A DNA stretch of 64,000 nt, taken from NCBI GenBank assembly GCA_027575765.1, contig JANBPT010000112.1, positions 1 through 64,000 of the forward strand, in the 5' to 3' direction. How positions within the stretch are numbered: the stretch's first letter is position 1; each line of letters opens with the position of its first letter. A program made the translations under genes and the position numbers. The DNA is from Tieghemiomyces parasiticus. Lineage: Eukaryota > Kickxellomycota > Dimargaritomycetes > Dimargaritales > Dimargaritaceae. This document shows positions 1-64,000 of the stretch, piece after piece. The notes below the pieces were generated by a model that ran no database searches, was not told the origin of the DNA, and saw only the letters and a program-made list of their open reading frames with translations.

Positions 1-86
1 AGCACGCCCTTAAGATGGCCCGGCCCCTGATCACTAAGGCTAAGTCTTTCGCCACCTCGGCAACCGCCAAGAAGGCCGCCAAGTAA
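1..86 (+). CDS. 3' end of an unidentified gene (partial)
   Basis: The window opens inside a reading frame whose codons start at position 3 and which ends with TAA at 84-86. The visible C-terminus is about 27 residues and rich in Lys and Ala, ending in AKKAAK. No domain can be named from this fragment. A basic Ala/Lys tail occurs in many small mitochondrial, ribosomal or chromatin proteins, so no function is proposed. The frame is supported only by its being open to the edge and by its codon use resembling the neighbouring genes. Confidence 0.5.
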   Translation, partial: HALKMARPLITKAKSFATSATAKKAAK

Positions 87-697
87 AGACGTGACACGGG
101 TACTTACACCTAGTTTATATATTAAACTGGACAAATTGATATTGTGTATGGTGAGCATTGATGTCGGTGCCCTGCAATCTTCATTACCTGTATGGAGTGT
201 GCCTCTTTGCCATATGCAGACTTACATGGACCGAGAACTGTGCAGAAAAGAGACAAATATGAGGCTATCGAAAGGGCTCCTACGATAGACCTCGCGATAT
301 ATAGCGGGTCAATTGACATCTAAAGACCCCTGTGGCTGTTATGAAGTTTAACTGCTTGAATGGCTACTCAACCACACCTTCAATATGTTGGTGCGAGCTG
401 GGCTGCAGGCGGCGCTGACATGCACGTTGGTTGCTTCTGAATAGCCCATAAGCTAAGGGGCAGAAAATCCGAGGGGTGTTGGGAGGCAGAAGGAGAGATG
501 GAGGAGCGGGAGGGGGAGGTAGACCATAATAGTTGCTTCAAACCACCGGTCCGGGTCCAATTTCAGCTCCGCTAGACATCGCCTAGTTTCCTTCGTTGGG
601 TTTCCTTACTCCTGTTTTGAGGTCTAACATGGCCCTTCTCCATTTCGTCACCTATCTCACTTAACACCTCTCTAGATTCAGCAAGTACAGCACAGCC
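87..697. other. Intergenic region
   Basis: This is the space between the 3' end of the first gene and the ATG at 698. It contains only short overlapping ORFs on both strands and no RNA gene that I can see. The last 100 bases are pyrimidine-rich and probably hold the promoter and 5' UTR of the membrane protein gene. Confidence 0.5.
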
Positions 698-1611
698 ATG
701 GGTCGTCGCTCTGCACGTAGACGCAATGCCCGCGATGAGGATGCTAAGAGGAGCAGCGATGAGGAGCCCATGGACCCCACCGAACCCCGTTTCCTCGACG
801 AGGAAGGTAAGGGCCCCCTCCCCTATCGCCGCCCATGCGTATGGCTGGGTAGCCAGGTCTGTGGTGAAGGCCGCAGATTTCGAAGCGCCTGTGATGGACC
901 AGAGTCCCCTTCGTAATTAATCTTCCCAACTCGGCCTTGGCTGGCACCCTCAACGCCCACCTGCCCCTTTCCAACAGAACAAGAGAAGAAAATCAAAGAT
1001 TTGAAGGAAGAGGACGAGATCATTAATGCCCAGTTCAAAATGTTTATGACCATGGTGTCGTTTATGTTCATGCTATGGTAAGTACGGGCACTGGCAACGG
1101 TGTTGCTACAATCCCCCTCCTCCCTCGAACCAGCCCTTCTCTTGATATCTTTTCGTCCTCTTGCACTGGTGAGGAGCGGTTGTTATTTTGACCAGCCCCT
1201 AATTTTAATACTTTACACCACCCATCTTCACACGGCCCTCCAAGGTTCATGGCCCTCGCCTATTATATTGCGGTCGCCCGCACCCCGAGCTACTACGTCC
1301 CTTTCGTCGGCATTCCAATCGCCAGCGTACGGCCGCTGCTGGCGTGTGAGTTCTCGGTGATCAGTCTGCAACTCGGCCTGTACAGTATCTACAAGGACCA
1401 TTTCTCGCTGCCCTTCTTGGGCGCTAGCGCGGCCTTGTTTGTGTTCCAGTTCTTCCTTTGCGTCTACGGTGATTCCCCGCTCGAGCGGATATGGTGGAGC
1501 TTGCCGGCCCTCATACTGGCTGCCGATGTCTACGTCGGCTACAGCATCAACGTACAAGGAATCCGGTGGTCTGAGTTGGAGAGCCGCCAGTACAAGCTGA
1601 AGGGAGCCTAA
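698..1611 (+). CDS. Small four-helix membrane protein of unknown function, three exons
   Basis: Three exons, 698-806, 978-1077 and 1245-1611, join in frame through GTAAGG...CAG and GTAAGT...AAG introns to give 191 residues. The N-terminal 55 residues are highly charged (an Arg-rich start, then an acidic stretch and a Lys/Glu helix) and are probably cytosolic. Four hydrophobic segments follow at about 57-80, 99-118, 126-143 and 152-170, with a short basic tail ending KLKGA. There is no signal peptide. It is probably an ER or other endomembrane protein, but I do not recognise the family. The gene converges on HIS4 with only about 250 bases between the stops. The exon model is well supported because the hydrophobic pattern runs through both junctions and no other frame stays open. 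Confidence 0.75.
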
Positions 1612-1863
1612 ATTCCATCTACAGGGGGATGGTATGCAAAACATGGATGCAGGGCCATCGTAACAAGATGTCTTGGTATTAAAATTTACACTGACAGGAA
1701 AGTTTAATGAGTAATTATAGACCTAAAATGTGAAGAGGGGATGAAATGGGGCCGCTTAAGAGTGAGAGATAAAAGGCGGGGGGCATGTAGAACTGAAATG
1801 TGGTGTAGGAGAACGGGTCGTAGGGGGGCTGGATTGACCGTGAGGCCGTGTCCTTCAAGGGCT

Positions 1864-4611
1864 TTAAGCGGACAAGTCACGGGTCTTGCGCAGTTCCGCC
1901 AGGCGGATGGCCACGGCGTTGCGGTGGGCCTCAAGCCCTTCCACTTCCGCAAGGTCCATGACGGTATCGCCGATCCGGTCGAGGCCCTCGGCGGTGAGGG
2001 TTTGGGCGGTAATGTGCTTGAGGAAGGTATCGGTGTTGACCCCGGAGTACATGCGCGAATACCCATAGGTGGGCAGCGTGTGGTTGGTGCCTGAGGCGTA
2101 GTCTCCGCAGCTCTCGGGGGAGTACGGGCCGACGAACACGGACCCGGCGTTGTCAATCAGGGGAATCAGATCGCCGGGCGTGTCGACGTGAAGGATGAGG
2201 TGCTCGGGTGCGTAGGCGTTGGAAAACTTGACCGCGGCCTCGCGGGTGGCCACGGCGAGGGAGTAGCTCTTGGGGATAGACTGGCGCACCACGTCGACGC
2301 GCGGGAGGCGGGTGGCCTGTTGGTGAATTTCGTCTTCGATAGCGCGCAGCTGGTCGGCGTTCAGGTCGACGGTGACCAAGACGACTTGGCTGTCGGGTCC
2401 GTGTTCAGCCTGGCTGAGCAGATCAGAGGCCACGTAGGCCGGGTTGGCGTTGGCGTCAGCAATGACCAACAGTTCGGAGGGCCCTGCTGGCATGTCGATG
2501 CCCACCATAGCCGAGTGGTCGTTCTGGACGAGCATCTTCGCCGCCGTCACGAACTGGTTACCAGGCCCGCAAATCTTGTCGACCTTAGGGACCGATTCGG
2601 TACCGAAGGCCATGGCGGCCACGGCCTGGGCCCCACCGGCGATCACAATGGTGGAGGCACCGACCTTCTCGGCGACGTAGACCACCTCCGGGACGATGCT
2701 GCCGTCCGGACGTGGCGGAGTGGCCAGGACAATCTCGCGGCACCCGGCAACCTGGGCCGGAACCCCCAGCATAAGCGCCGAGGACGGAAGGACAGCAGTC
2801 CCGCCAGGCACGTAGAGCCCCACCCGTTCAATGGGTCGGCTGAACCGCGAGCACACCACCCCGGGCATGGTTTCCACCTCGAGAGTGCTTGCGGGTAGCT
2901 GAGCGGCGTGGAACTTACGTACGTTGTCGTAGGCCTGGTCGATGGCCCGCCGCACGCGGTCAGTCATCCCGGCCTGCAGAGACTTAGGGAACGGGGCACG
3001 GAGGACCGTCTCGCGAAGGGCCACGCGGTCAAACTTTTCGGTGAAAAACTTGAGCGCTACGTCGCCCTCCGCCCGTACTCGCTTGAGGATGGGCTCAACG
3101 GTAGCCGTGATGGTGTCCGAGCGGATGATAGGGCGCTCTAGGAGGCTCTGGTATTGGGTGGCGTCGACAGCTTCGAGACGGTAGTTTTGCATGCAGATGC
3201 GGTCCTCGGAGGAAGCGGTAGTAGTAACGGGTGCGGGCGTAGGGACAGGGGCCGGCTGCGCCGCGGGCGCGGCGGCTGTCGGGGTGGGTGCGGTGGTGCC
3301 CGACTTCGCTAAAAACTGGGGCTTGGCATTACCCGGCCGCCGGGTGACCTTGCGAGCGCGCCGGTTGAGGTGCTGCTCAACCTGGCCCAGGTCTACCCCG
3401 TTGACGGTGCATTTGGCCAGGGCAAAGTAGAGGAGATCGGCAGTCTCCCATGCAATATCGTCGGTCGATGTGGCGTCGCACAGCTCCTGGGCCTCCTCGG
3501 CAATCTTAGCATGGAGCAGGGCTGGGTCGGTGAAGAGGCGCTGGGTGTATGACCCAGCAGGGGCGGTGGCCCGGCGGGCCTGGAGAGTGGCCATGAGGTG
3601 AGCCAGGCCTGCGCTAGAGCCGAAACAGCTCAGACGATCGAGGTGGCAGAACCCGGCCCCGGTCTGGGCGACGGTGAACTCCAGAGCGTCAGCGTCGCAG
3701 TCCAGATTGACGGCCCGGAGGGTCTGGGTAGCCCCGGAGGTCTGGCCCTTGTACCACAGGCCGCGCTTGCGGGACTGGTATACCCCCGTCCCCGTGCGCA
3801 GAGCCTCCGACAGGCTGTGGGCCGAGGTGTAGACTAGACCCAGGTTGACGTGCTGCTCGTTGACCACCACGGTAGGTAGTAGGCCGTCGGAACGGTCCGA
3901 CACACTACCAGCCAAGAGGGCTTCCGCCAGATTGAGCTGGTCGGTCGGCGCCGGGTAGGCCGTGGTCAGGCGGTGGGTGTCCACCACGGCATCCAGGCCG
4001 TTGCGCGACAGCGTCTCGAGGAGAGCCACATCCACCAGGTGGTCGGTAGGGAACTCCACAACCCACTGCAAAGCCGAGTCGCTGGACTGGGTGCTCTCCA
4101 GCCTTTGCTTGGCTGCGAGCACCAGGAGGAGCACCTGCTGCGGGGCCGGGGCCGACGAGGCTGGAAAGCGGATCACGACGGTCCGGGCGGTATCGACCAG
4201 GCGCGGCAACCAGTACTTGGTGAAGGTGTTTCCGGTGAGCGCCGCGCTCTCGGCGGCGGTGAATCGCAGTACCCGGCGGTCGGCCGGTAAGGTCTGCAGC
4301 GCCGTCAAAATACTGTCGTCCCCGTCGGCCCCCGAAAAGTCGGTGTCGTTCAGCGTTACGTCGGTGACCACCTTGGCGAACCCGGCGTCCAAGAGGGCCA
4401 CGTCGGCGTCCACGTCCACACCGGGTGTGGAACGGGCGGCCCATAGGCCACCTCGGTCGTTAGCGTGGAAGGCCACGGCTCGGGTTGCCTGGGTGCGCAG
4501 CGCGGTGGCATCACCCCCGTCCAGGGTCAGAAGCAATGTATTCAGGTAAGCCAGGCCACTGTCGACCGCGGGCAGCCCCTCGCCAGCAATGGTAAAGGCG
4601 GGAATCAGCAT
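1864..4611 (-). CDS. HIS4: Trifunctional histidine biosynthesis protein His4
   Basis: This 915-residue intronless protein catalyses four steps of histidine synthesis in the cytosol: phosphoribosyl-ATP pyrophosphohydrolase, phosphoribosyl-AMP cyclohydrolase and the two-step histidinol dehydrogenase. A divergent N-terminal region (1-250) precedes the cyclohydrolase domain (about 255-335, with GLWYKGQTSG and the Cys/His pattern DCDAD...GFCHLDRLSCF). The pyrophosphohydrolase helices follow (about 360-425, with KIAEEAQEL and WETADLLYF). An Ala/Pro/Thr linker (about 435-470) leads to the HisD domain (about 475-915, with GLYVPGGTAVLPSS, CGPGNQFVTAAK, PAGPSELLV and SQAEHGPDSQ). This domain order is the standard fungal fusion, and the length is a little above the yeast protein. 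The ATG is followed directly by MLIPAF, with no upstream in-frame coding signal. A Gcn4-type site lies about 250 bases upstream. Confidence 0.97.
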   Translation of the reverse strand: MLIPAFTIAGEGLPAVDSGLAYLNTLLLTLDGGDATALRTQATRAVAFHANDRGGLWAARSTPGVDVDADVALLDAGFAKVVTDVTLNDTDFSGADGDDSILTALQTLPADRRVLRFTAAESAALTGNTFTKYWLPRLVDTARTVVIRFPASSAPAPQQVLLLVLAAKQRLESTQSSDSALQWVVEFPTDHLVDVALLETLSRNGLDAVVDTHRLTTAYPAPTDQLNLAEALLAGSVSDRSDGLLPTVVVNEQHVNLGLVYTSAHSLSEALRTGTGVYQSRKRGLWYKGQTSGATQTLRAVNLDCDADALEFTVAQTGAGFCHLDRLSCFGSSAGLAHLMATLQARRATAPAGSYTQRLFTDPALLHAKIAEEAQELCDATSTDDIAWETADLLYFALAKCTVNGVDLGQVEQHLNRRARKVTRRPGNAKPQFLAKSGTTAPTPTAAAPAAQPAPVPTPAPVTTTASSEDRICMQNYRLEAVDATQYQSLLERPIIRSDTITATVEPILKRVRAEGDVALKFFTEKFDRVALRETVLRAPFPKSLQAGMTDRVRRAIDQAYDNVRKFHAAQLPASTLEVETMPGVVCSRFSRPIERVGLYVPGGTAVLPSSALMLGVPAQVAGCREIVLATPPRPDGSIVPEVVYVAEKVGASTIVIAGGAQAVAAMAFGTESVPKVDKICGPGNQFVTAAKMLVQNDHSAMVGIDMPAGPSELLVIADANANPAYVASDLLSQAEHGPDSQVVLVTVDLNADQLRAIEDEIHQQATRLPRVDVVRQSIPKSYSLAVATREAAVKFSNAYAPEHLILHVDTPGDLIPLIDNAGSVFVGPYSPESCGDYASGTNHTLPTYGYSRMYSGVNTDTFLKHITAQTLTAEGLDRIGDTVMDLAEVEGLEAHRNAVAIRLAELRKTRDLSA

Positions 4612-4863
4612 GGCGGGCAGTTGGAGTTTCGAGAGAGAGAAGGACAGAGGAGCTAATGGTTAGGTGCGAGAGCTGAATTGCGGGTTCGGGTTACAGGCCG
4701 CACGGCTGAATAGGGTAAGACTAAAGGGCCGAGAAAGTGTGACGAGAAGGAGACAAGGGGCACAGGAACCCTGTACGAGCGCGTGCTAGCAAAGAAATAG
4801 ACCCTGGTGCAAACTAGCCCATGGTTATCTTGTGGCGTTATTATCCGGGAGAATGGCAGTTGG

Positions 4864-4870
4864 TGACTCA
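4864..4870 (-). promoter_or_regulatory. Gcn4/bZIP-type site upstream of HIS4
   Basis: A perfect TGACTCA heptamer lies about 253 bases before the HIS4 ATG. In ascomycetes this is the target of Gcn4/Cpc1, which activates amino acid biosynthesis genes such as HIS4 on starvation. The match and its position are seen directly; binding in this organism is inferred. Confidence 0.55.
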
Positions 4871-5127
4871 AATTAGCCATCCCATACCACCTGCCAAAGC
4901 CCGCGTGGGAGAATCTTCAGGCCGAGCCTGGTAGGCAGCGATGGATTTCCTCCTTTTCTTTTTTTTTCTTCCGCGATGGGTCTGCAAGGCATGGCGTGTG
5001 CCTGGCTCTCGTTAGCCAGTGGCCAACCGCTCCGAATGGCCGCGTCTCTCCAGCCTGGTCGCCTAAGCTGGGAGCGTGGCGCTTATCAGCCACTGGCCCT
5101 TTTTCATTGAGCCTTAAGGGTTGGTGG

Positions 5128-5134
5128 TGACTCG
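5128..5134 (-). promoter_or_regulatory. Second, one-mismatch Gcn4-like site
   Basis: TGACTCG lies about 515 bases before the HIS4 ATG, in the same divergent promoter region as the perfect heptamer. A single 6-of-7 match is weak on its own, but paired sites are common upstream of HIS genes. Confidence 0.3.
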
Positions 5135-5871
5135 GAGGATCCTACGGCTTAAGCCCCGCTACCCTGAGAACTTAAGTGGTCAGAGCTGCGGAGTGCTCGG
5201 TTGGGCCTCTGCAACGGCGCAATAAAGGGAGCCCATCTGTAACATACCGGCTGCCCCCTGGGCCGCAACGAAAAGTGCACGGAGGCGGTGGCCAGGAAAC
5301 GGTCTTCGGCGCGCCCCAGGCCCAGTGATTTCGGAGCCCCCGCTATCCGGGGTGTCTACTGTATAGTCGTCATCGCCTAGCGCTGCTTACCGATGCACCT
5401 TCCCGTGCCGTCCCATGCTCGCTTGCCCTTCACTATGCAGTAGACAGCCTGCTAGGCTGTCCGCTGTCACTAGGCCTGTACCGTCAGCCCGACTCCTCTC
5501 TCAACGCCCTTGTCTTGGCACGCCACCTTCGCCTAGCCTCGGGCAGCCCAGAGCCCACTTTGATCGACCGTGGGCCGCCTCACCGACACTGTTACAGCCC
5601 CCACGCAACCCTCATCCAACCCCCATCCCCGCTTCCCTGTATTGTCCCCGCACGCAGGCCCCGGTGCTCCTCGTCCCCAACTGTCCAACCCTTTAAACTT
5701 CCCGGCACCTCCTCCCCCCTTTCCACTCTCAACTTGTGCCCATCCACCTGAGACATCCGCCCCTTCCCCATCCCAGCTCGTTCCAAGCCACGTCCTTCCT
5801 CCCCTGTTCGCTCCGCATCTCCGGACATCTCCTCTACCCACCCATACAACACTATTCACAGCCCCACCGAC

Positions 5872-6372
5872 ATGTCGACCGAAGGTGCCTCCAACAACGA
5901 GCTTCTCCTAGCGGCCTGCAAGCAGGACCAGGATGACATGCTGACCGACGTACTGGACCAACCGGGGACCTTCGACATCAACTGCACGGATGCCCTGGGC
6001 AATACCCCACTGCACTACGCCGCGCAATGTGGGAGTCTGGACTGCCTCAAAATCCTGCTGACCCACGACAACGCCCAGGGTCTCAATATCAATTCGCGCA
6101 ACCGTACCGAGAACGGCACCCCACTTCACAAGGCCGTGGCCTACACGGACGACCCGAGCGTGGCCTTCGCTATCGTCGAGCTGCTACTGGAGGCTGGCGC
6201 CGACCCGGCTTTGCGTAACAAGTTGGGCCAGAAACCCGCTCAGCTCGTTGCCCCGGATTTCAACGAACTGAAGGACCACCTTGAGAAAGCCGAGCTGGCG
6301 TCCAAGGTCGACCGGAGTGAAATTGCCGGGCTGGACGATTCCGATAGCTCTGACGGCGAGGTGAGCGACTAA
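5872..6372 (+). CDS. Small ankyrin-repeat protein with acidic tail (Yar1-like)
   Basis: This is a 166-residue intronless protein. Ankyrin repeats fill about residues 8-140: LLLAACKQ opens the first helix, GNTPLHYAAQCG and GTPLHKAV are clear consensus turns, and a third unit reads LLLEAGADPALRNKLGQKP. The C-terminus (about 150-166) is acidic and serine-rich (LDDSDSSDGEVSD), a likely casein kinase 2 target. Size, repeat number and acidic tail resemble yeast Yar1, which protects ribosomal protein Rps3 during 40S assembly, and short fission yeast ankyrin proteins. The repeats alone cannot prove orthology. It is expected to be soluble in cytosol and nucleus. The start has a favourable context (cgacATGtcg). 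Confidence 0.85.
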   Translation: MSTEGASNNELLLAACKQDQDDMLTDVLDQPGTFDINCTDALGNTPLHYAAQCGSLDCLKILLTHDNAQGLNINSRNRTENGTPLHKAVAYTDDPSVAFAIVELLLEAGADPALRNKLGQKPAQLVAPDFNELKDHLEKAELASKVDRSEIAGLDDSDSSDGEVSD

Positions 6373-7373
6373 ACTGGGGGTGGCGGGGAAAAGGGAGCTT
6401 GGCCAAGGAGGGATGCGCCCGTTAATTGTATTTTTTTTGTTTCTGTCGATGGCCTGTGAGATTTTGATGACCCGATAAATCCTACCCCACGGCTATGGTA
6501 ACCAATTTTAATATATGCTAGTGTGGACCTTGATTATATCGGGCAAGCCCACCCTGACGTGGTCTATCCCATTTCTCGATTAATACCATCGGCCATTTTA
6601 GCTTACGTTGTCTGGGATACGAACGTTCTACATACCTCAGCCTAGCCTCCGTCGCCAGCTCCCTGCCACCAGGTCACAGCCCTGTTACCAGGAACCAGCG
6701 TAGAACCAACAAGTAGTCCCTCCCTCCACAGGGCCGCCGCTAGGCGGCAGGGGTTGCTTTTTTTTATTTCCCTGTACGACTCCATGTCGTTCCGCGCCAC
6801 TAGGAGTCAAGCGTTAAGCGGACTGCCGCGCCCCGAACACCCACTACCTATCCATTCTACATATATTTATGCTGTGGCTGTACCACCTCACTCGCCGGTG
6901 TGATCTTGTCGGCCATCTCGGTATCAGTGTAACGGCTCCCGCCAATGCTTGTACAGACTTTTGCCTAGTAGTGTAACGAAAAAGGACAGACTCGTTGGCG
7001 ACCACGACCCTGTGTTCGTTTCATCGCCAGTAGTTATGAATCATAAAGCGTTTTTATTTCTTTAAGAGGATGGGGATTGAGCGGCGTCGGAGAAGCGAGG
7101 TTCGTCCCCTTCCTCCACTCACTGAGGGTCGTATACCGATACGCTCTCCTGGTTACTCCAATATTATAAAAGATGAACAGCGGCCTTTACGTTCACACTT
7201 GTCACTACACCGCATGACTATCCGGCCTTTGTAAACCCCACCCGTTCGATCTAGAGTTTTTATTTACCATCGCAGAATCAGTTGGTATATTTTCCGACTG
7301 CGGCTAGTCGACCGTAACCCAAGCGCGTGACTTCTCATCTTTGTTTTTAGTTTTACTTTTTTATTATTCAACT
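6373..7373. other. Intergenic region before the first secreted gene
   Basis: Roughly 1 kb of AT-rich, non-coding sequence with homopolymer T runs. It holds the 3' region of the ankyrin gene and the promoter of the first tandem secreted gene, including a TATA-like element at 7165-7172. Confidence 0.5.
7165..7172 (+). promoter_or_regulatory. TATA-like element upstream of secreted gene 1
   Basis: TATAAAAG lies about 200 bases before the ATG at 7374. The match to a TATA box is good but is the only evidence; a similar CATAAAAAG lies near 9597-9605, before the second family member. Confidence 0.3.
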
Positions 7374-8609
7374 ATGCGTGCGGCCCTCTATTTCACTGTG
7401 GCCCTGACGGCTGCTCCGTGGCTAGCTGAAATTACAGCTCGTCCAGCCTCAGACGTGCCGCTCAACAATCTGGGCACCACATCTAATTTAGATACCGATA
7501 ACTTCGAAGCCTTCATGTATTTCAGTGATGACGGTGGAAGCCCACTTAGTGACATGGAGGAAACCAGTCTGGACGACAGCCGGGGCCTTTCTTTGGACCA
7601 TTTTGAGTTCCCCACGGATAACGAAGCTGGGACCACTTCGCTCAATACTATCGGCGTCCCGGTCGACGTCACTACTAGCCCGCCACCCTTTGTACTGGAG
7701 AACTTGGTCAATACACTATCGAGTCAAAACGAGCCAGCTACGATCTCACCGGTCCAAATGAATGCTCCTACTATCCCCTCCGCGCCGGCCCCTGTCCTTC
7801 AGCTCCCGCCAGTCTCAGCTAGTAAACCGGGTATAGTGAGGCCGATAGCCCCAGCCCCGGCACCGGTACCCGTACCCGCCGTCCAGCAAACCCTGCTCGG
7901 GGCGCCTTCTTACCAATCCAACGCCCAGCAGACGACCAATGATGCCAGATTTACCCCTTCCGGGTCCGCAACCCCCTTGAACCTTTTCGAAACCAGACCG
8001 GGGCTTGTAACCACCCCCGTCATGCCGGCCACGGCGGGTTCGACACAACCATCAGCCTTAAATCAGCAGAACATACGAGGGCTCCTCACCAACCTAGGCC
8101 TCGTTGAATCTGGGTTCACCGCTTACCCCCACGTTGAATCCGTCCTCTACCCATCCAATCTAGACTCGTTTCAGCAATACATGGGGCTCTACCAGCAGGA
8201 GGTCGAGCGCGATACCCGCAGCCTCAACCTGGCCCAGGAAGACAAAAGTATCCTGCTCAATAGCCGTTTTGCTCTCCGTTACCAACGGGTTAATGCTGCC
8301 ATCCGTGGAAAATTCGTCATGTACTATGGGTTTTGGGACGAGCAGGCGGACCAGCAAAAGCAGGTCCGTTACCGTATCGCGTACCACCCACGCTTTCCGT
8401 TTATGGTTAACGAGGATTTGATTGCCAAGTATTTTGGTCTACGCAGGATGGCTATCGAAAAGATCTTACCAGACACTGCTGACACCTTTGCTAAGCTGGT
8501 GACGATGTTCGGGGTCATGCAGCCTAGCCAAGGGTTCATTTTGGACCCGAACTACATGCTGGTCGGGATTCGACCCATATACCTACCCGGAGCCGCGCCA
8601 CCGTCGTAA
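7374..8609 (+). CDS. Secreted protein of a novel tandem family, member 1
   Basis: The start is taken as ATG 7374, because the 11 codons upstream begin only with TTG and the ATG opens a good signal peptide (MRAALYFTVALTAAPW...). The predicted protein is 411 residues. The mature part has no cysteine. A Ser/Thr/Asp-rich, then Pro/Ala-rich region (about 25-225) looks disordered and O-glycosylated. A folded C-terminal region begins near residue 230. It contains an ERDTRSLNL segment and ends in a 70-residue block starting at RYRIAYHPR (about 332-401), with DTADTF, a Gln-Gly pair and VGIRP. That block aligns without gaps to the two downstream genes. I do not recognise the domain. It is likely an extracellular or wall-associated protein, possibly an effector, but no function is claimed. 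Confidence 0.85.
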   Translation: MRAALYFTVALTAAPWLAEITARPASDVPLNNLGTTSNLDTDNFEAFMYFSDDGGSPLSDMEETSLDDSRGLSLDHFEFPTDNEAGTTSLNTIGVPVDVTTSPPPFVLENLVNTLSSQNEPATISPVQMNAPTIPSAPAPVLQLPPVSASKPGIVRPIAPAPAPVPVPAVQQTLLGAPSYQSNAQQTTNDARFTPSGSATPLNLFETRPGLVTTPVMPATAGSTQPSALNQQNIRGLLTNLGLVESGFTAYPHVESVLYPSNLDSFQQYMGLYQQEVERDTRSLNLAQEDKSILLNSRFALRYQRVNAAIRGKFVMYYGFWDEQADQQKQVRYRIAYHPRFPFMVNEDLIAKYFGLRRMAIEKILPDTADTFAKLVTMFGVMQPSQGFILDPNYMLVGIRPIYLPGAAPPS

Positions 8610-9743
8610 CGAGTGCTCCTTTCTAAGCTGAATTTTCCTTCCCTTCCTTTTTAACTTGGCTTTTAATTTTAGATGTTGTTGGTGAGTGTTTATATATGTC
8701 CAACAAGTCAATAATAGTCACTCACTCTCCCCTTTGGACGTCATTAGATATAACTGGTAATGGGTGGCTGAGGTGTATTTCCAGTGAGATGTATTAGCAG
8801 GCTGGTCTCTATTTCCAACTGATTGCGAAGCCATCCCATCTAGATACTCCATTAGGGGCTTTATAAAAGCATGTTAAGCTGACTCAACCGGGCCGACTTG
8901 GCACCACTTTACCATCTCAGTCCCATCACCCTCTCTTCCCCCCCGTCCTCTCTCCCTCCTCATCAAGCACGCCATTCCTTGTTGCACACCCACCTACTCA
9001 CCCCACAGCCGTTTAATCAGCACCACTTATAGCCTATTTGCCGCGTAACACCAGTCGGCTATTGAGTTGGGCCATTATCTTTCGGGATATCCATATCGAC
9101 AACAGATAAATAGCCCCTCTTCATATGATTGGCCAAGCCATTGAACTGCCCACTGCTAAAAAATAATCATAATACAGGTCAATAGAGCCGTTCGTTGAAC
9201 CAATGTGTCATTCGCCAACGCCTATGACAAAGCAGCTGAGTTCCATGTCATTAATTGGAAACCATATATATAAGTAAAAACTAAACGGTCATCGAGTAAG
9301 CGATGTGAACCCACGAACAGAATAGGTGCCACCAAGGTGGCGAATAGGCGATATTCAAACCGGACACATGTAGGTCACGACTTAGGGTACGACCCTAGCC
9401 ACTGGGTGGCGGTAGGGACGAGGGTTGACGGCTCTACATCCCACTTGAGGCGTACCCAATGTTGTTACATCCGGGCCGGATTTCCAATAAAAATGCTGGG
9501 TAGGGGTTAACAGCCAGCACGGTGACGCAGCGTTTCGGGTTCCTTCGCGAATCCTAATGAGTGGCGGTGAAAGAGTGGAGTCGGTCAGGATGAATCATAA
9601 AAAGGCTAACCGTTGGCCAGTATCCTTGCCTCCCTCTCTCGCCAACTTCACAAGACGTTAAATTTTTCGTCGGTGCACCGGACAACCTACCTGCGTGATC
9701 CACTAGCTACGTTTACAGTACTGTATTAATCCTATTGAATACC
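8610..9743. other. Intergenic region between secreted genes 1 and 2
   Basis: About 1.1 kb without a convincing ORF. It has a pyrimidine-rich segment (about 8925-9010), a TATATATAAG run near 9264-9273 and a short perfect inverted repeat, GCCACC-AA-GGTGGC, at about 9327-9340. I see no broken copy of the secreted family here. Confidence 0.45.
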
Positions 9744-10772
9744 ATGAAATCAATCACCATTCTTTACAGCCTTTTGCCGCTCACCATCTGGCTTGTCGGC
9801 GTGCAAAGCTTTCCCCCGAAATACCGTGCCGGGTCTTCAACTACGGGAGAGGACGCCAATCTCTACGACACCTATCTGTTAAGGGCTTTCACGACGCTAA
9901 TGGATCCTGAAGGAGGAGGAGAAGGGCCTGGTTACAGTGCCGTCCCGGAGGTTTTGAATGATGAGGCCTTGAGCCTGGCTCCTTTTGAGGACATTCCACA
10001 CATACCATATTCACCTGGTCTTGCCAGTGGCCAAGGCGTTGGTTCGCCTGAGAACGGGATCCATCTCCGTAGCCTCCTAGATACCAGTAACCTTAACCTT
10101 CCTCCGTCATCAAGCACCGCCAACGCAGCGACCGGAATATCCGCATCGGCCGAGCATGTCCCATCAGAGAAGGGGGATACCCCCAACGATCCGCCTCAGA
10201 CTATTACAGCCGTTGAGCATTATAGAATAATTACCCTTTTGTCCACAGTCCTCGACTGGTATCTCCAGACTAGCCCGTCAGGGTTCCCGGGCATCCTGAG
10301 TGTCGAAGCGCTCGCCCAACCCCAACACTGCGATGTTGTCCAGCTTTGTGATTTTATGATAACCGAGAATGCGAAACGAGACCGTGATACTCTTATCGGC
10401 CTTTCTGCCACTACCCATATCACCTCTAGAGATCAAAGTGTTGCGCGTGGGGTTAAGCTACGGGGTGCTTATTCCCAAGGACAGATTCTGGTCTACTGCT
10501 TCCTTGATACCGTCGTCGTGGCTGGCCATACGAGACCTCAGATCCGCTACGAGATTGCCAGCCACCCCAGGATCGTCGGCCAGGTCAATACCACCCTGAC
10601 AAACCGGTATATAACCCGCGAGGGCCCGGTGGTCGAACACATGTTTCACGATACCGAGGATACTTGGGTTCACTTAGCCACTTTGTTGGGCTGGGCTCAG
10701 CGTTTCGCAGGGTTCCCCACCGACCCTCTGTATGCCTACGTTGGGATTCGACCCTTTATACTGGCCATGTGA
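9744..10772 (+). CDS. Secreted protein of a novel tandem family, member 2
   Basis: The start is ATG 9744 in an accATG context; the frame extends three codons upstream only from a TTG. The 342-residue product has a clear signal peptide (MKSITILYSLLPLTIWLVG, cleavage near VQS-FP). A Gly/Ser/Pro-rich region (about 30-150) leads to a helical part with two cysteines (near residues 203 and 209) and an RDRDTLIGL segment matching ERDTRSLNL of member 1. The C-terminal block starts RYEIASHPR at residue 268 and carries DTEDTW, GFPTDPLYAYVGIRP and the end of the protein. It matches members 1 and 3 at the same spacing, without gaps. The family is not recognised. No catalytic pattern of a known hydrolase is visible. 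Confidence 0.85.
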   Translation: MKSITILYSLLPLTIWLVGVQSFPPKYRAGSSTTGEDANLYDTYLLRAFTTLMDPEGGGEGPGYSAVPEVLNDEALSLAPFEDIPHIPYSPGLASGQGVGSPENGIHLRSLLDTSNLNLPPSSSTANAATGISASAEHVPSEKGDTPNDPPQTITAVEHYRIITLLSTVLDWYLQTSPSGFPGILSVEALAQPQHCDVVQLCDFMITENAKRDRDTLIGLSATTHITSRDQSVARGVKLRGAYSQGQILVYCFLDTVVVAGHTRPQIRYEIASHPRIVGQVNTTLTNRYITREGPVVEHMFHDTEDTWVHLATLLGWAQRFAGFPTDPLYAYVGIRPFILAM

Positions 10773-12052
10773 CCGTGGAGACGTTGTCATATTGCGTTGG
10801 TTTCGAGCAGTACGCTCTTATAAAAAAATGCTAATTACTTTGACTTTAAGGCGTGTGACATCCACGTAAGAAATACTGTCCATGGGGGGAGAAATATATT
10901 CTACGGACTGATATACTGAGTTACGCGGAGCTTTTAATGAAACCGAGCTCTTCTAGGTAGGGGCCAACAAGGCCAAACGGTTGCAAGTCAGAGAAGTATA
11001 AGGAGGGGGAAGAAACGGAACACTGTGAAGACATAGTGAAGAGGATAATGAAAACAGATGGAAAACGGGAAGCGAGAGAACAAGGCCAGGTTCCTACCCG
11101 GTCTCTTTCCTATGTCCTTCAGGTAAGATTTCGATCTAACTTACTCAGGTGGGCCTGGGTACCGGTGAGTCATAACAGTTGGGGACAGGGGGTGTCCTTC
11201 AGGAGGTCGGTCCCTCCGCCACAATACCACCATGGTAAATTGTATTGATAAGCGTCGGCTTTCTTTGGTATGTGGGAAACCGTCACTCGACCATAGGATC
11301 CGGTTCTAGGGACGATTTAAAAATTAACTCGGCTATGGTCAAAATTTCGACAACTAAAATACCGCCCGCCCCCGCTCTCCCTCACAAACTGCAACAAGTA
11401 GAGCACACGGCGTACACAAGGACCTGGCCCTCTTCTCACTTTGTAAGGCGTGATTCTGTACAACACTACCCTACGTCCCCAACTCGGTGCAGTTGGAGTT
11501 ACCTTCCCGGTAACTGTTTTCACTCATCATCCAGTTTAACCTCCGTTAACTAGTTGGCGTGGAATCTATCGACAACGCTGAACGTGTCCCTTCCCTTTTA
11601 ATACCGCTATATTAGAACGACAAAGGGAGGAGGATTATTCGTTTTGGATTATGTCCAGGAACTTTCATTCATAGCGCAATCTCGAATTCATCAGCCTCCA
11701 AGGGACCCCCGGAAATTCGCTCTTAGCTCTTACACCGTTACACTAATCGACTCCGAATTGTTAAGAAAGGCCGATGGTCACGGTATTAGCAATGGTGCAA
11801 GCGATGGTGACAAATGCAGAAGCGATGATGCTATGCTTCGATTAGTAAAACTTATGTTGTCAGCCGACTCCGTAGGTCAAGCATGACTACAGTCTCTACA
11901 TATATCTAGACATTTTCCGCCGCTTAGTTTTCAAGGCATCGAGTACAGTACTTGTTTTATATATATATATATATACGTATTTATCATTTTGACGCCCTAA
12001 TTTTCACATACCTGATCTGCCATTGTCTAAAGCTTATTAATCTGCAACCATC
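10773..12052. other. Intergenic region between secreted genes 2 and 3
   Basis: About 1.3 kb. Several ORFs of 70-100 codons occur, including one of 80 codons at 11644-11886, but none has family motifs, a signal peptide or codon bias like the neighbours. An AT dinucleotide repeat lies near the 3' end. Confidence 0.45.
11958..11975. repeat. (TA)9 microsatellite
   Basis: Nine TA units, about 80 bases upstream of the third secreted gene. It could serve as a TATA-type promoter element or simply be a length-variable microsatellite. Confidence 0.8.
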
Positions 12053-13063
12053 ATGACTCGATACTGGGCCCATTTACTCTGCTTGCAGGTCTTAACATTT
12101 CGCATCGTTCATCTACGTCCTATCCATACCCCGACAACGGCACTAGTTAACCCTAACACGACTATTGAGCCCGAGGTTTCCATCGACCCGTTTGCTGAGT
12201 ACACCACTCTCGGTCACTTCGATGACGACGTCATTTCTAATAGTCACTCACCCTCCTGGTCTGATGTACTGGCCATCCTCTGTGACCCAGCGTTCTCGAC
12301 CACGGGTTCCCCCGATTGTGTCCCGGGTCCATCATTTATCCCGGTCACCGGCTCGGAAAGCGCCCGGACCGGCCACCAGGAAGGGCTGGATAGAATAAGA
12401 GAGTCTAGCGAGCTTACCACGCTCTCGTTAGGTACCGCCGATGTTTCGTCTGGCTCAATCACCGCGAATAACTCTCCTCTCCACCTTGCCATTTCGCTTC
12501 ATGGCATACCAACCCACCACTTTAGTGACGAACACGATTCCGGGTTCGGCCTGTACCGTACGGCCGACTCGCCCCGTCTCGACCGGATTGCGGAGCCCAG
12601 TCACGAGCTTCACGCGGTGTTTGTAGACATGATCCGGAGGCGTGCGCAGGACCGGCTCCAACTGACGACGACCGTGACGATAATCGAGAATCTGACCCAA
12701 CGCTACCAAATTTGGTACGCCGCGCAGCAGCGGGGGCTGGTACTGGCCTACGCCTACTTAGATGGTACCAGCCAACCGGCAGGAGCCCTGCGCTACGAAT
12801 TGGCTTTTCATCCGCGTCTATCTTTTGCGGACAACTTGCGCCTGGCCGTAATCTACATTAGCCACCAGGGCAATACCCTCCATCGGGCGTACCCGGACAC
12901 TGTGTACACGTGGGTTATCCTTGTGCTGATTCTTGGGGTCTACCAGCCTCTGACCGGTATACCAGCTGACGTCGCCTATGCTGCGGTGGGGGTCCGTACA
13001 CCTCAGTACGTCGAACAGATCCTTGCAGCCCGTCGTCAAGCAATTATGTCATCAGGCCTTTAG
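12053..13063 (+). CDS. Secreted protein of a novel tandem family, member 3
   Basis: This 336-residue product starts at ATG 12053 with a probable signal peptide (MTRYWAHLLCLQVLTF...). Its hydrophobic core is shorter and interrupted by Arg/His, so secretion is less certain than for the other two. A variable Ser/Thr/Pro region (about 25-180) is followed by RAQDRLQLTTTV, in the position of the RDT-L-L segment of its neighbours. The gapless C-terminal block starts at RYELAFHPR and includes PDTVYTW, GIPADVAYAAVGVR. It has about 20 extra residues after the block, ending in a basic stretch. This is the most divergent copy: the last motif residue is Thr instead of Pro. Function unknown. Confidence 0.82.
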   Translation: MTRYWAHLLCLQVLTFRIVHLRPIHTPTTALVNPNTTIEPEVSIDPFAEYTTLGHFDDDVISNSHSPSWSDVLAILCDPAFSTTGSPDCVPGPSFIPVTGSESARTGHQEGLDRIRESSELTTLSLGTADVSSGSITANNSPLHLAISLHGIPTHHFSDEHDSGFGLYRTADSPRLDRIAEPSHELHAVFVDMIRRRAQDRLQLTTTVTIIENLTQRYQIWYAAQQRGLVLAYAYLDGTSQPAGALRYELAFHPRLSFADNLRLAVIYISHQGNTLHRAYPDTVYTWVILVLILGVYQPLTGIPADVAYAAVGVRTPQYVEQILAARRQAIMSSGL

Positions 13064-13448
13064 CATAGACACCTGCAACTTAGTTTGGCATGATGGGTGT
13101 GTTTAAAAACCATTATTGGAAGTTCTGGGTAGTATAGATGCAAAATATTGAAAAGGGTATTACAATGAGCAGCGAGATGGCGGGGTGGTGCATTGAAAAT
13201 GATAATAAAAAAAGGTGGACAGATAGATACAAGGTAGGACGGGCAGTAAAGGGCTGAATTGTGTCAAAAAGGGTATAGCTAATGCAGAAGATGACCAGTA
13301 TGCAAAGGAGAACCGTGGAGATGGCTGGAGGTGAAAGTCATGTACAAAAAATACAGTAAGTGTGTCCAACCCTTTTCGAGTGGTAGTGGTGACAGATTGA
13401 AAGTGATAAAAAGTGACACTTGTAGGGAGTGGCAGTTCGACACCAGTC
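13064..13448. other. Convergent intergenic region
   Basis: The 3' ends of the third secreted gene and of the HSDL2-like gene meet here. No gene or structured element is seen apart from A-rich stretches that may serve as poly(A) signals for both strands. Confidence 0.5.
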
Positions 13449-15115
13449 TCATTTGAGGGTGCCGGCCACCTTAAAGCGGGGCCTGGTGAAGAAGTTGGAC
13501 ACGCTGCGGATCTTTTTGGCTGGAGCAGTAGCAGCGGCAGCGGTCGGCGTGACATTTGCCTTGGTGGGGGCTTTGACGACGGATTTAGTTGGGGCGAAAG
13601 TAATCGCGTAGGAATCCAAGTCGTCCACTCCCGCCCGCTTCAGTAGGTCTTCATCATGCCAAAAATTTTGGGTCAATGAACCGTGCTCTTGACATAATAG
13701 CCAAAGGGCAGCATCGACAACTACGTCAGGCCGGCGGTTGAGATGACGCCAATGGACGTAACCCGTCGCCTGGTTGAACTCATCCAAGTGAATCATGATG
13801 CGCGGCCAGATAGCGTTGACGACAATGTTGGTCGCGGCGAGCTCACCCATGAGACCCCGGGCGCACATGGAGAGGGCGAATCTGGCCGAAGGGGAAGGGG
13901 AGGAGGGCATAAAATCGACAATACGGGTTTCGAGATTAGAGGCGAGGCTCAGAGGGGGTTCCCTCTACTGAACTAGGGCAGGTAGGTGCAGAAGACCTGT
14001 TAGTCTCGTGACGTCGTCAAATGCTACAGTGCGTAGCCCAGCGAGGTTGGACACGGCTAACCATAACACTGATAAGTACTTACCGGGTCATGGCATAGGG
14101 AGTGTCAGCCACATTCCAATCGTCGTGGAAAGTGAGCGGTGGTGCACAAATAAGGACGTGGGGGGTAGCGGACTGGCGAAGATAGGGAACAGCAGCGCGG
14201 ACGCAGTTACGGACGCCGTGGGTATCGATCGAGCTCATCACGGAGAAATCACGCTGTGGGGTATCGAAGGTCTCGACCATCTGGTAAGACCCCAGAACCG
14301 AAATGACCACGTCAATGCCGCCGAGGTCCTCGGAAATGTTCTGCATGACCCGGGCAACCTCGGCCCGGTCCCGGACGTTGGCCACAAAGGGCCGGACGGT
14401 GATACCTCGATCCTTTAAATCGCAAGCGACCTGGTACACTACATCGAGCTGAGGGGTAAGGGAACAGGGTGTGAGGGAAGGAGGAAAGCAAAGTTGGATT
14501 GACCGTTAATCAGCAGTAAGAAGGCGAGTAACGAGCCAGGATAAAGAAGTAGGGGAACACGACCCCTCACGATACCTTGCAGGTCAGGGTAGAGGAAAAC
14601 ACTTTTAAGGAATAAAGCCGGCGATTATGCAGTCTGACCTACCTCTGTATCCTGCACGCATTCGCGTTGGAGGAAGGCCACCTTAGCACCCAGTTGGGCA
14701 GCTTTGACGGCGAAGGAGCTCGACAGGCCTCTGGTGCATGAGCAGAGCGAGAGAAGGAAGGAGGGCGAAAGATTAAATTGAAAGTTAATATCTAGTTTTG
14801 GCAGAAGAAGAGAAAATACGGCGAAAAAAGCTGCAGTCCTCCGTCGCCTTAAAGCCGTGTGGGTGCAAGGGGTAAAGGGACTTGCGAGTGGCCCGTTATG
14901 TCGTTATGAAATCTTGGGGACGTCAGCACCGACTCTGTATTGCCTATTTTTGCTTGTCGGTGAGGGTGTTTCCCATTCGACCGGTGCCTTCAACGAATCC
15001 CTAAAATGCACATGAAGCAGCATTGGTAACCGGTTAGGGGCAAGCCGACTTACCTTGGGCTACCGATGATAACGATGGCCTTGCCGGCCAACCCGGTGAG
15101 TGTGGAGAGGTCCAT
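13449..15115 (-). CDS. HSDL2-like short-chain dehydrogenase with degenerate active site, four exons
   Basis: Four minus-strand exons, 15054-15115, 14643-14730, 14084-14448 and 13449-13881, join in frame at GT-AG introns to give 315 residues. The fold follows the SDR domain of HSDL2 (hydroxysteroid dehydrogenase-like protein 2, peroxisomal or mitochondrial in animals). Matching blocks include GIDVV...TFDTP, the helix before PYLRQS, the APPL segment, the Tyr motif, VVNAIWP and a GNF-like QNFWHDEDLL. However, the nucleotide-binding TGxxxGxG is IGSPRGLS (17-24), the NNAG region is SVLG (100-103), the expected catalytic Ser is Ala152, and the YxxxK is Y168-AMT-R172. There is no SCP2 domain; instead an Ala/Lys/Pro tail (about 260-315) follows. 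The gene is probably expressed because four exons are intact, but the enzyme activity is doubtful. Confidence 0.8.
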
Positions 15116-17545
15116 TGTCACGAGCTGAGCCGTAGGGGAAGGGTCGCGCAAGGAGCTGAGAGGTTCAAGTAGCGAGGGGTCGATACTCGGTAAGACAGGG
15201 GCTGGAAGCCAAACAGTAACCAAAAACTAAATATACTCGACCGAGGCTGAAGACGGAAGTCAAGTAGAGGAGCTGTAACGATTGGCAATAGTAAAGACTT
15301 TTTCCGTTGGGTTAGTATCAGTAGTTGACGTTCTTGTGGTTGCGACCAGATAACAGCGTGAAGGGAAAAGGTGTGGGGACCCGGTAGGTTATATATCGTC
15401 GCACCAGCCGGCCTTCAAATCCAAGCTGAGGTCACTAGTCCGAAAAAAAAAACAAGGGGGGGGGAGATACATATAGGGCCACAGGCGGGAGTAGGGATGC
15501 GGAAATCCGGACGAACGGGGGAGGGCCCTGGCTACACTCGGCCACTGGGCGCGGGTTCATTAGTAATTCGCCGATAGCCCCTTTGGCCATGATAGAACTG
15601 CGGTATCGTCGCACATAGGTGGATAAAAGTAAGGTTCTATGCGTTGGAGGACAATGATCATCAAAAATGATAGCCAGCCAAGCATACGCGATAGCCCGGG
15701 CGGAGCACGACACTCGCAAGCGGCGATGGACAGCCTGTCGGTTAGGGACGTAGGACAAAGCATTTAGGGTTGGGCGAAAACTTTCCCCGGCAATGACAGA
15801 AAGCTCGGCGGACTGCCCACAGCTGGCCAGCCCAGCCACAGCATACAGTACCCAAGGCCGTGTAGGTCTTGGCAGTCCTGATGCTATTCCATACGCTTGC
15901 TGCCACGGCGCATCATCCGGGGCAACGTGGGCCGCCTATGGCAGAAGCTGCAGTGCCGCGCTCAAGGGGAGGCGATTGTGGGGTGATCGCTACTATCGAC
16001 AGACTGCAGGCCAGCGGAGGTTGGCGGAAATGCTCAGCGCGGGTGTCACAGCCCAGAGTGCTGTGTCCCGCGGCCTACAAGCCAGGCCGTTGGGGCGGAG
16101 GCGGCTCGGACACCCGCATCGCGAACGCTACTTGATCGACTGTCACCTAAAGGGCCCCACGGCGGCCTGCGCTGCCCCCGCCCCGTTATCGATGGCGGTG
16201 TAAAATAACTACGGGTCCGCACCATATAGCGGCTGTCCAGCAGCTCCAGGGCCAATGGTATTCACCGAGAGGGGGAAAGAGTACGCGCTGAAATCTCGGC
16301 GATTGGCGTCGGACGGAGAGACTGGCCGCCGATTGGTGGAAACGCCCGGTGCTTCTAATTCGGGCGCTGGGCGGACGGGCCTCCTTTTTGACCTCCCTTC
16401 TGTTCTCCCTCTCCCAACCTCACTCCCTTCGCCACCTGTGTCCCACCAAACCTCCCTTAATACGGGTTCCAACACTGGTGACGCAGAAAGATAAACAAGG
16501 ACAGGCATTACGACGTCGCCTACTCGTCAGATGTATACAATAGCCCCCAAGTTGCGACTCCGACGGCTGACAACCCGTGGCTTTAGGGAGGCGACCAAAC
16601 ACCCTTTCTCCTAGTCGGTTATCCTGAGCCAGCGGCCGCCGGATGGGGCGGCACCTATCTAGGCGCTCAGGCCGTGCCACCATCGACTGCAGTGTTATTC
16701 TCCGACAGCGGCGACCTGTTCTGCAGCTGCGGCCGCGCGTCACGGTTCGAGGTGGGCATCCCGCGCTTTGTGGGACCGACTGCTGCGGCTGCTTTCTCCC
16801 TGATCCAGCTCCGCTCGAAAACCATGGCGGGTGGTGTGGCTCATCGGTTGGGCCGGGTTTCAGTAGGTCGGGTGGTCATCGCCCAGCTGCGGCTAATGAA
16901 TCCGATTCAAGGTCACGGGCTGGCCTCTGGCGACGACAATGTGGCACTCGGCGACGCTAAGGCCTCTGACGCCCCCCAGAGTGGCGTATCTCGCTATGCC
17001 CTAGAGACGCGGGTGTGGTATCTGAGGATTCCAGGGCTGGTTGGCGGCAGCTGGGCAACAGAGGCGCGGCAAGGAACCGGGGTTCGCCCTAGGGATAATT
17101 TCATCAGTACAATATGTCGTGTTACCGCCATATGCCAACCCTTGCTTATAACTGCTGCAGCCCGGGCGGACGGCCACGGTCTTATTGGCCTGGATCTCCG
17201 CTGGCGGGAATTCGGTAGTCAGTACCGTAGGGGAGGCATGCACCTCCTTAGCGAACTTGCAGATTCAGAGCGTTTCGGTTGCCCAACATGTGACGGCCAG
17301 GAGGATACGATGCCTCTCCCCCATTCCCTCCCACCTCCCCCCTCTCCCTACCCCCCTTCACACCGCCGGGCCTAGCGATGGTCCCAATTTATTTATTTTT
17401 ATCGTAGCATATTGCGACTTCCCGCCGCGATCCGGACCACTCCCTATGTCCATCCCAGTGACCCTCCCATTCACCTCCCGTAGCAGGTAGCAATCGCTAT
17501 TGCGCGTGTCACCTGGACACATAACATAAACCTCCCCCCTGTGCC
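15116..17545. other. Unresolved 2.4-kb region with overlapping ORFs on both strands
   Basis: Between the SDR and the AAA gene no gene model could be settled. From about 15800 to 17375 the DNA is GC-rich like the coding parts. It contains ORFs of 136 codons (15793-16203) and 233 codons (16674-17375) on the plus strand and up to 134 codons on the minus strand. None shows a domain, signal peptide or consistent splice pattern that I can name. A multi-exon gene or a decayed gene is possible. The last 250 bases are pyrimidine-rich and fit a 5' UTR of the AAA gene. Confidence 0.4.
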
Positions 17546-19405
17546 ATGGCGACCGTCTCCCCAACGCATTACTCTGCCCTGTCCCGATCTCAATCCCGAC
17601 CGCCAGCACCTGACTCACGATGCGTGGTGGACCGGGTCGGCCGAACGGTGGGCGGCTACGCCGCTGTCGTCACCGCGCTGGTTCATACGATTCTCGCTTT
17701 TCAGCGTGCCCATGAGCGGCCAGCGCACCCGCAAGGCCCGCCGGCCGTCACACCCCCAACCGTGCATAGTGCACTCCTCACTGGGGCCCCAGGGGCCGGT
17801 AAAACCCACCTGGCCCGGACCCTCGCCGTCGCTCTCGACCTACCCTACCGTTACGTTGACGCTACCACGGTGTTTCATACCAACGAGGGCGAGAGCGAGC
17901 GATACCTGACGGAATTGTTTACCCCGCCGTCACCAACCCCAGCTACTGGCGACCGCCCAGGTCCCTTCCTAGTCATTGTTGATCACTTGGATGTTTTGGG
18001 CGGCCGGTCCCTCCGCTCCGAATTGTGCCGTCGGGTGTACAGCCGGCTGCTGGGCATGTGGGACGCCCCGCCCGTCGCGACCTGTCCGCTCTTCCTCATT
18101 GGCATCACGGCCCGCCCGGAGCTCCTCCAACCAGAACTACTCCGTCCTGATCGGTTCGGCGGCGCTCTATACCCACTAGCCCTCCGGACCCCTCTCGAAC
18201 GTCTCGCAGTGTTGCGTATCCTGGGCCGGTCTCTGCCCTTCGACCATGAGGAGCCGGATAAATGTCAGCAAGAGGAGGAGACCAGAGGCCAGGCCAGTTC
18301 GCCAGGTATTAAGATCCTGGCCCGGGTCGCTGAGCTCACCCACGGATTTACACCGGCCGACCTGCAGAATCTCTGCGTTACCGTCATTCAAGCCTACCTC
18401 CAACGTACTGTCGTAGTCCGCCGCCAATCCGTACCAGATGTAGCGGTTGCTGGTGGAATCGAGCCGCTATCCGCTTCCCTTGGAGAGCTCACGCTGGCCG
18501 AGGCTACCGGTTCTAGTTGCAACCGGTCCACCTTGCTACTGGAAGATTTTACGCGAGCCCTGACCGTGGTGCAGCCCGCTGGCATGGCCGAATTTCGTAC
18601 GCGTCTACCGGCAGTTGCCTTTAGTGACGTGTACGGCCTCGACGATGTGGTAGCCCAACTCACCCACTCAGTGGTCCGCCCGTTCCACCACCGCGCCGTA
18701 TACCGTCAGCTGGGACTCCGCCCGCCCGCGGGAGTGCTCCTCCACGGGCCCTCTGGAGTGGGAAAGACGATGCTCTGCTGCGCGCTGGCAACCGCCACGG
18801 GAGTCAACTGTATCCTGGCCGAGGCCACCCAGCTCCGGTCCAAGTATGTTGGCGAAACCGAACGTGGCCTCGCCCAGCTATTCGCCCGTGCCCGGGCCAT
18901 GGCGCCCTGTCTGCTCATCGTTGAGCAGCTCGACGTCCTGGCCCCCGTCCGTGGGTCCGCCCGGACCACCGAGAATACCAACGAACGGATTGTAGCCTCG
19001 TTCCTCACCGAAATGGACGGTTTTCATGGGCGGGCCAATGATAGCGGTGATGATGATGGTGGTGGTGATGTGCCGGTTATCGTGGTAGCCACATCCAACC
19101 GACCGAGCCAGATCGACCCGGCACTACTACGCCCCGGGCGACTCGACCAGCACATCAACATCCCACTCCCCGACCCGATCCAGCGCACGGCTATTTTGGC
19201 CCGTTTGGCCGAGCGCATGCCTGTCGTTCTCACACCGGCCTTCCAGTCCCGTTTGGTGGCCGCCACCGATGGTGCCAGCGGAGCCGATCTGAAAAACGTG
19301 TTCCAGGAGGCGGCCCTGATTTCCCTACGCCAGGATATTCATCACACCGCCATCACCGAGGAGCACGTCCAGGAGGCCCTCCGTGCCCGCTACCCAGACT
19401 TTTGA
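17546..19405 (+). CDS. Tandem AAA ATPase, SPATA5L1/AFG2-like, with altered Walker B motifs
   Basis: This 619-residue intronless protein has two AAA modules and almost no N-terminal domain. D1 begins near residue 30, with Walker A GAPGAGKT (80-87) and a Walker B reading VDHLD (His147 where the catalytic Glu is expected). Its sensor and arginine region is weak (ITARPELL...RPDRF). D2 has GVLLHGPSGVGKT (Walker A at 401-408), YVGETERGL, a Walker B reading VEQLD (Glu460, Gln461 in place of Asp-Glu), NERIVASFLTEMDG, sensor-1 ATSNRP and the second-region RPGRLD. The DFTRALTVVQP linker before D2 resembles the SPATA5L1/AFG2 clade, whose members remodel pre-60S ribosomes. At 619 residues it is shorter than human SPATA5L1 or yeast Afg2. 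Pex1/Pex6-type AAA proteins are a less likely alternative. Hydrolysis may be impaired in both rings. Confidence 0.75.
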   Translation: MATVSPTHYSALSRSQSRPPAPDSRCVVDRVGRTVGGYAAVVTALVHTILAFQRAHERPAHPQGPPAVTPPTVHSALLTGAPGAGKTHLARTLAVALDLPYRYVDATTVFHTNEGESERYLTELFTPPSPTPATGDRPGPFLVIVDHLDVLGGRSLRSELCRRVYSRLLGMWDAPPVATCPLFLIGITARPELLQPELLRPDRFGGALYPLALRTPLERLAVLRILGRSLPFDHEEPDKCQQEEETRGQASSPGIKILARVAELTHGFTPADLQNLCVTVIQAYLQRTVVVRRQSVPDVAVAGGIEPLSASLGELTLAEATGSSCNRSTLLLEDFTRALTVVQPAGMAEFRTRLPAVAFSDVYGLDDVVAQLTHSVVRPFHHRAVYRQLGLRPPAGVLLHGPSGVGKTMLCCALATATGVNCILAEATQLRSKYVGETERGLAQLFARARAMAPCLLIVEQLDVLAPVRGSARTTENTNERIVASFLTEMDGFHGRANDSGDDDGGGDVPVIVVATSNRPSQIDPALLRPGRLDQHINIPLPDPIQRTAILARLAERMPVVLTPAFQSRLVAATDGASGADLKNVFQEAALISLRQDIHHTAITEEHVQEALRARYPDF

Positions 19406-19649
19406 CGGCCTAGTATGTCTACGTGGACCGGTCGGGTTTAGCGCCCTTAGGGGGGGAGGACATCCGAGGAGGGGCTGATTCTCTTCGCCAACTGCATTTG
19501 CCAATTTTTGTTGCTGTTGTGTATTATAAATAATTATATTTTCTACAAGGGGTTTAAAAAAAAAATAAAGCTAGCGCGTGATGAATCATGCTAGACTCTA
19601 ATTAACCATTATCGACCTGGCATCATCGAATCTCAGACACCCCGGATAC

Positions 19650-20015
19650 CTACTCAATCGGCATGGCGGCTGCGACGTTCTCCGTGATGTCCTTGAGCTC
19701 CTCGGCCATCTTGGTCACCCGCTTATTCCTCTCCTCGTTCCATCGACCGCAGTCCGCCATGCTCTTGAAGGTCGGGGTGGTGGCCTGGGTGCCAAGGTGT
19801 CCCGACTGGCCCACTAGGTCGTAAAACTTGCTGATGAGGTCCTGTAGCTTGACCAGATCCTCTTGGGCCTGGCCCAGTGGGTACGGTGTGGACAGTGCCT
19901 GCTGGAGCCGCTGGAAGTAGTCGTTGCCGGCATGCTCAATGGTCTCCAGCTGTGTAAGCATGCTGTCACAGCAGGTTTTGTGGATGAGCAGGTGGTTAAT
20001 GTCCTTGGGCGGCAT
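19650..20015 (-). CDS. Small helical protein, unidentified (weak Mediator Med11 resemblance)
   Basis: This is an intronless 121-residue ORF with an ATG start, MPPKDINHLL. It is almost entirely helical: a first helix with LTQLETIEHAGNDYFQRLQQ, a second around QEDLVKLQDLISKFYDLV, and a C-terminal helix RNKRVTKMAEELKDI. The size and the IE..G.....L pattern faintly recall Mediator subunit Med11 or other small coiled-coil complex subunits. The resemblance is too weak to name it. It converges tail to tail with the AAA gene, with about 245 bases between stops. Codon use and the absence of better frames support a real gene. Confidence 0.65.
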   Translation of the reverse strand: MPPKDINHLLIHKTCCDSMLTQLETIEHAGNDYFQRLQQALSTPYPLGQAQEDLVKLQDLISKFYDLVGQSGHLGTQATTPTFKSMADCGRWNEERNKRVTKMAEELKDITENVAAAMPIE

Positions 20016-20687
20016 GGTGACGAGTCTAGCTAGGTGAAAAAAAATGGAGGGAGAGGGAGAGAGAGAGAGATGGAGGGAGGGGATTGGAACTGGCTAGGGG
20101 AAACTGGCGTTTCGTTAAGCTAACCAGGGCATGGGGATGGTTTCCGATCCCAGGAATCGGGACCGTAGGGGATGGCATGACTTGGTTGACGGTCATAAAG
20201 CCTGGTGGGCGAGGGGCGAATCCCAGTTAGCCCCGTGGTACTACATTGGGAGACATGGTATAGGTGGGAGGCCGTAATGTCAACAAACTGGTTCCCGGTG
20301 AAGGGTAAAGACCCTACGGACCTCATTGCAACCTGACCATCTCATTTGGCCCCGCCAGGCTGTGTATGCACATGTGTAGAATAGCTGGTATAACTGTCTA
20401 ACCGACCGAAATGTATTTACCTGAAACTACTCCGTCCTTTCTAAAATCCCCACTGCCATACTCCACGCTTCTCTAGTAACACCCCCCCTCCCATCGCCCC
20501 GGTGACCCCAGAAATTCGCATTCCTACTTCTCACTTACCCGAACCACCCGTGCAACTTCACCCGGAAGCCTCATTGACTGCACCTTAACCACCCCAAACT
20601 CTCGGTATACCCTTGCGTTTGACTAACCACCTCCTTGTTCGTGATACACCAACTCCGGTCTGGGAGCCTTCTTGGCCCGACCACATT
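20016..20687. other. Divergent promoter region
   Basis: About 670 bases between the small helical gene (minus) and the coiled-coil gene (plus). It holds a purine-rich GA repeat near 20048-20085, immediately upstream of the minus gene, and no convincing ORF. Confidence 0.5.
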
Positions 20688-23589
20688 ATGCTGGAAACAC
20701 CAACCAAGGTATCGCGGTCACAGCCCCGAACCGGAGCTGGGCCGTCGGGTCAGCCATCACTGGGTGATAGGGTCCCGCTAAGCCCGCTAAGTTCGGTTTG
20801 GCCTACCGCTGACCACCGTCCCGCAGGCGAGCCGACCTCGCGGCCCACCGCCGCCATGTTAACCACGCCGCATCGGCCTGGACCTGGCGGTATCCATGCA
20901 ACCCCTGGCACCGCCTCACGTCCAGCCCCTCCGCCTGGTACCTTTAACAGTCCGATCTCCACACCGTTCATTCAGCGGCTCAACGGCCTCGAGCTTCAGT
21001 GGCGGCTGCGTGACGCCTACCGCTTGGTGCGTGAAAAGGATGAGAGTAAGTCACAGAAATCGCCGCACACAGATTTCCTAGACCAAAGCGGGCGGAGTCT
21101 GCCAACGATCACCGTGAATGGAGGGGCACTTACTTGACTCGTATACCCTACTAAACCACCCGCCACCCTCCCCGATAGATTTGATTCTCGCCGCTGAGAT
21201 TGGTCAGAGCCTGCTGCAGGCCAACGAGGAACTTAAGACCGCCTACGAGAAGGTCCTCATAGAGCAGGAGGCTTTATTGCGTACGACGCAGGAAGCGGCG
21301 TCGGCCGTGGAACCGAGCCCCACCACCACGTCACCACCGCTGGATCCCACCGCCCCGGACTCCCCGACCCCCAACCGGGCTACTCAGGAACGCCTCGACC
21401 TCCTCAGCACCCTGGTCAGCGAACTGGAACACACCAACGCGGAACTGCAAATCAAAGCTGACGAGGCAGAGCAAGAGCTCAAAGAGAAGACCCGGGTCCA
21501 CCAGCGGGAGACCAGCCAGCTCCAGCAGTCACTCCGCAACGCGGCGGCGGAGACGGACCGGCTGGTCAAGCTTAGTGCGGGATTAGAAGAGGACAAATCC
21601 CGCCTAGCCCGAGAGCGCGGCGACCTTTCCCGGAGTCTCCGTCAAGCCACGCAAGATGGGGCCAAGTCTGAGGTGCTGCAGGTGCGGATCGACGAACTGG
21701 AACACGCCCTTGCGGCCGCCCAGACGGGCCGGTCGGACCTGGAGCGGGCCCTAATCGATAGCCACCACGAACTCCAGGATCTCCAAGCGCGCTGCGTGGA
21801 GTACCAGAGTGAACTGGTCGAGGGCCAACAAGTCCACGCCAAGTATGCCGAGTCGATTCAGCACACCGAGGAACTCAACCGGTCGCTTGAGGAAGCCCAG
21901 GAAACCATCACCTTACTGGCGGCTCAGGTCGATGAACTTCAAACCCGCGTTAAGCTGGTGGGCGACGTGGCCGGTGGTCCCGGAGGGAATGACGGGCCGG
22001 AGTGCGAAGTCAAGACGTTGCTAGGTGAGGTGGAAGACCGTCGACAGGCCCTCGAGTCCCAGCACGAGACTCTCAACCGCCGGCACAAGGGCTTGGTCCG
22101 CGCCCACTCACTCACCGTGCACCAACAGGAACGGATGCGGCATCACATCCACCGGCTCACTCAAATGTCCAACCAGCCCTCCCAGGAGGAAAGGTTACGG
22201 CGGCTAGAGCAGATCTTGGGTCAGACCCAGAGCGAGAAGCAGCAACTCCAACGCCGCGTCGAGCACCTGGAGCGCATGCGCAGCGAATCCCGGTTTATGG
22301 AGTATTATAGTGCAGGGATGTTGGGCAGTGGGGGCGCATACGGAGACGAGAGTGGGCTAGGTGAAGATCCCTTCTACGGTGCGGACGAAGGGTACGCCGG
22401 CCCGACCCACTCGAGCCGCCCCGACGTGGATGGCGACGGCGAGCCGCTCGCGGGCGACGGGACCAAGCCAGGGCCCGGGCCGCCACCAGATCAGACCCCG
22501 CGCGCCCAGGTTCAACCGCCCCCGGAAGAGGCCCTCATCAACTATTTCCAACTCCGCATTGAGCAACTCATGGGCGAGAACGACCAGCTCCGTGACGAAC
22601 TGCGGACGTGCCAGATGCTCAAACTCAGCGAGTCGGAAAAGCTCGTCCAGATCGAATCCACCCTCCAGGAACGTGACCAGGAGGCCCAGACCCTGCGCGC
22701 CCGGTTCAATCAGCTCAAGTTTGACCATGACGACCTGCGTCTCAAGTTACAACACGCGGCACTGGCCCAGGCTGGGGGTGGGGGTGGTGCAGCGGCGGTG
22801 GTCGGCGAGGACCAGGAGGACGTAGGAGTTGATTCGGCGCCATCCCAGATGGCCCGGTTAAAGGCGCAACTCACCGCCACGGCAGCCCTACCGTCGGTAC
22901 CGGCCGCCTTATCAGCCGCGACGGTGGTTTCGGCGGCCACCGCCGGATCACGTCGAAACCGCCGGCAGACCCGTCAGGTCTCGGCCCAGCATGGTGAGCT
23001 CCTACCACTGCGACCGCTCAAGGGCCTCGCAAGCCGGGACCACGCGATACCCTTAACAAACGATCCGCCCTACCCGGCTAACCCTCCACCCGCGACCCTG
23101 GTGCCCGTCAATCTGCCCATGACGCCCGCAGACGATACGGTGCTGGCTCCGGTCCCGGCCTCGGCCCCGACCACCCCTATTAAACCGCCCACACCACTAT
23201 TGGCCTCCATCCCCATATCGGGCCCCAATTCGTCCATCAAGGGGCTACCCACGCTCCACCTGACTACTACCCACGCCCAGGGCGACCCTCCATCCCTGGG
23301 GTCCGTGAAGTCTACTACCAGTCTGCGTAGCCTCGGCGGCGGTAGTAGTAGCAGCACGGGTGGGGGGGATAGTAACCGGAATAGCGGCGGTCTACCCTTC
23401 GATGCTCTGTTTACGCCACCGGAGCCTGCATTGAATGACGATGCTTTACTTATGCCGCCACCACTGCCGCTCTACACGACGGTGTCGCCTACTGCAGGCC
23501 AGACGGACAAACCCAAGATCACGCGGGCCCCCAAGCAGACCATTGCTCCCACGGCGGCGGCCGACGCTAGCAATTGCAACCAGCAGTGA
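20688..23589 (+). CDS. Long coiled-coil protein with a CC1-box-like dynein-adaptor motif, two exons
   Basis: The first ATG in frame is 20688; the frame opens upstream only from TTG. Exon 1 (20688-21045) joins exon 2 (21179-23589) through a GTAAGT...TAG intron, giving 922 residues. Residues 1-118 are Pro/Thr-rich and disordered. Directly at the junction, about 120-138, lies LILAAEIGQSLLQANEEL. It closely resembles the CC1-box (AAxxG, with IGQ.LL..N) of TRAK, HAP1 and CDR2-type dynein/dynactin adaptors. A long coiled coil follows (about 140-490), then an acidic Gly/Pro spacer, a second coil (about 565-660) and a low-complexity Ser/Pro/Thr tail. It is likely a cytoskeletal adaptor or spindle-pole protein; orthology is not established. 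It sits on the same strand as a kinesin gene. Confidence 0.82.
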
Positions 23590-25841
23590 TAAGGCTAGAT
23601 GCATGTCGGGTCTCCACTCCTTGGATACGAACCAATGTGTTCCACCCGACACTAGCCTACACCCGCCACCGCCTTTTTATTTTGTTTTATTTTATTTGCT
23701 ACACAATTAACTTCGCAGTCGCATGCATTCCACAGTTAACTACTTATACCTTTTCGTTTATGGCTTCCTCGTGGCCTCTTTACCAACTGCCGCCCATCCT
23801 CTTAATTTTCCTTTCCATCATCTTATATTGAGCATACAACCCCGTATGTCCCTGATCTTCGACCGGTTGTTTAATGAAATGATTTACCTCATGCTGACTT
23901 TGGCTCCGAAACCGCCACCATAACCTTCCTGACCCTCCTAATGACAGCATGGTGCTATTGAGAGGAGGAGAGGCGGGAAGCGGGATTCATTGTCTCCCAT
24001 TGTATACCTCTAGTCACGAGGTCCAATGTGCCCCCCCTTTTTCTATTCAATTGGACGACGGTGGGTGCAGGGCCAGCGGGTGTGGCATGCCCACGCAGGT
24101 TCCTGTGGCTGGAGTGGAGGGGGAGAGTGCTCGGTTGGAGTAGAACCTCGGTCCCTTCGAATTTCTTCGTCTTCACAGCTACAGATTACCGATTCTGAAA
24201 CCACACCTTGCGCCTTTTTGTTTTGAAAGGTTTGGTTTTGAAGCTAGCTTTCGTTGGTAGGTTGACCCAACCATACACCAGACGCCTGGACAGTTGAAAC
24301 CACGTGATACAACCCCACTGGCCTTGTTTACATCATTTTTTGTTGTCGTTCGCACCCTAATGTGTGTCCAGAGCCAGCGGCCCCATCGGGGACCGCCAAT
24401 CTTGAGCAATCATTTCAGCCCTAGCATGCCTTTACTGGGGTATTTTGTTTAGTTGTTGAGATTATCTTCCCGACTGCTCTCTCTCCCCCTCGCCCCAAAA
24501 GAAAGGGCCTGAGGCAAGCCTTTGTATGGTCTGGAGTGATCAGTGGGAGACACGCCCTTGTCCATAGCCAGCAAGGAAGGTACCGACCTGCGCGGAAGCC
24601 GTAACCTCTACTCCCCCCAAGAACGCCTGCTTTGCCTAATCTGGAATCCAGTCGATGTGTTTCTAATGAATTAAGGGTCAAGGCTTAAAATGATGGCCCC
24701 GACGATGAGTCGCCCTCTTTGACGCGCCTGCTACGTGCGTTGCACAGATCCACCGCAATGGGCCAACGGGGTAGCTTGGCCGGTGCGAGTACGACCAATC
24801 ATTTCAACTCCGCCCAGGCCTTCTCCCTGCCCAATTTTCCGCCCGGTTCGCAGCCCACCCTCCTCGGCAGCCAAGCCGTAGGCAGTCTGGTCATCGGCTA
24901 TTCCCTCCTCCTCTGCTACTCGCTGCCACTAAGTGAAGGGCAGCAACCCCCCTTATCCAGGCTTCGGAACAGTACCAAGCGGCGCTTCTGTTATTGTTCT
25001 CATTGAGACAGCCCTGTCCTTTGCCTACGGCCGTGCGGGGCGGCCCACTACCATCGGCGCTTCCTTGCACTCAGCCCTCAGCCACCCCATCTACCTGAGC
25101 ACCTGCAGCGGCATGGTACCGCTTGCTCAAGTGATAGAGACGTCCCTTCGAGACCAGAGTTTGCTTGGCGCCCCGGCAGGCCACGCCCTGACGGTGCCCC
25201 TTGTGGTATGCCCCTGTGTTGACAGATTCCCTCGTCTGCTTAGACCACCCGGTCGGTCTCTCGCCCCTCGGCCCTGGGACCGGCCTCAGCCTCCGCTGCA
25301 TCTCTACCTGGCCAGCCCCCGTATTCCACACAATCGACACCACACTGCCTCTCCGTCCACCCACCCCCACCGTCCTTAGCCATCGCTCGGCATATAACTC
25401 CACGGCTGCCCATCTGCGTGTCCACATCGCTCACCAGAATCTGTTTAGCAAGCCACGCATACGATATCGTCCCATACGCTCCCTTGTTGTGGCCGGGCCC
25501 TTTGTTTTCCGACGCCCGCTGGCTATGCCGTGAGCACCTATTTATCCTTCTCCTCCTCCCTTACCCGCCCCTCCCCATCGCCACCGTGCCCTGCCCCCCC
25601 CAACCCGTCGACCACCTTCTCACCGGCCCCACCTTCCCGCCTCGTGTCGTCTGTCGACCTGGCCCTCCATCGCCTCACCCCTTGTTCCTCGCCGCAACCC
25701 TTACCGACATCGGCAACCCTGCCAGGAAACCTCGCCTCCTGGCTTTACTCCGCCGCCCCAGCGAAACCGCCTCAACTCCCTGACCGCTTAGCCTTCTCGA
25801 CCACTTAGCATTCCCACCTGTCTCTTCGGCCTCATCTTACC
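23590..25841. other. Intergenic region with a possible broken or unusually spliced gene
   Basis: The 2.25 kb between the coiled-coil gene and the kinesin gene hold no confident gene. From 23600 to about 24700 nothing is seen beyond short ORFs. A candidate hydrophobic ORF in two frames at 24758-25379 is listed separately. From about 25530 to the kinesin ATG the plus strand is pyrimidine-rich, fitting a promoter and 5' UTR. Confidence 0.45.
24758..25379 (+). pseudogene. Possible broken membrane-protein gene (two frames)
   Basis: From ATG 24758 one frame encodes an N-terminus ending in a hydrophobic segment (AVGSLVIGYSLLLCYSLPL). After about 24932 the hydrophobic, protein-like coding continues in another frame (SGASVIVLIETALSFAYG... 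through a second hydrophobic stretch). The two frames could be joined by removing bases 24933-24960, which begin with GT and end with AG. That is only 28 bases, shorter than usual fungal introns. The alternatives are a frameshifted pseudogene, a sequencing error, or no gene at all. No family is recognised. Confidence 0.25.
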
Positions 25842-28800
25842 ATGGCCGACACGGAGCTCCCACTCAACGGTGGCGTGGCCTCCCGCCGTCCCCAGTCACC
25901 GCCAGTCGTCCCCGTGAAAAAGCGTAACAAGACCCCCTCGTCGTCCCTGTCCTCTGCGATGGCCCCAGCTGGCTACCAGGCCCGCCAGGTGTTCGCCCCG
26001 CCGCAAACCAAACCCCGAAGGTCGACCCGACTCAGCGGCTCGGGCCCAGGCGAGAATGGCGAGTCCCAGACAGCCCCCGGCGGCCGCGCTTCCGGCAACA
26101 AACCCGCGGGAAAGAGGAAACCCTTGCGCACCAAGACGACCGTGCTCGTACCGGCCAGCCACAAGCCTCCGCCGGCCTCCATTTCCCAGACCATGGCCGG
26201 AGCGCCCCGCACCCCAGTCACCCAGCGCACGCGTGGCGACTCGAATCCCGCCCGGCTGCCCATAACTCCGTACACGGCCAAGCTGACGCGAACCATCGAG
26301 AACTATGACGCCGATAAGGACCCCATCAAGACCTACCTCCGCATGCGGCCCTTGCGACCGGGAAGCGAGCACGTGGAGCCGTTCCTGAGCGTCGTCAACG
26401 ACATGGAGATCCAGATCGACGGTCGAGAGAAACGTGCCCGCCTCTACACGTCAGGCAAGTATCTCTTTACCCGGGTGTTCGGCAGCCTCATGTCCCAGCA
26501 GGCTCTGTTCCAGGCTACCACCCTGCCCGTGATCCAGGAGCTATTCGACGGTTACAACACCCTCATCTTCGCCTATGGTGTGACCAACTCGGGCAAGACC
26601 TACACCATCCAGGGGACCCGCGAACAACCCGGGATCATCCCGCGCACCCTCGAAATCATCCTGCACCACATCAAGGACGCTCAAAGTGACTGCCGCGTGT
26701 GCCCGGCCCGTGCCAACGATGTCGTGTACTGCCCTGATGACACTCTGTTCAGCCCGACCTTCCGGTCCACCCGCGAACACACTCTCACCCGCCAAGCCCT
26801 TCAGGGCCACCTGGCGAGTGACGAACATATTCTCAACTTGGACACGGCGGAGTTTGAGTACTCCATCTGGGTGTCTTACGCCGAAATCTATAACGAGTTT
26901 ATCTACGACCTCCTCGATCTGCGGTCGCTGGTCGTGACCAACGGTACGACCAGTCAGCCTCTGTCCCACCCGGGTTCGCGGGTCAATTCCCCTGACCCGT
27001 CGGCCACCTCGCGCCGCCCTGCCCGTCGCAAGGGCACGGGCACCACCGGCGGCGACCATCCGCCCGGCCTACCTACCGGCGGCCCTTCCACCGGCGGCGG
27101 GGGTGACGGTCCAGCCTCGCCCAATAAGCGGTTAAATATGAAGATCCGTACCGACGTGGACGATGACCACTACCTCGAGGGTATCACCGAGGTTCGGATC
27201 CGGACCCTGGAGGACGCCCTGGCCGTGCTCGCTCACGGTCAGAAACGGCGGACCGCCAATTCCACCCTGCTCAACCAGGAGTCCAGTCGGTCGCACAGTA
27301 TCTTCACCATCAAGCTACTGCGCATCCGCCGCCGCTCGGTGGTAGCCCCCGATTTACCGGTCCCCCCACACATGGTCCAGATTCAAAAGATGTCCATCAT
27401 CGACCTGGCAGGATCCGAGCGCGCCGCCAAGACCCAGAACACCGGCGACCGGCTGCACGAGGCCGGTATGATCAACAAGTCCCTTATGGTCCTCGGTAAC
27501 TGCCTCGAGACCCTCCGCTTCAACCAGTTCAAGAGCGACAAGATCAAGCCCCAGATCGTTCCGTTTCGTGAGAGTCAGCTGACCAAACTATTCCAGAGCT
27601 CCTTTATGGGAGGGGCCAAGACGGTGATGCTGGTCAACGTCAATCCGTTCGATGACAGTTACGAGGAAACCCAGCGCGTGCTCAAATTTGCGGCCGTGGC
27701 CAAGGACATCACCACGGTCAACCGCCCGGTAGCTGCCACTCCGCTGTACCGTGCCGTCCTGCACAGTAAACCGCCTGTATTTGGCCTGTATGAGGATCCT
27801 CCCGAACAGGATCGCCCACCCAAGCGTAAGCGTGGGGCCCTGGCCCTTCTGGCCACCGGATCGGACCCCAGCGAGGTCAATTCTACGCTTACCTCGCCAT
27901 CGCTGGCACCTTCGTCCCCATCCCGCGCCTCATCGCCCACGACCGTCGTCGATCCCCGGCCGCTGGTTCTCGCCGAATCACCCACCCCTGGGGCGGAAGC
28001 GGCTGCCATCGACGATGACCACAAAGTGGAAGACGATACCGGAACCCCACGTGAGATGGACTTGGTTAGCCCAGAGGATGAGAAAGCCTCGGCAGACGCG
28101 CCCGGCTTCACCTTCCGGTTCAACCCCCAGCCCCAGGCCGTCCCGGCCCCGCCGGCCGAGGATGTCTTCCAAGTTACCCGTGATGCCTGGGAGGAGCAGA
28201 TCACCTACAGCGAGGAGCTTCGAGCGGCCATGTCCGTACTCAAGGAACAGTTCGCTGCTGCCCAGTATCGCTGTTCCGAAATTGAGGTCGAAGTGCGTGA
28301 GGAACTGAACCAGGAGTACAAGTCTAAACTCCTAGAGATTGAGCAGCGGTACAACCAGCAGCTGCGGGACGAGATGCGGTTGAATGAAGAGAAGATGAAA
28401 AGTAAGATCGATATCCTCACCCGCTCCCAAATCGAGAACGAGGCCTCGATGATGGTGGTGACGCCCACCACGCCAGAGCCCGCCTCCCCGGTCGAGCGCG
28501 CACCCACCCTGCCCCCAGTCGTGGTGACCGCCCCGTGCGACCATGCCGAGCAACTCTCCGAACAGGACCGGGTCATTGTCGAACTGCGTGCTAAGGTTAA
28601 CCAATTGGAGATTCGGGCCGCCCACGACGAGGTCACCCAGTCTGAACTGCATGACCAGCTTGACGCCAAGCACGCCGACTGGCAGGAGGAAAAGACCCAG
28701 CGCCTCCTGCTCACCAACCAGAAGGCCATCCTTGAGGACGAGCTTCGGCGCGCCAAGGGGATCCGCGACGACTGTGAGCGGCGCATATCGACCCACAGCA

Positions 28801-30227
28801 TCACCTACCAGGGCCAGGTGGACGCCCTCAACCAGCAGATCGAAGTGCAGGCCAAGGCGCAACTCAAGGAGCGCCTCGAATGGGAGCGCAGCAAATTCGA
28901 GCTGGAGGCCACCGTCGCCGATCTGCGCGGCCAGCTCAGCTACGAGAAGGAGGCCCGGCGGTCGGTGGTTACGCGCGACTCGATGCACTCCCTGCATTCA
29001 CAGCCGCGGACCGGGCCAGCTAGTCCGGCCCGCAAGGATAGCGAGACCTCGGGCCGTAACGACAACTATGACGTGCAACTCCTACAGCAGATCCAGAAAC
29101 TGCAGCGCCAGGTGGCCGACCGCGATCGTGAGCTCAACGCCCTGTCCCTGGATCGCGAGGAACAACAGGCCCTAATTCACGACCTCAACACCAAGAACAA
29201 TTACCTGCTGCACCAGATGCGCGTGCACCGGTACGCTCAGCACGGGGGCGCGGCTGGACCATCGGGTCTCAGCGCAGGCCCCGCTGGCAGCGAAACCCCA
29301 TCCAGCTCCAAGGTGCGCCGGGTGTTCCAGCACTTTACCCCTGAGGCCAAATCCCTCCGCTCCCCATCGGTCCCCACCGCCATGCTGTCGGGCCTGGGCG
29401 TCCCCCACTCGGACGCGGCAGTTCGCGACCCGGCGGCGCCGCGGTCCCCACACCTGTCACAACAGCAGCGGCTCATGAAGTCCAGCTTCCTCAAGAAATC
29501 CTTGTTTGGTAAGAAGCAGTTGCAGTTTGACGAATACGAGGCCGAGGTGCTTGACCTAGATCCGGCTCGCCAGCAGGTCACGGGCACCATGTACCGCGGA
29601 CCCATCATGCCCACGTCTACTGGGGGCATCCATGTCGAGTTTGCCGACTTGGCTCCTAAATCTGCGGCCGGTGGGGTATCATCTGGTCGCCGCCTGTCCT
29701 ACAGTAGCAGTGACTGGGGAGCATCGGACGGATATCCGCGCCCGCCGCCCCTCCCGACGCAGGGCGGTGGGATGGTCACGGACTCACCAAGCCGGTCGTC
29801 CGTCCATTACCCCCAGCCGACGCCGTTGTCTGCCAACCCGCGCGGCCCCTCGTTCGCCGGAACCGCTCGTCGGACCTCCCGCAGCGAATCCGTAGGCCAC
29901 GCCGCCCGCCCGGCTCATCCGTCGTCATCGTCGGCGGCCGTGGACGACCCACCGTACCTGCGCCGCCGTTCGAGCTTGGATCTTGACGCCCTCCGCAAAC
30001 ACCCCAGCGGGGACGCCGCCGACGCGTCCGCTCGGATCTCGACCGGGCTGAACCCCTCGGCCACCCGGCCCTTGGGCGTAAATCGGGCGGTCGAAGTATC
30101 CCAAACCTCCCTGGAGTTACCGCATCGCTCCGGCGTCCCTAGCCAGGCTCACCCATCCCCGTCCAAGCGGCTGCTGCTTTCGCCCTGGCTAGAAAAGGCC
30201 AAGGCGACCTTCCGTCCGAAACACTAG
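25842..30227 (+). CDS. Kinesin-6 family motor protein
   Basis: This is a 1461-residue intronless protein. A basic, disordered N-terminus (1-150) precedes a motor domain (about 160-625). The motor has the P-loop GVTNSGKT (246-253), switch I NQESSRSH (from 478) and switch II DLAGSER (from 521). The Asn in the P-loop context and a long Pro/Gly/Ser insertion within the motor (about 365-430) are hallmarks of kinesin-6 (MKLP1, MKLP2/KIF20, fission yeast Klp9), which act at the spindle midzone and in cytokinesis. After a Ser/Pro-rich neck there are coiled-coil segments (about 785-860, 900-1050 and 1085-1130) and a long basic, Ser-rich tail. Length is larger than most animal members because of the disordered extensions. 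The ATG lies in a ccATGgc context after a pyrimidine-rich leader. Confidence 0.93.
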   Translation: MADTELPLNGGVASRRPQSPPVVPVKKRNKTPSSSLSSAMAPAGYQARQVFAPPQTKPRRSTRLSGSGPGENGESQTAPGGRASGNKPAGKRKPLRTKTTVLVPASHKPPPASISQTMAGAPRTPVTQRTRGDSNPARLPITPYTAKLTRTIENYDADKDPIKTYLRMRPLRPGSEHVEPFLSVVNDMEIQIDGREKRARLYTSGKYLFTRVFGSLMSQQALFQATTLPVIQELFDGYNTLIFAYGVTNSGKTYTIQGTREQPGIIPRTLEIILHHIKDAQSDCRVCPARANDVVYCPDDTLFSPTFRSTREHTLTRQALQGHLASDEHILNLDTAEFEYSIWVSYAEIYNEFIYDLLDLRSLVVTNGTTSQPLSHPGSRVNSPDPSATSRRPARRKGTGTTGGDHPPGLPTGGPSTGGGGDGPASPNKRLNMKIRTDVDDDHYLEGITEVRIRTLEDALAVLAHGQKRRTANSTLLNQESSRSHSIFTIKLLRIRRRSVVAPDLPVPPHMVQIQKMSIIDLAGSERAAKTQNTGDRLHEAGMINKSLMVLGNCLETLRFNQFKSDKIKPQIVPFRESQLTKLFQSSFMGGAKTVMLVNVNPFDDSYEETQRVLKFAAVAKDITTVNRPVAATPLYRAVLHSKPPVFGLYEDPPEQDRPPKRKRGALALLATGSDPSEVNSTLTSPSLAPSSPSRASSPTTVVDPRPLVLAESPTPGAEAAAIDDDHKVEDDTGTPREMDLVSPEDEKASADAPGFTFRFNPQPQAVPAPPAEDVFQVTRDAWEEQITYSEELRAAMSVLKEQFAAAQYRCSEIEVEVREELNQEYKSKLLEIEQRYNQQLRDEMRLNEEKMKSKIDILTRSQIENEASMMVVTPTTPEPASPVERAPTLPPVVVTAPCDHAEQLSEQDRVIVELRAKVNQLEIRAAHDEVTQSELHDQLDAKHADWQEEKTQRLLLTNQKAILEDELRRAKGIRDDCERRISTHSITYQGQVDALNQQIEVQAKAQLKERLEWERSKFELEATVADLRGQLSYEKEARRSVVTRDSMHSLHSQPRTGPASPARKDSETSGRNDNYDVQLLQQIQKLQRQVADRDRELNALSLDREEQQALIHDLNTKNNYLLHQMRVHRYAQHGGAAGPSGLSAGPAGSETPSSSKVRRVFQHFTPEAKSLRSPSVPTAMLSGLGVPHSDAAVRDPAAPRSPHLSQQQRLMKSSFLKKSLFGKKQLQFDEYEAEVLDLDPARQQVTGTMYRGPIMPTSTGGIHVEFADLAPKSAAGGVSSGRRLSYSSSDWGASDGYPRPPPLPTQGGGMVTDSPSRSSVHYPQPTPLSANPRGPSFAGTARRTSRSESVGHAARPAHPSSSSAAVDDPPYLRRRSSLDLDALRKHPSGDAADASARISTGLNPSATRPLGVNRAVEVSQTSLELPHRSGVPSQAHPSPSKRLLLSPWLEKAKATFRPKH

Positions 30228-31405
30228 TCGGGAGTAGGGAATTTTTTTCTTCTTCTTCTTTTTATTGGGGTACCTCCCTGCTTCTTTTTTTTTTACCCCT
30301 ACCTCCATCCTTAGCGCCACATCCCTTGTTAAGGTGTAACTAATTACCCTTCATTGTCTTGCGCGGCGTTGACTCGTCTGAATATAGCCCAGCGACGTTT
30401 CTCGCCCACTATTCACTCTCCGCATCTTTAATTTACCAACACCCTCACCGTCACGATTTCCCTTACCTTATCGTCACTGTGTAGCTAGTCGAGCCTCATC
30501 CTTAACTTACGACTTAACCAGTAAATGTAACTTCATAAACTAATCCTCACATACCCATGTGGTCAGCAACCGGGCCAACCTGCTCAATGTATCAGTGTCG
30601 AAATGGAATCCACATGGATCGCATTACGAGCTGCTGTCTTTTACCCACCTGGCTTACCCCTCGTTCCAGGCAATGTAACAGTGGACGGCCGCGGCACGTC
30701 CCCCAGCCGCTTGGAGGAAGTGGTGTTCACCATATATATATATATATATATGGCCTGACCTCCACGACCAATGTACCCTTGGGCGGACCACTACTTATGA
30801 AAGTTCAGATGTAATGATAGTTGCTCATAAAGATTCATACAATCCCGGTCGGACTTGATGGGTTCCCGTCCGGCCGCCGTTCATGCGCTCGCGAGCCTTG
30901 CTTCACTGCTTCGTCTTGTAGGTCCCACTCCCCTGCTGCCCTATTCACGAACCGATTGGGCTCACATCAGGACTGGTGTCGTTAGGCAAATTCTACACAG
31001 TCCTCGTGGGGCGTTAGGTTCAATTTGACTATGCATGGTACACTACAGCTCGCTCATTGCGCCATATCTAGCTTACATTCGCCCATTTGGTGCTTGCCTA
31101 GGCACTATGGCTGACCGTACTTTAGTCCCATTCCCCTCCCTTCACCTCTTTTTCTTTTGACACATCCATCATGAGGCCGTCCCAATGAGAATTAATACAG
31201 CCCCCCCCCCCTCCCAGACCAAGGTAGCTACTACACAGTGGGTAAATAAGCTTCAGCGAAGCATAGTCTGGCATCCAAAGGCCGACGATGCTGTCCAAGT
31301 GATACTATGGCGGAGTATGTAGCCCGAGAGGAGGAGGAGCAACTAGAGGAAAGACCGAGGGAGGGTTCCTGGCGAGCAGGTCGATTAGAATAAAGTAACG
31401 GTAGC
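30228..31405. other. Intergenic region downstream of the kinesin gene
   Basis: T-rich 3' sequence directly after the kinesin stop, then non-coding DNA with an AT microsatellite at 30732-30751 and a poly-C run near 31200-31211. No ORF here has support beyond length. Confidence 0.5.
30732..30751. repeat. (AT)10 microsatellite
   Basis: Ten uninterrupted AT units in intergenic DNA. Confidence 0.85.
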
Positions 31406-31923
31406 TTATTTATCACTTAACAAATCTACCGTTATGGGTGACTCGTCGTCCTTAAATAGGTATGGTTCGAATGATGGTGTGCAACCGGTTGGTGTAGCTT
31501 GAGGCGCTTGGCTCGAGCGACTTTTTTTTGCATGAGGAGGAGGATCCAAACTCGAGCTGCATTCGCCTCTGAAGTCAGAAGGTCGCCGCCTTCCTATTTC
31601 ACCCAAAGGATGCGAATTATCCGTGATGGAAGTTTGAATATGCTATCAGGAAGACAGATTCTGAAGGGAGGCTTCCAGGGGTGTACTTCGGGTACAGTAT
31701 CACGTGCCGTTATATTGCCCTTGTCTTGACTGCTCACCCGTATGTGCTTAAATTTTTTCGGCACAAGGTGTTTGGTTGTCCCATCCCTACGATTTTTTTT
31801 CGCCCTCAAGGTGTAGGCTAGGTGCCAGATATATTGTTTCACCGTGGCTTCGTAAATTTCACCTATAAAGGCCTGCATCAGCTCGCCGTCTGTTGGCACT
31901 CCAGGCCCGCTTCTTTTTAACAT
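31406..31923 (-). CDS. Doubtful small two-exon gene, unknown
   Basis: A minus-strand frame from ATG 31921-31923 begins with a plausible helical segment (GELMQAFIGEIYEATVKQYIWHLAYTL). If bases 31643-31737 (GTGAGC...TAG) are an intron, exons 31738-31923 and 31406-31642 join in phase to give 140 residues. The second half is basic and Ser/Pro-rich and ends in an acidic DDESPITVDLL. The helix is reminiscent of small transcription-complex subunits, but no family can be named. The unspliced frame would instead give 109 residues. The composition is more AT-rich than in the strong genes, so this could be chance. Confidence 0.35.
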
Positions 31924-32521
31924 CTCCTACTTTTTTTTTAACTTTGCTAATCAGTGTTGTCCGACCTCGTTCTCATCATGTCATAAGTAACTGCCGCATT
32001 GTAAGGTAAGCACATTTTATCTTATTGCCTGATTTGCCCATCCTTATTTGGTTGTAATGATGATAAATTCAATCACAGACCTGATCTGATGAGTTCACTC
32101 TTGCGAGAGCTGCACCTTGGAGATAACGATTGTTCTGAGCCTTCTGGATTCCGCCGTTCATGCCGTAGCCGTTTTTATTAAGGTTGGACACGCCACTAAC
32201 ACTACACCGGGTTTGTTAATCCATATTCACTTCAAAACCCTAGTCACCGCAACGAACCACAACTCTAACCACAAACTTCGTGGTAATCAATTTTTCATGT
32301 AAAATAAACTATATATCAAGGAACTTGCCGGTTGAAATCGTAGTGTTACTTGTCATGCGACCAGTGGACTGCATTTAAAATGACTGCATCCGAACTGAGC
32401 TTACCCTATGGGAAATGGTGACCACCACTTCACTTCAAAAGCTATCCAAGTCCGAAACCGTTAATTTCACGGTGGAGCTAACATTAAAGGCGTAGGTGGC
32501 ATCCGCGCATTTATTAAGCTA
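31924..32521. other. Intergenic region
   Basis: About 600 bases of AT-rich sequence between two minus-strand gene models. Nothing recognisable is seen; it should contain the promoter of the doubtful small gene and the 3' end of the CINP-like gene. Confidence 0.5.
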
Positions 32522-33407
32522 TTATACGGAAGCCGCTTGCCGCCGGAGTTGCTTGATAGTCTGGATGATATCCCTCAGTTCCTGTTCAGGAACTGTCTCG
32601 ACACAGCACTGGTTGACCCATCGTGTTGTGAGCTCGTCGAACCCTTGGTCATTGCTGTGATGCTCCCCGTCGTCTGCCAGAACCGCGTTACTTAGCTGGT
32701 CGAGTAGATTGCGTTGGACCTCGCTCTCGGCGCGGTACATGTCAGCTAGGTGCTCCAAGATCGCCAAGACCCGCGCGGGCCCTACGACAGCTGGCCCCAC
32801 TGTGAACTGGGTAATCACGGTCGAATGCGCTGGATAGAACACGGGACAGCAAGGAAGTGTAGGTAAATAAGGTTATTCATAGTCCGCCGGATAGAGCAGT
32901 ACCCTATTCAGGCTGAAGTGGCCGGGCAGTTGGTCGACTTGAGGGGGAGGAAGGGCGGTCATAGGATGACCCTAGTGCATGCAAGTCGTCCTTACCTGCC
33001 GCCTGGCCGTTCAGGTCCGTTCCCTCGGCGGTGTAGTGATTGCGCAGCTGCCGTAAGTTTTCATCCATGACCTGAACATTAGCCAGCATACGCAAATGTA
33101 GTGCCCGTAGGCGGTCCAGGGCCCGGATGATTTCGGTGGTCTGGCGTGCTAGCAAGGTAGCTAGATCGGCGGCAGAAAGTTTCTGTCTACCAAGTAAACC
33201 CGGGGCGACCTGCCCCTGCTGTGCGATATAACGGCAAGTCTGGGCGTGCGCCCGCTGACTCCGAATGTTGCCGGCCGAGCGGAGTTGCACTTGGGACTCG
33301 CCATGGAGAGCATGCCAAGCGTCGCCCTGAGTCCGCCACCACTCCAGGGTTTCAAGCAGCTTGTCGGTGCTCTGGACTTTCGCGGTAATTGGTGCGGAAT
33401 GGGCCAT
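32522..33407 (-). CDS. CINP-like helical protein, two exons (possible 55LCC subunit)
   Basis: Exon 1 (32996-33407) and exon 2 (32522-32829) join in phase across a 166-base GTAAGG...CAG intron to give 239 residues. The protein is all helical. The pattern resembles CINP (CDK2-interacting protein, 212 residues in humans): a Trp-rich first helix (LEWWRTQGDAWHAL), a helix ending NLRQLRNHY, then LADMYRAESEVQRNL, and a last segment RWVNQCCVETVPEQELRDII. In animals CINP pairs with C1orf109 to anchor the AAA proteins SPATA5 and SPATA5L1 in the 55LCC complex, which acts in 60S maturation and replisome turnover. C1orf109 itself has a similar layout and is the main alternative. The match is by eye and remote; the gene model is stronger than the name. 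Confidence 0.6.
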
Positions 33408-34618
33408 GTCGTGCGTGGAAAATAGGGGAATGCTCTAAAGGTACGAAATCTGAGAAATATGATTGCAGCGTGTTAGTCGGTGGCAGATTAGAAGTTAAGC
33501 GTAGCCATTCTACCTCGCAGGATTGTGCGGCAAGCAGCAAAGTCAAGTCAGTACATAAGATTAGGGCCTCTGACCTATTCAACTGTTATTAATTTTTTGT
33601 AGAATCGGCTTAGCAAAAGTGATGGGATAGTATTATACGGGCCGGTGTTGGTGGGGAGCCTGGGTTCTAGCTGCGGCTTGATCTCACCTACGGTCCATTT
33701 TAATGACTAGAAGTCTGTGGTACGACAAAATGTACTGAGCTACAAAATAAAGCAAGCTTTAAGCTTTAAACGGAGTTGGGGATTGTTTGTCGGGTATAGT
33801 CTGTCGTTTATTGAGTGGTAGCTGTTAGGTCTTTTATACTTGAATGATGGCCAGCATCAATTAAATAACTAGCCAGCCTGGACTAGGGGGATCCAGGACG
33901 ACAGGCCGTGGCGGGACCGGGCGCCGGCGCCTGGAGTGGAGGCTATGTTCGAAGATTAGGAAAATTGAACGCCTATCGAAAAGGATAGATGGAGAGTAGG
34001 TTAAGGAGAGGGGGGGATAATCGATATGGATATAAGCGTGAAGCCTGGATAATACAGACTACCAAATAAATAGGCCATCATTGATCGAGGTCTAGCTATG
34101 GCATGGGGTGCGCGGAGGCGGGGATGCAGCATCAGTCAATGCTTCAATGAGATTCTCATTGTGAAGGCACTTCAATTGACCACAAGGCGTCTCTTGTGGG
34201 TGCCTGGAGAAGGAGCCACGGAGGAAGGACGAGCAAGGAGGTGAGGGCGATTAGGTGCTGCGTGTTTTATAGTGTCGTTTGGTCGGCCTTTGTTGCTACG
34301 CGACTTCAGGAGACAATGTCGTCTTTCCTTCCGTTGCAAGTGCTAGCCGAGGAAGGGCTTCCGGCGACAATATAGCGTGCCTCAATGCACGCCGCCAAGC
34401 GCCAACTAGATAATGATTTTGACAAAGGATAAATAACCAGCACTTCCGTCAAATGCAGAAAACGTAAAAATTAAGCGCAAAGTAGGGGAATTCCAGAAGT
34501 CTGGGAACTGTAATTTAATGGACGGAACGTTATCAAAGGATAAAATAAATCAATGTACATATAACGAGGTATTGACGCTAGGGAAAGGATGGGTGGAATA
34601 AAAATGAGGAGGTACTCC
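33408..34618. other. Intergenic region
   Basis: About 1.2 kb between the CINP-like gene promoter and the 3' end of the cis-prenyltransferase gene. Apart from a CGGGCGCCGGCGCCTGG palindrome-like stretch near 33918-33934 and short A-rich tracts, no gene or repeat is seen. Confidence 0.5.
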
Positions 34619-35800
34619 CTAGTTGATAGCGGCTCGCTGCTTCTCTTCCTGGATGCCCGAATAGGTGACCTGGAACTCGAGCAACATGGTCAGCAAGGTC
34701 CACAGGGTAAATTCGGGCCAGAGCTCCGTGGTGAAGTGGATTGAGCAGTGGTTGGCAATCTGGGCCAGCAGGAAGTCACTGAAGCGGCTCTCACCCGAGG
34801 TGCGGACTAGCATATCCAAAGGGGGCGACTTGGAGGTAAAGAGATGGCCTTCGATATTTTTCCACTGGATTTCGCTGTCGAATGGTAAAATTAAGGAATG
34901 TGAGAGGGTTGGTGGGTTAGAATATACACACAATAAGCAGGAATGGCTCTAAACAAAACCGCACCTTGCCGAGGGGTAGGTGGTACAATGGGGAGGCTTG
35001 AGCGGGTAGGTTGTAATATGCCTGGGAGAGGATTTCAACTCCGGTCGGTGCTAGGATCGTGGGGTGATAGAAAACTTACTCGGCAACCAGGACGCCCTCG
35101 TCGACCTCTTCGGCGGTGCGGCGAATGGCCGTGGTGATCTCGTCGCTCGAATTGTAGGAGAAGCACACATTGAGCACAGCCCTAGGGAGGTCAAGAGCAG
35201 TCATGATTAAGGGTAGTGACCGTGTAGATTAGTAAAGGATCACGATATCGTGGTATTCTATTATCGAACGTACAGCCACTAAATTATCACGGCCATATAA
35301 AGAGTCACTCATAGACTCCAGGAGGGGTAGGCTACTTACTTGTCATTCTGCTCGGTGAGGCTGTGCACCTCATCGATCTTATCGCGGACGTCTGGGGCGA
35401 GCAAGTCAAGGTTACCGCACACGCGGACATTGATGCCGTACTTGCGCACCGTCTCGCTTTCTCGACAGAACACCACCAGCTTCTCCTTGGCTAGGTTCAT
35501 CAAAGTCTCCACTTCCTCAGTGGGCCGGTTGAAGTTGTCGATGCTGAAGGCGTAGATGCTGACGGCCGGGATGCCCAGCTGCATGCACCATTCCAGGACC
35601 TCCTCAAGTTTGTGGAACCCCCTCAAGTGACCTTGTTGCGTGGCCACTCCAAGGCTGCGGGCGTACCGGCGGTTGCCGTCCATGATAAAGGCCACATGGC
35701 GTGGTATGGGTCCTTGGCGAAGAATGTTGATCGCTAGCCGGCGGAACCGCTGCGTAGTCTCGGTAACCAGGTACTGAAGAACAGCCGGTACGTATACCAT
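34619..35800 (-). CDS. cis-Prenyltransferase (dehydrodolichyl diphosphate synthase, Rer2/Srt1/DHDDS type), three exons
   Basis: Exons 35340-35800, 35080-35181 and 34619-34874 join in frame to give 272 residues. The enzyme adds isopentenyl units in cis to farnesyl diphosphate at the ER, making the dolichol precursor for protein glycosylation. Visible family motifs are HVAFIMDGNRRYAR (catalytic Asp and substrate-binding region), GHLRGFHKLEEVLEWC, YAFSIDNFNRP, and DMLVRTSGESRFSDFLLAQ with the allylic-binding Arg residues and Ser-Asp. The C-terminus is short, ending QEEKQRAAIN, like the catalytic eukaryotic subunit. Fungal enzymes of this kind usually pair with Nus1; no Nus1 gene is visible here. 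A hydrophobic N-terminal helix (VYVPAVLQYLV) may aid membrane association. Confidence 0.93.
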
Positions 35801-36858
35801 GGCGGTGGGAGGAGAGGAATGGCGGGATTCAAATATGGGTGGGGAGGTTAATTAAGACCGGGCGACGAGGCGAAGGAATGCGACACAAGCTAGCCGAAAT
35901 GATAGGGTGGGGTGTTACAAAGTCGGTGGAATTTATAGACCTGAACTCTGAAGGTGGCAACTTTTCTAAGGACCGGAGTGGACCTGCGCGACCATCGCTT
36001 CAAGACCCCAAGGTAAGCAGTCGACGTGGTGTGAAGGTATGGTCAGGAGTTGGCCAAGCTGGCGACAGCCACGGGCGAGGGGTACTTGGTGAGCTAGGTA
36101 GAGCGGGCGGTGCAGATCTAGGCGGGGGGCATTTTCGGAGTGGAGTCCGAAGCGCAAAACGGGACGGATGAAGAATTGACATAATTTTCAGGGTCTCGAG
36201 CTTTATGACCCCGCTCTATCAGTCTTATTGGAGATGGAAGGACTGACAGGACGGAATGACCATTACCCCTGGTGGCTGCAGAAATCTGGCAAGGTCTGCT
36301 ATTTCTGAGCACAGGCCTAAAACTCCGCCTAAAGAACTGTGGTTTTCACCGGCCTGCGGATCAAGTGGCGAGTGGAGTCCCCAGGGTAGCCTCGGTTGAG
36401 AGAGGATCTGATTAGGGGCCTGGGGAATGGCCCCGTATGCGAGTCCTTACCAGCTTATCAAGCGGGGAAGCGGTAAAAAGCCGTTGGATCTCACTTCAAC
36501 TGATGCCCTTGGTAGGACGGAGTTGGCAAGCCCAGGTAAGGCCATGCCTGGTCGTCCGGATACAGTAAAAGCGGCGACCCGGCTTGATGAGTTCCAACAA
36601 ATCAGAAGACTCTATACCATCGTAGACACCCCGCTGTCGTCGGCTAGATTGTGCCTACAAGGGCAGCCATTAAGCGGCCATTGAAGTACAATTGAACTTT
36701 TATTTTTATAATACAGGATCCAGACGGCCAAGAAACCAAGTGTGATTAGGGAGGAGCGAAATAGAAGAGATTGAGATACCTCGACCGATCGCGGCCGAAG
36801 AAGAGGTGGAGCAGGGTATAGCGTTGAGCACGGGATAGAGAGTGTAAAATTAACAGAA
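35801..36858. other. Intergenic region
   Basis: About 1.06 kb upstream of the cis-prenyltransferase gene. ORFs of up to 110 codons at 35839-36171 and 85 codons at 36427-36684 show no domain, and neither has coding-like composition. Confidence 0.45.
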
Positions 36859-37176
36859 CTAGGAACCCCCAGTGGCAGCGGCCGGCGCAGCAGTGGAAGA
36901 GACGGTCACGAACACCGTCGCCACCGTCGGAGTAGGGTTAGCGGCGGCCGCGGCGGAGGAGGAGGCAGCGGCGGCACGAGCCGCCGCCTCTTCCTTCTTC
37001 TTCTCGTGACGCTTCGAGAAGTACCCGGCCACTGTTGTGACAGCCGGAACGAGCCAACCAAGGAAACCTAGCGCGCGGCGCTCCAGTTTTTGTCCCGTGG
37101 GAACTTGGGGAGTAGGATAAGCCGCAACAATTGCCAGGACCAGCACGGCGACAAAGATCAGGACAGAGAAACGCAT
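36859..37176 (-). CDS. Small secreted protein with putative Kex2-type processed peptide
   Basis: This intronless ORF encodes 105 residues. A strong signal peptide (MRFSVLIFVAVLVLAIVAA, cleavage near residue 19) is followed by a short spacer with PTPQVPTGQ. A dibasic RR at 33-34 and KR at 55-56 bracket a 20-residue hydrophobic segment (35-54) containing GFLGWLVPAV and GYFS. After this comes a Lys/Glu helix (57-65), an Ala-rich run and a Thr/Val/Ala tail. The layout (signal, Kex2-type sites, hydrophobic amphipathic segment) is that of precursors for secreted fungal peptides, such as pheromones or membrane-active peptides. The tail lacks a CaaX box, and no family match is recognised. The alternative is a single-pass membrane or wall protein. 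Function unknown. Confidence 0.65.
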   Translation of the reverse strand: MRFSVLIFVAVLVLAIVAAYPTPQVPTGQKLERRALGFLGWLVPAVTTVAGYFSKRHEKKKEEAAARAAAASSSAAAAANPTPTVATVFVTVSSTAAPAAATGGS

Positions 37177-38804
37177 CCTGTGGGAGTTATGTTGGGTATG
37201 GTAGGGGACAATAGAAAGGGTGTGGGTTCGAAAAGCAATTATGGTTGTAGGCCAATAGCAGAGGTAGATTGAAATTAAAGCGGAAAGTAGTGATTGCGGA
37301 GTTGTGGGGAAGGTTGGACTTTGGTAGCTGCTGACAACGAAGGGAGGGGGTGGCGATGAGGGCCTTTATACGACTTGCAGGGCGTTTTCCAGGCTGACGC
37401 CGCGAGCTGCGGCAGGCATGTTGTTTTTTTTTGGTCTTGCCATCTTGACCAAGGAGCAGACTGGCTACGGAAACGACTGACGGAGCCATTGCGTCCCCGG
37501 GGAGGACCCGGGACACTCGGTAGAGTGACCGATTTAGCCGAACAGGAGGGTAGACCATAGCACCCCCTGTCGGAAGTAGAGCACACAGAACCGGCGGAAA
37601 AAGCCAAAACGACGTCCATACTCCGAGATCGCGACCAGCACTACCGTAATCAGCTGTCTCCCGATCCGCCGGGAAGACTCGTCCTTGACACCCACCTTTA
37701 GGCTCGTTCAAGCGCCTCAAAAGAACCTAAGCAGAGAGAGAAGGGGGATGCAAGGCTGGACGATAGGGCTCCGATCCTCCGCTATAGGAAAGTGACCAGG
37801 CTCACGGGCCGTGTCCCTCCTCCTTTCTCCTTTTTGAGGCAACGACTTGTAAAGGGCAGGTGGTGGACAGACTTTCCTCCCGGCCCTGGCTTCGAGTCTG
37901 TGCGCTCGGTCTGGGGCCCGCGTCAGGGTCAGCTGCTCGATTTATATTAAAAGGACAGGGGAGTGAGAATTGGGAATATAGTTTAAGCCCGCACAGAAAC
38001 CGACCCGACGTCGCTCCAGCACGAGAGGGAGGCTAGGTCTTTGGGCCGTCAGTAGCTTCAAGGGCAGAGGGGAGGAGTGGTTGAATAGCAATAGTTCGAT
38101 GGCAACCTACGGTGGCGGTGGGATCACAGGTGGCAAGGAGGGAGTTTAGCCTGCTACGAAGCGTTGGACCGGTGGACGACTTCATTTCCAGCGAAATAGC
38201 CTGTCGCAACCACCACCTTTGGCGCTTCCCATTAGCTGGACCTCAAAGCTATACAAGAAACCTCACTTGGATCGTAAGGCAGGGTCTCCACGGCCTTGTA
38301 CAGCAACCACAACTCTTCGGCCTATCATGAGACACGCTAGTTGGCGATGTCGCACGGGGCTCAGTCTTTCCCTCCTACCTGGTCATTAGCTGCCTCATCA
38401 ATGGCAAAAGCACGTGATCTATATAGGCCCCTAGCCATGCCCACAAAGCTGGGTGAAGACAAAAAAAAAAGAAAAAATATATGATTGATGTAGTATTCTT
38501 GTGAGGCCACTCGCCGATGCAGCACGAAAGTTAGGACCGCGACGCAAAAAAAACCGCCCGGGCTCCAGTTCACCTGCAGACCGCCGTGCACACGGTCAGC
38601 CCCGCTGTCACCCGTGTCCACGATTCCATTACATGGTCCCTCAGCGCTCGTTTCTCAGCCACCTAACATTCGGACCCTCCCTTCTCCGCATTAGCCACTA
38701 CCTACCCTTTTCGGCTGCATCCCCCGTCGACCCGGACCGGGCCCCCGACCGTATTTTGACCCTACCCCTCGGAGTGCCCCCTCTTCATCCCCTTCACCGT
38801 CGTT
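37177..38804. other. Divergent intergenic region
   Basis: About 1.6 kb between the small secreted gene (minus) and SPB1 (plus). A 177-codon minus-strand ORF at 37187-37720 lacks any domain or coding-like pattern and lies in the presumed promoter. The last 150 bases before the SPB1 ATG are pyrimidine-rich. Confidence 0.5.
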
Positions 38805-41369
38805 ATGGGTTTCAGTAAGGCCACCGGCAAAGGCCGGTTGGATAAATACTACCATTTGGCCAAAGACCAAGGGTACCGTGCCCGATCCGCCTTCAAGCTC
38901 ATTCAGCTCAACAAAAAGTACAACTTCTTGGGGTCCTCGCGCTGTGTGGTGGACCTGTGCGCGGCCCCCGGCGGTTGGCTGCAAGTGGCCAAGAAGTACA
39001 TGCCCGTCTCGAGCTTGCTTATCGGTGTGGACCTGACGGCCATCAAGCCCATCCCGGGCGTCATTACCTTCCAGTCTGATATCACCAGCGAGAAGTGCCG
39101 TGCCCAGCTACGTGCCGAGCTCAAGACGTGGAAGGCCGACGTAGTTCTTCACGATGGTGCCCCCAACGTGGGTACGGCCTGGGCCCAGGATGCCTTCAGC
39201 CAGGCCGAGCTGACCCTGATGTCCCTCAAGCTGGCCGTTGAGTTTCTGGGTCAAGGTGGTATCTTTGTCACCAAGGTGTTCCGGTCCAAGGACTACAACA
39301 ACCTGATGTGGGTGTTCAAGCAGCTCTTCCGCAAGGTCGAGGCCACTAAGCCCCCGTCCTCGCGTAATGTGTCAGCTGAGATCTTCGTGGTGTGCCGCGA
39401 CTTCATCGCCCCGCGTCGTATCGACCCGCGGTTCCTCGACCCTGCCTACGTGTTTCAGGAACTGGAGACCGAGGCTGCCGGCCCCACCGTCAACATTCTT
39501 CGCCCTGAAAAACACATCCGCGCCCGTGATGGTTACGAGGAAGGTAACTACACCATGTTCAAGACGATGGACGCCCTGGACTACCTTCGCTCCACCAATC
39601 CTACCGACATCTTGGCCCGCTACAGCGCCCTTACGTTCGACACCGAATCGAGCCGCGCTCTGCTCGAAATGCCCGTCACCAACAGCGAGATTCCGGAACT
39701 GTGCAAGGATCTGAAGGTCCTTGGCCGTGGTGATTTCCGGTCCCTCATGAAGTGGCATGCGGCAATGTCCCGAAAGCACTCTGACCTGGTGGGTCACGGA
39801 GTGGCCGGCCAGAAGCGCGCCCGCGAGGAAGGCGAGGAATCGGAAGAGGAGGAAGAGGAGGAGGACCTCGACCAGCTGGCCAAGTCTGCCCTCAACCGTC
39901 AGAAGCGGGAACGCCGCCGTGCCAATGAGAAGAAGCAACGCACCATCATGCGGCTCCAGCTGGACATGGCGACCCCAGTCGACCTGGCTGATACCTCGGG
40001 CGACAAGTCCCGCTCTCTGTTTGACTTGAAGGGCGCCGAGAAGCGTGTAGATATCCGGAAGCTCCGCAAGGCCGACATTGAGTCGATCGACGTGGACGAG
40101 CTGGAAATGTCGAGCGACGGCGAGTACCTCTACGACCCAACCACGAACGATGGTATCGAGGTGGACGAGGACTACGGTCCGGACAGCGAGGATGAGCTTG
40201 GGAACCTCGAGGAGGAACTCGACCACATGTACGATGAGTACACGCGCATGAAGCGTGACCGTGACGCCCGCCTCCGTGTTGAGCAGGCCCGGCTGCAGGA
40301 GGAGGAGTTCACCGGGTTCGGGGACCGCCCAGTCGATTCCGATGGCGACGCCGACAGCGACGAAAATTACGACCGGAATGCACCCTACCCGGGCGGCAGG
40401 CCGTCCCACGGTGATAGCAGTGATAGTGACGACAGTGATGACGATGATGACGAGGCGCACGGTGATGCCGTCAGCGATGACGAGACGGAGATGCCTATCG
40501 CCCGTGCGCGGACCCAGAAACGTAAGGGACCCCTCACCGTGCACCTTGACGAGGAGGAGAGCGCCGAGGCCAAGGCGGCCATACAGGCGGGCCGTTTGCC
40601 TGGCAAGGCCGCCCTATGGTTTAATCAGCCCATGTTCCAAGGCCTAGACGACGAAGCTGAGGCGTCCGAAGACGCCATGGACGAGGACGAGATTGAAGAG
40701 GTGGCCGTATCGTCCGCCGACGAGGATGACCAAGACCAAGTCAAGATCGAGATGGTGCCCCGCCAGCCCGAGGCTCCTGCACGCGACCCGAGCCTGATCC
40801 TGGACACACCCGAGGCCATGACGCTCGCGTACGCCCTAGCTAACGGCCAAATGACCAAGAACGACCTGCTCAACCAGGGGTTCCATCGCTGGGCCTTCAA
40901 CGACACGGAGGGTCTTCCGGACTGGTTCGTGCACGATGAGCGGCGGCACCGGAAACCCAATCTCCCGGTCACCAAGGAGGCCGTCCGGATACTCCGCGAG
41001 AAGCAACGGGCCATCGACGCGCGCCCCATCAAGAAGGTTGCCGAGGCCAAGTCGCGCAAAAAGTTCAAGGCCTCCCAGCGCCTAGCCAAGGTCCAGAGCA
41101 AGGCTAACCACGTCGCCGATAATGACGACCTCACCGAGCGTGAAAAGTCCAAGGCCATCAACCAGCTTCTCAAGAAGTCTACCAATCCCCAGGGCAAGGA
41201 GCAGAAGAAGGTCAGCCTCGTGGTTGCCAGAGGCAAGAATCGCGGTGTGCAGGGTCGCCCCCAAGGCGTCAAGGGCCGGTACAAGATGGTCGACGCCCGG
41301 ATGAAGAAAGAAATGCGCGCCACCAAGCGCAAGGCCAAGAAGGCCCAGAAGGGCCGCAAGAAGAATTAG
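38805..41369 (+). CDS. SPB1: rRNA 2'-O-ribose methyltransferase Spb1
   Basis: This is an 854-residue intronless nucleolar protein of the Spb1/FTSJ3 family. Spb1 methylates a Gly position in the 25S rRNA A-loop and is needed for 60S maturation. The FtsJ-type methyltransferase domain occupies about residues 5-205. Its K-D-K-E tetrad is visible as Lys31 (AFKLIQL), Asp117 (LHDGAPN), Lys157 (VTKVFR) and Glu192 (SAEIFVV). The SAM-binding VVDLCAAPGGW is at 48-58. A central DUF3381-type region follows, then acidic stretches (EESEEEEEEED; a Ser/Asp run near 540) typical of nucleolar proteins. The Spb1 C-terminal domain is at about 690-850 (GFHRWAFND..GLPDWFVHDE) with a very basic Lys-rich end. Length is close to yeast Spb1 (841). 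Confidence 0.97.
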   Translation: MGFSKATGKGRLDKYYHLAKDQGYRARSAFKLIQLNKKYNFLGSSRCVVDLCAAPGGWLQVAKKYMPVSSLLIGVDLTAIKPIPGVITFQSDITSEKCRAQLRAELKTWKADVVLHDGAPNVGTAWAQDAFSQAELTLMSLKLAVEFLGQGGIFVTKVFRSKDYNNLMWVFKQLFRKVEATKPPSSRNVSAEIFVVCRDFIAPRRIDPRFLDPAYVFQELETEAAGPTVNILRPEKHIRARDGYEEGNYTMFKTMDALDYLRSTNPTDILARYSALTFDTESSRALLEMPVTNSEIPELCKDLKVLGRGDFRSLMKWHAAMSRKHSDLVGHGVAGQKRAREEGEESEEEEEEEDLDQLAKSALNRQKRERRRANEKKQRTIMRLQLDMATPVDLADTSGDKSRSLFDLKGAEKRVDIRKLRKADIESIDVDELEMSSDGEYLYDPTTNDGIEVDEDYGPDSEDELGNLEEELDHMYDEYTRMKRDRDARLRVEQARLQEEEFTGFGDRPVDSDGDADSDENYDRNAPYPGGRPSHGDSSDSDDSDDDDDEAHGDAVSDDETEMPIARARTQKRKGPLTVHLDEEESAEAKAAIQAGRLPGKAALWFNQPMFQGLDDEAEASEDAMDEDEIEEVAVSSADEDDQDQVKIEMVPRQPEAPARDPSLILDTPEAMTLAYALANGQMTKNDLLNQGFHRWAFNDTEGLPDWFVHDERRHRKPNLPVTKEAVRILREKQRAIDARPIKKVAEAKSRKKFKASQRLAKVQSKANHVADNDDLTEREKSKAINQLLKKSTNPQGKEQKKVSLVVARGKNRGVQGRPQGVKGRYKMVDARMKKEMRATKRKAKKAQKGRKKN

Positions 41370-41968
41370 ATGGCTGGTCGTTTCATTTTTCCGTTCAATT
41401 ATGCATGCTACACACTTTGATTCTTAGCTTATTGGTAAATGGATGAATAACTAAAGCTATAAATGTTGTCTATCATTTCACTCCTAGATTTTGTCAATGC
41501 CCAAAAAGGGGGTGCGGGAACGTACGCGAAATGACGTACCGGCATGGGCCATGGGGAGAGCCAGGCTGATCAAGAAGCCTATAATCAGTATGTGCCGAGG
41601 TATGCCTTGGAGACGAGAAGGGAGGGGGGAGGGTTGCCATAGGGAAGTTAGACTTGCGGCGGGCGGATATACCCACGGCCAGCGGAGCTAAATGTAGGGC
41701 TACCCTTCGAGCGGAGCCCACACCGTCTTCATATGCCAACGTAAACCTGTCGGGGGCGACGGTGTCCGACTTTTATCCACACTTTGACTCCCCCCTATGG
41801 TTCTACCCGACCGTTCATCCGCGACTGCTGCGTTGTCTCTATATTTACATCCGGCTCTCCTCATTTACCCTCTTCTGTGTACCAATACCCTCTAGCCTGC
41901 CTATAGGCCTCTATCCTACCCCGCCGCCCTACGTAATCTCCACCCAGCCCTTTCTCCCCTCTTCCGAA
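41370..41968. other. Intergenic region
   Basis: About 600 bases between SPB1 and TSC13. The TSC13 frame stays open upstream to 41654, but the protein-like sequence begins at ATG 41969, so the upstream part is treated as 5' UTR. The segment 41760-41960 is pyrimidine-rich. Confidence 0.55.
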
Positions 41969-42901
41969 ATGCAGATCCGCGTCGAGAAGCGGAGCAAGAA
42001 GTCCACCGACGGCACCGCTGAAAGGGCCTCCCGTGGCCCGTTCCCGCTGTCCCTGGAGCTGTCGGACGATGCCTCCGTCCAGGAACTCAAGGCTGCCATC
42101 GCCAAGCAGGCCCCGAAGCTCACCCCGGAACGCCAGCGCCTGACGCTGGACGGCCAGGCCCTCCTGAACGACCGCAGATCGCTAACCGACGCCGGACTGC
42201 GCGCGGGGTCGGTGGTTCAGGTGAAGGATCTGGGCCCGCAGGTGGGTTGGCGCACTACGTTCATTTGTGAGTACGCCGGACCGCTTCTGGCCAACCCGCT
42301 CTTCTACCTCTTCTCGCGTACGGTCTACGGGGTGGATTTTACCCACAGCTCGCTGCAGACGCTGGCCCTGATCATGTTCGAGGCGCACTTTGTGAAGCGT
42401 TTGTACGAGACGGTGTTTGTGCACAAGTTCAGCAACGGCACCATGCCCCTGTTGAATCTGGTCAAGAATACGGCCTACTACACCCTGCTGGCCGGTGTCA
42501 GCGTGGGGTTCTGGGTGTACGGGCCTTGGTACGGTGCTCACGACGCGCGTAGCGTGCGTTCCCCTTTCGAGACCTACTTGGCCGTGGGTCTATTCGTGTT
42601 TGCCGAGGTGTCCAACTACGTGACCCATGCCAACCTGAGCAACCTCCGTCCGCCTGGCACCCGTGTCCGCAAAATTCCCCATGGGTACGGCTTCGATCTG
42701 GTGAGCTGCCCCAACTACACCTTTGAGATTTTGGCTTGGGTGGCCTTTACCTATTACACCCGCAGCCTCGCCGCTCTGGCCTTCACGTTGGCCGGCGCCG
42801 GCCAGATGTACGTGTGGGCCGTCAAGAAGCACCGCAACTACCGCCGCGAGTTCCCCGACTACCCCAAGAATCGCAAGGCCCTGATCCCGTTCCTTTTGTA
42901 G
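41969..42901 (+). CDS. TSC13: Very-long-chain trans-2-enoyl-CoA reductase Tsc13
   Basis: ATG 41969 gives 310 residues, the same length as the yeast enzyme. Tsc13/TECR performs the last step of each elongation cycle of very-long-chain fatty acids in the ER, feeding sphingolipid synthesis. The N-terminus (1-87) is the ubiquitin-like domain usual for this family (SLELSDDASVQELKAAI). The steroid-5-alpha-reductase-type membrane domain follows, with about six hydrophobic helices. EAHFVKRLYETVFVHKFS places Lys143 at the conserved active-site Lys. GYGFDLVSCPNYTFEI places Tyr250 at the catalytic Tyr (Tyr256 in yeast). The C-terminus, KNRKALIPFLL, is the conserved family ending. Confidence 0.96.
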   Translation: MQIRVEKRSKKSTDGTAERASRGPFPLSLELSDDASVQELKAAIAKQAPKLTPERQRLTLDGQALLNDRRSLTDAGLRAGSVVQVKDLGPQVGWRTTFICEYAGPLLANPLFYLFSRTVYGVDFTHSSLQTLALIMFEAHFVKRLYETVFVHKFSNGTMPLLNLVKNTAYYTLLAGVSVGFWVYGPWYGAHDARSVRSPFETYLAVGLFVFAEVSNYVTHANLSNLRPPGTRVRKIPHGYGFDLVSCPNYTFEILAWVAFTYYTRSLAALAFTLAGAGQMYVWAVKKHRNYRREFPDYPKNRKALIPFLL

Positions 42902-43632
42902 GTCTCAGTGGGCCGTGTCGTCCCTTTGACTTTCTTTGGTTGTATCTCCTCTCTAGTTTTCTGCGTAGGGGATTTATTCTGCCGTACCCTTTTGCACCAC
43001 CTAATTAAACTTACTATGTGTATCGTGTGCGGAATCCGGCAGTGATGCACGCCGGCGGGCTTTGGTTAGCGAGGTGGCCGGGTCTGAAATAGTCACTACG
43101 TCATATACCTCCGGTTTTGGATCAACAAGGCCGTGGTGGTGGGCCCAATAGTACCCAAAGCACGTTCCAAGTGACGGATGCACCTAGGGGCAAGACAAGA
43201 CCTGCCAACCAGCCTATAGCAGTCCTATCGGTTCCCGGCGGCGAAACTGAGGTTGCGCGTTTCGACGATCGCCCGCCAAGCCAGTGGATAAGTAGTTCAC
43301 CTGCCTTGGCGCCGGACCGCTTTTCACATCCTTCCTCGCTCGTCTAGCATAGTTAACATTATTTCGATTCTCCGTGGTTGAAGTAATGGCCGGTCCCCGT
43401 TTTTACTTACTTGATTTTTCCACTTGTGTTCATTCCTCATCGCAATACTAACCATATTCTCACTATCCTGTTTGTACAAGCGCGTCACACGTATAGTTAT
43501 CTTGCTTAACCGCGACACGTCCTTGTGGAATCGTCGTATCTTTTTACTGCACCGTTGGTGTTGCAACCCATCTCCCCATCTCAATACATCGCACTTCAAC
43601 TGACTAACATAGTGATTAAACTGATAGCAGCC
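42902..43632. other. Intergenic region between TSC13 and MPE1
   Basis: About 730 bases with no convincing ORF. The MPE1 frame extends upstream to 43525 but starts with family sequence only at ATG 43633. Confidence 0.55.
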
Positions 43633-45336
43633 ATGTCGCAGGTCCACTACAAGTTTAAGGCTGCCAAAGACTACTCATCCATCGTCTTCGATGGCCTTGC
43701 CATTTCCGCCTTCGACCTCAAACAGGAAATCCTCAAGGCCAACAAGCTGAACCCGGAAAGTTTCGACCTTGTACTGAGCAACGCCCAGACCAACGATGAG
43801 TACGCAGAAGACAACTCCCTGATCCCGCGCAACACGTCAGTGTTTGTCCGCCGGATCCCGGGCAAACCCGGTAAGAGCGGCCTGACCGGCGCCCCCGCCG
43901 CCACTACCAACAGCTTCAGCAGCGGCCCTAATAGCGGCAGCGGAGGTGGCGGTGGAGGCTACACGTCAGCAGCCAGCCGGTCGTATGGCGGATCGGGCAC
44001 GGGCGCCAACGCCCCAATAAAGGACCAAAGTGCACCCGCGGCCTCGACCGGCTCACGCTATGGCGCCCCACCAGCGCTCACCGAGGATGAGCAGATCCAA
44101 CAGATGTTTCAGCAGTCCTCGCAGCAGTGGGAGCAGCAGGCCGAAGAACTTGCCACCAACCACATGCGCAACACCCGGTACCGACCGCAGGCGCGTGCGT
44201 CTGCCGCCCCTTATCAAGTTCCCGCCAGCACCCGGCCGCTCCCGCCCAGCTACGTGTGCCACCGCTGCGGCCAGAAGGGTCACTGGATCCGGGACTGCCC
44301 CTCTGCTGCCGATAAGAACGGGCCCCAGAAAAGGTTCAGCCGGACCACGGGGATTCCCAAGAGCTTCCTCCAGAAGGTGGATTCTCTCCCGGACGACCGC
44401 GGTGCCATGGTCACCGACGACGGCGAAATGGTCGTGGCTCAGGCCAATGACGCCGCCTGGCAGAAAGCGCAAAAGTATGCCCAGCACAGCGTGGCCACTG
44501 AGGACGCCCTCGAAGGTATCAGCGTCCCGGTGGACCTCGCCTGCTCCCTCTGCCACCGGCTCCTACGCGATGCCATGACCACACCGTGCTGCCAGGCCGC
44601 TTTTTGTGACGAGTGCATCACCCGTGCCCTCCTCGACCGTGACCCTGAACGTCACTTCACCTGTCCATCGTGTAGACAGACTGGAATCGTACCCGATATG
44701 TTGCAGCCCCACCCCGACCTGCGCCAACGCGTTGAGCGCCACATTCGCCAGTGGGTTACCAGCCGTGGCCGCTCAGACTCGACGGAGCCCACCGACTCCA
44801 GGCCCGCGACTTCCGAAGGGGGTAGTGGTGGCAACGGTAACCGAACGGGTAGGCAGCGCAGCCGCTTTGACCGGCCGGGTAAGCCTAGCACTCAATCTGA
44901 CCAGGGCAACCGTCGCATCGAGGTATTCGGCGCATCTTCCAACGCCCCCATGTACCCTCCTTCTCACCAGTCATCTTTCGGACCCGGCGGCTACCGCCCA
45001 CCGTACCAACCGCAACCAGGGTACGGTAACCCCCATATGGGTTACGGTCGCCCACCATACCCTGGCTCCGCCGGGTACCCGATGGGTGCTGGCATGCCGA
45101 TGAATATGGGCCACGTGCCACATAATTACGGTGACTTCACTAACCATAACGCACCATACCAGGCGAATCGGCACAGCAATGGCGGTGGTTATGGCCCGGG
45201 CTCAGGAAAGCAGTACGGCCAGGCCAACAATCCAGGCTACGGTGGCGAGGCTCCGCCTGAAAACCGGCCAGGTAGTAACGGAAATGACCGCCGTCCTTCG
45301 TCGCGGTCGCGGTCTCCAGGATCACGTAGGCACTGA
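43633..45336 (+). CDS. MPE1: Mpe1/RBBP6-type subunit of the cleavage and polyadenylation factor
   Basis: This intronless 567-residue protein has the three diagnostic domains in order. The DWNN ubiquitin-like domain (about 3-77) starts VHYKFKAAKDYSSIVFDG. A CCHC zinc knuckle lies at 209-222 (CHRCGQKGHWIRDC). A RING/U-box-like domain at about 304-350 has the pattern CSLC...CCQAAFCDECI...CPSC. A Gly-rich linker follows the DWNN domain. The C-terminal 200 residues are Gly/Tyr/Pro-rich and disordered, ending in an Arg/Ser tail that suggests RNA binding. In yeast Mpe1 activates the CPF nuclease and polymerase modules in mRNA 3'-end formation. A yeast-like short form is indicated: there is no p53- or Rb-binding extension as in animal RBBP6. 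Confidence 0.95.
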   Translation: MSQVHYKFKAAKDYSSIVFDGLAISAFDLKQEILKANKLNPESFDLVLSNAQTNDEYAEDNSLIPRNTSVFVRRIPGKPGKSGLTGAPAATTNSFSSGPNSGSGGGGGGYTSAASRSYGGSGTGANAPIKDQSAPAASTGSRYGAPPALTEDEQIQQMFQQSSQQWEQQAEELATNHMRNTRYRPQARASAAPYQVPASTRPLPPSYVCHRCGQKGHWIRDCPSAADKNGPQKRFSRTTGIPKSFLQKVDSLPDDRGAMVTDDGEMVVAQANDAAWQKAQKYAQHSVATEDALEGISVPVDLACSLCHRLLRDAMTTPCCQAAFCDECITRALLDRDPERHFTCPSCRQTGIVPDMLQPHPDLRQRVERHIRQWVTSRGRSDSTEPTDSRPATSEGGSGGNGNRTGRQRSRFDRPGKPSTQSDQGNRRIEVFGASSNAPMYPPSHQSSFGPGGYRPPYQPQPGYGNPHMGYGRPPYPGSAGYPMGAGMPMNMGHVPHNYGDFTNHNAPYQANRHSNGGGYGPGSGKQYGQANNPGYGGEAPPENRPGSNGNDRRPSSRSRSPGSRRH

Positions 45337-45698
45337 CCGATGGTGAAACTCTGATCACCTTTTGGAACAGGTAAATGGTAACGCTTTGATAAATACATTG
45401 TTTAAATAAGAGTATGATACATACAACATTACATTGAGTAGAGAGAAAACGGAGATAATGGTAATGAGGCTTACAGAAAGAAGAAAAATATTTAAGATAA
45501 TCCCATTTGGAGATCGGAGTAGATAGGTAAAGATCCGGAAATAGAGTGAATATATGGCACAAACTGAACAATTATGGATGGCCGACCGGAAATGAAGGTC
45601 AGGTGAGTACCATCAAGCGAGATAAAGTAGGGGAGTAAAAAAAAGTGAGTGGTCAAAAAGAAAAAAATAGAGGGGGCGCCAGTGTACTATACTCGTTT
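45337..45698. other. Convergent intergenic region
   Basis: An AT-rich 360-base stretch between the stops of MPE1 (plus) and the SANT-like gene (minus). A-rich runs on both strands probably serve 3'-end formation. No gene is seen. Confidence 0.55.
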
Positions 45699-47087
45699 TT
45701 AAAGACGGTGCACCTTGCAGAGAAGGGCAAGACCAGCCCGCAGCTCTTTAGCAGTATCATCAGCGCGACGCTTTTGCCGCTCGTGGAACTCGGCCGACTC
45801 TCGTTGGGCGGCAAGGGCCGACTCCATACGAGCGCGGATATCGGCGACGACGGACGGGTTAGCAGGGGCGTCCAGGAGTGGAGAGGCATCTGCCACGGTG
45901 TGCTCCGTGATACGCGGGAGGCGGCCCACGCAACCCGTACGTTCAGAGCTGATGGGCGGCATCAAGCAGTTGATAGTCGCACCGTTGGCAGGAGCGATGG
46001 GCAGGTGGGTCGGAGTAATGGGTTCCAGCATGGAGCTACGGCGGGAGGACGAGGGCGAGGAAGCAGTCGACGAGGAGGTCGACGGAGCGGTGGCCAGGTA
46101 GTGGGGAGAGGGCGAGGTGGTGGTGGTCGGGACGGTGGCCCTGGCTGCTGGGATATCGAGGGCAGAGAGTGCAGAAGTGGCAGAGAAGCGGTACCGCCGG
46201 GGCTCGACCGGGGAGGACGAACCCGGACGGGAACCGTAGGGGCGCGGGCCGTGGCCGTGGACGTGTGGGTAGCTAGGGTACGGTAGGCGCGTGTAAGGGG
46301 TGGGTTGGCCCAGAGAATACTTGCGCGCGTAGCCGCCACCGTGGCGGGCATGGGGCTCGAGAATGTTCGGAAGACTGCCCATAGTACGTCTAGGGTACAA
46401 GGCACGCCGCCCAACTTCGTGTCCGACCGGACGCGGGGCGCCAGTGGGGATAGAGAGGGTGTCAGTCGGCGGGTGAGGCGACTCCGCGCGGTGGGGAGCT
46501 TGGCCTGGGGTAAGTTTGGGGCCCTGCAGGCCTGTATTAGTGGCGGCGTTGGCCATGGCATTGGCGATTGGCGCGGTCTTGGCGTTCTGTTCGTAAACGT
46601 GTTCTTTTTCGAGGATCACCTTGAGCAGGTCGTAAAATTCGAATGATGTGCGGAGGGTAACCTCAGACTGCCGCATGGATGCGGCGTTGGTGAGGATGCG
46701 GTGGTATTTCTTTTTAAGGTCGCGTACCTGCTGCTTGATTTGAGATACTTCCCAGACCCGGCCACACTTGCGGAGGAGGGTCTGCGAAATAACGCGCCAG
46801 TGCTCCTCGTGGTTGGTCATTTGCGGCATGTATATGAGAACCTGTTCGAGAAGGGTTTTCTTCTCGGTGAAGTTCCAGTTGGGGCTCCGTGTTGTTCTAG
46901 CCTTCTCGGCAGCCGCTTCCGCCTCGGCCTTGGTTGTGACTGCGGAGGATGGACCTGGCGCCGGGACCGCAACGGCAACGGGGGAGGTGGTGGATTCTTT
47001 TGTAGACAAGGCCAACGAGTCGATCGGGCGGGCGGGCTCCGAGAAAGTATGGGGCGGAGCCATTGCGAGGGCAGCGGCTACGGACAT
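45699..47087 (-). CDS. Myb/SANT-like DNA-binding protein 1
   Basis: This intronless ORF encodes 462 residues. A Myb/SANT-like or trihelix-type DNA-binding domain lies at about 68-165: three Trp/aromatic-spaced helices with SPNWNFTEKKTLLEQVLIY, HWRVISQTL and SQIKQQVRDLKKKYHRI, followed by a fourth helix, FEFYDLLKVILEKEH. The middle (about 175-400) is low complexity, rich in Pro, His, Ser and Thr. The C-terminal 60 residues form a charged helix (RARMESALAAQRESAEFHERQ) suited to oligomerisation. It is probably a nuclear transcription regulator; the target is unknown. Some transposase-derived genes have such domains, but no transposase or inverted repeats are nearby. The layout recurs in the gene at 60843-62105. 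Confidence 0.8.
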   Translation of the reverse strand: MSVAAALAMAPPHTFSEPARPIDSLALSTKESTTSPVAVAVPAPGPSSAVTTKAEAEAAAEKARTTRSPNWNFTEKKTLLEQVLIYMPQMTNHEEHWRVISQTLLRKCGRVWEVSQIKQQVRDLKKKYHRILTNAASMRQSEVTLRTSFEFYDLLKVILEKEHVYEQNAKTAPIANAMANAATNTGLQGPKLTPGQAPHRAESPHPPTDTLSIPTGAPRPVGHEVGRRALYPRRTMGSLPNILEPHARHGGGYARKYSLGQPTPYTRLPYPSYPHVHGHGPRPYGSRPGSSSPVEPRRYRFSATSALSALDIPAARATVPTTTTSPSPHYLATAPSTSSSTASSPSSSRRSSMLEPITPTHLPIAPANGATINCLMPPISSERTGCVGRLPRITEHTVADASPLLDAPANPSVVADIRARMESALAAQRESAEFHERQKRRADDTAKELRAGLALLCKVHRL

Positions 47088-50000
47088 GGTGAAAAAAGTA
47101 TGAGGAGTAAAGACAAAAGGGGGAGCAATGAAAGCTTGTTAGACGTGGAAGAAAGTGAGGCAGTATGGGAGAAGTGGCTGCAAAGCAGATGTGGCGCACG
47201 GTTCGTATATAAGTATGCACAAGGCACGTAGGAGAAGAGTCAGGGTGAGCAATTGGGAGGGTTTATGGTGGTGGTGAGTGCTGGCACTGTACAAGTGGTG
47301 AATTCATCAGAGGGTAGGACTATGGTGGGTTTATATAATAGAAGGGTCCTATCTGGAAGGGATGCCATACGACCCAGATCTACCTTCAGCCCACCAAGTC
47401 CGTTGCGTTCCTTCACTGGCGTCCCCACCGTGGTCCCGTCCATAATGGGCGAGAAAAACGAACTGGCGGTTCGGCTGGAGGAGAGGGCCGAGGGAAGGGA
47501 TAGACGTGGATTGGAGGGGGATGATAGGAGCTGTGCAGGGTGGGGTGGGGCGGGGTTGGCCGCCAAACGATTATTGGTCATGATGCGGGGGAAAAAACGC
47601 AGCTGCTGCAAATAGAGAGGGCTATCGCCGTCCACCCTCCCCTTTACAGTAACTCTCCTAGCTTGATGTGACGTACAGAGGAGACCTAAGTCCGTTCTTG
47701 AGTGTATGGCCTCTCCTCGCGAGGTTCCAACGCGGTCAGGATTATCCTGGCGATAGCCAACGTGCTATCGCAAAGACATTCTACAGCAGGCACTATTCAA
47801 ACTGGCCTAAGCCGATCGTGTCTTCTTTTTCTCAGATCCTCGCGTCGCTCGGTCCCACCCAGCTACGTTAGCATCGGCCTGAGAGAGTTAGGCTCCGGGG
47901 CTTCGTCGCGACCCCGACCACATTAACCCCACGTTTCCAACTTAAGGTCATTGACTAGCAAGCAATTCCGGCTTGTGAGATTTACGGCTCGGCCGAGGAT
48001 GAAATTCTGGGGCCAAAAGCGGTGTTTGGAAGAGGGCAGTGCGTTGTGACGAGAAAAAAAAAAGATGCTTCGGATGGATCCGGTTTGTCAGCGTCTTGAG
48101 ACAGGAGTATATGAGTGAAATGTATGGTTGGCCATCTATTGGCCCATAAAACTACACAAGGGGACGACCCAGTTACTGAATAGCACCACCTCCCAGGATA
48201 TCTCCCCGTCCCTCCCTCGTCTTCTGGAAAAAGGCTACGTTGGTCGATTGCCGACCGTTTAGCGTCCACGTATGGACACGTCACTGTGATGGTTACAATG
48301 CTACCAATTATTCCTCGGCATCTTCCTTGTTGACTTTATAGTGTATACCACATGTGTCGGTTAAAGGTTACGCTCAAGCCGAGCTGCCGTCGATAGCCGC
48401 CGGTAATGACCAGAGGAGGGAAATTCTTGGCGAAGCCCGCGTTCGTTAAGGTTCACTGAATGGTCGCAATACGAACCACCTCCGCCCTGTCCTGAGAGCC
48501 GTAAGAGGAGTAATTGGCCCCACATGCACTTAGTCGCGTACAAGTCTGGCAACCCCGTCTTGCGACTTGCCCTCTCGCATTTCCCACCCACGCCTGGCTA
48601 TTACTCGCCTTTCCCTCCAATAATCTGCCCTCATTGGCCGTTGGTTATTCGTAAGCGACACAGTGGTGTTGACAAATGGCGGTGTCGTACCCCCTAGTTA
48701 TCTTCCAGCCACGTCAAGCCTTTTACAGTGAACGGCTTGGCAACTAACCTCGCCGCCCGCCTCCTTAAAGAGCTATCAACCCTCCATCTGAATTTACATA
48801 TGTGTTTCTACCATCCGCTTTTTTAGTGCGTACCCTGGCACTGACTACCCCATGCACGGGACGGAGACCTCCTCTCCCGGAAATGACGAATGAAAGCGGA
48901 TGAACAGGTGTAGAATTGGGCGGAAAAGACAGGAATGTTGTTGAAAAGTTTCGTTGGATTCACAAGTTCGACAAAGGGCTGCTGGGCTGACTTATTTAGG
49001 GTCATCACAGGTGTGTAGGTTGGCCCTGATCGCAAGCTTGGCTAGATAAATAAATGCCACCCGTTACCAAACGAAAGGGGATGGGCGGACACGCCAGTAA
49101 CGCCGATAAATGATTGACACCTGCTGTACAACACAATTTCCCAGATTACTAATCACTATTAACAGTAATAATTCCGACTCCCCATTTATTTAGACATCCT
49201 CTATTCCTCATCCCTTCCAATGCAACGCCGTCACCTATCCTGGCAGCGCCCCATTGAGCCTTCATGTCGGAAATAGGCCTCTTTCTTCCCTCCATTGCCT
49301 CCCGCTTGGTAATCGGTGGCTGAATGCTCTATAGTCAACGATATCGGGCTACCGCCTCGATAGACGGCCCCTAAGTCCCCCTCACTGCCCACCTCCTTCA
49401 TCTTGTTCCAAGCCCTTTGCTGGAAACATAGAAAGTAACGTTTTACATTGACCAAAAGTGATTCCCGCTTGATTTTCGAGCTCAGAATGATCACGGTACT
49501 GCATTTGTACGAGCTACCTCATCATCGGACGGCCCTGTCTTCAGTTAGCCGTTTTCGAATCGAACAGCTCGAGCTGATACGATTCTTAATGTAGATTAAG
49601 AACTGCGAAGAGGCAGTGGATTTGGCGGTGTCACTTCACCGATCGGATTGAGGAATATGCGACCAGATTGATTAACCAGCGGGATTCGCCATGAGCACCT
49701 CAAGCTGCTGCCGAGGAAGGGAAGTATGGCTAGCGAGGAGAGCATCGGGATAATGAGGTAAGGACTAAGCTGTTCTATTTTTCCGGTACCTCTCAGGGAG
49801 CGAGAGTGGAAGGAGCTAAAAGAGGGGGGGGTGCGTCTTAAAAAAGAGCACCTCGTTCCTTCATTCCTAATACGTATAGCCGAGCAATCTAGTTATTCCA
49901 AGAGTGCAGTGATTATCTGCGACTTGCGACTTCCAATAGGATCTCATTCGCTACTACCGATCATTTTGAGATAGGTGGCGCAGGTGGAAAACGTAGGGGT

Positions 50001-52459
50001 TGGTCTGAGTTATTACAGGATCGGTTATACTTGGCCATGCAAGCAAGAAACCAGCGATCCGTCGCGGTAAAAGCGGCCTAATAAGGCTCTCAAGGCATTC
50101 CGAGCAAGTGCGTAAGAAATGGAAGGCGAGCAACCGTAAACTGCCAACTGGTGAGGGTATTGAGGCGAAGTTTGCGGGCTCGGTGTGCTCCAAACGTGTT
50201 GACGGTACAAAAAACGACATGGACATCACGAGAATGGTGAGCGGGTCGCGTACCCGGAGATACCACAACCTTGATGCTGTATCTGATTTATTACTAGTTA
50301 ACCAAAAAAAAAAGTCAAATGAACACCTAACACTAACCCGACCTCACCGAATACGTCTGAATTTTGCTGTTGTGGCAGAATGGCGCCCGCTCGGTTGTCA
50401 TTGGTATTTGAAGTAGGATAGGAGTTTTAGGGCTCGGTAACCGGACATTCGTACAGTAAAAGTTGAATCGATGAGCAAGTCCTAGCGATCCTCGGCCATA
50501 GCCGGTATGGGTGGCCGATCACTAAAGCGTGCACTGGACGCGACCTCAACAGCCGAGTTGCTCTGGCTAATCGGAACCTGGATCCCCGATGAACCCTATT
50601 CCCATTCTCTACTCCCCTATACCCTTATCAGGAAATTTTCAGTCGCTCAATGCTTGGAACAGCGGGTAGTTACGCATGCTGAGGAGGCGTGGATAAATAA
50701 GTGAAGTTAATAATGGAATAACTTCTCCCTCCAGCTTATCCCCTCATGACCACCACTACGGTACGACAAAAGGACGTGATTTCTCTCAATAACCGCCAAT
50801 TTTAATAGACATCAAGAGCCCTCCTTCTCCATAATTCCGACGGCCGGCCTCCTCGTCATGGCTATTAGCCATTTCGTTCACTAACGTCGCACCGTGAGGT
50901 GTTCGTCCTGTTGAACACCACGGTCGACTGGCGATCGACCTAGGTCAACCTGCCTATTGACTGACTAGAAAAGAGGCCAGACATGACAGTGAGTATCCGT
51001 AAGAAAAGGAGTGAGGGTATGGCAGAATTTCGACAGATGAATATACTAAAGAGTTACGGTAAATACTATCTAAGGGATCAAACAGGAAGCGGTACACAAA
51101 GTCGCCCCATGTATAGCAAGCGCTAACGTCCCACCGCCATCCTCCCGCCGGCTTGTTCGTCAGCAGGTCCACTACGACCTGTTTTAGCCTCAACTTGAAT
51201 AGGTGCCATCAGAATTGAGGTATGACGCTCTCTCTCTTTCTCCTATCTCTAGCGGCGAGTCACGCCGGCGGGATTGGCCAGGTGATAGTTGAAATGACAC
51301 ATGTCCAACCCCTCCACTTTTGCCAAGGTAAGTGGACACAGAAAACTTAATCATTGGATCTAATCTCTGGTATGAACAGCGCGATATTAAAATATGTAAA
51401 CGGTGAAGGATAATCTGGTAAGCCATCATCGACCTGCGCCCGTTCTAAAAACTCTGCCAAACGGTAAGACGTATTCTTGACAGCCCACGCGTCAGGTGAT
51501 CCACCGACTCATATGCTACGGCCCAATATTAAATGCGAGAGGGCGTGTTCTATCGATCGAGCGGCGGTAAAATTCGGTCTTGTCCATCTGGCCCGGCGCA
51601 AGAGGCGTCCCCGGATAGAAGGATAGTAGGAATATCCAGCCCCGGCCCAGCCACGGTGTAACCCAAAGCCTTAGAGCGCAAGCCATCAACTCTACGACGA
51701 ATACCCACCCTTCTGAATATGCGACGCCTTTAAGGCTTTTTTTATAAAATAAAGAACTGAAGCGGAAGGTATGTCTTGTGTACTGATATGTTGTGTTGGT
51801 TGTACAGTTTTGCACATTGACACAAACAAACCTGCCCGATTCCCTCTATGGCGTATTTGTCCTGGGTATTTGGGCGTCACAGCTGAAACGCCCCCGAATC
51901 GACCACAATTCTATGGGCGCTAGGTGATGGGGACAATGGCTACGGCGCGGCAATTCGAAAAGGGTGCTCCCGATGGCAACACACCATTTACACGCTTAGA
52001 TAGCCACCGATGCGCAGGGTGAGTCTCGGTGGTAACATAGGTGAGCCTTTATGTAGGGTCTAGCGGCCCTGCTCCCACAATCTTAGCCGGAGTGTATCGC
52101 CTGCCGGTCACACTGCTAGCTAACATGTGCACCCTTCTCCTCAACCGAATGCGCAATTAGCGGTAATTCTTACCTGTTGGTCACACCGGGCGTACCAAAG
52201 TCAGGACAGTCCTTTGGTCAAGTTTTTTATGTTAGCCCTGTCACACCATTTAAAAGGCGACCTTCGCCTTGCAGGAAAGCCCTTTTACCAACCCGCCACT
52301 TCGTCATTTGCCCATTTTAGGATTAGCTTATTCCTAATGGTTAGCGAGTTTGAATCCACACCTTAACCTCCTAACGTTTTCGTTCTAACCTATAATCCGG
52401 ATTCGTCTCAAGTTAACTCTCCCCGAGCCATTCCTCTCCATATCTGGCTAGCAAGTCCC
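47088..52459. other. Gene-poor region, 5.4 kb
   Basis: No gene could be supported between the SANT-like gene and the fungalysin gene. Short ORFs (up to about 130 codons, e.g. 47240-47635 on the minus strand) lack domains, signal peptides and coding-like composition. The DNA is less GC-rich than the coding blocks. No tRNA, transposon end or long repeat was seen by eye. The first 500 bases probably hold the promoter of the minus-strand SANT-like gene, and the last 200 that of the fungalysin gene. Confidence 0.5.
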
Positions 52460-54466
52460 ATGATGAAGCCAGTCAGTTTTATTTTGGTTAAGATCTTAGC
52501 CCTAACCTTGGCCGGTTCCACTCCCACCCGGTCTCACGCTCTAATGACGGAGAGTTTCGGCCCCAGCCTATTGGAGCGTACGTTCCAGGTCGTAGCACCC
52601 ACCGGCCACGACACCAAAGTGCGGCCACGCAACCGCCGCCGGCTGGATTCGGCCGTCCCCCACGCCCACTTGGTGACCCGAAGCCTGGCTTCGGGTGTGG
52701 ACCACGCCACCACATTCGCCAAGGAAACGTTCAACCTGACCGACAGCGACTATTACATGTCCTCGAGTGTCGAGTCGGATTTTGGGATGACACACGTCTA
52801 CCTCAACCAGTTGGTTCACGGATTCCCCGTACAGAATGGCGTCATGAATATTAATGTGGATCGAGAAGGTCGAGTCCTTTCTTACGGTAGCACATTCGTT
52901 CCGTCTAAAGATAGGCTGGGAGCGCACCCAGTATCAGTCTTGGCAAGACGCGACATTGAAGGATCCGTCACACTGTCTCCTGTCCAGGCTTTGCTAATTC
53001 TCGCGCGTAGCTTGGGTTACAATGTTACTGATACAGCCCACGTTATCGCGGAGCCCACCCGGCAGCTCGATACTGATTTTCCAGCGTTTACAATTACCTC
53101 CGATGACCTTGGGCTCAGTATAGACTACGAGATCCAAGTGACCCCTTCCTTTCTAATCACCGACGCCGAGGGACTTGAGGCCGGATACGCCGTGCAGTTC
53201 CGAGACGCCACCCTTTGGTTAGAGGCCTTTGTGGCGTTGGCCTCCGCCGAGGTCACCTCGCTGGTACACTGGTCTGCTGATGCCACCTACCGAGTGTTCC
53301 CTTTGGGCACTGTTAGCGAGATTGAAGGCCCGCGGCAATTAGTCATCGACCCCGAAGACAAACAGGCTTCCCCAGAGGGCTGGGTAGGTCACCTGGGTAC
53401 GACCTCGGGCAACAACGTTCACGCCCAAGAGAACTGGACGGGCCGACCCGCGTGGAAGGCCAACTACCGTCCCCACGTCACTAATGCCGCCACCGGATTT
53501 GATTTCCCGCTTGACATGTCTATCGCCAATGGGGCGGCCGCCGTGGACTCGAAGGTTCACATTGATGCGACCATTACCAATCTGTTTTGCTGGTGTAACT
53601 GGGCTCACGATCTGTTCTACCACTACGGCTTCACGGAGGCCGCCGGTAATTTCCAGGATCGCAACTTTGGCCGCGGTGGGGACGAAAACGATGCCGTGGT
53701 GGCTTTCGCCCAGACCGGGTCGGGTCGTAACAGCGCCGTGTTTGTTACCCCGCCTGACGGCCGCCAACCAGTGATGCGCATGTACCTTTGGGATCGGAGC
53801 ATGCCGGTCCGTGATGGCGCCCTGACCAGTGACATTATCATACACGAATACACCCACGGGGTATCCACCAGGCTAACTGGCGGTCGCAAGAACGTGGGGT
53901 GTTTAGGATGGGACGAGGCCGCAGCCATGAGCGAAGGCTGGGGAGACTTCTTTGCCCTTATATTACACCTAAACGAGACAGCTACCCGCACCACCGCGGT
54001 AGCTATCGGAGCCTACGTGACGCCCGGAGGCCACGGACTGCGCCCTTACCCCTACACCACCAACCTCGCGGTCAACCCGGCCACCTACGCAGACGTGTAT
54101 CGTCCCAACACGCCTTTCCAAGGCAGTCACGAGAACGGTATGATTTGGGCGGCCACCCTGTTCGAAGTATACTGGAACCTGGTCGATAAGTTAGGGTTTG
54201 ACCCAGACTGGACCTCGGCACGTACCAATCGTGGCAATACCCTGGCTGCTCTCCTGGTCATCACCGGGATGAAATTGCAACCCTGTTATCCGAATTTCGT
54301 CCAGGCTCGCGATGCCATCCTTCAAGCGGACGCCGTCATTACCCATGGCGAACACCGCTGTGAGATTTGGCAGGGGTTTGCTAAACGTGGTCTTGGGTGG
54401 CAGGCTCAGGCGGTCAAGCGGAGTAAGCGAACCGCTGACTTTACCCTACCACCCGAGTGTGTCTGA
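52460..54466 (+). CDS. Fungalysin, secreted M36 metalloprotease
   Basis: This intronless ORF encodes 668 residues, within the usual size for fungalysin precursors. A signal peptide (about 1-27, MMKPVSFILVKILALTLAG...) is followed by the inhibitory propeptide with an FTP-like part (about 75-135, with VYLNQLVHGFPVQNGVMNINV). The catalytic domain begins near 290. The gluzincin motif HEYTH is at 462-466, and the third zinc ligand Glu492 lies in MSEGWGDFF. CWCNWAHDLFYHYGFTEAAGNFQ and HENGMIWAATLFEVYWNLVD are further conserved blocks. Fungalysins degrade extracellular proteins such as elastin and keratin and are often expanded in parasitic fungi. All catalytic residues are present, so it should be active after propeptide removal. 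The gene stands alone in a gene-poor stretch. Confidence 0.96.
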   Translation: MMKPVSFILVKILALTLAGSTPTRSHALMTESFGPSLLERTFQVVAPTGHDTKVRPRNRRRLDSAVPHAHLVTRSLASGVDHATTFAKETFNLTDSDYYMSSSVESDFGMTHVYLNQLVHGFPVQNGVMNINVDREGRVLSYGSTFVPSKDRLGAHPVSVLARRDIEGSVTLSPVQALLILARSLGYNVTDTAHVIAEPTRQLDTDFPAFTITSDDLGLSIDYEIQVTPSFLITDAEGLEAGYAVQFRDATLWLEAFVALASAEVTSLVHWSADATYRVFPLGTVSEIEGPRQLVIDPEDKQASPEGWVGHLGTTSGNNVHAQENWTGRPAWKANYRPHVTNAATGFDFPLDMSIANGAAAVDSKVHIDATITNLFCWCNWAHDLFYHYGFTEAAGNFQDRNFGRGGDENDAVVAFAQTGSGRNSAVFVTPPDGRQPVMRMYLWDRSMPVRDGALTSDIIIHEYTHGVSTRLTGGRKNVGCLGWDEAAAMSEGWGDFFALILHLNETATRTTAVAIGAYVTPGGHGLRPYPYTTNLAVNPATYADVYRPNTPFQGSHENGMIWAATLFEVYWNLVDKLGFDPDWTSARTNRGNTLAALLVITGMKLQPCYPNFVQARDAILQADAVITHGEHRCEIWQGFAKRGLGWQAQAVKRSKRTADFTLPPECV

Positions 54467-57400
54467 TGGGGTGTAGTATCGCCATCCCCTTATAGCACCG
54501 TGTACTTTTTAATCTAATTGGATTCCAGTCCCGCATCGGGTACTTCGGTGTCCTTGTTTGCCTCATTCAGCCATTTCCAGGGCTTAGTGCTAATCAGTGT
54601 ATCTACCTAACTGTCTTGTATTTCTAGTTATTTTAGCACCTCAAATTTACCGGGCGATAAAGTTAACAAAGTCAGTCGTCGTCATCTTGAAGGGGTGGCT
54701 CTGACTGTTAAGCGTTGGGGAGAGAAAAATCTATTTGATGAGCACAGTACACCTGTTATTTAGGGAAAATAAGTTCAGTTCAGCATGCCTGATTACTACA
54801 CCCGAACCCGAATTGGATGGCACATATGAACAACGCTAGAAACGACTATACTTTCCAAAGGGCGCGGTCAAGACCTGTCCAGCTATTCTAGCACCTCACC
54901 TGTTTCAACTCCCACAGTACTCTAGACCAACTGCTCATGCTCAGCACACACAGCTCGCGCCTACTATAGTGAGTGCAATTCCCCTAACCATAACCACCCT
55001 CTTCGCCGCCCCTATCCTTCCAGGAACCTAAAATTAGTCCTAACCTTGGCGAAATAGAGAACATTGTTTACTTGACCCGATCGTTCATAAAGTATCCAGG
55101 ACCTAGACCTATCCTTAACTTGCTACTTTGGCTATCCAACTACGCGGTTGGCAACTTTCTAAACCAGTAGTCGTGGCTGGATAATCCCATCCGTTCTTTT
55201 TTTTTGGCTGACAGCGGATTATTATCTAGGAATCCGATACATCTCGTATGGTGAGTCCTCTTGCTACTACCAGCACATTCATTATCAATTAGAAGTTGTC
55301 ATAAATCAAGCGTAGGTGGTGAGGTAATGAAAGATGTGGTGGGAGAAATTTCGCGTTTAGGACTATAGGCATCACTTTTGATTAACGTCCCCAGGAAGAT
55401 CTAAGTCAGTCATGCCCACCTGCTTCTTCTCGTTAATGAGCGACCGCTCATGCCATTCACCATGGAAAAAAAAACAGCAGTGAGAAAATAGGCCCAAGTG
55501 GACTCCATCCAGTTGCCCTTACCGTCGGACCTTGTTTGCGGATTAGCGCAGCAGGCCAGTGTGAAAATCATATCCATTGCCGGGTCATAAGCCCCGCCTG
55601 CTCAAACTGGTGGGGTACATCGCATTAGGCGTCGTACCAGAAATGATATTATACCTCATAATTACCACACTTCCTTCTCGCCTCTATGAAACATGTCCAC
55701 AGGTCCGCCAAGCCCACACTGTCATGCACCCTCAATTTCCTCTTTGCTCGCTAGATACTTCTTGCACCTTCCAGGCTCCTTTTATTGTTCTCCTTGCAGC
55801 CTTCCGAATTCCGTTCCTATTGGGCCCTCACCCCACCCTCATGACTCACCCCATATTGTCTCTCTTCATTTTCCTGCCTATGTCTTTCACCTGATACCAC
55901 CTTGCACTGCCCAACTGACCTCACTCACCCTTACTCACCTTGTCTATATCCCCCTACTCTCTAGGACCAGGCCTATGGACATCGGATATATAGGCGCCAA
56001 TATGATTTATCCTGAATAATTTATCACCATTTACACTCAAACAATCACTCTATTGTGTTCGCCTTTCCTTAATTCCAATAAGAACCCAGCCCTTAAGGTT
56101 TCACTTACCTTATTGAAAATTCCGCTACAAATAGCTCCAAAAACCATCGAGTACTGGGCGAGATATCCACTCCAAAGTATCAATATATTGCACTCCAAAG
56201 GTGCCTTAAGCGCCTACAGCTGTCCCAATTTAGTCTATTTCAGTATGCGTCGGCACAATGAAGCCAGTTTCTAAAGAGGCTTGGTCATGGGCCCTACTGG
56301 AAAGATGTCAAGGTCCGTTCAGTAGACACCATTCCGCTTACGATTACCCGAAAAGGAGCCCGGTGCTACCATTTTCGAGCGTGTATGGGGCCATTAAATT
56401 CAGAAACAGAGATCTTTACTGGTTGAATGAGCGAGCGGGCCAGAGAAAGCCTAAGCGAAGTAATTGGGTGCGTAGCAGCAAGGAATCCGGATACTGGGGA
56501 ATATGGGAGTTATCTTTAGTATTGATGCTGGGGATTGTCGGTTTCAAATATGCTGACGTAGGACTGGCGCTCGGTAGCTCGGATTACTGGTCGGATATTG
56601 GGACATTTGGACTATGAACCGGATTAGGTGCAGACCGAGAACGCACTTGGGCAAAATGGACCAGCTGCATTCCATATCCACAGCCATAGATTATTGAGCG
56701 AGCCGCCTTACACCTCTCCTGCACCGAATTCCTTCAGGTTTCTCTTAATGATTTTGTAGAACTGCACTGTCGCACAATAGTGTTCGTACTTGGACAGGCT
56801 TTGGCATGGATTTCCAGCATCATTTCGCTTTGCTTTACTGAAGCGGCAGAGTCAGGCACTACTAGAGTAATGTTTCATTCGGTCTGGCAGACCATCCCAA
56901 GGTCAATCAAGTACCTATGCCACCCAATGCTAGGTTGGTGTCATCTTTACCTCTCTTTATATACCAGCGCATCTGAATCGTCTCATATCTAAATGGGGTA
57001 ACAGTAACCTTACACTATCAAGTTAACATTACATTAGTCCAGTCGTTGTTGAACCCTGTACGCTACAATTGTACAATAGCATTCGTATGCTAAGCCGGTT
57101 GACCTCATTGACGGTGGTGGGTGTTATGTAGTATACTGTTCCTCAGTTAGACAGGCCTTACTAAGGAAGTCAATACGGATGATTTCACGCAAAGCAGAGG
57201 AGGAAGTGAAGGGGTAGTAGATTGCCAAACGACTAGTTGTGCTATTCCTGTGCCCAACTCATACTAGACTGCGTGAGGTGCGTGTTTCCACTTTGAATCG
57301 ACAGGGAAACGACTTTATTGTCAAAAGGCTAGCGGCCCTACTGTTTTTCCAGTGGCTAAATCCCCATCGGCTGTAGGCCTCCTGAACCTCGCCAGAAATG

Positions 57401-60400
57401 TCGAGGTCATACCCCGTCTTCATTCCTAGGCCCCAACCCCCGTTTTCAGGACTTCTACCGCTCGATCGAGTTTTATTGACCCGTTTGGTTCTATTTTTCT
57501 ACTTTTCATTTATAGAAGGCGGAAAATTAACGGCAGAGTCACAAGTCTAAGCAAGTCCCTAATGCGGGCCGGTGTTTCATCTCACATTTCCCTATTGAGA
57601 GGTTCCCATCCGATAATTTTTTAGATGCGGAGTTCGGAGGTACATACGATTACTCTCCCCCAACACGGCCGAACTTCCTATAGCTCGTTCCCAAGCATGA
57701 TACCTACACGGTCCAGTCAGCTATATTTTCCTTAACTAGAAACCTTCAACCACCGATCCTTCTTACCCTGCCTTCCCAGCACATCCGCTCACGCCTATAG
57801 TTTGTAGCGGGAGTAATGGCTAACCCGTAAGCAGCCACAGCCCTTTTCCTGGTCGTTTCCCACTCACACCCCGAGTTTACTTAAGCAGTTCCCTTACAGC
57901 GAGTCATCACGTTGGTCCTTACTAAATTAGTAAACGTCACACTATTTCATGGCCTTCATACTGGGATCTGCAGAATTGAAAAAAAAAGTATGAATCCGGA
58001 ATTCTTTGGATGGACCGAGGAGGCTGACGGTAACCTTCAAATCTGAAGGTTTCAACTATGCTGAAACTGAAGTGCCTGGTTAGTGCCTTATATCCCAGTA
58101 TGGAAGAAGTAATAGCGAGGAAAAGGATGGTTAGTACTAATGGTAAATTATTTACGGGGGTAGCTAGTGGCGAAGGGCAGAACATGGAGATCCAAAACCG
58201 CACTTCCTGGTGTAGGATGTATCCTCAGTTACATTATCCTTACAGTTGGCGCTTCCATCGTCAAAAAGTCATCCTAATATCCCTGGTACTTAGCAATACC
58301 TCTCCACCTCAACCCTGCCTCTGGCGACCAGTCAATTCGCTTACCAACACCTACTAAACACAAACTCAGCGTTCGTGGAACACCATGATGATAAATTCTA
58401 GCCTACCCGGTGTCGGGAATAAGATCCCTCGGCCACAGTAGCCACTTAAACTTCCTTCAGATCACTGCACAGAGTTAGGTCCGCCCGTCTCCCTAATGCT
58501 GAGCGGGGTAGGACACCACGGGGGTAGCCTTAAACATTACTATGAACCAATAGGGGAAATAGAAGATTACAGTATTACTCTGGCCATGTTAGTAAACAAG
58601 TGAGACCGCAGCCCTGACTAGACTGTGTCTCGCTACTTTTTGGTCTCATCTATAGAAGTAGGGCACAATCAGAATATGGCTAATAGGCCTGGGAGGTAGC
58701 TGAGTTGGTAGATACCTCTAAGGTAGCCAAAGTTCGTCTAATAGATTATCTGCCACTCTCGCCTCCCATTTGGTGGAGCAGGTTTAAAGGCCGAATAGCC
58801 GGTAACCAACGACTTTGAGAGCACCGCTCATCGGCCATTCCACACCGTAGCGGATCGATGGTACTCCTTTTCCTCACTTACACCATCGGTCGGGGTATCC
58901 TGTGGAACTTAGTTTCACCATAGCACCCAACCGTCCGGTATTCTTTCAGAAAGATGATATCTAAGAAAGGCATTTTATCGATGGCGGGATAAGGACCGGA
59001 GTTCGGAGGAAGTGAGTGATAAGGCAAGGGAAGGTGACGCGAGTAACCACAGTCGAATTCCATAGTATGACTGCCGTTGCTGGTCAAACTGTAGCGGATG
59101 GGAGGAATTGGACAGTAGAGACGGGTCGGACTTTACCACGGAAGACACTTTGTGGAGTGGGAGGGGTGGGGATCTTACAAATAGTTCATGGCCTAATAGC
59201 ACAGCAAGCTTAGCAGAACTTGGGTGCTGAGCATTTCGTGGGGACAGGGGCTGCGACCGCCCTTGTCCTCTGTGGTATAATGCCCTTTTTCGTCGGGGGG
59301 GCACAATTACACTCGGGCTGTCGCCCAAGAATCGGATGGATGTCGATTGGATATTAGGCTTATAGGGATTAATTTGCTGATACCCTGCAGATAACCTAAG
59401 GAGGGCAGGGTGAAGAGAGCATTATGGTTACTAGGAACGGGAGAGGTCTGTGGGCAAAGGTGGACTAGCCTTCAAGATTCACTGTTAGTCACGCTCACCA
59501 CCCTCCTCTGCCCAGTCCCCTCCTTCTCGCAAGCATCGTCTGTCAACCAACAACCTATACAGTCATATCGCTCCTGCTCCACCCGGTCGCTACGCAAGCT
59601 TGCAACCTTCAACCGTAACCCCGTATCCCTGTGTACTCTGGCCTGACCTTATCCAGTACCGAAGCCAAATGAGGGCAAATGAGGCTTGTCTTAATAACGG
59701 GCCAGAGGGAAGGGGGAGGATCGGCGGCATCATAGTAAGGCTGACTGGTTTAAATTACACCAACGTCGTCAAGTCGATGGATAGGAGGAACGTCCTATGA
59801 ATGAGTATTGGTTATACTGATCGACTGCGCCCTCCCACACCCCTTGGCCACCCCCCTCCCGCCCATCCATCACTTTAACAATTCTTTGTTTCCTGAACCG
59901 CTTAGTACAGGATTCGGCTAGACCCAATGGGGTTGACCCTTGCCACAGGACCCCTGTGCGCCAGCTGAAGGGCGGCTGCGGTGTGTGCACGGACGGACGA
60001 TGGGAATGGGCCGGGGTTTAGGCGCTGGAACTGACGCCCACCGGGCACTTGGCCTCGCCCTACGGGCGGCGGTTTCTGCCCTAATTTCGCCCTCTATATG
60101 TGAACAGACTATTGACACGCCAGCGTTGTGTCTATCACACTCCCCGTATGTCCCGTGGCCAATCATTTAGCCCCTTCGCCCTCGCACGTCCTCCACCCGT
60201 ATCTTCACATAGACCTTACCGACCCAAGATGGCTTCCAGATATCTAAACGGAATTCAAACGGGTCCACATGCGTCCTCTATATGGAGATCCCATTCGCGC
60301 GATATATAAGTAAAGGCCCCCGGCCCTCGCTTCCTTTCTTTAGATCCGGTGAATCGCCTATCAGCTTTGCGGATTTTTATCCCCTGCCTTGTCTCCGAAC

Positions 60401-60842
60401 TACCCGCAAGCCCCAGCCGTAGCTTTGTACTTTTATCACGCGAGTCCCCAACCTTTCGTCTACTTACAACAATCACGCACCACAGACTGTTCTATCGTAC
60501 AGTCCGTATGCTTTCTGTTAATTTCTCTACTCCAGTTTTGAGTCTATGAGTCGCATTCCTCTGCTGGGCCATTGAAAGCCGTATAACTTAGTTATCCCGC
60601 CTGTTTTTCTCATTACGCCGCCGCAGCGTATCCATACCACATTGTTTATGTCTGTATTCATATAATACCTGGTTGCTTATCACTTGACCACCCTTGACCA
60701 CATCTGATCTCCTCGGAAAGCTTTGACGGTGTGATATCGCTCATTTAAGCAAACTCCTCAACGTCACTCTCACTCTTTTTACAGTTGGTGCCAATCTGCC
60801 CCGAATGGATCCTTAGTTCCGTTGCACCTCTCCTTAAGCATC
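54467..60842. other. Gene-poor region, 6.4 kb
   Basis: No gene is supported here. The longest frames are about 119 codons (56258-56617 plus) and 117 codons (58975-59328 minus); none has a domain or neighbouring exons that join it. An isolated hydrophobic ORF at 57937-58203 (minus) could be a chance frame. The composition is close to even, with frequent stops in all frames. A tRNA A-box-like element near 58697 was considered and rejected. Confidence 0.5.
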
Positions 60843-62105
60843 ATGAAAACTAATCCACAGGAAAATGGACACAGCAGCGGATACCGCAGCCCGGAGAGGT
60901 CGCGGGCCCCGGTCGAAGCTTATACTCCCCGTGGGCCGCTGCTACCGCAGCAACAACGCCAGGCCGATGGTCGAACTTCTCACTGTCTGCCCACTTTTCA
61001 CCGGCCAGAACGGCTGCCGCCGATCGTTACTCGGAATTCACTCTCACACCGCCCCAACCGCCCCTACGATTCCGCTACACACGACTACCCCGGCCACCCT
61101 TCGTCGTCACCGACGATCCTACCACCATGTTCGCTGGCACTGCCCAGCCTAGGTGTGCTGCACCCGTCGGGATACACGCCACCCCCCCTAGCCCACGAGT
61201 ATGCAGCCCGGCGGCGATCCTACGACGAGATGAACGGAGCTACCCCGCCTTTCGTCCGCACTAACTACAGACCCCCTGCACCTGCCTTGCCGGGTCTCGC
61301 CGGCATCTCCGAGACGGCCACCACGCCGACCTGTGGCCAGCTCCATCCGACGGATCCACAGAGCGTCCCCACGAGTGACGGACGCACGGTGACCACTTGG
61401 CGGCCCGACGAAATACGCCTGCTAGTCACCTGCCGAGACCAAATGGCAGCCGAATTTGCGACGGTCAAGCGCAATCACGGGCTGTGGGAGAAGATTTCCG
61501 AAAAGCTCCGGGCCGCCCACAGCGACAAGTCGGGGATTCAGTGCCGGCACAAGTGGAAAAACATGTCCCGGATGACCAAGGAGAATGACGATTTCAACCG
61601 TACCCATCTGCCGAGCGAACACCGTCACAGCGAGTTCGACGACGATATCCGCCGGATTAATCTTCGAACCAGTGCTATGCCACCATCTGTTGCGTCCTAC
61701 GAGGGATCCATTCTATCCGTCTCGACTCTGGACGCGCCCACCGGCACAACGATAGGCACTGTCGCCCCGGCTGAAACGGGCCTGTCCGTGGAGCGCGGAT
61801 CCAGCAGCGAAATGGAACCCTCAACCTCCTCCGCTATACCATCATTGCAGGTAACCTGCATCGAACCTGTAATCCAACCACCCTCACTCAAGAGACGTCG
61901 GGCCGACACTGACCCGATTGGCATGCCAGTTCCATCATTATGGGAAATGACCAAACGTCTGACCGCCCTGAAAAGCATGGTGGCCGCGGTGGAAGTTCGG
62001 CAGACCGCTACGGAAGACTTGGCCAGGACAACGGTCGAGCGTCTCGATGGAATCACCAAGTTATTACATGAGATCTTGAGAGGGCGCAACGCAGCCTCGC
62101 AATAA
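60843..62105 (+). CDS. Myb/SANT-like (trihelix) DNA-binding protein 2
   Basis: The start is ATG 60843; the frame extends seven codons further only to a TTG. The product has 420 residues. A Pro/Ser/His-rich N-terminal half (1-180) precedes a SANT/trihelix domain at about 184-252, with WRPDEIRLLVTCRD, GLWEKISEKLRA, and the third helix SGIQCRHKWKNMSRM. After a low-complexity region, a basic stretch (SLKRRRADTD, a possible nuclear localisation signal) is followed by a C-terminal coiled coil (LTALKSMVAAVEVRQTATEDL...LHEIL). This matches the plan of the SANT-like gene at 45.7-47.1 kb, but the domain sequences are diverged. It is likely a nuclear regulator with unknown targets. Confidence 0.82.
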   Translation: MKTNPQENGHSSGYRSPERSRAPVEAYTPRGPLLPQQQRQADGRTSHCLPTFHRPERLPPIVTRNSLSHRPNRPYDSATHDYPGHPSSSPTILPPCSLALPSLGVLHPSGYTPPPLAHEYAARRRSYDEMNGATPPFVRTNYRPPAPALPGLAGISETATTPTCGQLHPTDPQSVPTSDGRTVTTWRPDEIRLLVTCRDQMAAEFATVKRNHGLWEKISEKLRAAHSDKSGIQCRHKWKNMSRMTKENDDFNRTHLPSEHRHSEFDDDIRRINLRTSAMPPSVASYEGSILSVSTLDAPTGTTIGTVAPAETGLSVERGSSSEMEPSTSSAIPSLQVTCIEPVIQPPSLKRRRADTDPIGMPVPSLWEMTKRLTALKSMVAAVEVRQTATEDLARTTVERLDGITKLLHEILRGRNAASQ

Positions 62106-63854
62106 ACGCAGACAATATGCCGGCGCCTTACCTGCCAACGTGGATGCGGGGATTTCGGGTTTAAGGTTCTTTCTTAGTATTTGTGTTTGCTTTTATTTAT
62201 TTTTCTTGTAACTTATTGTTCAGACAGGTATGTGTGGTAGGCCAGTTCCCGAGGAGTGGTTTATTACAATTAATGCAAGATAGATACAAGTTAAGATAAA
62301 GACATTAGTGGTTAGAGTTGTTGGCTTACATAGCGGTAAAGTGTGTGGAGGGCCAGGTCTTGATTGGGTCTTGGTAGTTAGCCATGAAGTGTTCCTGGTA
62401 TGTTTGCCATGGTCAATCGTTGGCACTAAAAGGGTGGTGCTTGTTCCTGTATGGCCTCGCAATGACTTGTAGGGTTCTGTGGAACGTCGGCTTTTGGATA
62501 CTAGCAGTACGCGTATTAACTGGCAGTCTCTTAGCTGGCAGGTGTTTCTGTGATATTAACGCGCAATCAAGCCCGGCGGTTTATATTATATATTTATATT
62601 CGCCACAGCCGCGAACGCTGGCAAGCGATTGGTCGAACGAGGTCTATCGTGCCGCTCCTGGCCACCCAGTGGCGATCGGAGTTGGTTCATGACATCATGT
62701 CGATACTACTCTAGTTGGTGGGCTACAAGCTATTCCCCGTGACAGAATACGGATTATAGTAACTTCAAATATAATACGCCCCATAACGTGGACCGCTAGT
62801 CTGCCAACTGGTCCCAGCCGATTCGAACGTCACGTATGTGGTCCTCGGCCCTGGTTTGGTGAGCTTGGGCCCAAGATGGCCATCACCGTTAGGGAGCTGG
62901 CAGAGAGGTTGTAGACAGTAAGGTATTTGACTCGGTACGTCTAGATTCCCAAGTTTCGCAGGGGGCGGGTGCGGTAGGTAAGTGACCCTCGGATTCTGCT
63001 ACATTTTCCCTCTGGGGGACACATTGTCGGGTTGCAACGTATATACACCTGGCGCCGGGAATTCGTCGTCTACCTACCTCGGTGCCGCAGTAGTACTGCT
63101 ACTTGACTCCAGAATGGCTGGTCAGCAGCCCGTGTCCTGTCTTGCGTCCCCACTCTACGCTGTAGATGGTAAACCTCTCTTCTGGCACTCCTGGATGTCG
63201 CTAGTCACCGGGCTCGTCCTGCCAGCGCCTGGTAGAATGTGGTGCAGATGGTGTGCTCCGCCGAGGATCCCACAATTTCCAGAGTCATGGTGTCCAGAAA
63301 CTACCGGCACGTTGACCCAGACAGGGAACATGCGCGGAAAGGCAGCTTGTATGGTGGCCCTTCTGACCTGCAGCTGGTTCACACCCCATCCGCCACCATC
63401 AATCAGACCCGCTCTGCCTCAGTGCGGTCTGGATGCAGCCACCCCCTTGGTCGTTCCCACCCTTGTTTGAGTTCTTGCTGCCAGGCCCTGTCACATCGGT
63501 CGCACAGATATTTACCGACACGCCCCCATCCCTTGGCCCACAATCGAAGGCCCTCCCCACCGGTGAAGTGTTCTCCGCCCCTGACGTTGTCTCTATTGCC
63601 AGTGGGGTTAAACACCTTCTGTCCCTGTGTGCCCCGCCTAGTCCTCTCTCTTTCTGCCTCTTGATATATCCTTACATAGCACACGTTTTGTTAACCTCCT
63701 TGTGTCTACTTACCAGCTGCCCTCGGAATACCGGGTTCCCTGCCAATCCCTGGTTATTCCTACTCACTCCCTTAGGATCGCCGTGGCAACCTCCACCTCC
63801 AGCCCATCTCAACTACCTTCGGCACTCCGACCCCGCCCCTCACCAGCGATCGCC
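62106..63854. other. Intergenic region
   Basis: About 1.75 kb before the start of the phosphotransferase gene. A 162-codon plus ORF at 62982-63470 and a 141-codon ORF at 63239-63664 overlap in different frames and show no domain. Pyrimidine-rich sequence from about 63600 on fits a promoter and 5' UTR. Confidence 0.5.
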
Positions 63855-64000
63855 ATGGCCAAGGGCTCCGTGTACATCCCGGAGGTCGACCTTCCAAACC
63901 TCCACAAGTACAAGTACAGCGGCACAGACAAGTCGCTCCTCTCGCGGTATGTGCTGTGTCACTACTGGAACAACCTGGTCAAGGTGTTCCCCATGTGGAT
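63855..64000 (+). CDS. CDP-alcohol phosphotransferase (choline/ethanolamine type), 5' end only
   Basis: From ATG 63855 (gccATGgc) the frame is open to the edge, giving about 48 residues. YIPEVDLPNLHKYKYSGTDKSLLSRYVL followed by WNNLVKVFPMW is the characteristic start of Cpt1/Ept1-type enzymes. These transfer phosphocholine or phosphoethanolamine from CDP to diacylglycerol at the ER or Golgi, making phosphatidylcholine or phosphatidylethanolamine. The catalytic CDP-alcohol motif would lie beyond the window, so which substrate is used cannot be told. No intron is seen in this part. Confidence 0.88.
   Translation, partial: MAKGSVYIPEVDLPNLHKYKYSGTDKSLLSRYVLCHYWNNLVKVFPMW

Follow-up and report, generated by a model that had tools for sequence, protein, structure and literature searches.

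Three tandem genes of Tieghemiomyces parasiticus, here called A, B and C, are most readily understood, if tentatively, as old paralogues that encode probably secreted, lineage-specific domain proteins possibly directed at a host. T. parasiticus, a member of the Dimargaritales (Kickxellomycotina), lives as a haustorial mycoparasite. A review describes the Dimargaritales as haustorium-forming mycoparasites whose hosts are mostly Mucoromycota (PMC10386755). The window analysed here is the whole stretch of 64,000 bases (positions 1–64000 of a 71,817-base contig). As an original prediction made from the letters of this DNA had proposed, it holds three consecutive genes on the forward strand. Each is an uninterrupted single frame: gene A (7374..8609, 411 aa), gene B (9744..10772, 342 aa) and gene C (12053..13063, 336 aa). 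The second-haplotype allele of gene A corresponds to an annotated hypothetical protein of T. parasiticus (IWQ60_001683, 413 aa); genes B and C are apparently missing from the public protein set, though they adjoin the allele of gene A annotated there.

All three proteins end in a shared domain. BLASTP of the whole proteins aligned A with B at 30% identity over 162 columns (E 1e-18), B with C at 34% over 152 columns (E 7e-16) and A with C at 27% over 161 columns (E 3e-15), so that, judged by alignment, the homologous part is about twice the 70 residues originally claimed (152–162 aligned columns). This domain occupies 8109..8606 in gene A (residues 246–411), 10278..10769 in gene B and 12569..13060 in gene C (all forward strand), as delimited by BLASTP and alignment, with predicted models for A and B (m0d119765efaf and m8cca9f4529d6, respectively); the boundaries between signal, middle and domain in all three genes come from BLAST limits and from inspection by eye. 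Within the domain lies the ungapped 70-residue block that had first been noticed (8367-8576, 10545-10754 and 12791-13000 on the same strand), with triple identities at exactly the 21 of 70 positions listed at that time; in 20,000 residue shuffles of the 70-residue blocks such identities averaged 0.30 and never exceeded 4. When the three second-haplotype alleles are added, 20 of 70 positions are invariant, the block's first R being H in allele A2; in alignment A2, the row of that allele (row 5) starts one codon late. An upstream segment described as R-D-T...L-L belongs to the shared part, since it falls within the 152–162 columns of BLASTP homology, but its invariant positions come down to a single R and a single L.

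The original prediction had attributed the trio to duplication followed by rapid diversification. Tandem paralogy stands, but the paralogues are only 27–34% identical in their shared part, which makes the duplications old; we reject a recent expansion on this ground (there are three genes), and the middles of A and B evolve near neutrality, as described below. The isoelectric point of the domain differs among the three proteins (8.8 in A, a near-neutral 6.6 in B and 9.3 in C), and an argument from a common charge was dropped; in A and C a basic domain thus belongs to a protein that is acidic as a whole (pI 4.75 and 5.84, respectively). Cysteines are few: A has none, B has three and C has three, one of them inside its signal-like start. 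Dibasic, Kex2-type sites do not correspond between the proteins: inside the shared part, B has KR 211 and C has RR 195-196, and the sole such site of A is RR 357. A common processing site was rejected.

The beginnings of the proteins are consistent with secretion, to differing degrees. A signal peptide or signal-like start had been predicted for each gene, and hydropathy gives normal-looking signal peptides for A (7374..7442, residues 1–23) and B (9744..9812, residues 1–23), with boundaries set by eye, but a weaker start for C (12053..12130, residues 1–26, boundary likewise by eye), whose hydrophobic run is broken by Arg in this haplotype and by Pro in the other. Between start and domain lie the middles (7443..8108 in A, residues 24–245; 9813..10277 in B; 12131..12568 in C, all forward strand), which are as rich in Ser, Thr and Pro as predicted: 31–34% of their residues, versus 15–18% in the C-terminal parts. 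The middles of A, B and C gave no mutual BLASTP alignment at E 10. Searched against the assembly, the middle of gene A matches only itself and its own allele, besides one match at E 0.84 that was discarded as chance because it contains two stops.

This architecture may also belong to extracellular proteins that the fungus makes for its own use, at the wall or at the surface of the spore or merosporangium, with the C-terminal domain as the part that anchors or assembles in the matrix, spaced off by the Ser/Thr/Pro-rich middle. We regard this reading as possible, if not quite probable. Signal-like starts and Ser/Thr/Pro-rich middles would suit it, as would the near-neutral middle and constrained domain of A and B and the small size of a family that sits amid housekeeping-type genes; against it, N-glycosylation sites are few (0, 1 and 3 in A, B and C), Pfam gives no match to a wall-binding family, and in the interval 7300-13100 no tandem-repeat array lies within a gene, the one repeat being an intergenic TA run at 11958-11975.

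The search for relatives points to a family confined, as far as it reached, to these loci. Each of five genome queries (full-length B, the domains of A and C, and those of alleles B2 and C2 from the second haplotype; the first-haplotype B domain alone and the domain of allele A2 were left out) found the same six places in the 46.5 Mb assembly, namely the trio and its second-haplotype alleles. In a collection of 5.8 billion proteins, the domain of gene A (98 candidates) and a family profile (7997 best candidates scored) each recovered only the two alleles of gene A; gene C was absent by the profile among those best 7997 candidates, and B as query returned nothing. This search needs shared 5-residue words, and with B as query it failed to return gene A, which is a genuine paralogue present in the collection; distant relatives in other fungi may therefore have escaped it as well.

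The original prediction had further held that the domain bears no known name and had proposed a profile search, which bore it out: Pfam, NCBIfam and the PDB sequences hold no credible relative of the shared domain. Pfam gave 0 families for the three full proteins at E 10, no family above its gathering score for A, B or C, and, for the six C-terminal domains, only two families with one member each, DUF1722 and Csf1_N (E 0.2 and 0.3), which we take as chance, as we do a thioredoxin match (E 1.5) and matches to EGF-module receptor chains (E 0.54 and 1.4). Pattern searches of bacterial and archaeal contigs (44 matches) and of viral contigs (36 matches) brought no relative, and in the one open-licence library searched no entry listed for Tieghemiomyces, Dimargaritales, mycoparasite effectors or disordered effectors names the genes.

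Structure prediction suggests a fold for the domain. Models led by B and by A, both built from the same six sequences, show the same main elements in the same order, in agreement with a common fold of the blocks of these two proteins; confidence in the A-led model is moderate (pLDDT 69.5, pTM 0.65). As modelled, the domain would be a mixed alpha/beta, H-H-b-b-H-b-H module. Foldseek comparison of both models with solved structures gave no convincing match. The top row for the B-led model was the EsaD nuclease domain (PDB 8guo; E 0.089 over 164 columns), with a probability of 0.14, a TM-score of 0.17 and an rmsd of 16.2, and EsaD was absent among the 50 matches listed for the A-led model; with such weak scores, and from the B-led model only, we take this kinship as chance. 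A library of viral folds gave nothing at E 0.001 for the B-led model.

A second copy of the region made it possible to compare alleles. Contig C887 of the same assembly is collinear with the window: the first 60,000 of its 88,148 bases align to window positions 4252-63655, in three long blocks at 91–94% identity. We read C887 as the second haplotype of the region and the assembly as two collinear haplotypes, in which case 46.5 Mb may overstate the haploid genome size; T. parasiticus is thus probably non-haploid. Relatives are described likewise: according to PMC10386755, Dimargaris cristalligena "may be nonhaploid", and PMC6784888 gives three of the four Zoopagomycota studied as non-haploid. 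Across 4252-63655 the haplotypes are about 6–9% apart.

Comparison of the haplotypes by a simple counting method (Nei-Gojobori type, one haplotype pair) revealed that the trio has the three highest dN values among 15 gene stretches (A 0.079, B 0.075, C 0.047), followed by 0.043 in a 120-codon HIS4 fragment and then 0.028. In A and B this change is concentrated in the middle: dN/dS is 1.09 and 0.92 in their middles and 1.01 when these are pooled (bootstrap 0.67–1.64), versus 0.32 (0.20–0.52) in their pooled C-terminal domains, a difference with p 0.0002 per nonsynonymous site and p 0.0024 for nonsynonymous versus synonymous changes. By gene, the per-site contrast is significant in B (p 0.0005), not significant in A alone (p 0.08) and absent in C (p 0.45), where the middle, at 0.26, is no faster than the domain, at 0.48. 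The predicted opposition of a variable N-terminal and a conserved C-terminal part, to be checked by dN/dS, therefore holds for A and B together but not for C. In no part of the three genes is dN/dS significantly above 1 in this haplotype pair, and so neither an arms race nor positive selection is shown. The domains of the trio, pooled at 0.36 (0.23–0.56), are under constraint, as are those of A and B; 12 other gene stretches pooled are held tighter still (0.14). From these comparisons, A and B are proteins with a relaxed, near-neutral middle on a constrained domain.

Could disorder alone account for the speed of change? When genes are cut every 100 codons or so, the trio supplies the top six in pN among the 71 pieces examined (the HIS4 fragment left out), and one of these, A 206-308, reaches into the domain; elsewhere, 24 pieces with few order-promoting residues have a mean pN of 0.017 and a maximum of 0.045. 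This comparison, though crude (those 24 have <25% order-promoting residues, the family middles 26–27%), suggests that the trio changes faster than disorder alone would give here. Elsewhere in the window, a fungalysin M36 protease at 52460-54466 has pN = pS = 0.054 between haplotypes over residues 1–111, its signal and propeptide region.

The same allelic data bear on two further explanations. That the frames are decaying or non-functional, as near-neutral middles in A and B and the lack of predicted proteins for B and C might suggest, is very improbable: all six frames (A, B and C in two haplotypes) are open, alleles differ by whole-codon indels only (2, 1 and 0 gap codons in A, B and C), and the C-terminal domains are constrained. 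Recognition or mating-type proteins, whose alleles would be kept different, are an improbable though less remote reading. The alleles of A and B do differ at about 15% of residues, and four 1-kb bins, with starts at 8001, 9001, 10001 and 11001, rank with the window's most divergent between haplotypes (0.091–0.120). However, dS in the trio (0.112–0.144) is close to, or a little higher than, the values in its neighbours (0.063–0.127), and bin 56001, which holds no frame of at least 120 aa, also reaches 0.097; together these indicate no clear excess age of the trio's alleles.

The surroundings are of housekeeping type. Of the 10 neighbours scanned, Pfam left 3 without a family and placed a HIS4-type histidine gene, an ankyrin protein, an AAA ATPase, SPB1, a DWNN/zinc-knuckle protein (presumably MPE1-like), the fungalysin M36 protease mentioned above and one protein of Myb/SANT type; we take 25842-30227 to encode a kinesin. 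Neither an Rfam family nor a tRNA was detected in the window. Between B and C, at approximately 10917..11223, lies a dispersed repeat of about 300 bases, present in this haplotype only and absent from C887, that matches 31 further places in the assembly, some only partly, at 66–82%; judged from these matches, it is a short dispersed element with insertion polymorphism. Just past the stop of gene A, a segment of about 66 bases (window ~8652-8717; L007 4381-4445) is inverted between haplotypes, apparently with short inverted repeats at both ends. The 500-base stretches upstream of A, B and C have 0 common 9- or 10-base words and one common 8-mer, AAAACTAA (shuffle mean 0.125, maximum 2), which makes no case for co-regulation through common promoter words.

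Parasitic fungi commonly have orphan families of secreted proteins, and the trio resembles candidate-effector families of filamentous fungi and oomycetes in a number of ways: signal-like starts, tandem paralogues, fast amino-acid change and no relatives detected outside the lineage. It differs from them in being neither large and expanded nor cysteine-rich, in the age of its duplicates and in the constraint at its C-terminus. Oomycete RXLR/WY-domain effectors share with it a signal peptide, a probably flexible stretch and then a cysteine-poor C-terminal fold, but the RxLR, LFLAK and dEER motifs are all missing from A1, B1, C1, B2 and C2 (A2 lay outside the scan), so that neither the RxLR nor the EER motif of those effectors is present in these alleles, and the modelled fold would be mixed alpha/beta whereas the WY bundle is all-helical. 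The one Y/F/WxC match among the scanned alleles falls inside the signal-like start of C2.

Secretion together with a working C-terminal domain is, in our judgement, likely. The signal peptide would send the proteins outside; the Ser/Thr/Pro-rich middle may act as a flexible tether, the exact sequence of which would be of little consequence in A and B; and the folded H-H-b-b-H-b-H module would be the working part, with a binding partner either on the cell surface or at the host-hypha interface, the haustorium. With the three copies so far diverged, we propose that they probably bind different partners. A host-directed role, drawn from the organism's life style, is our leading guess, with a role at the fungus's own surface close behind; the weak signal peptide of C, the scarcity of cysteines, the housekeeping-type surroundings and the lack of any family expansion weigh against it. 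We consider it rather unlikely that the whole of a stronger reading holds, in which a secreted domain new to description, with a fold of its own and restricted to Tieghemiomyces or the Dimargaritales, manipulates the mucoralean hosts of this fungus-on-fungus biotroph.

To our knowledge, little is known of the proteins secreted by haustorial mycoparasites of the Kickxellomycotina. If host-directed, the trio would be a concrete, small candidate set of fungus-on-fungus effectors, with a constrained domain amenable to expression and structure solution. If it is not, the domain is still a well-delimited orphan on which the two haplotypes allow selection to be measured.
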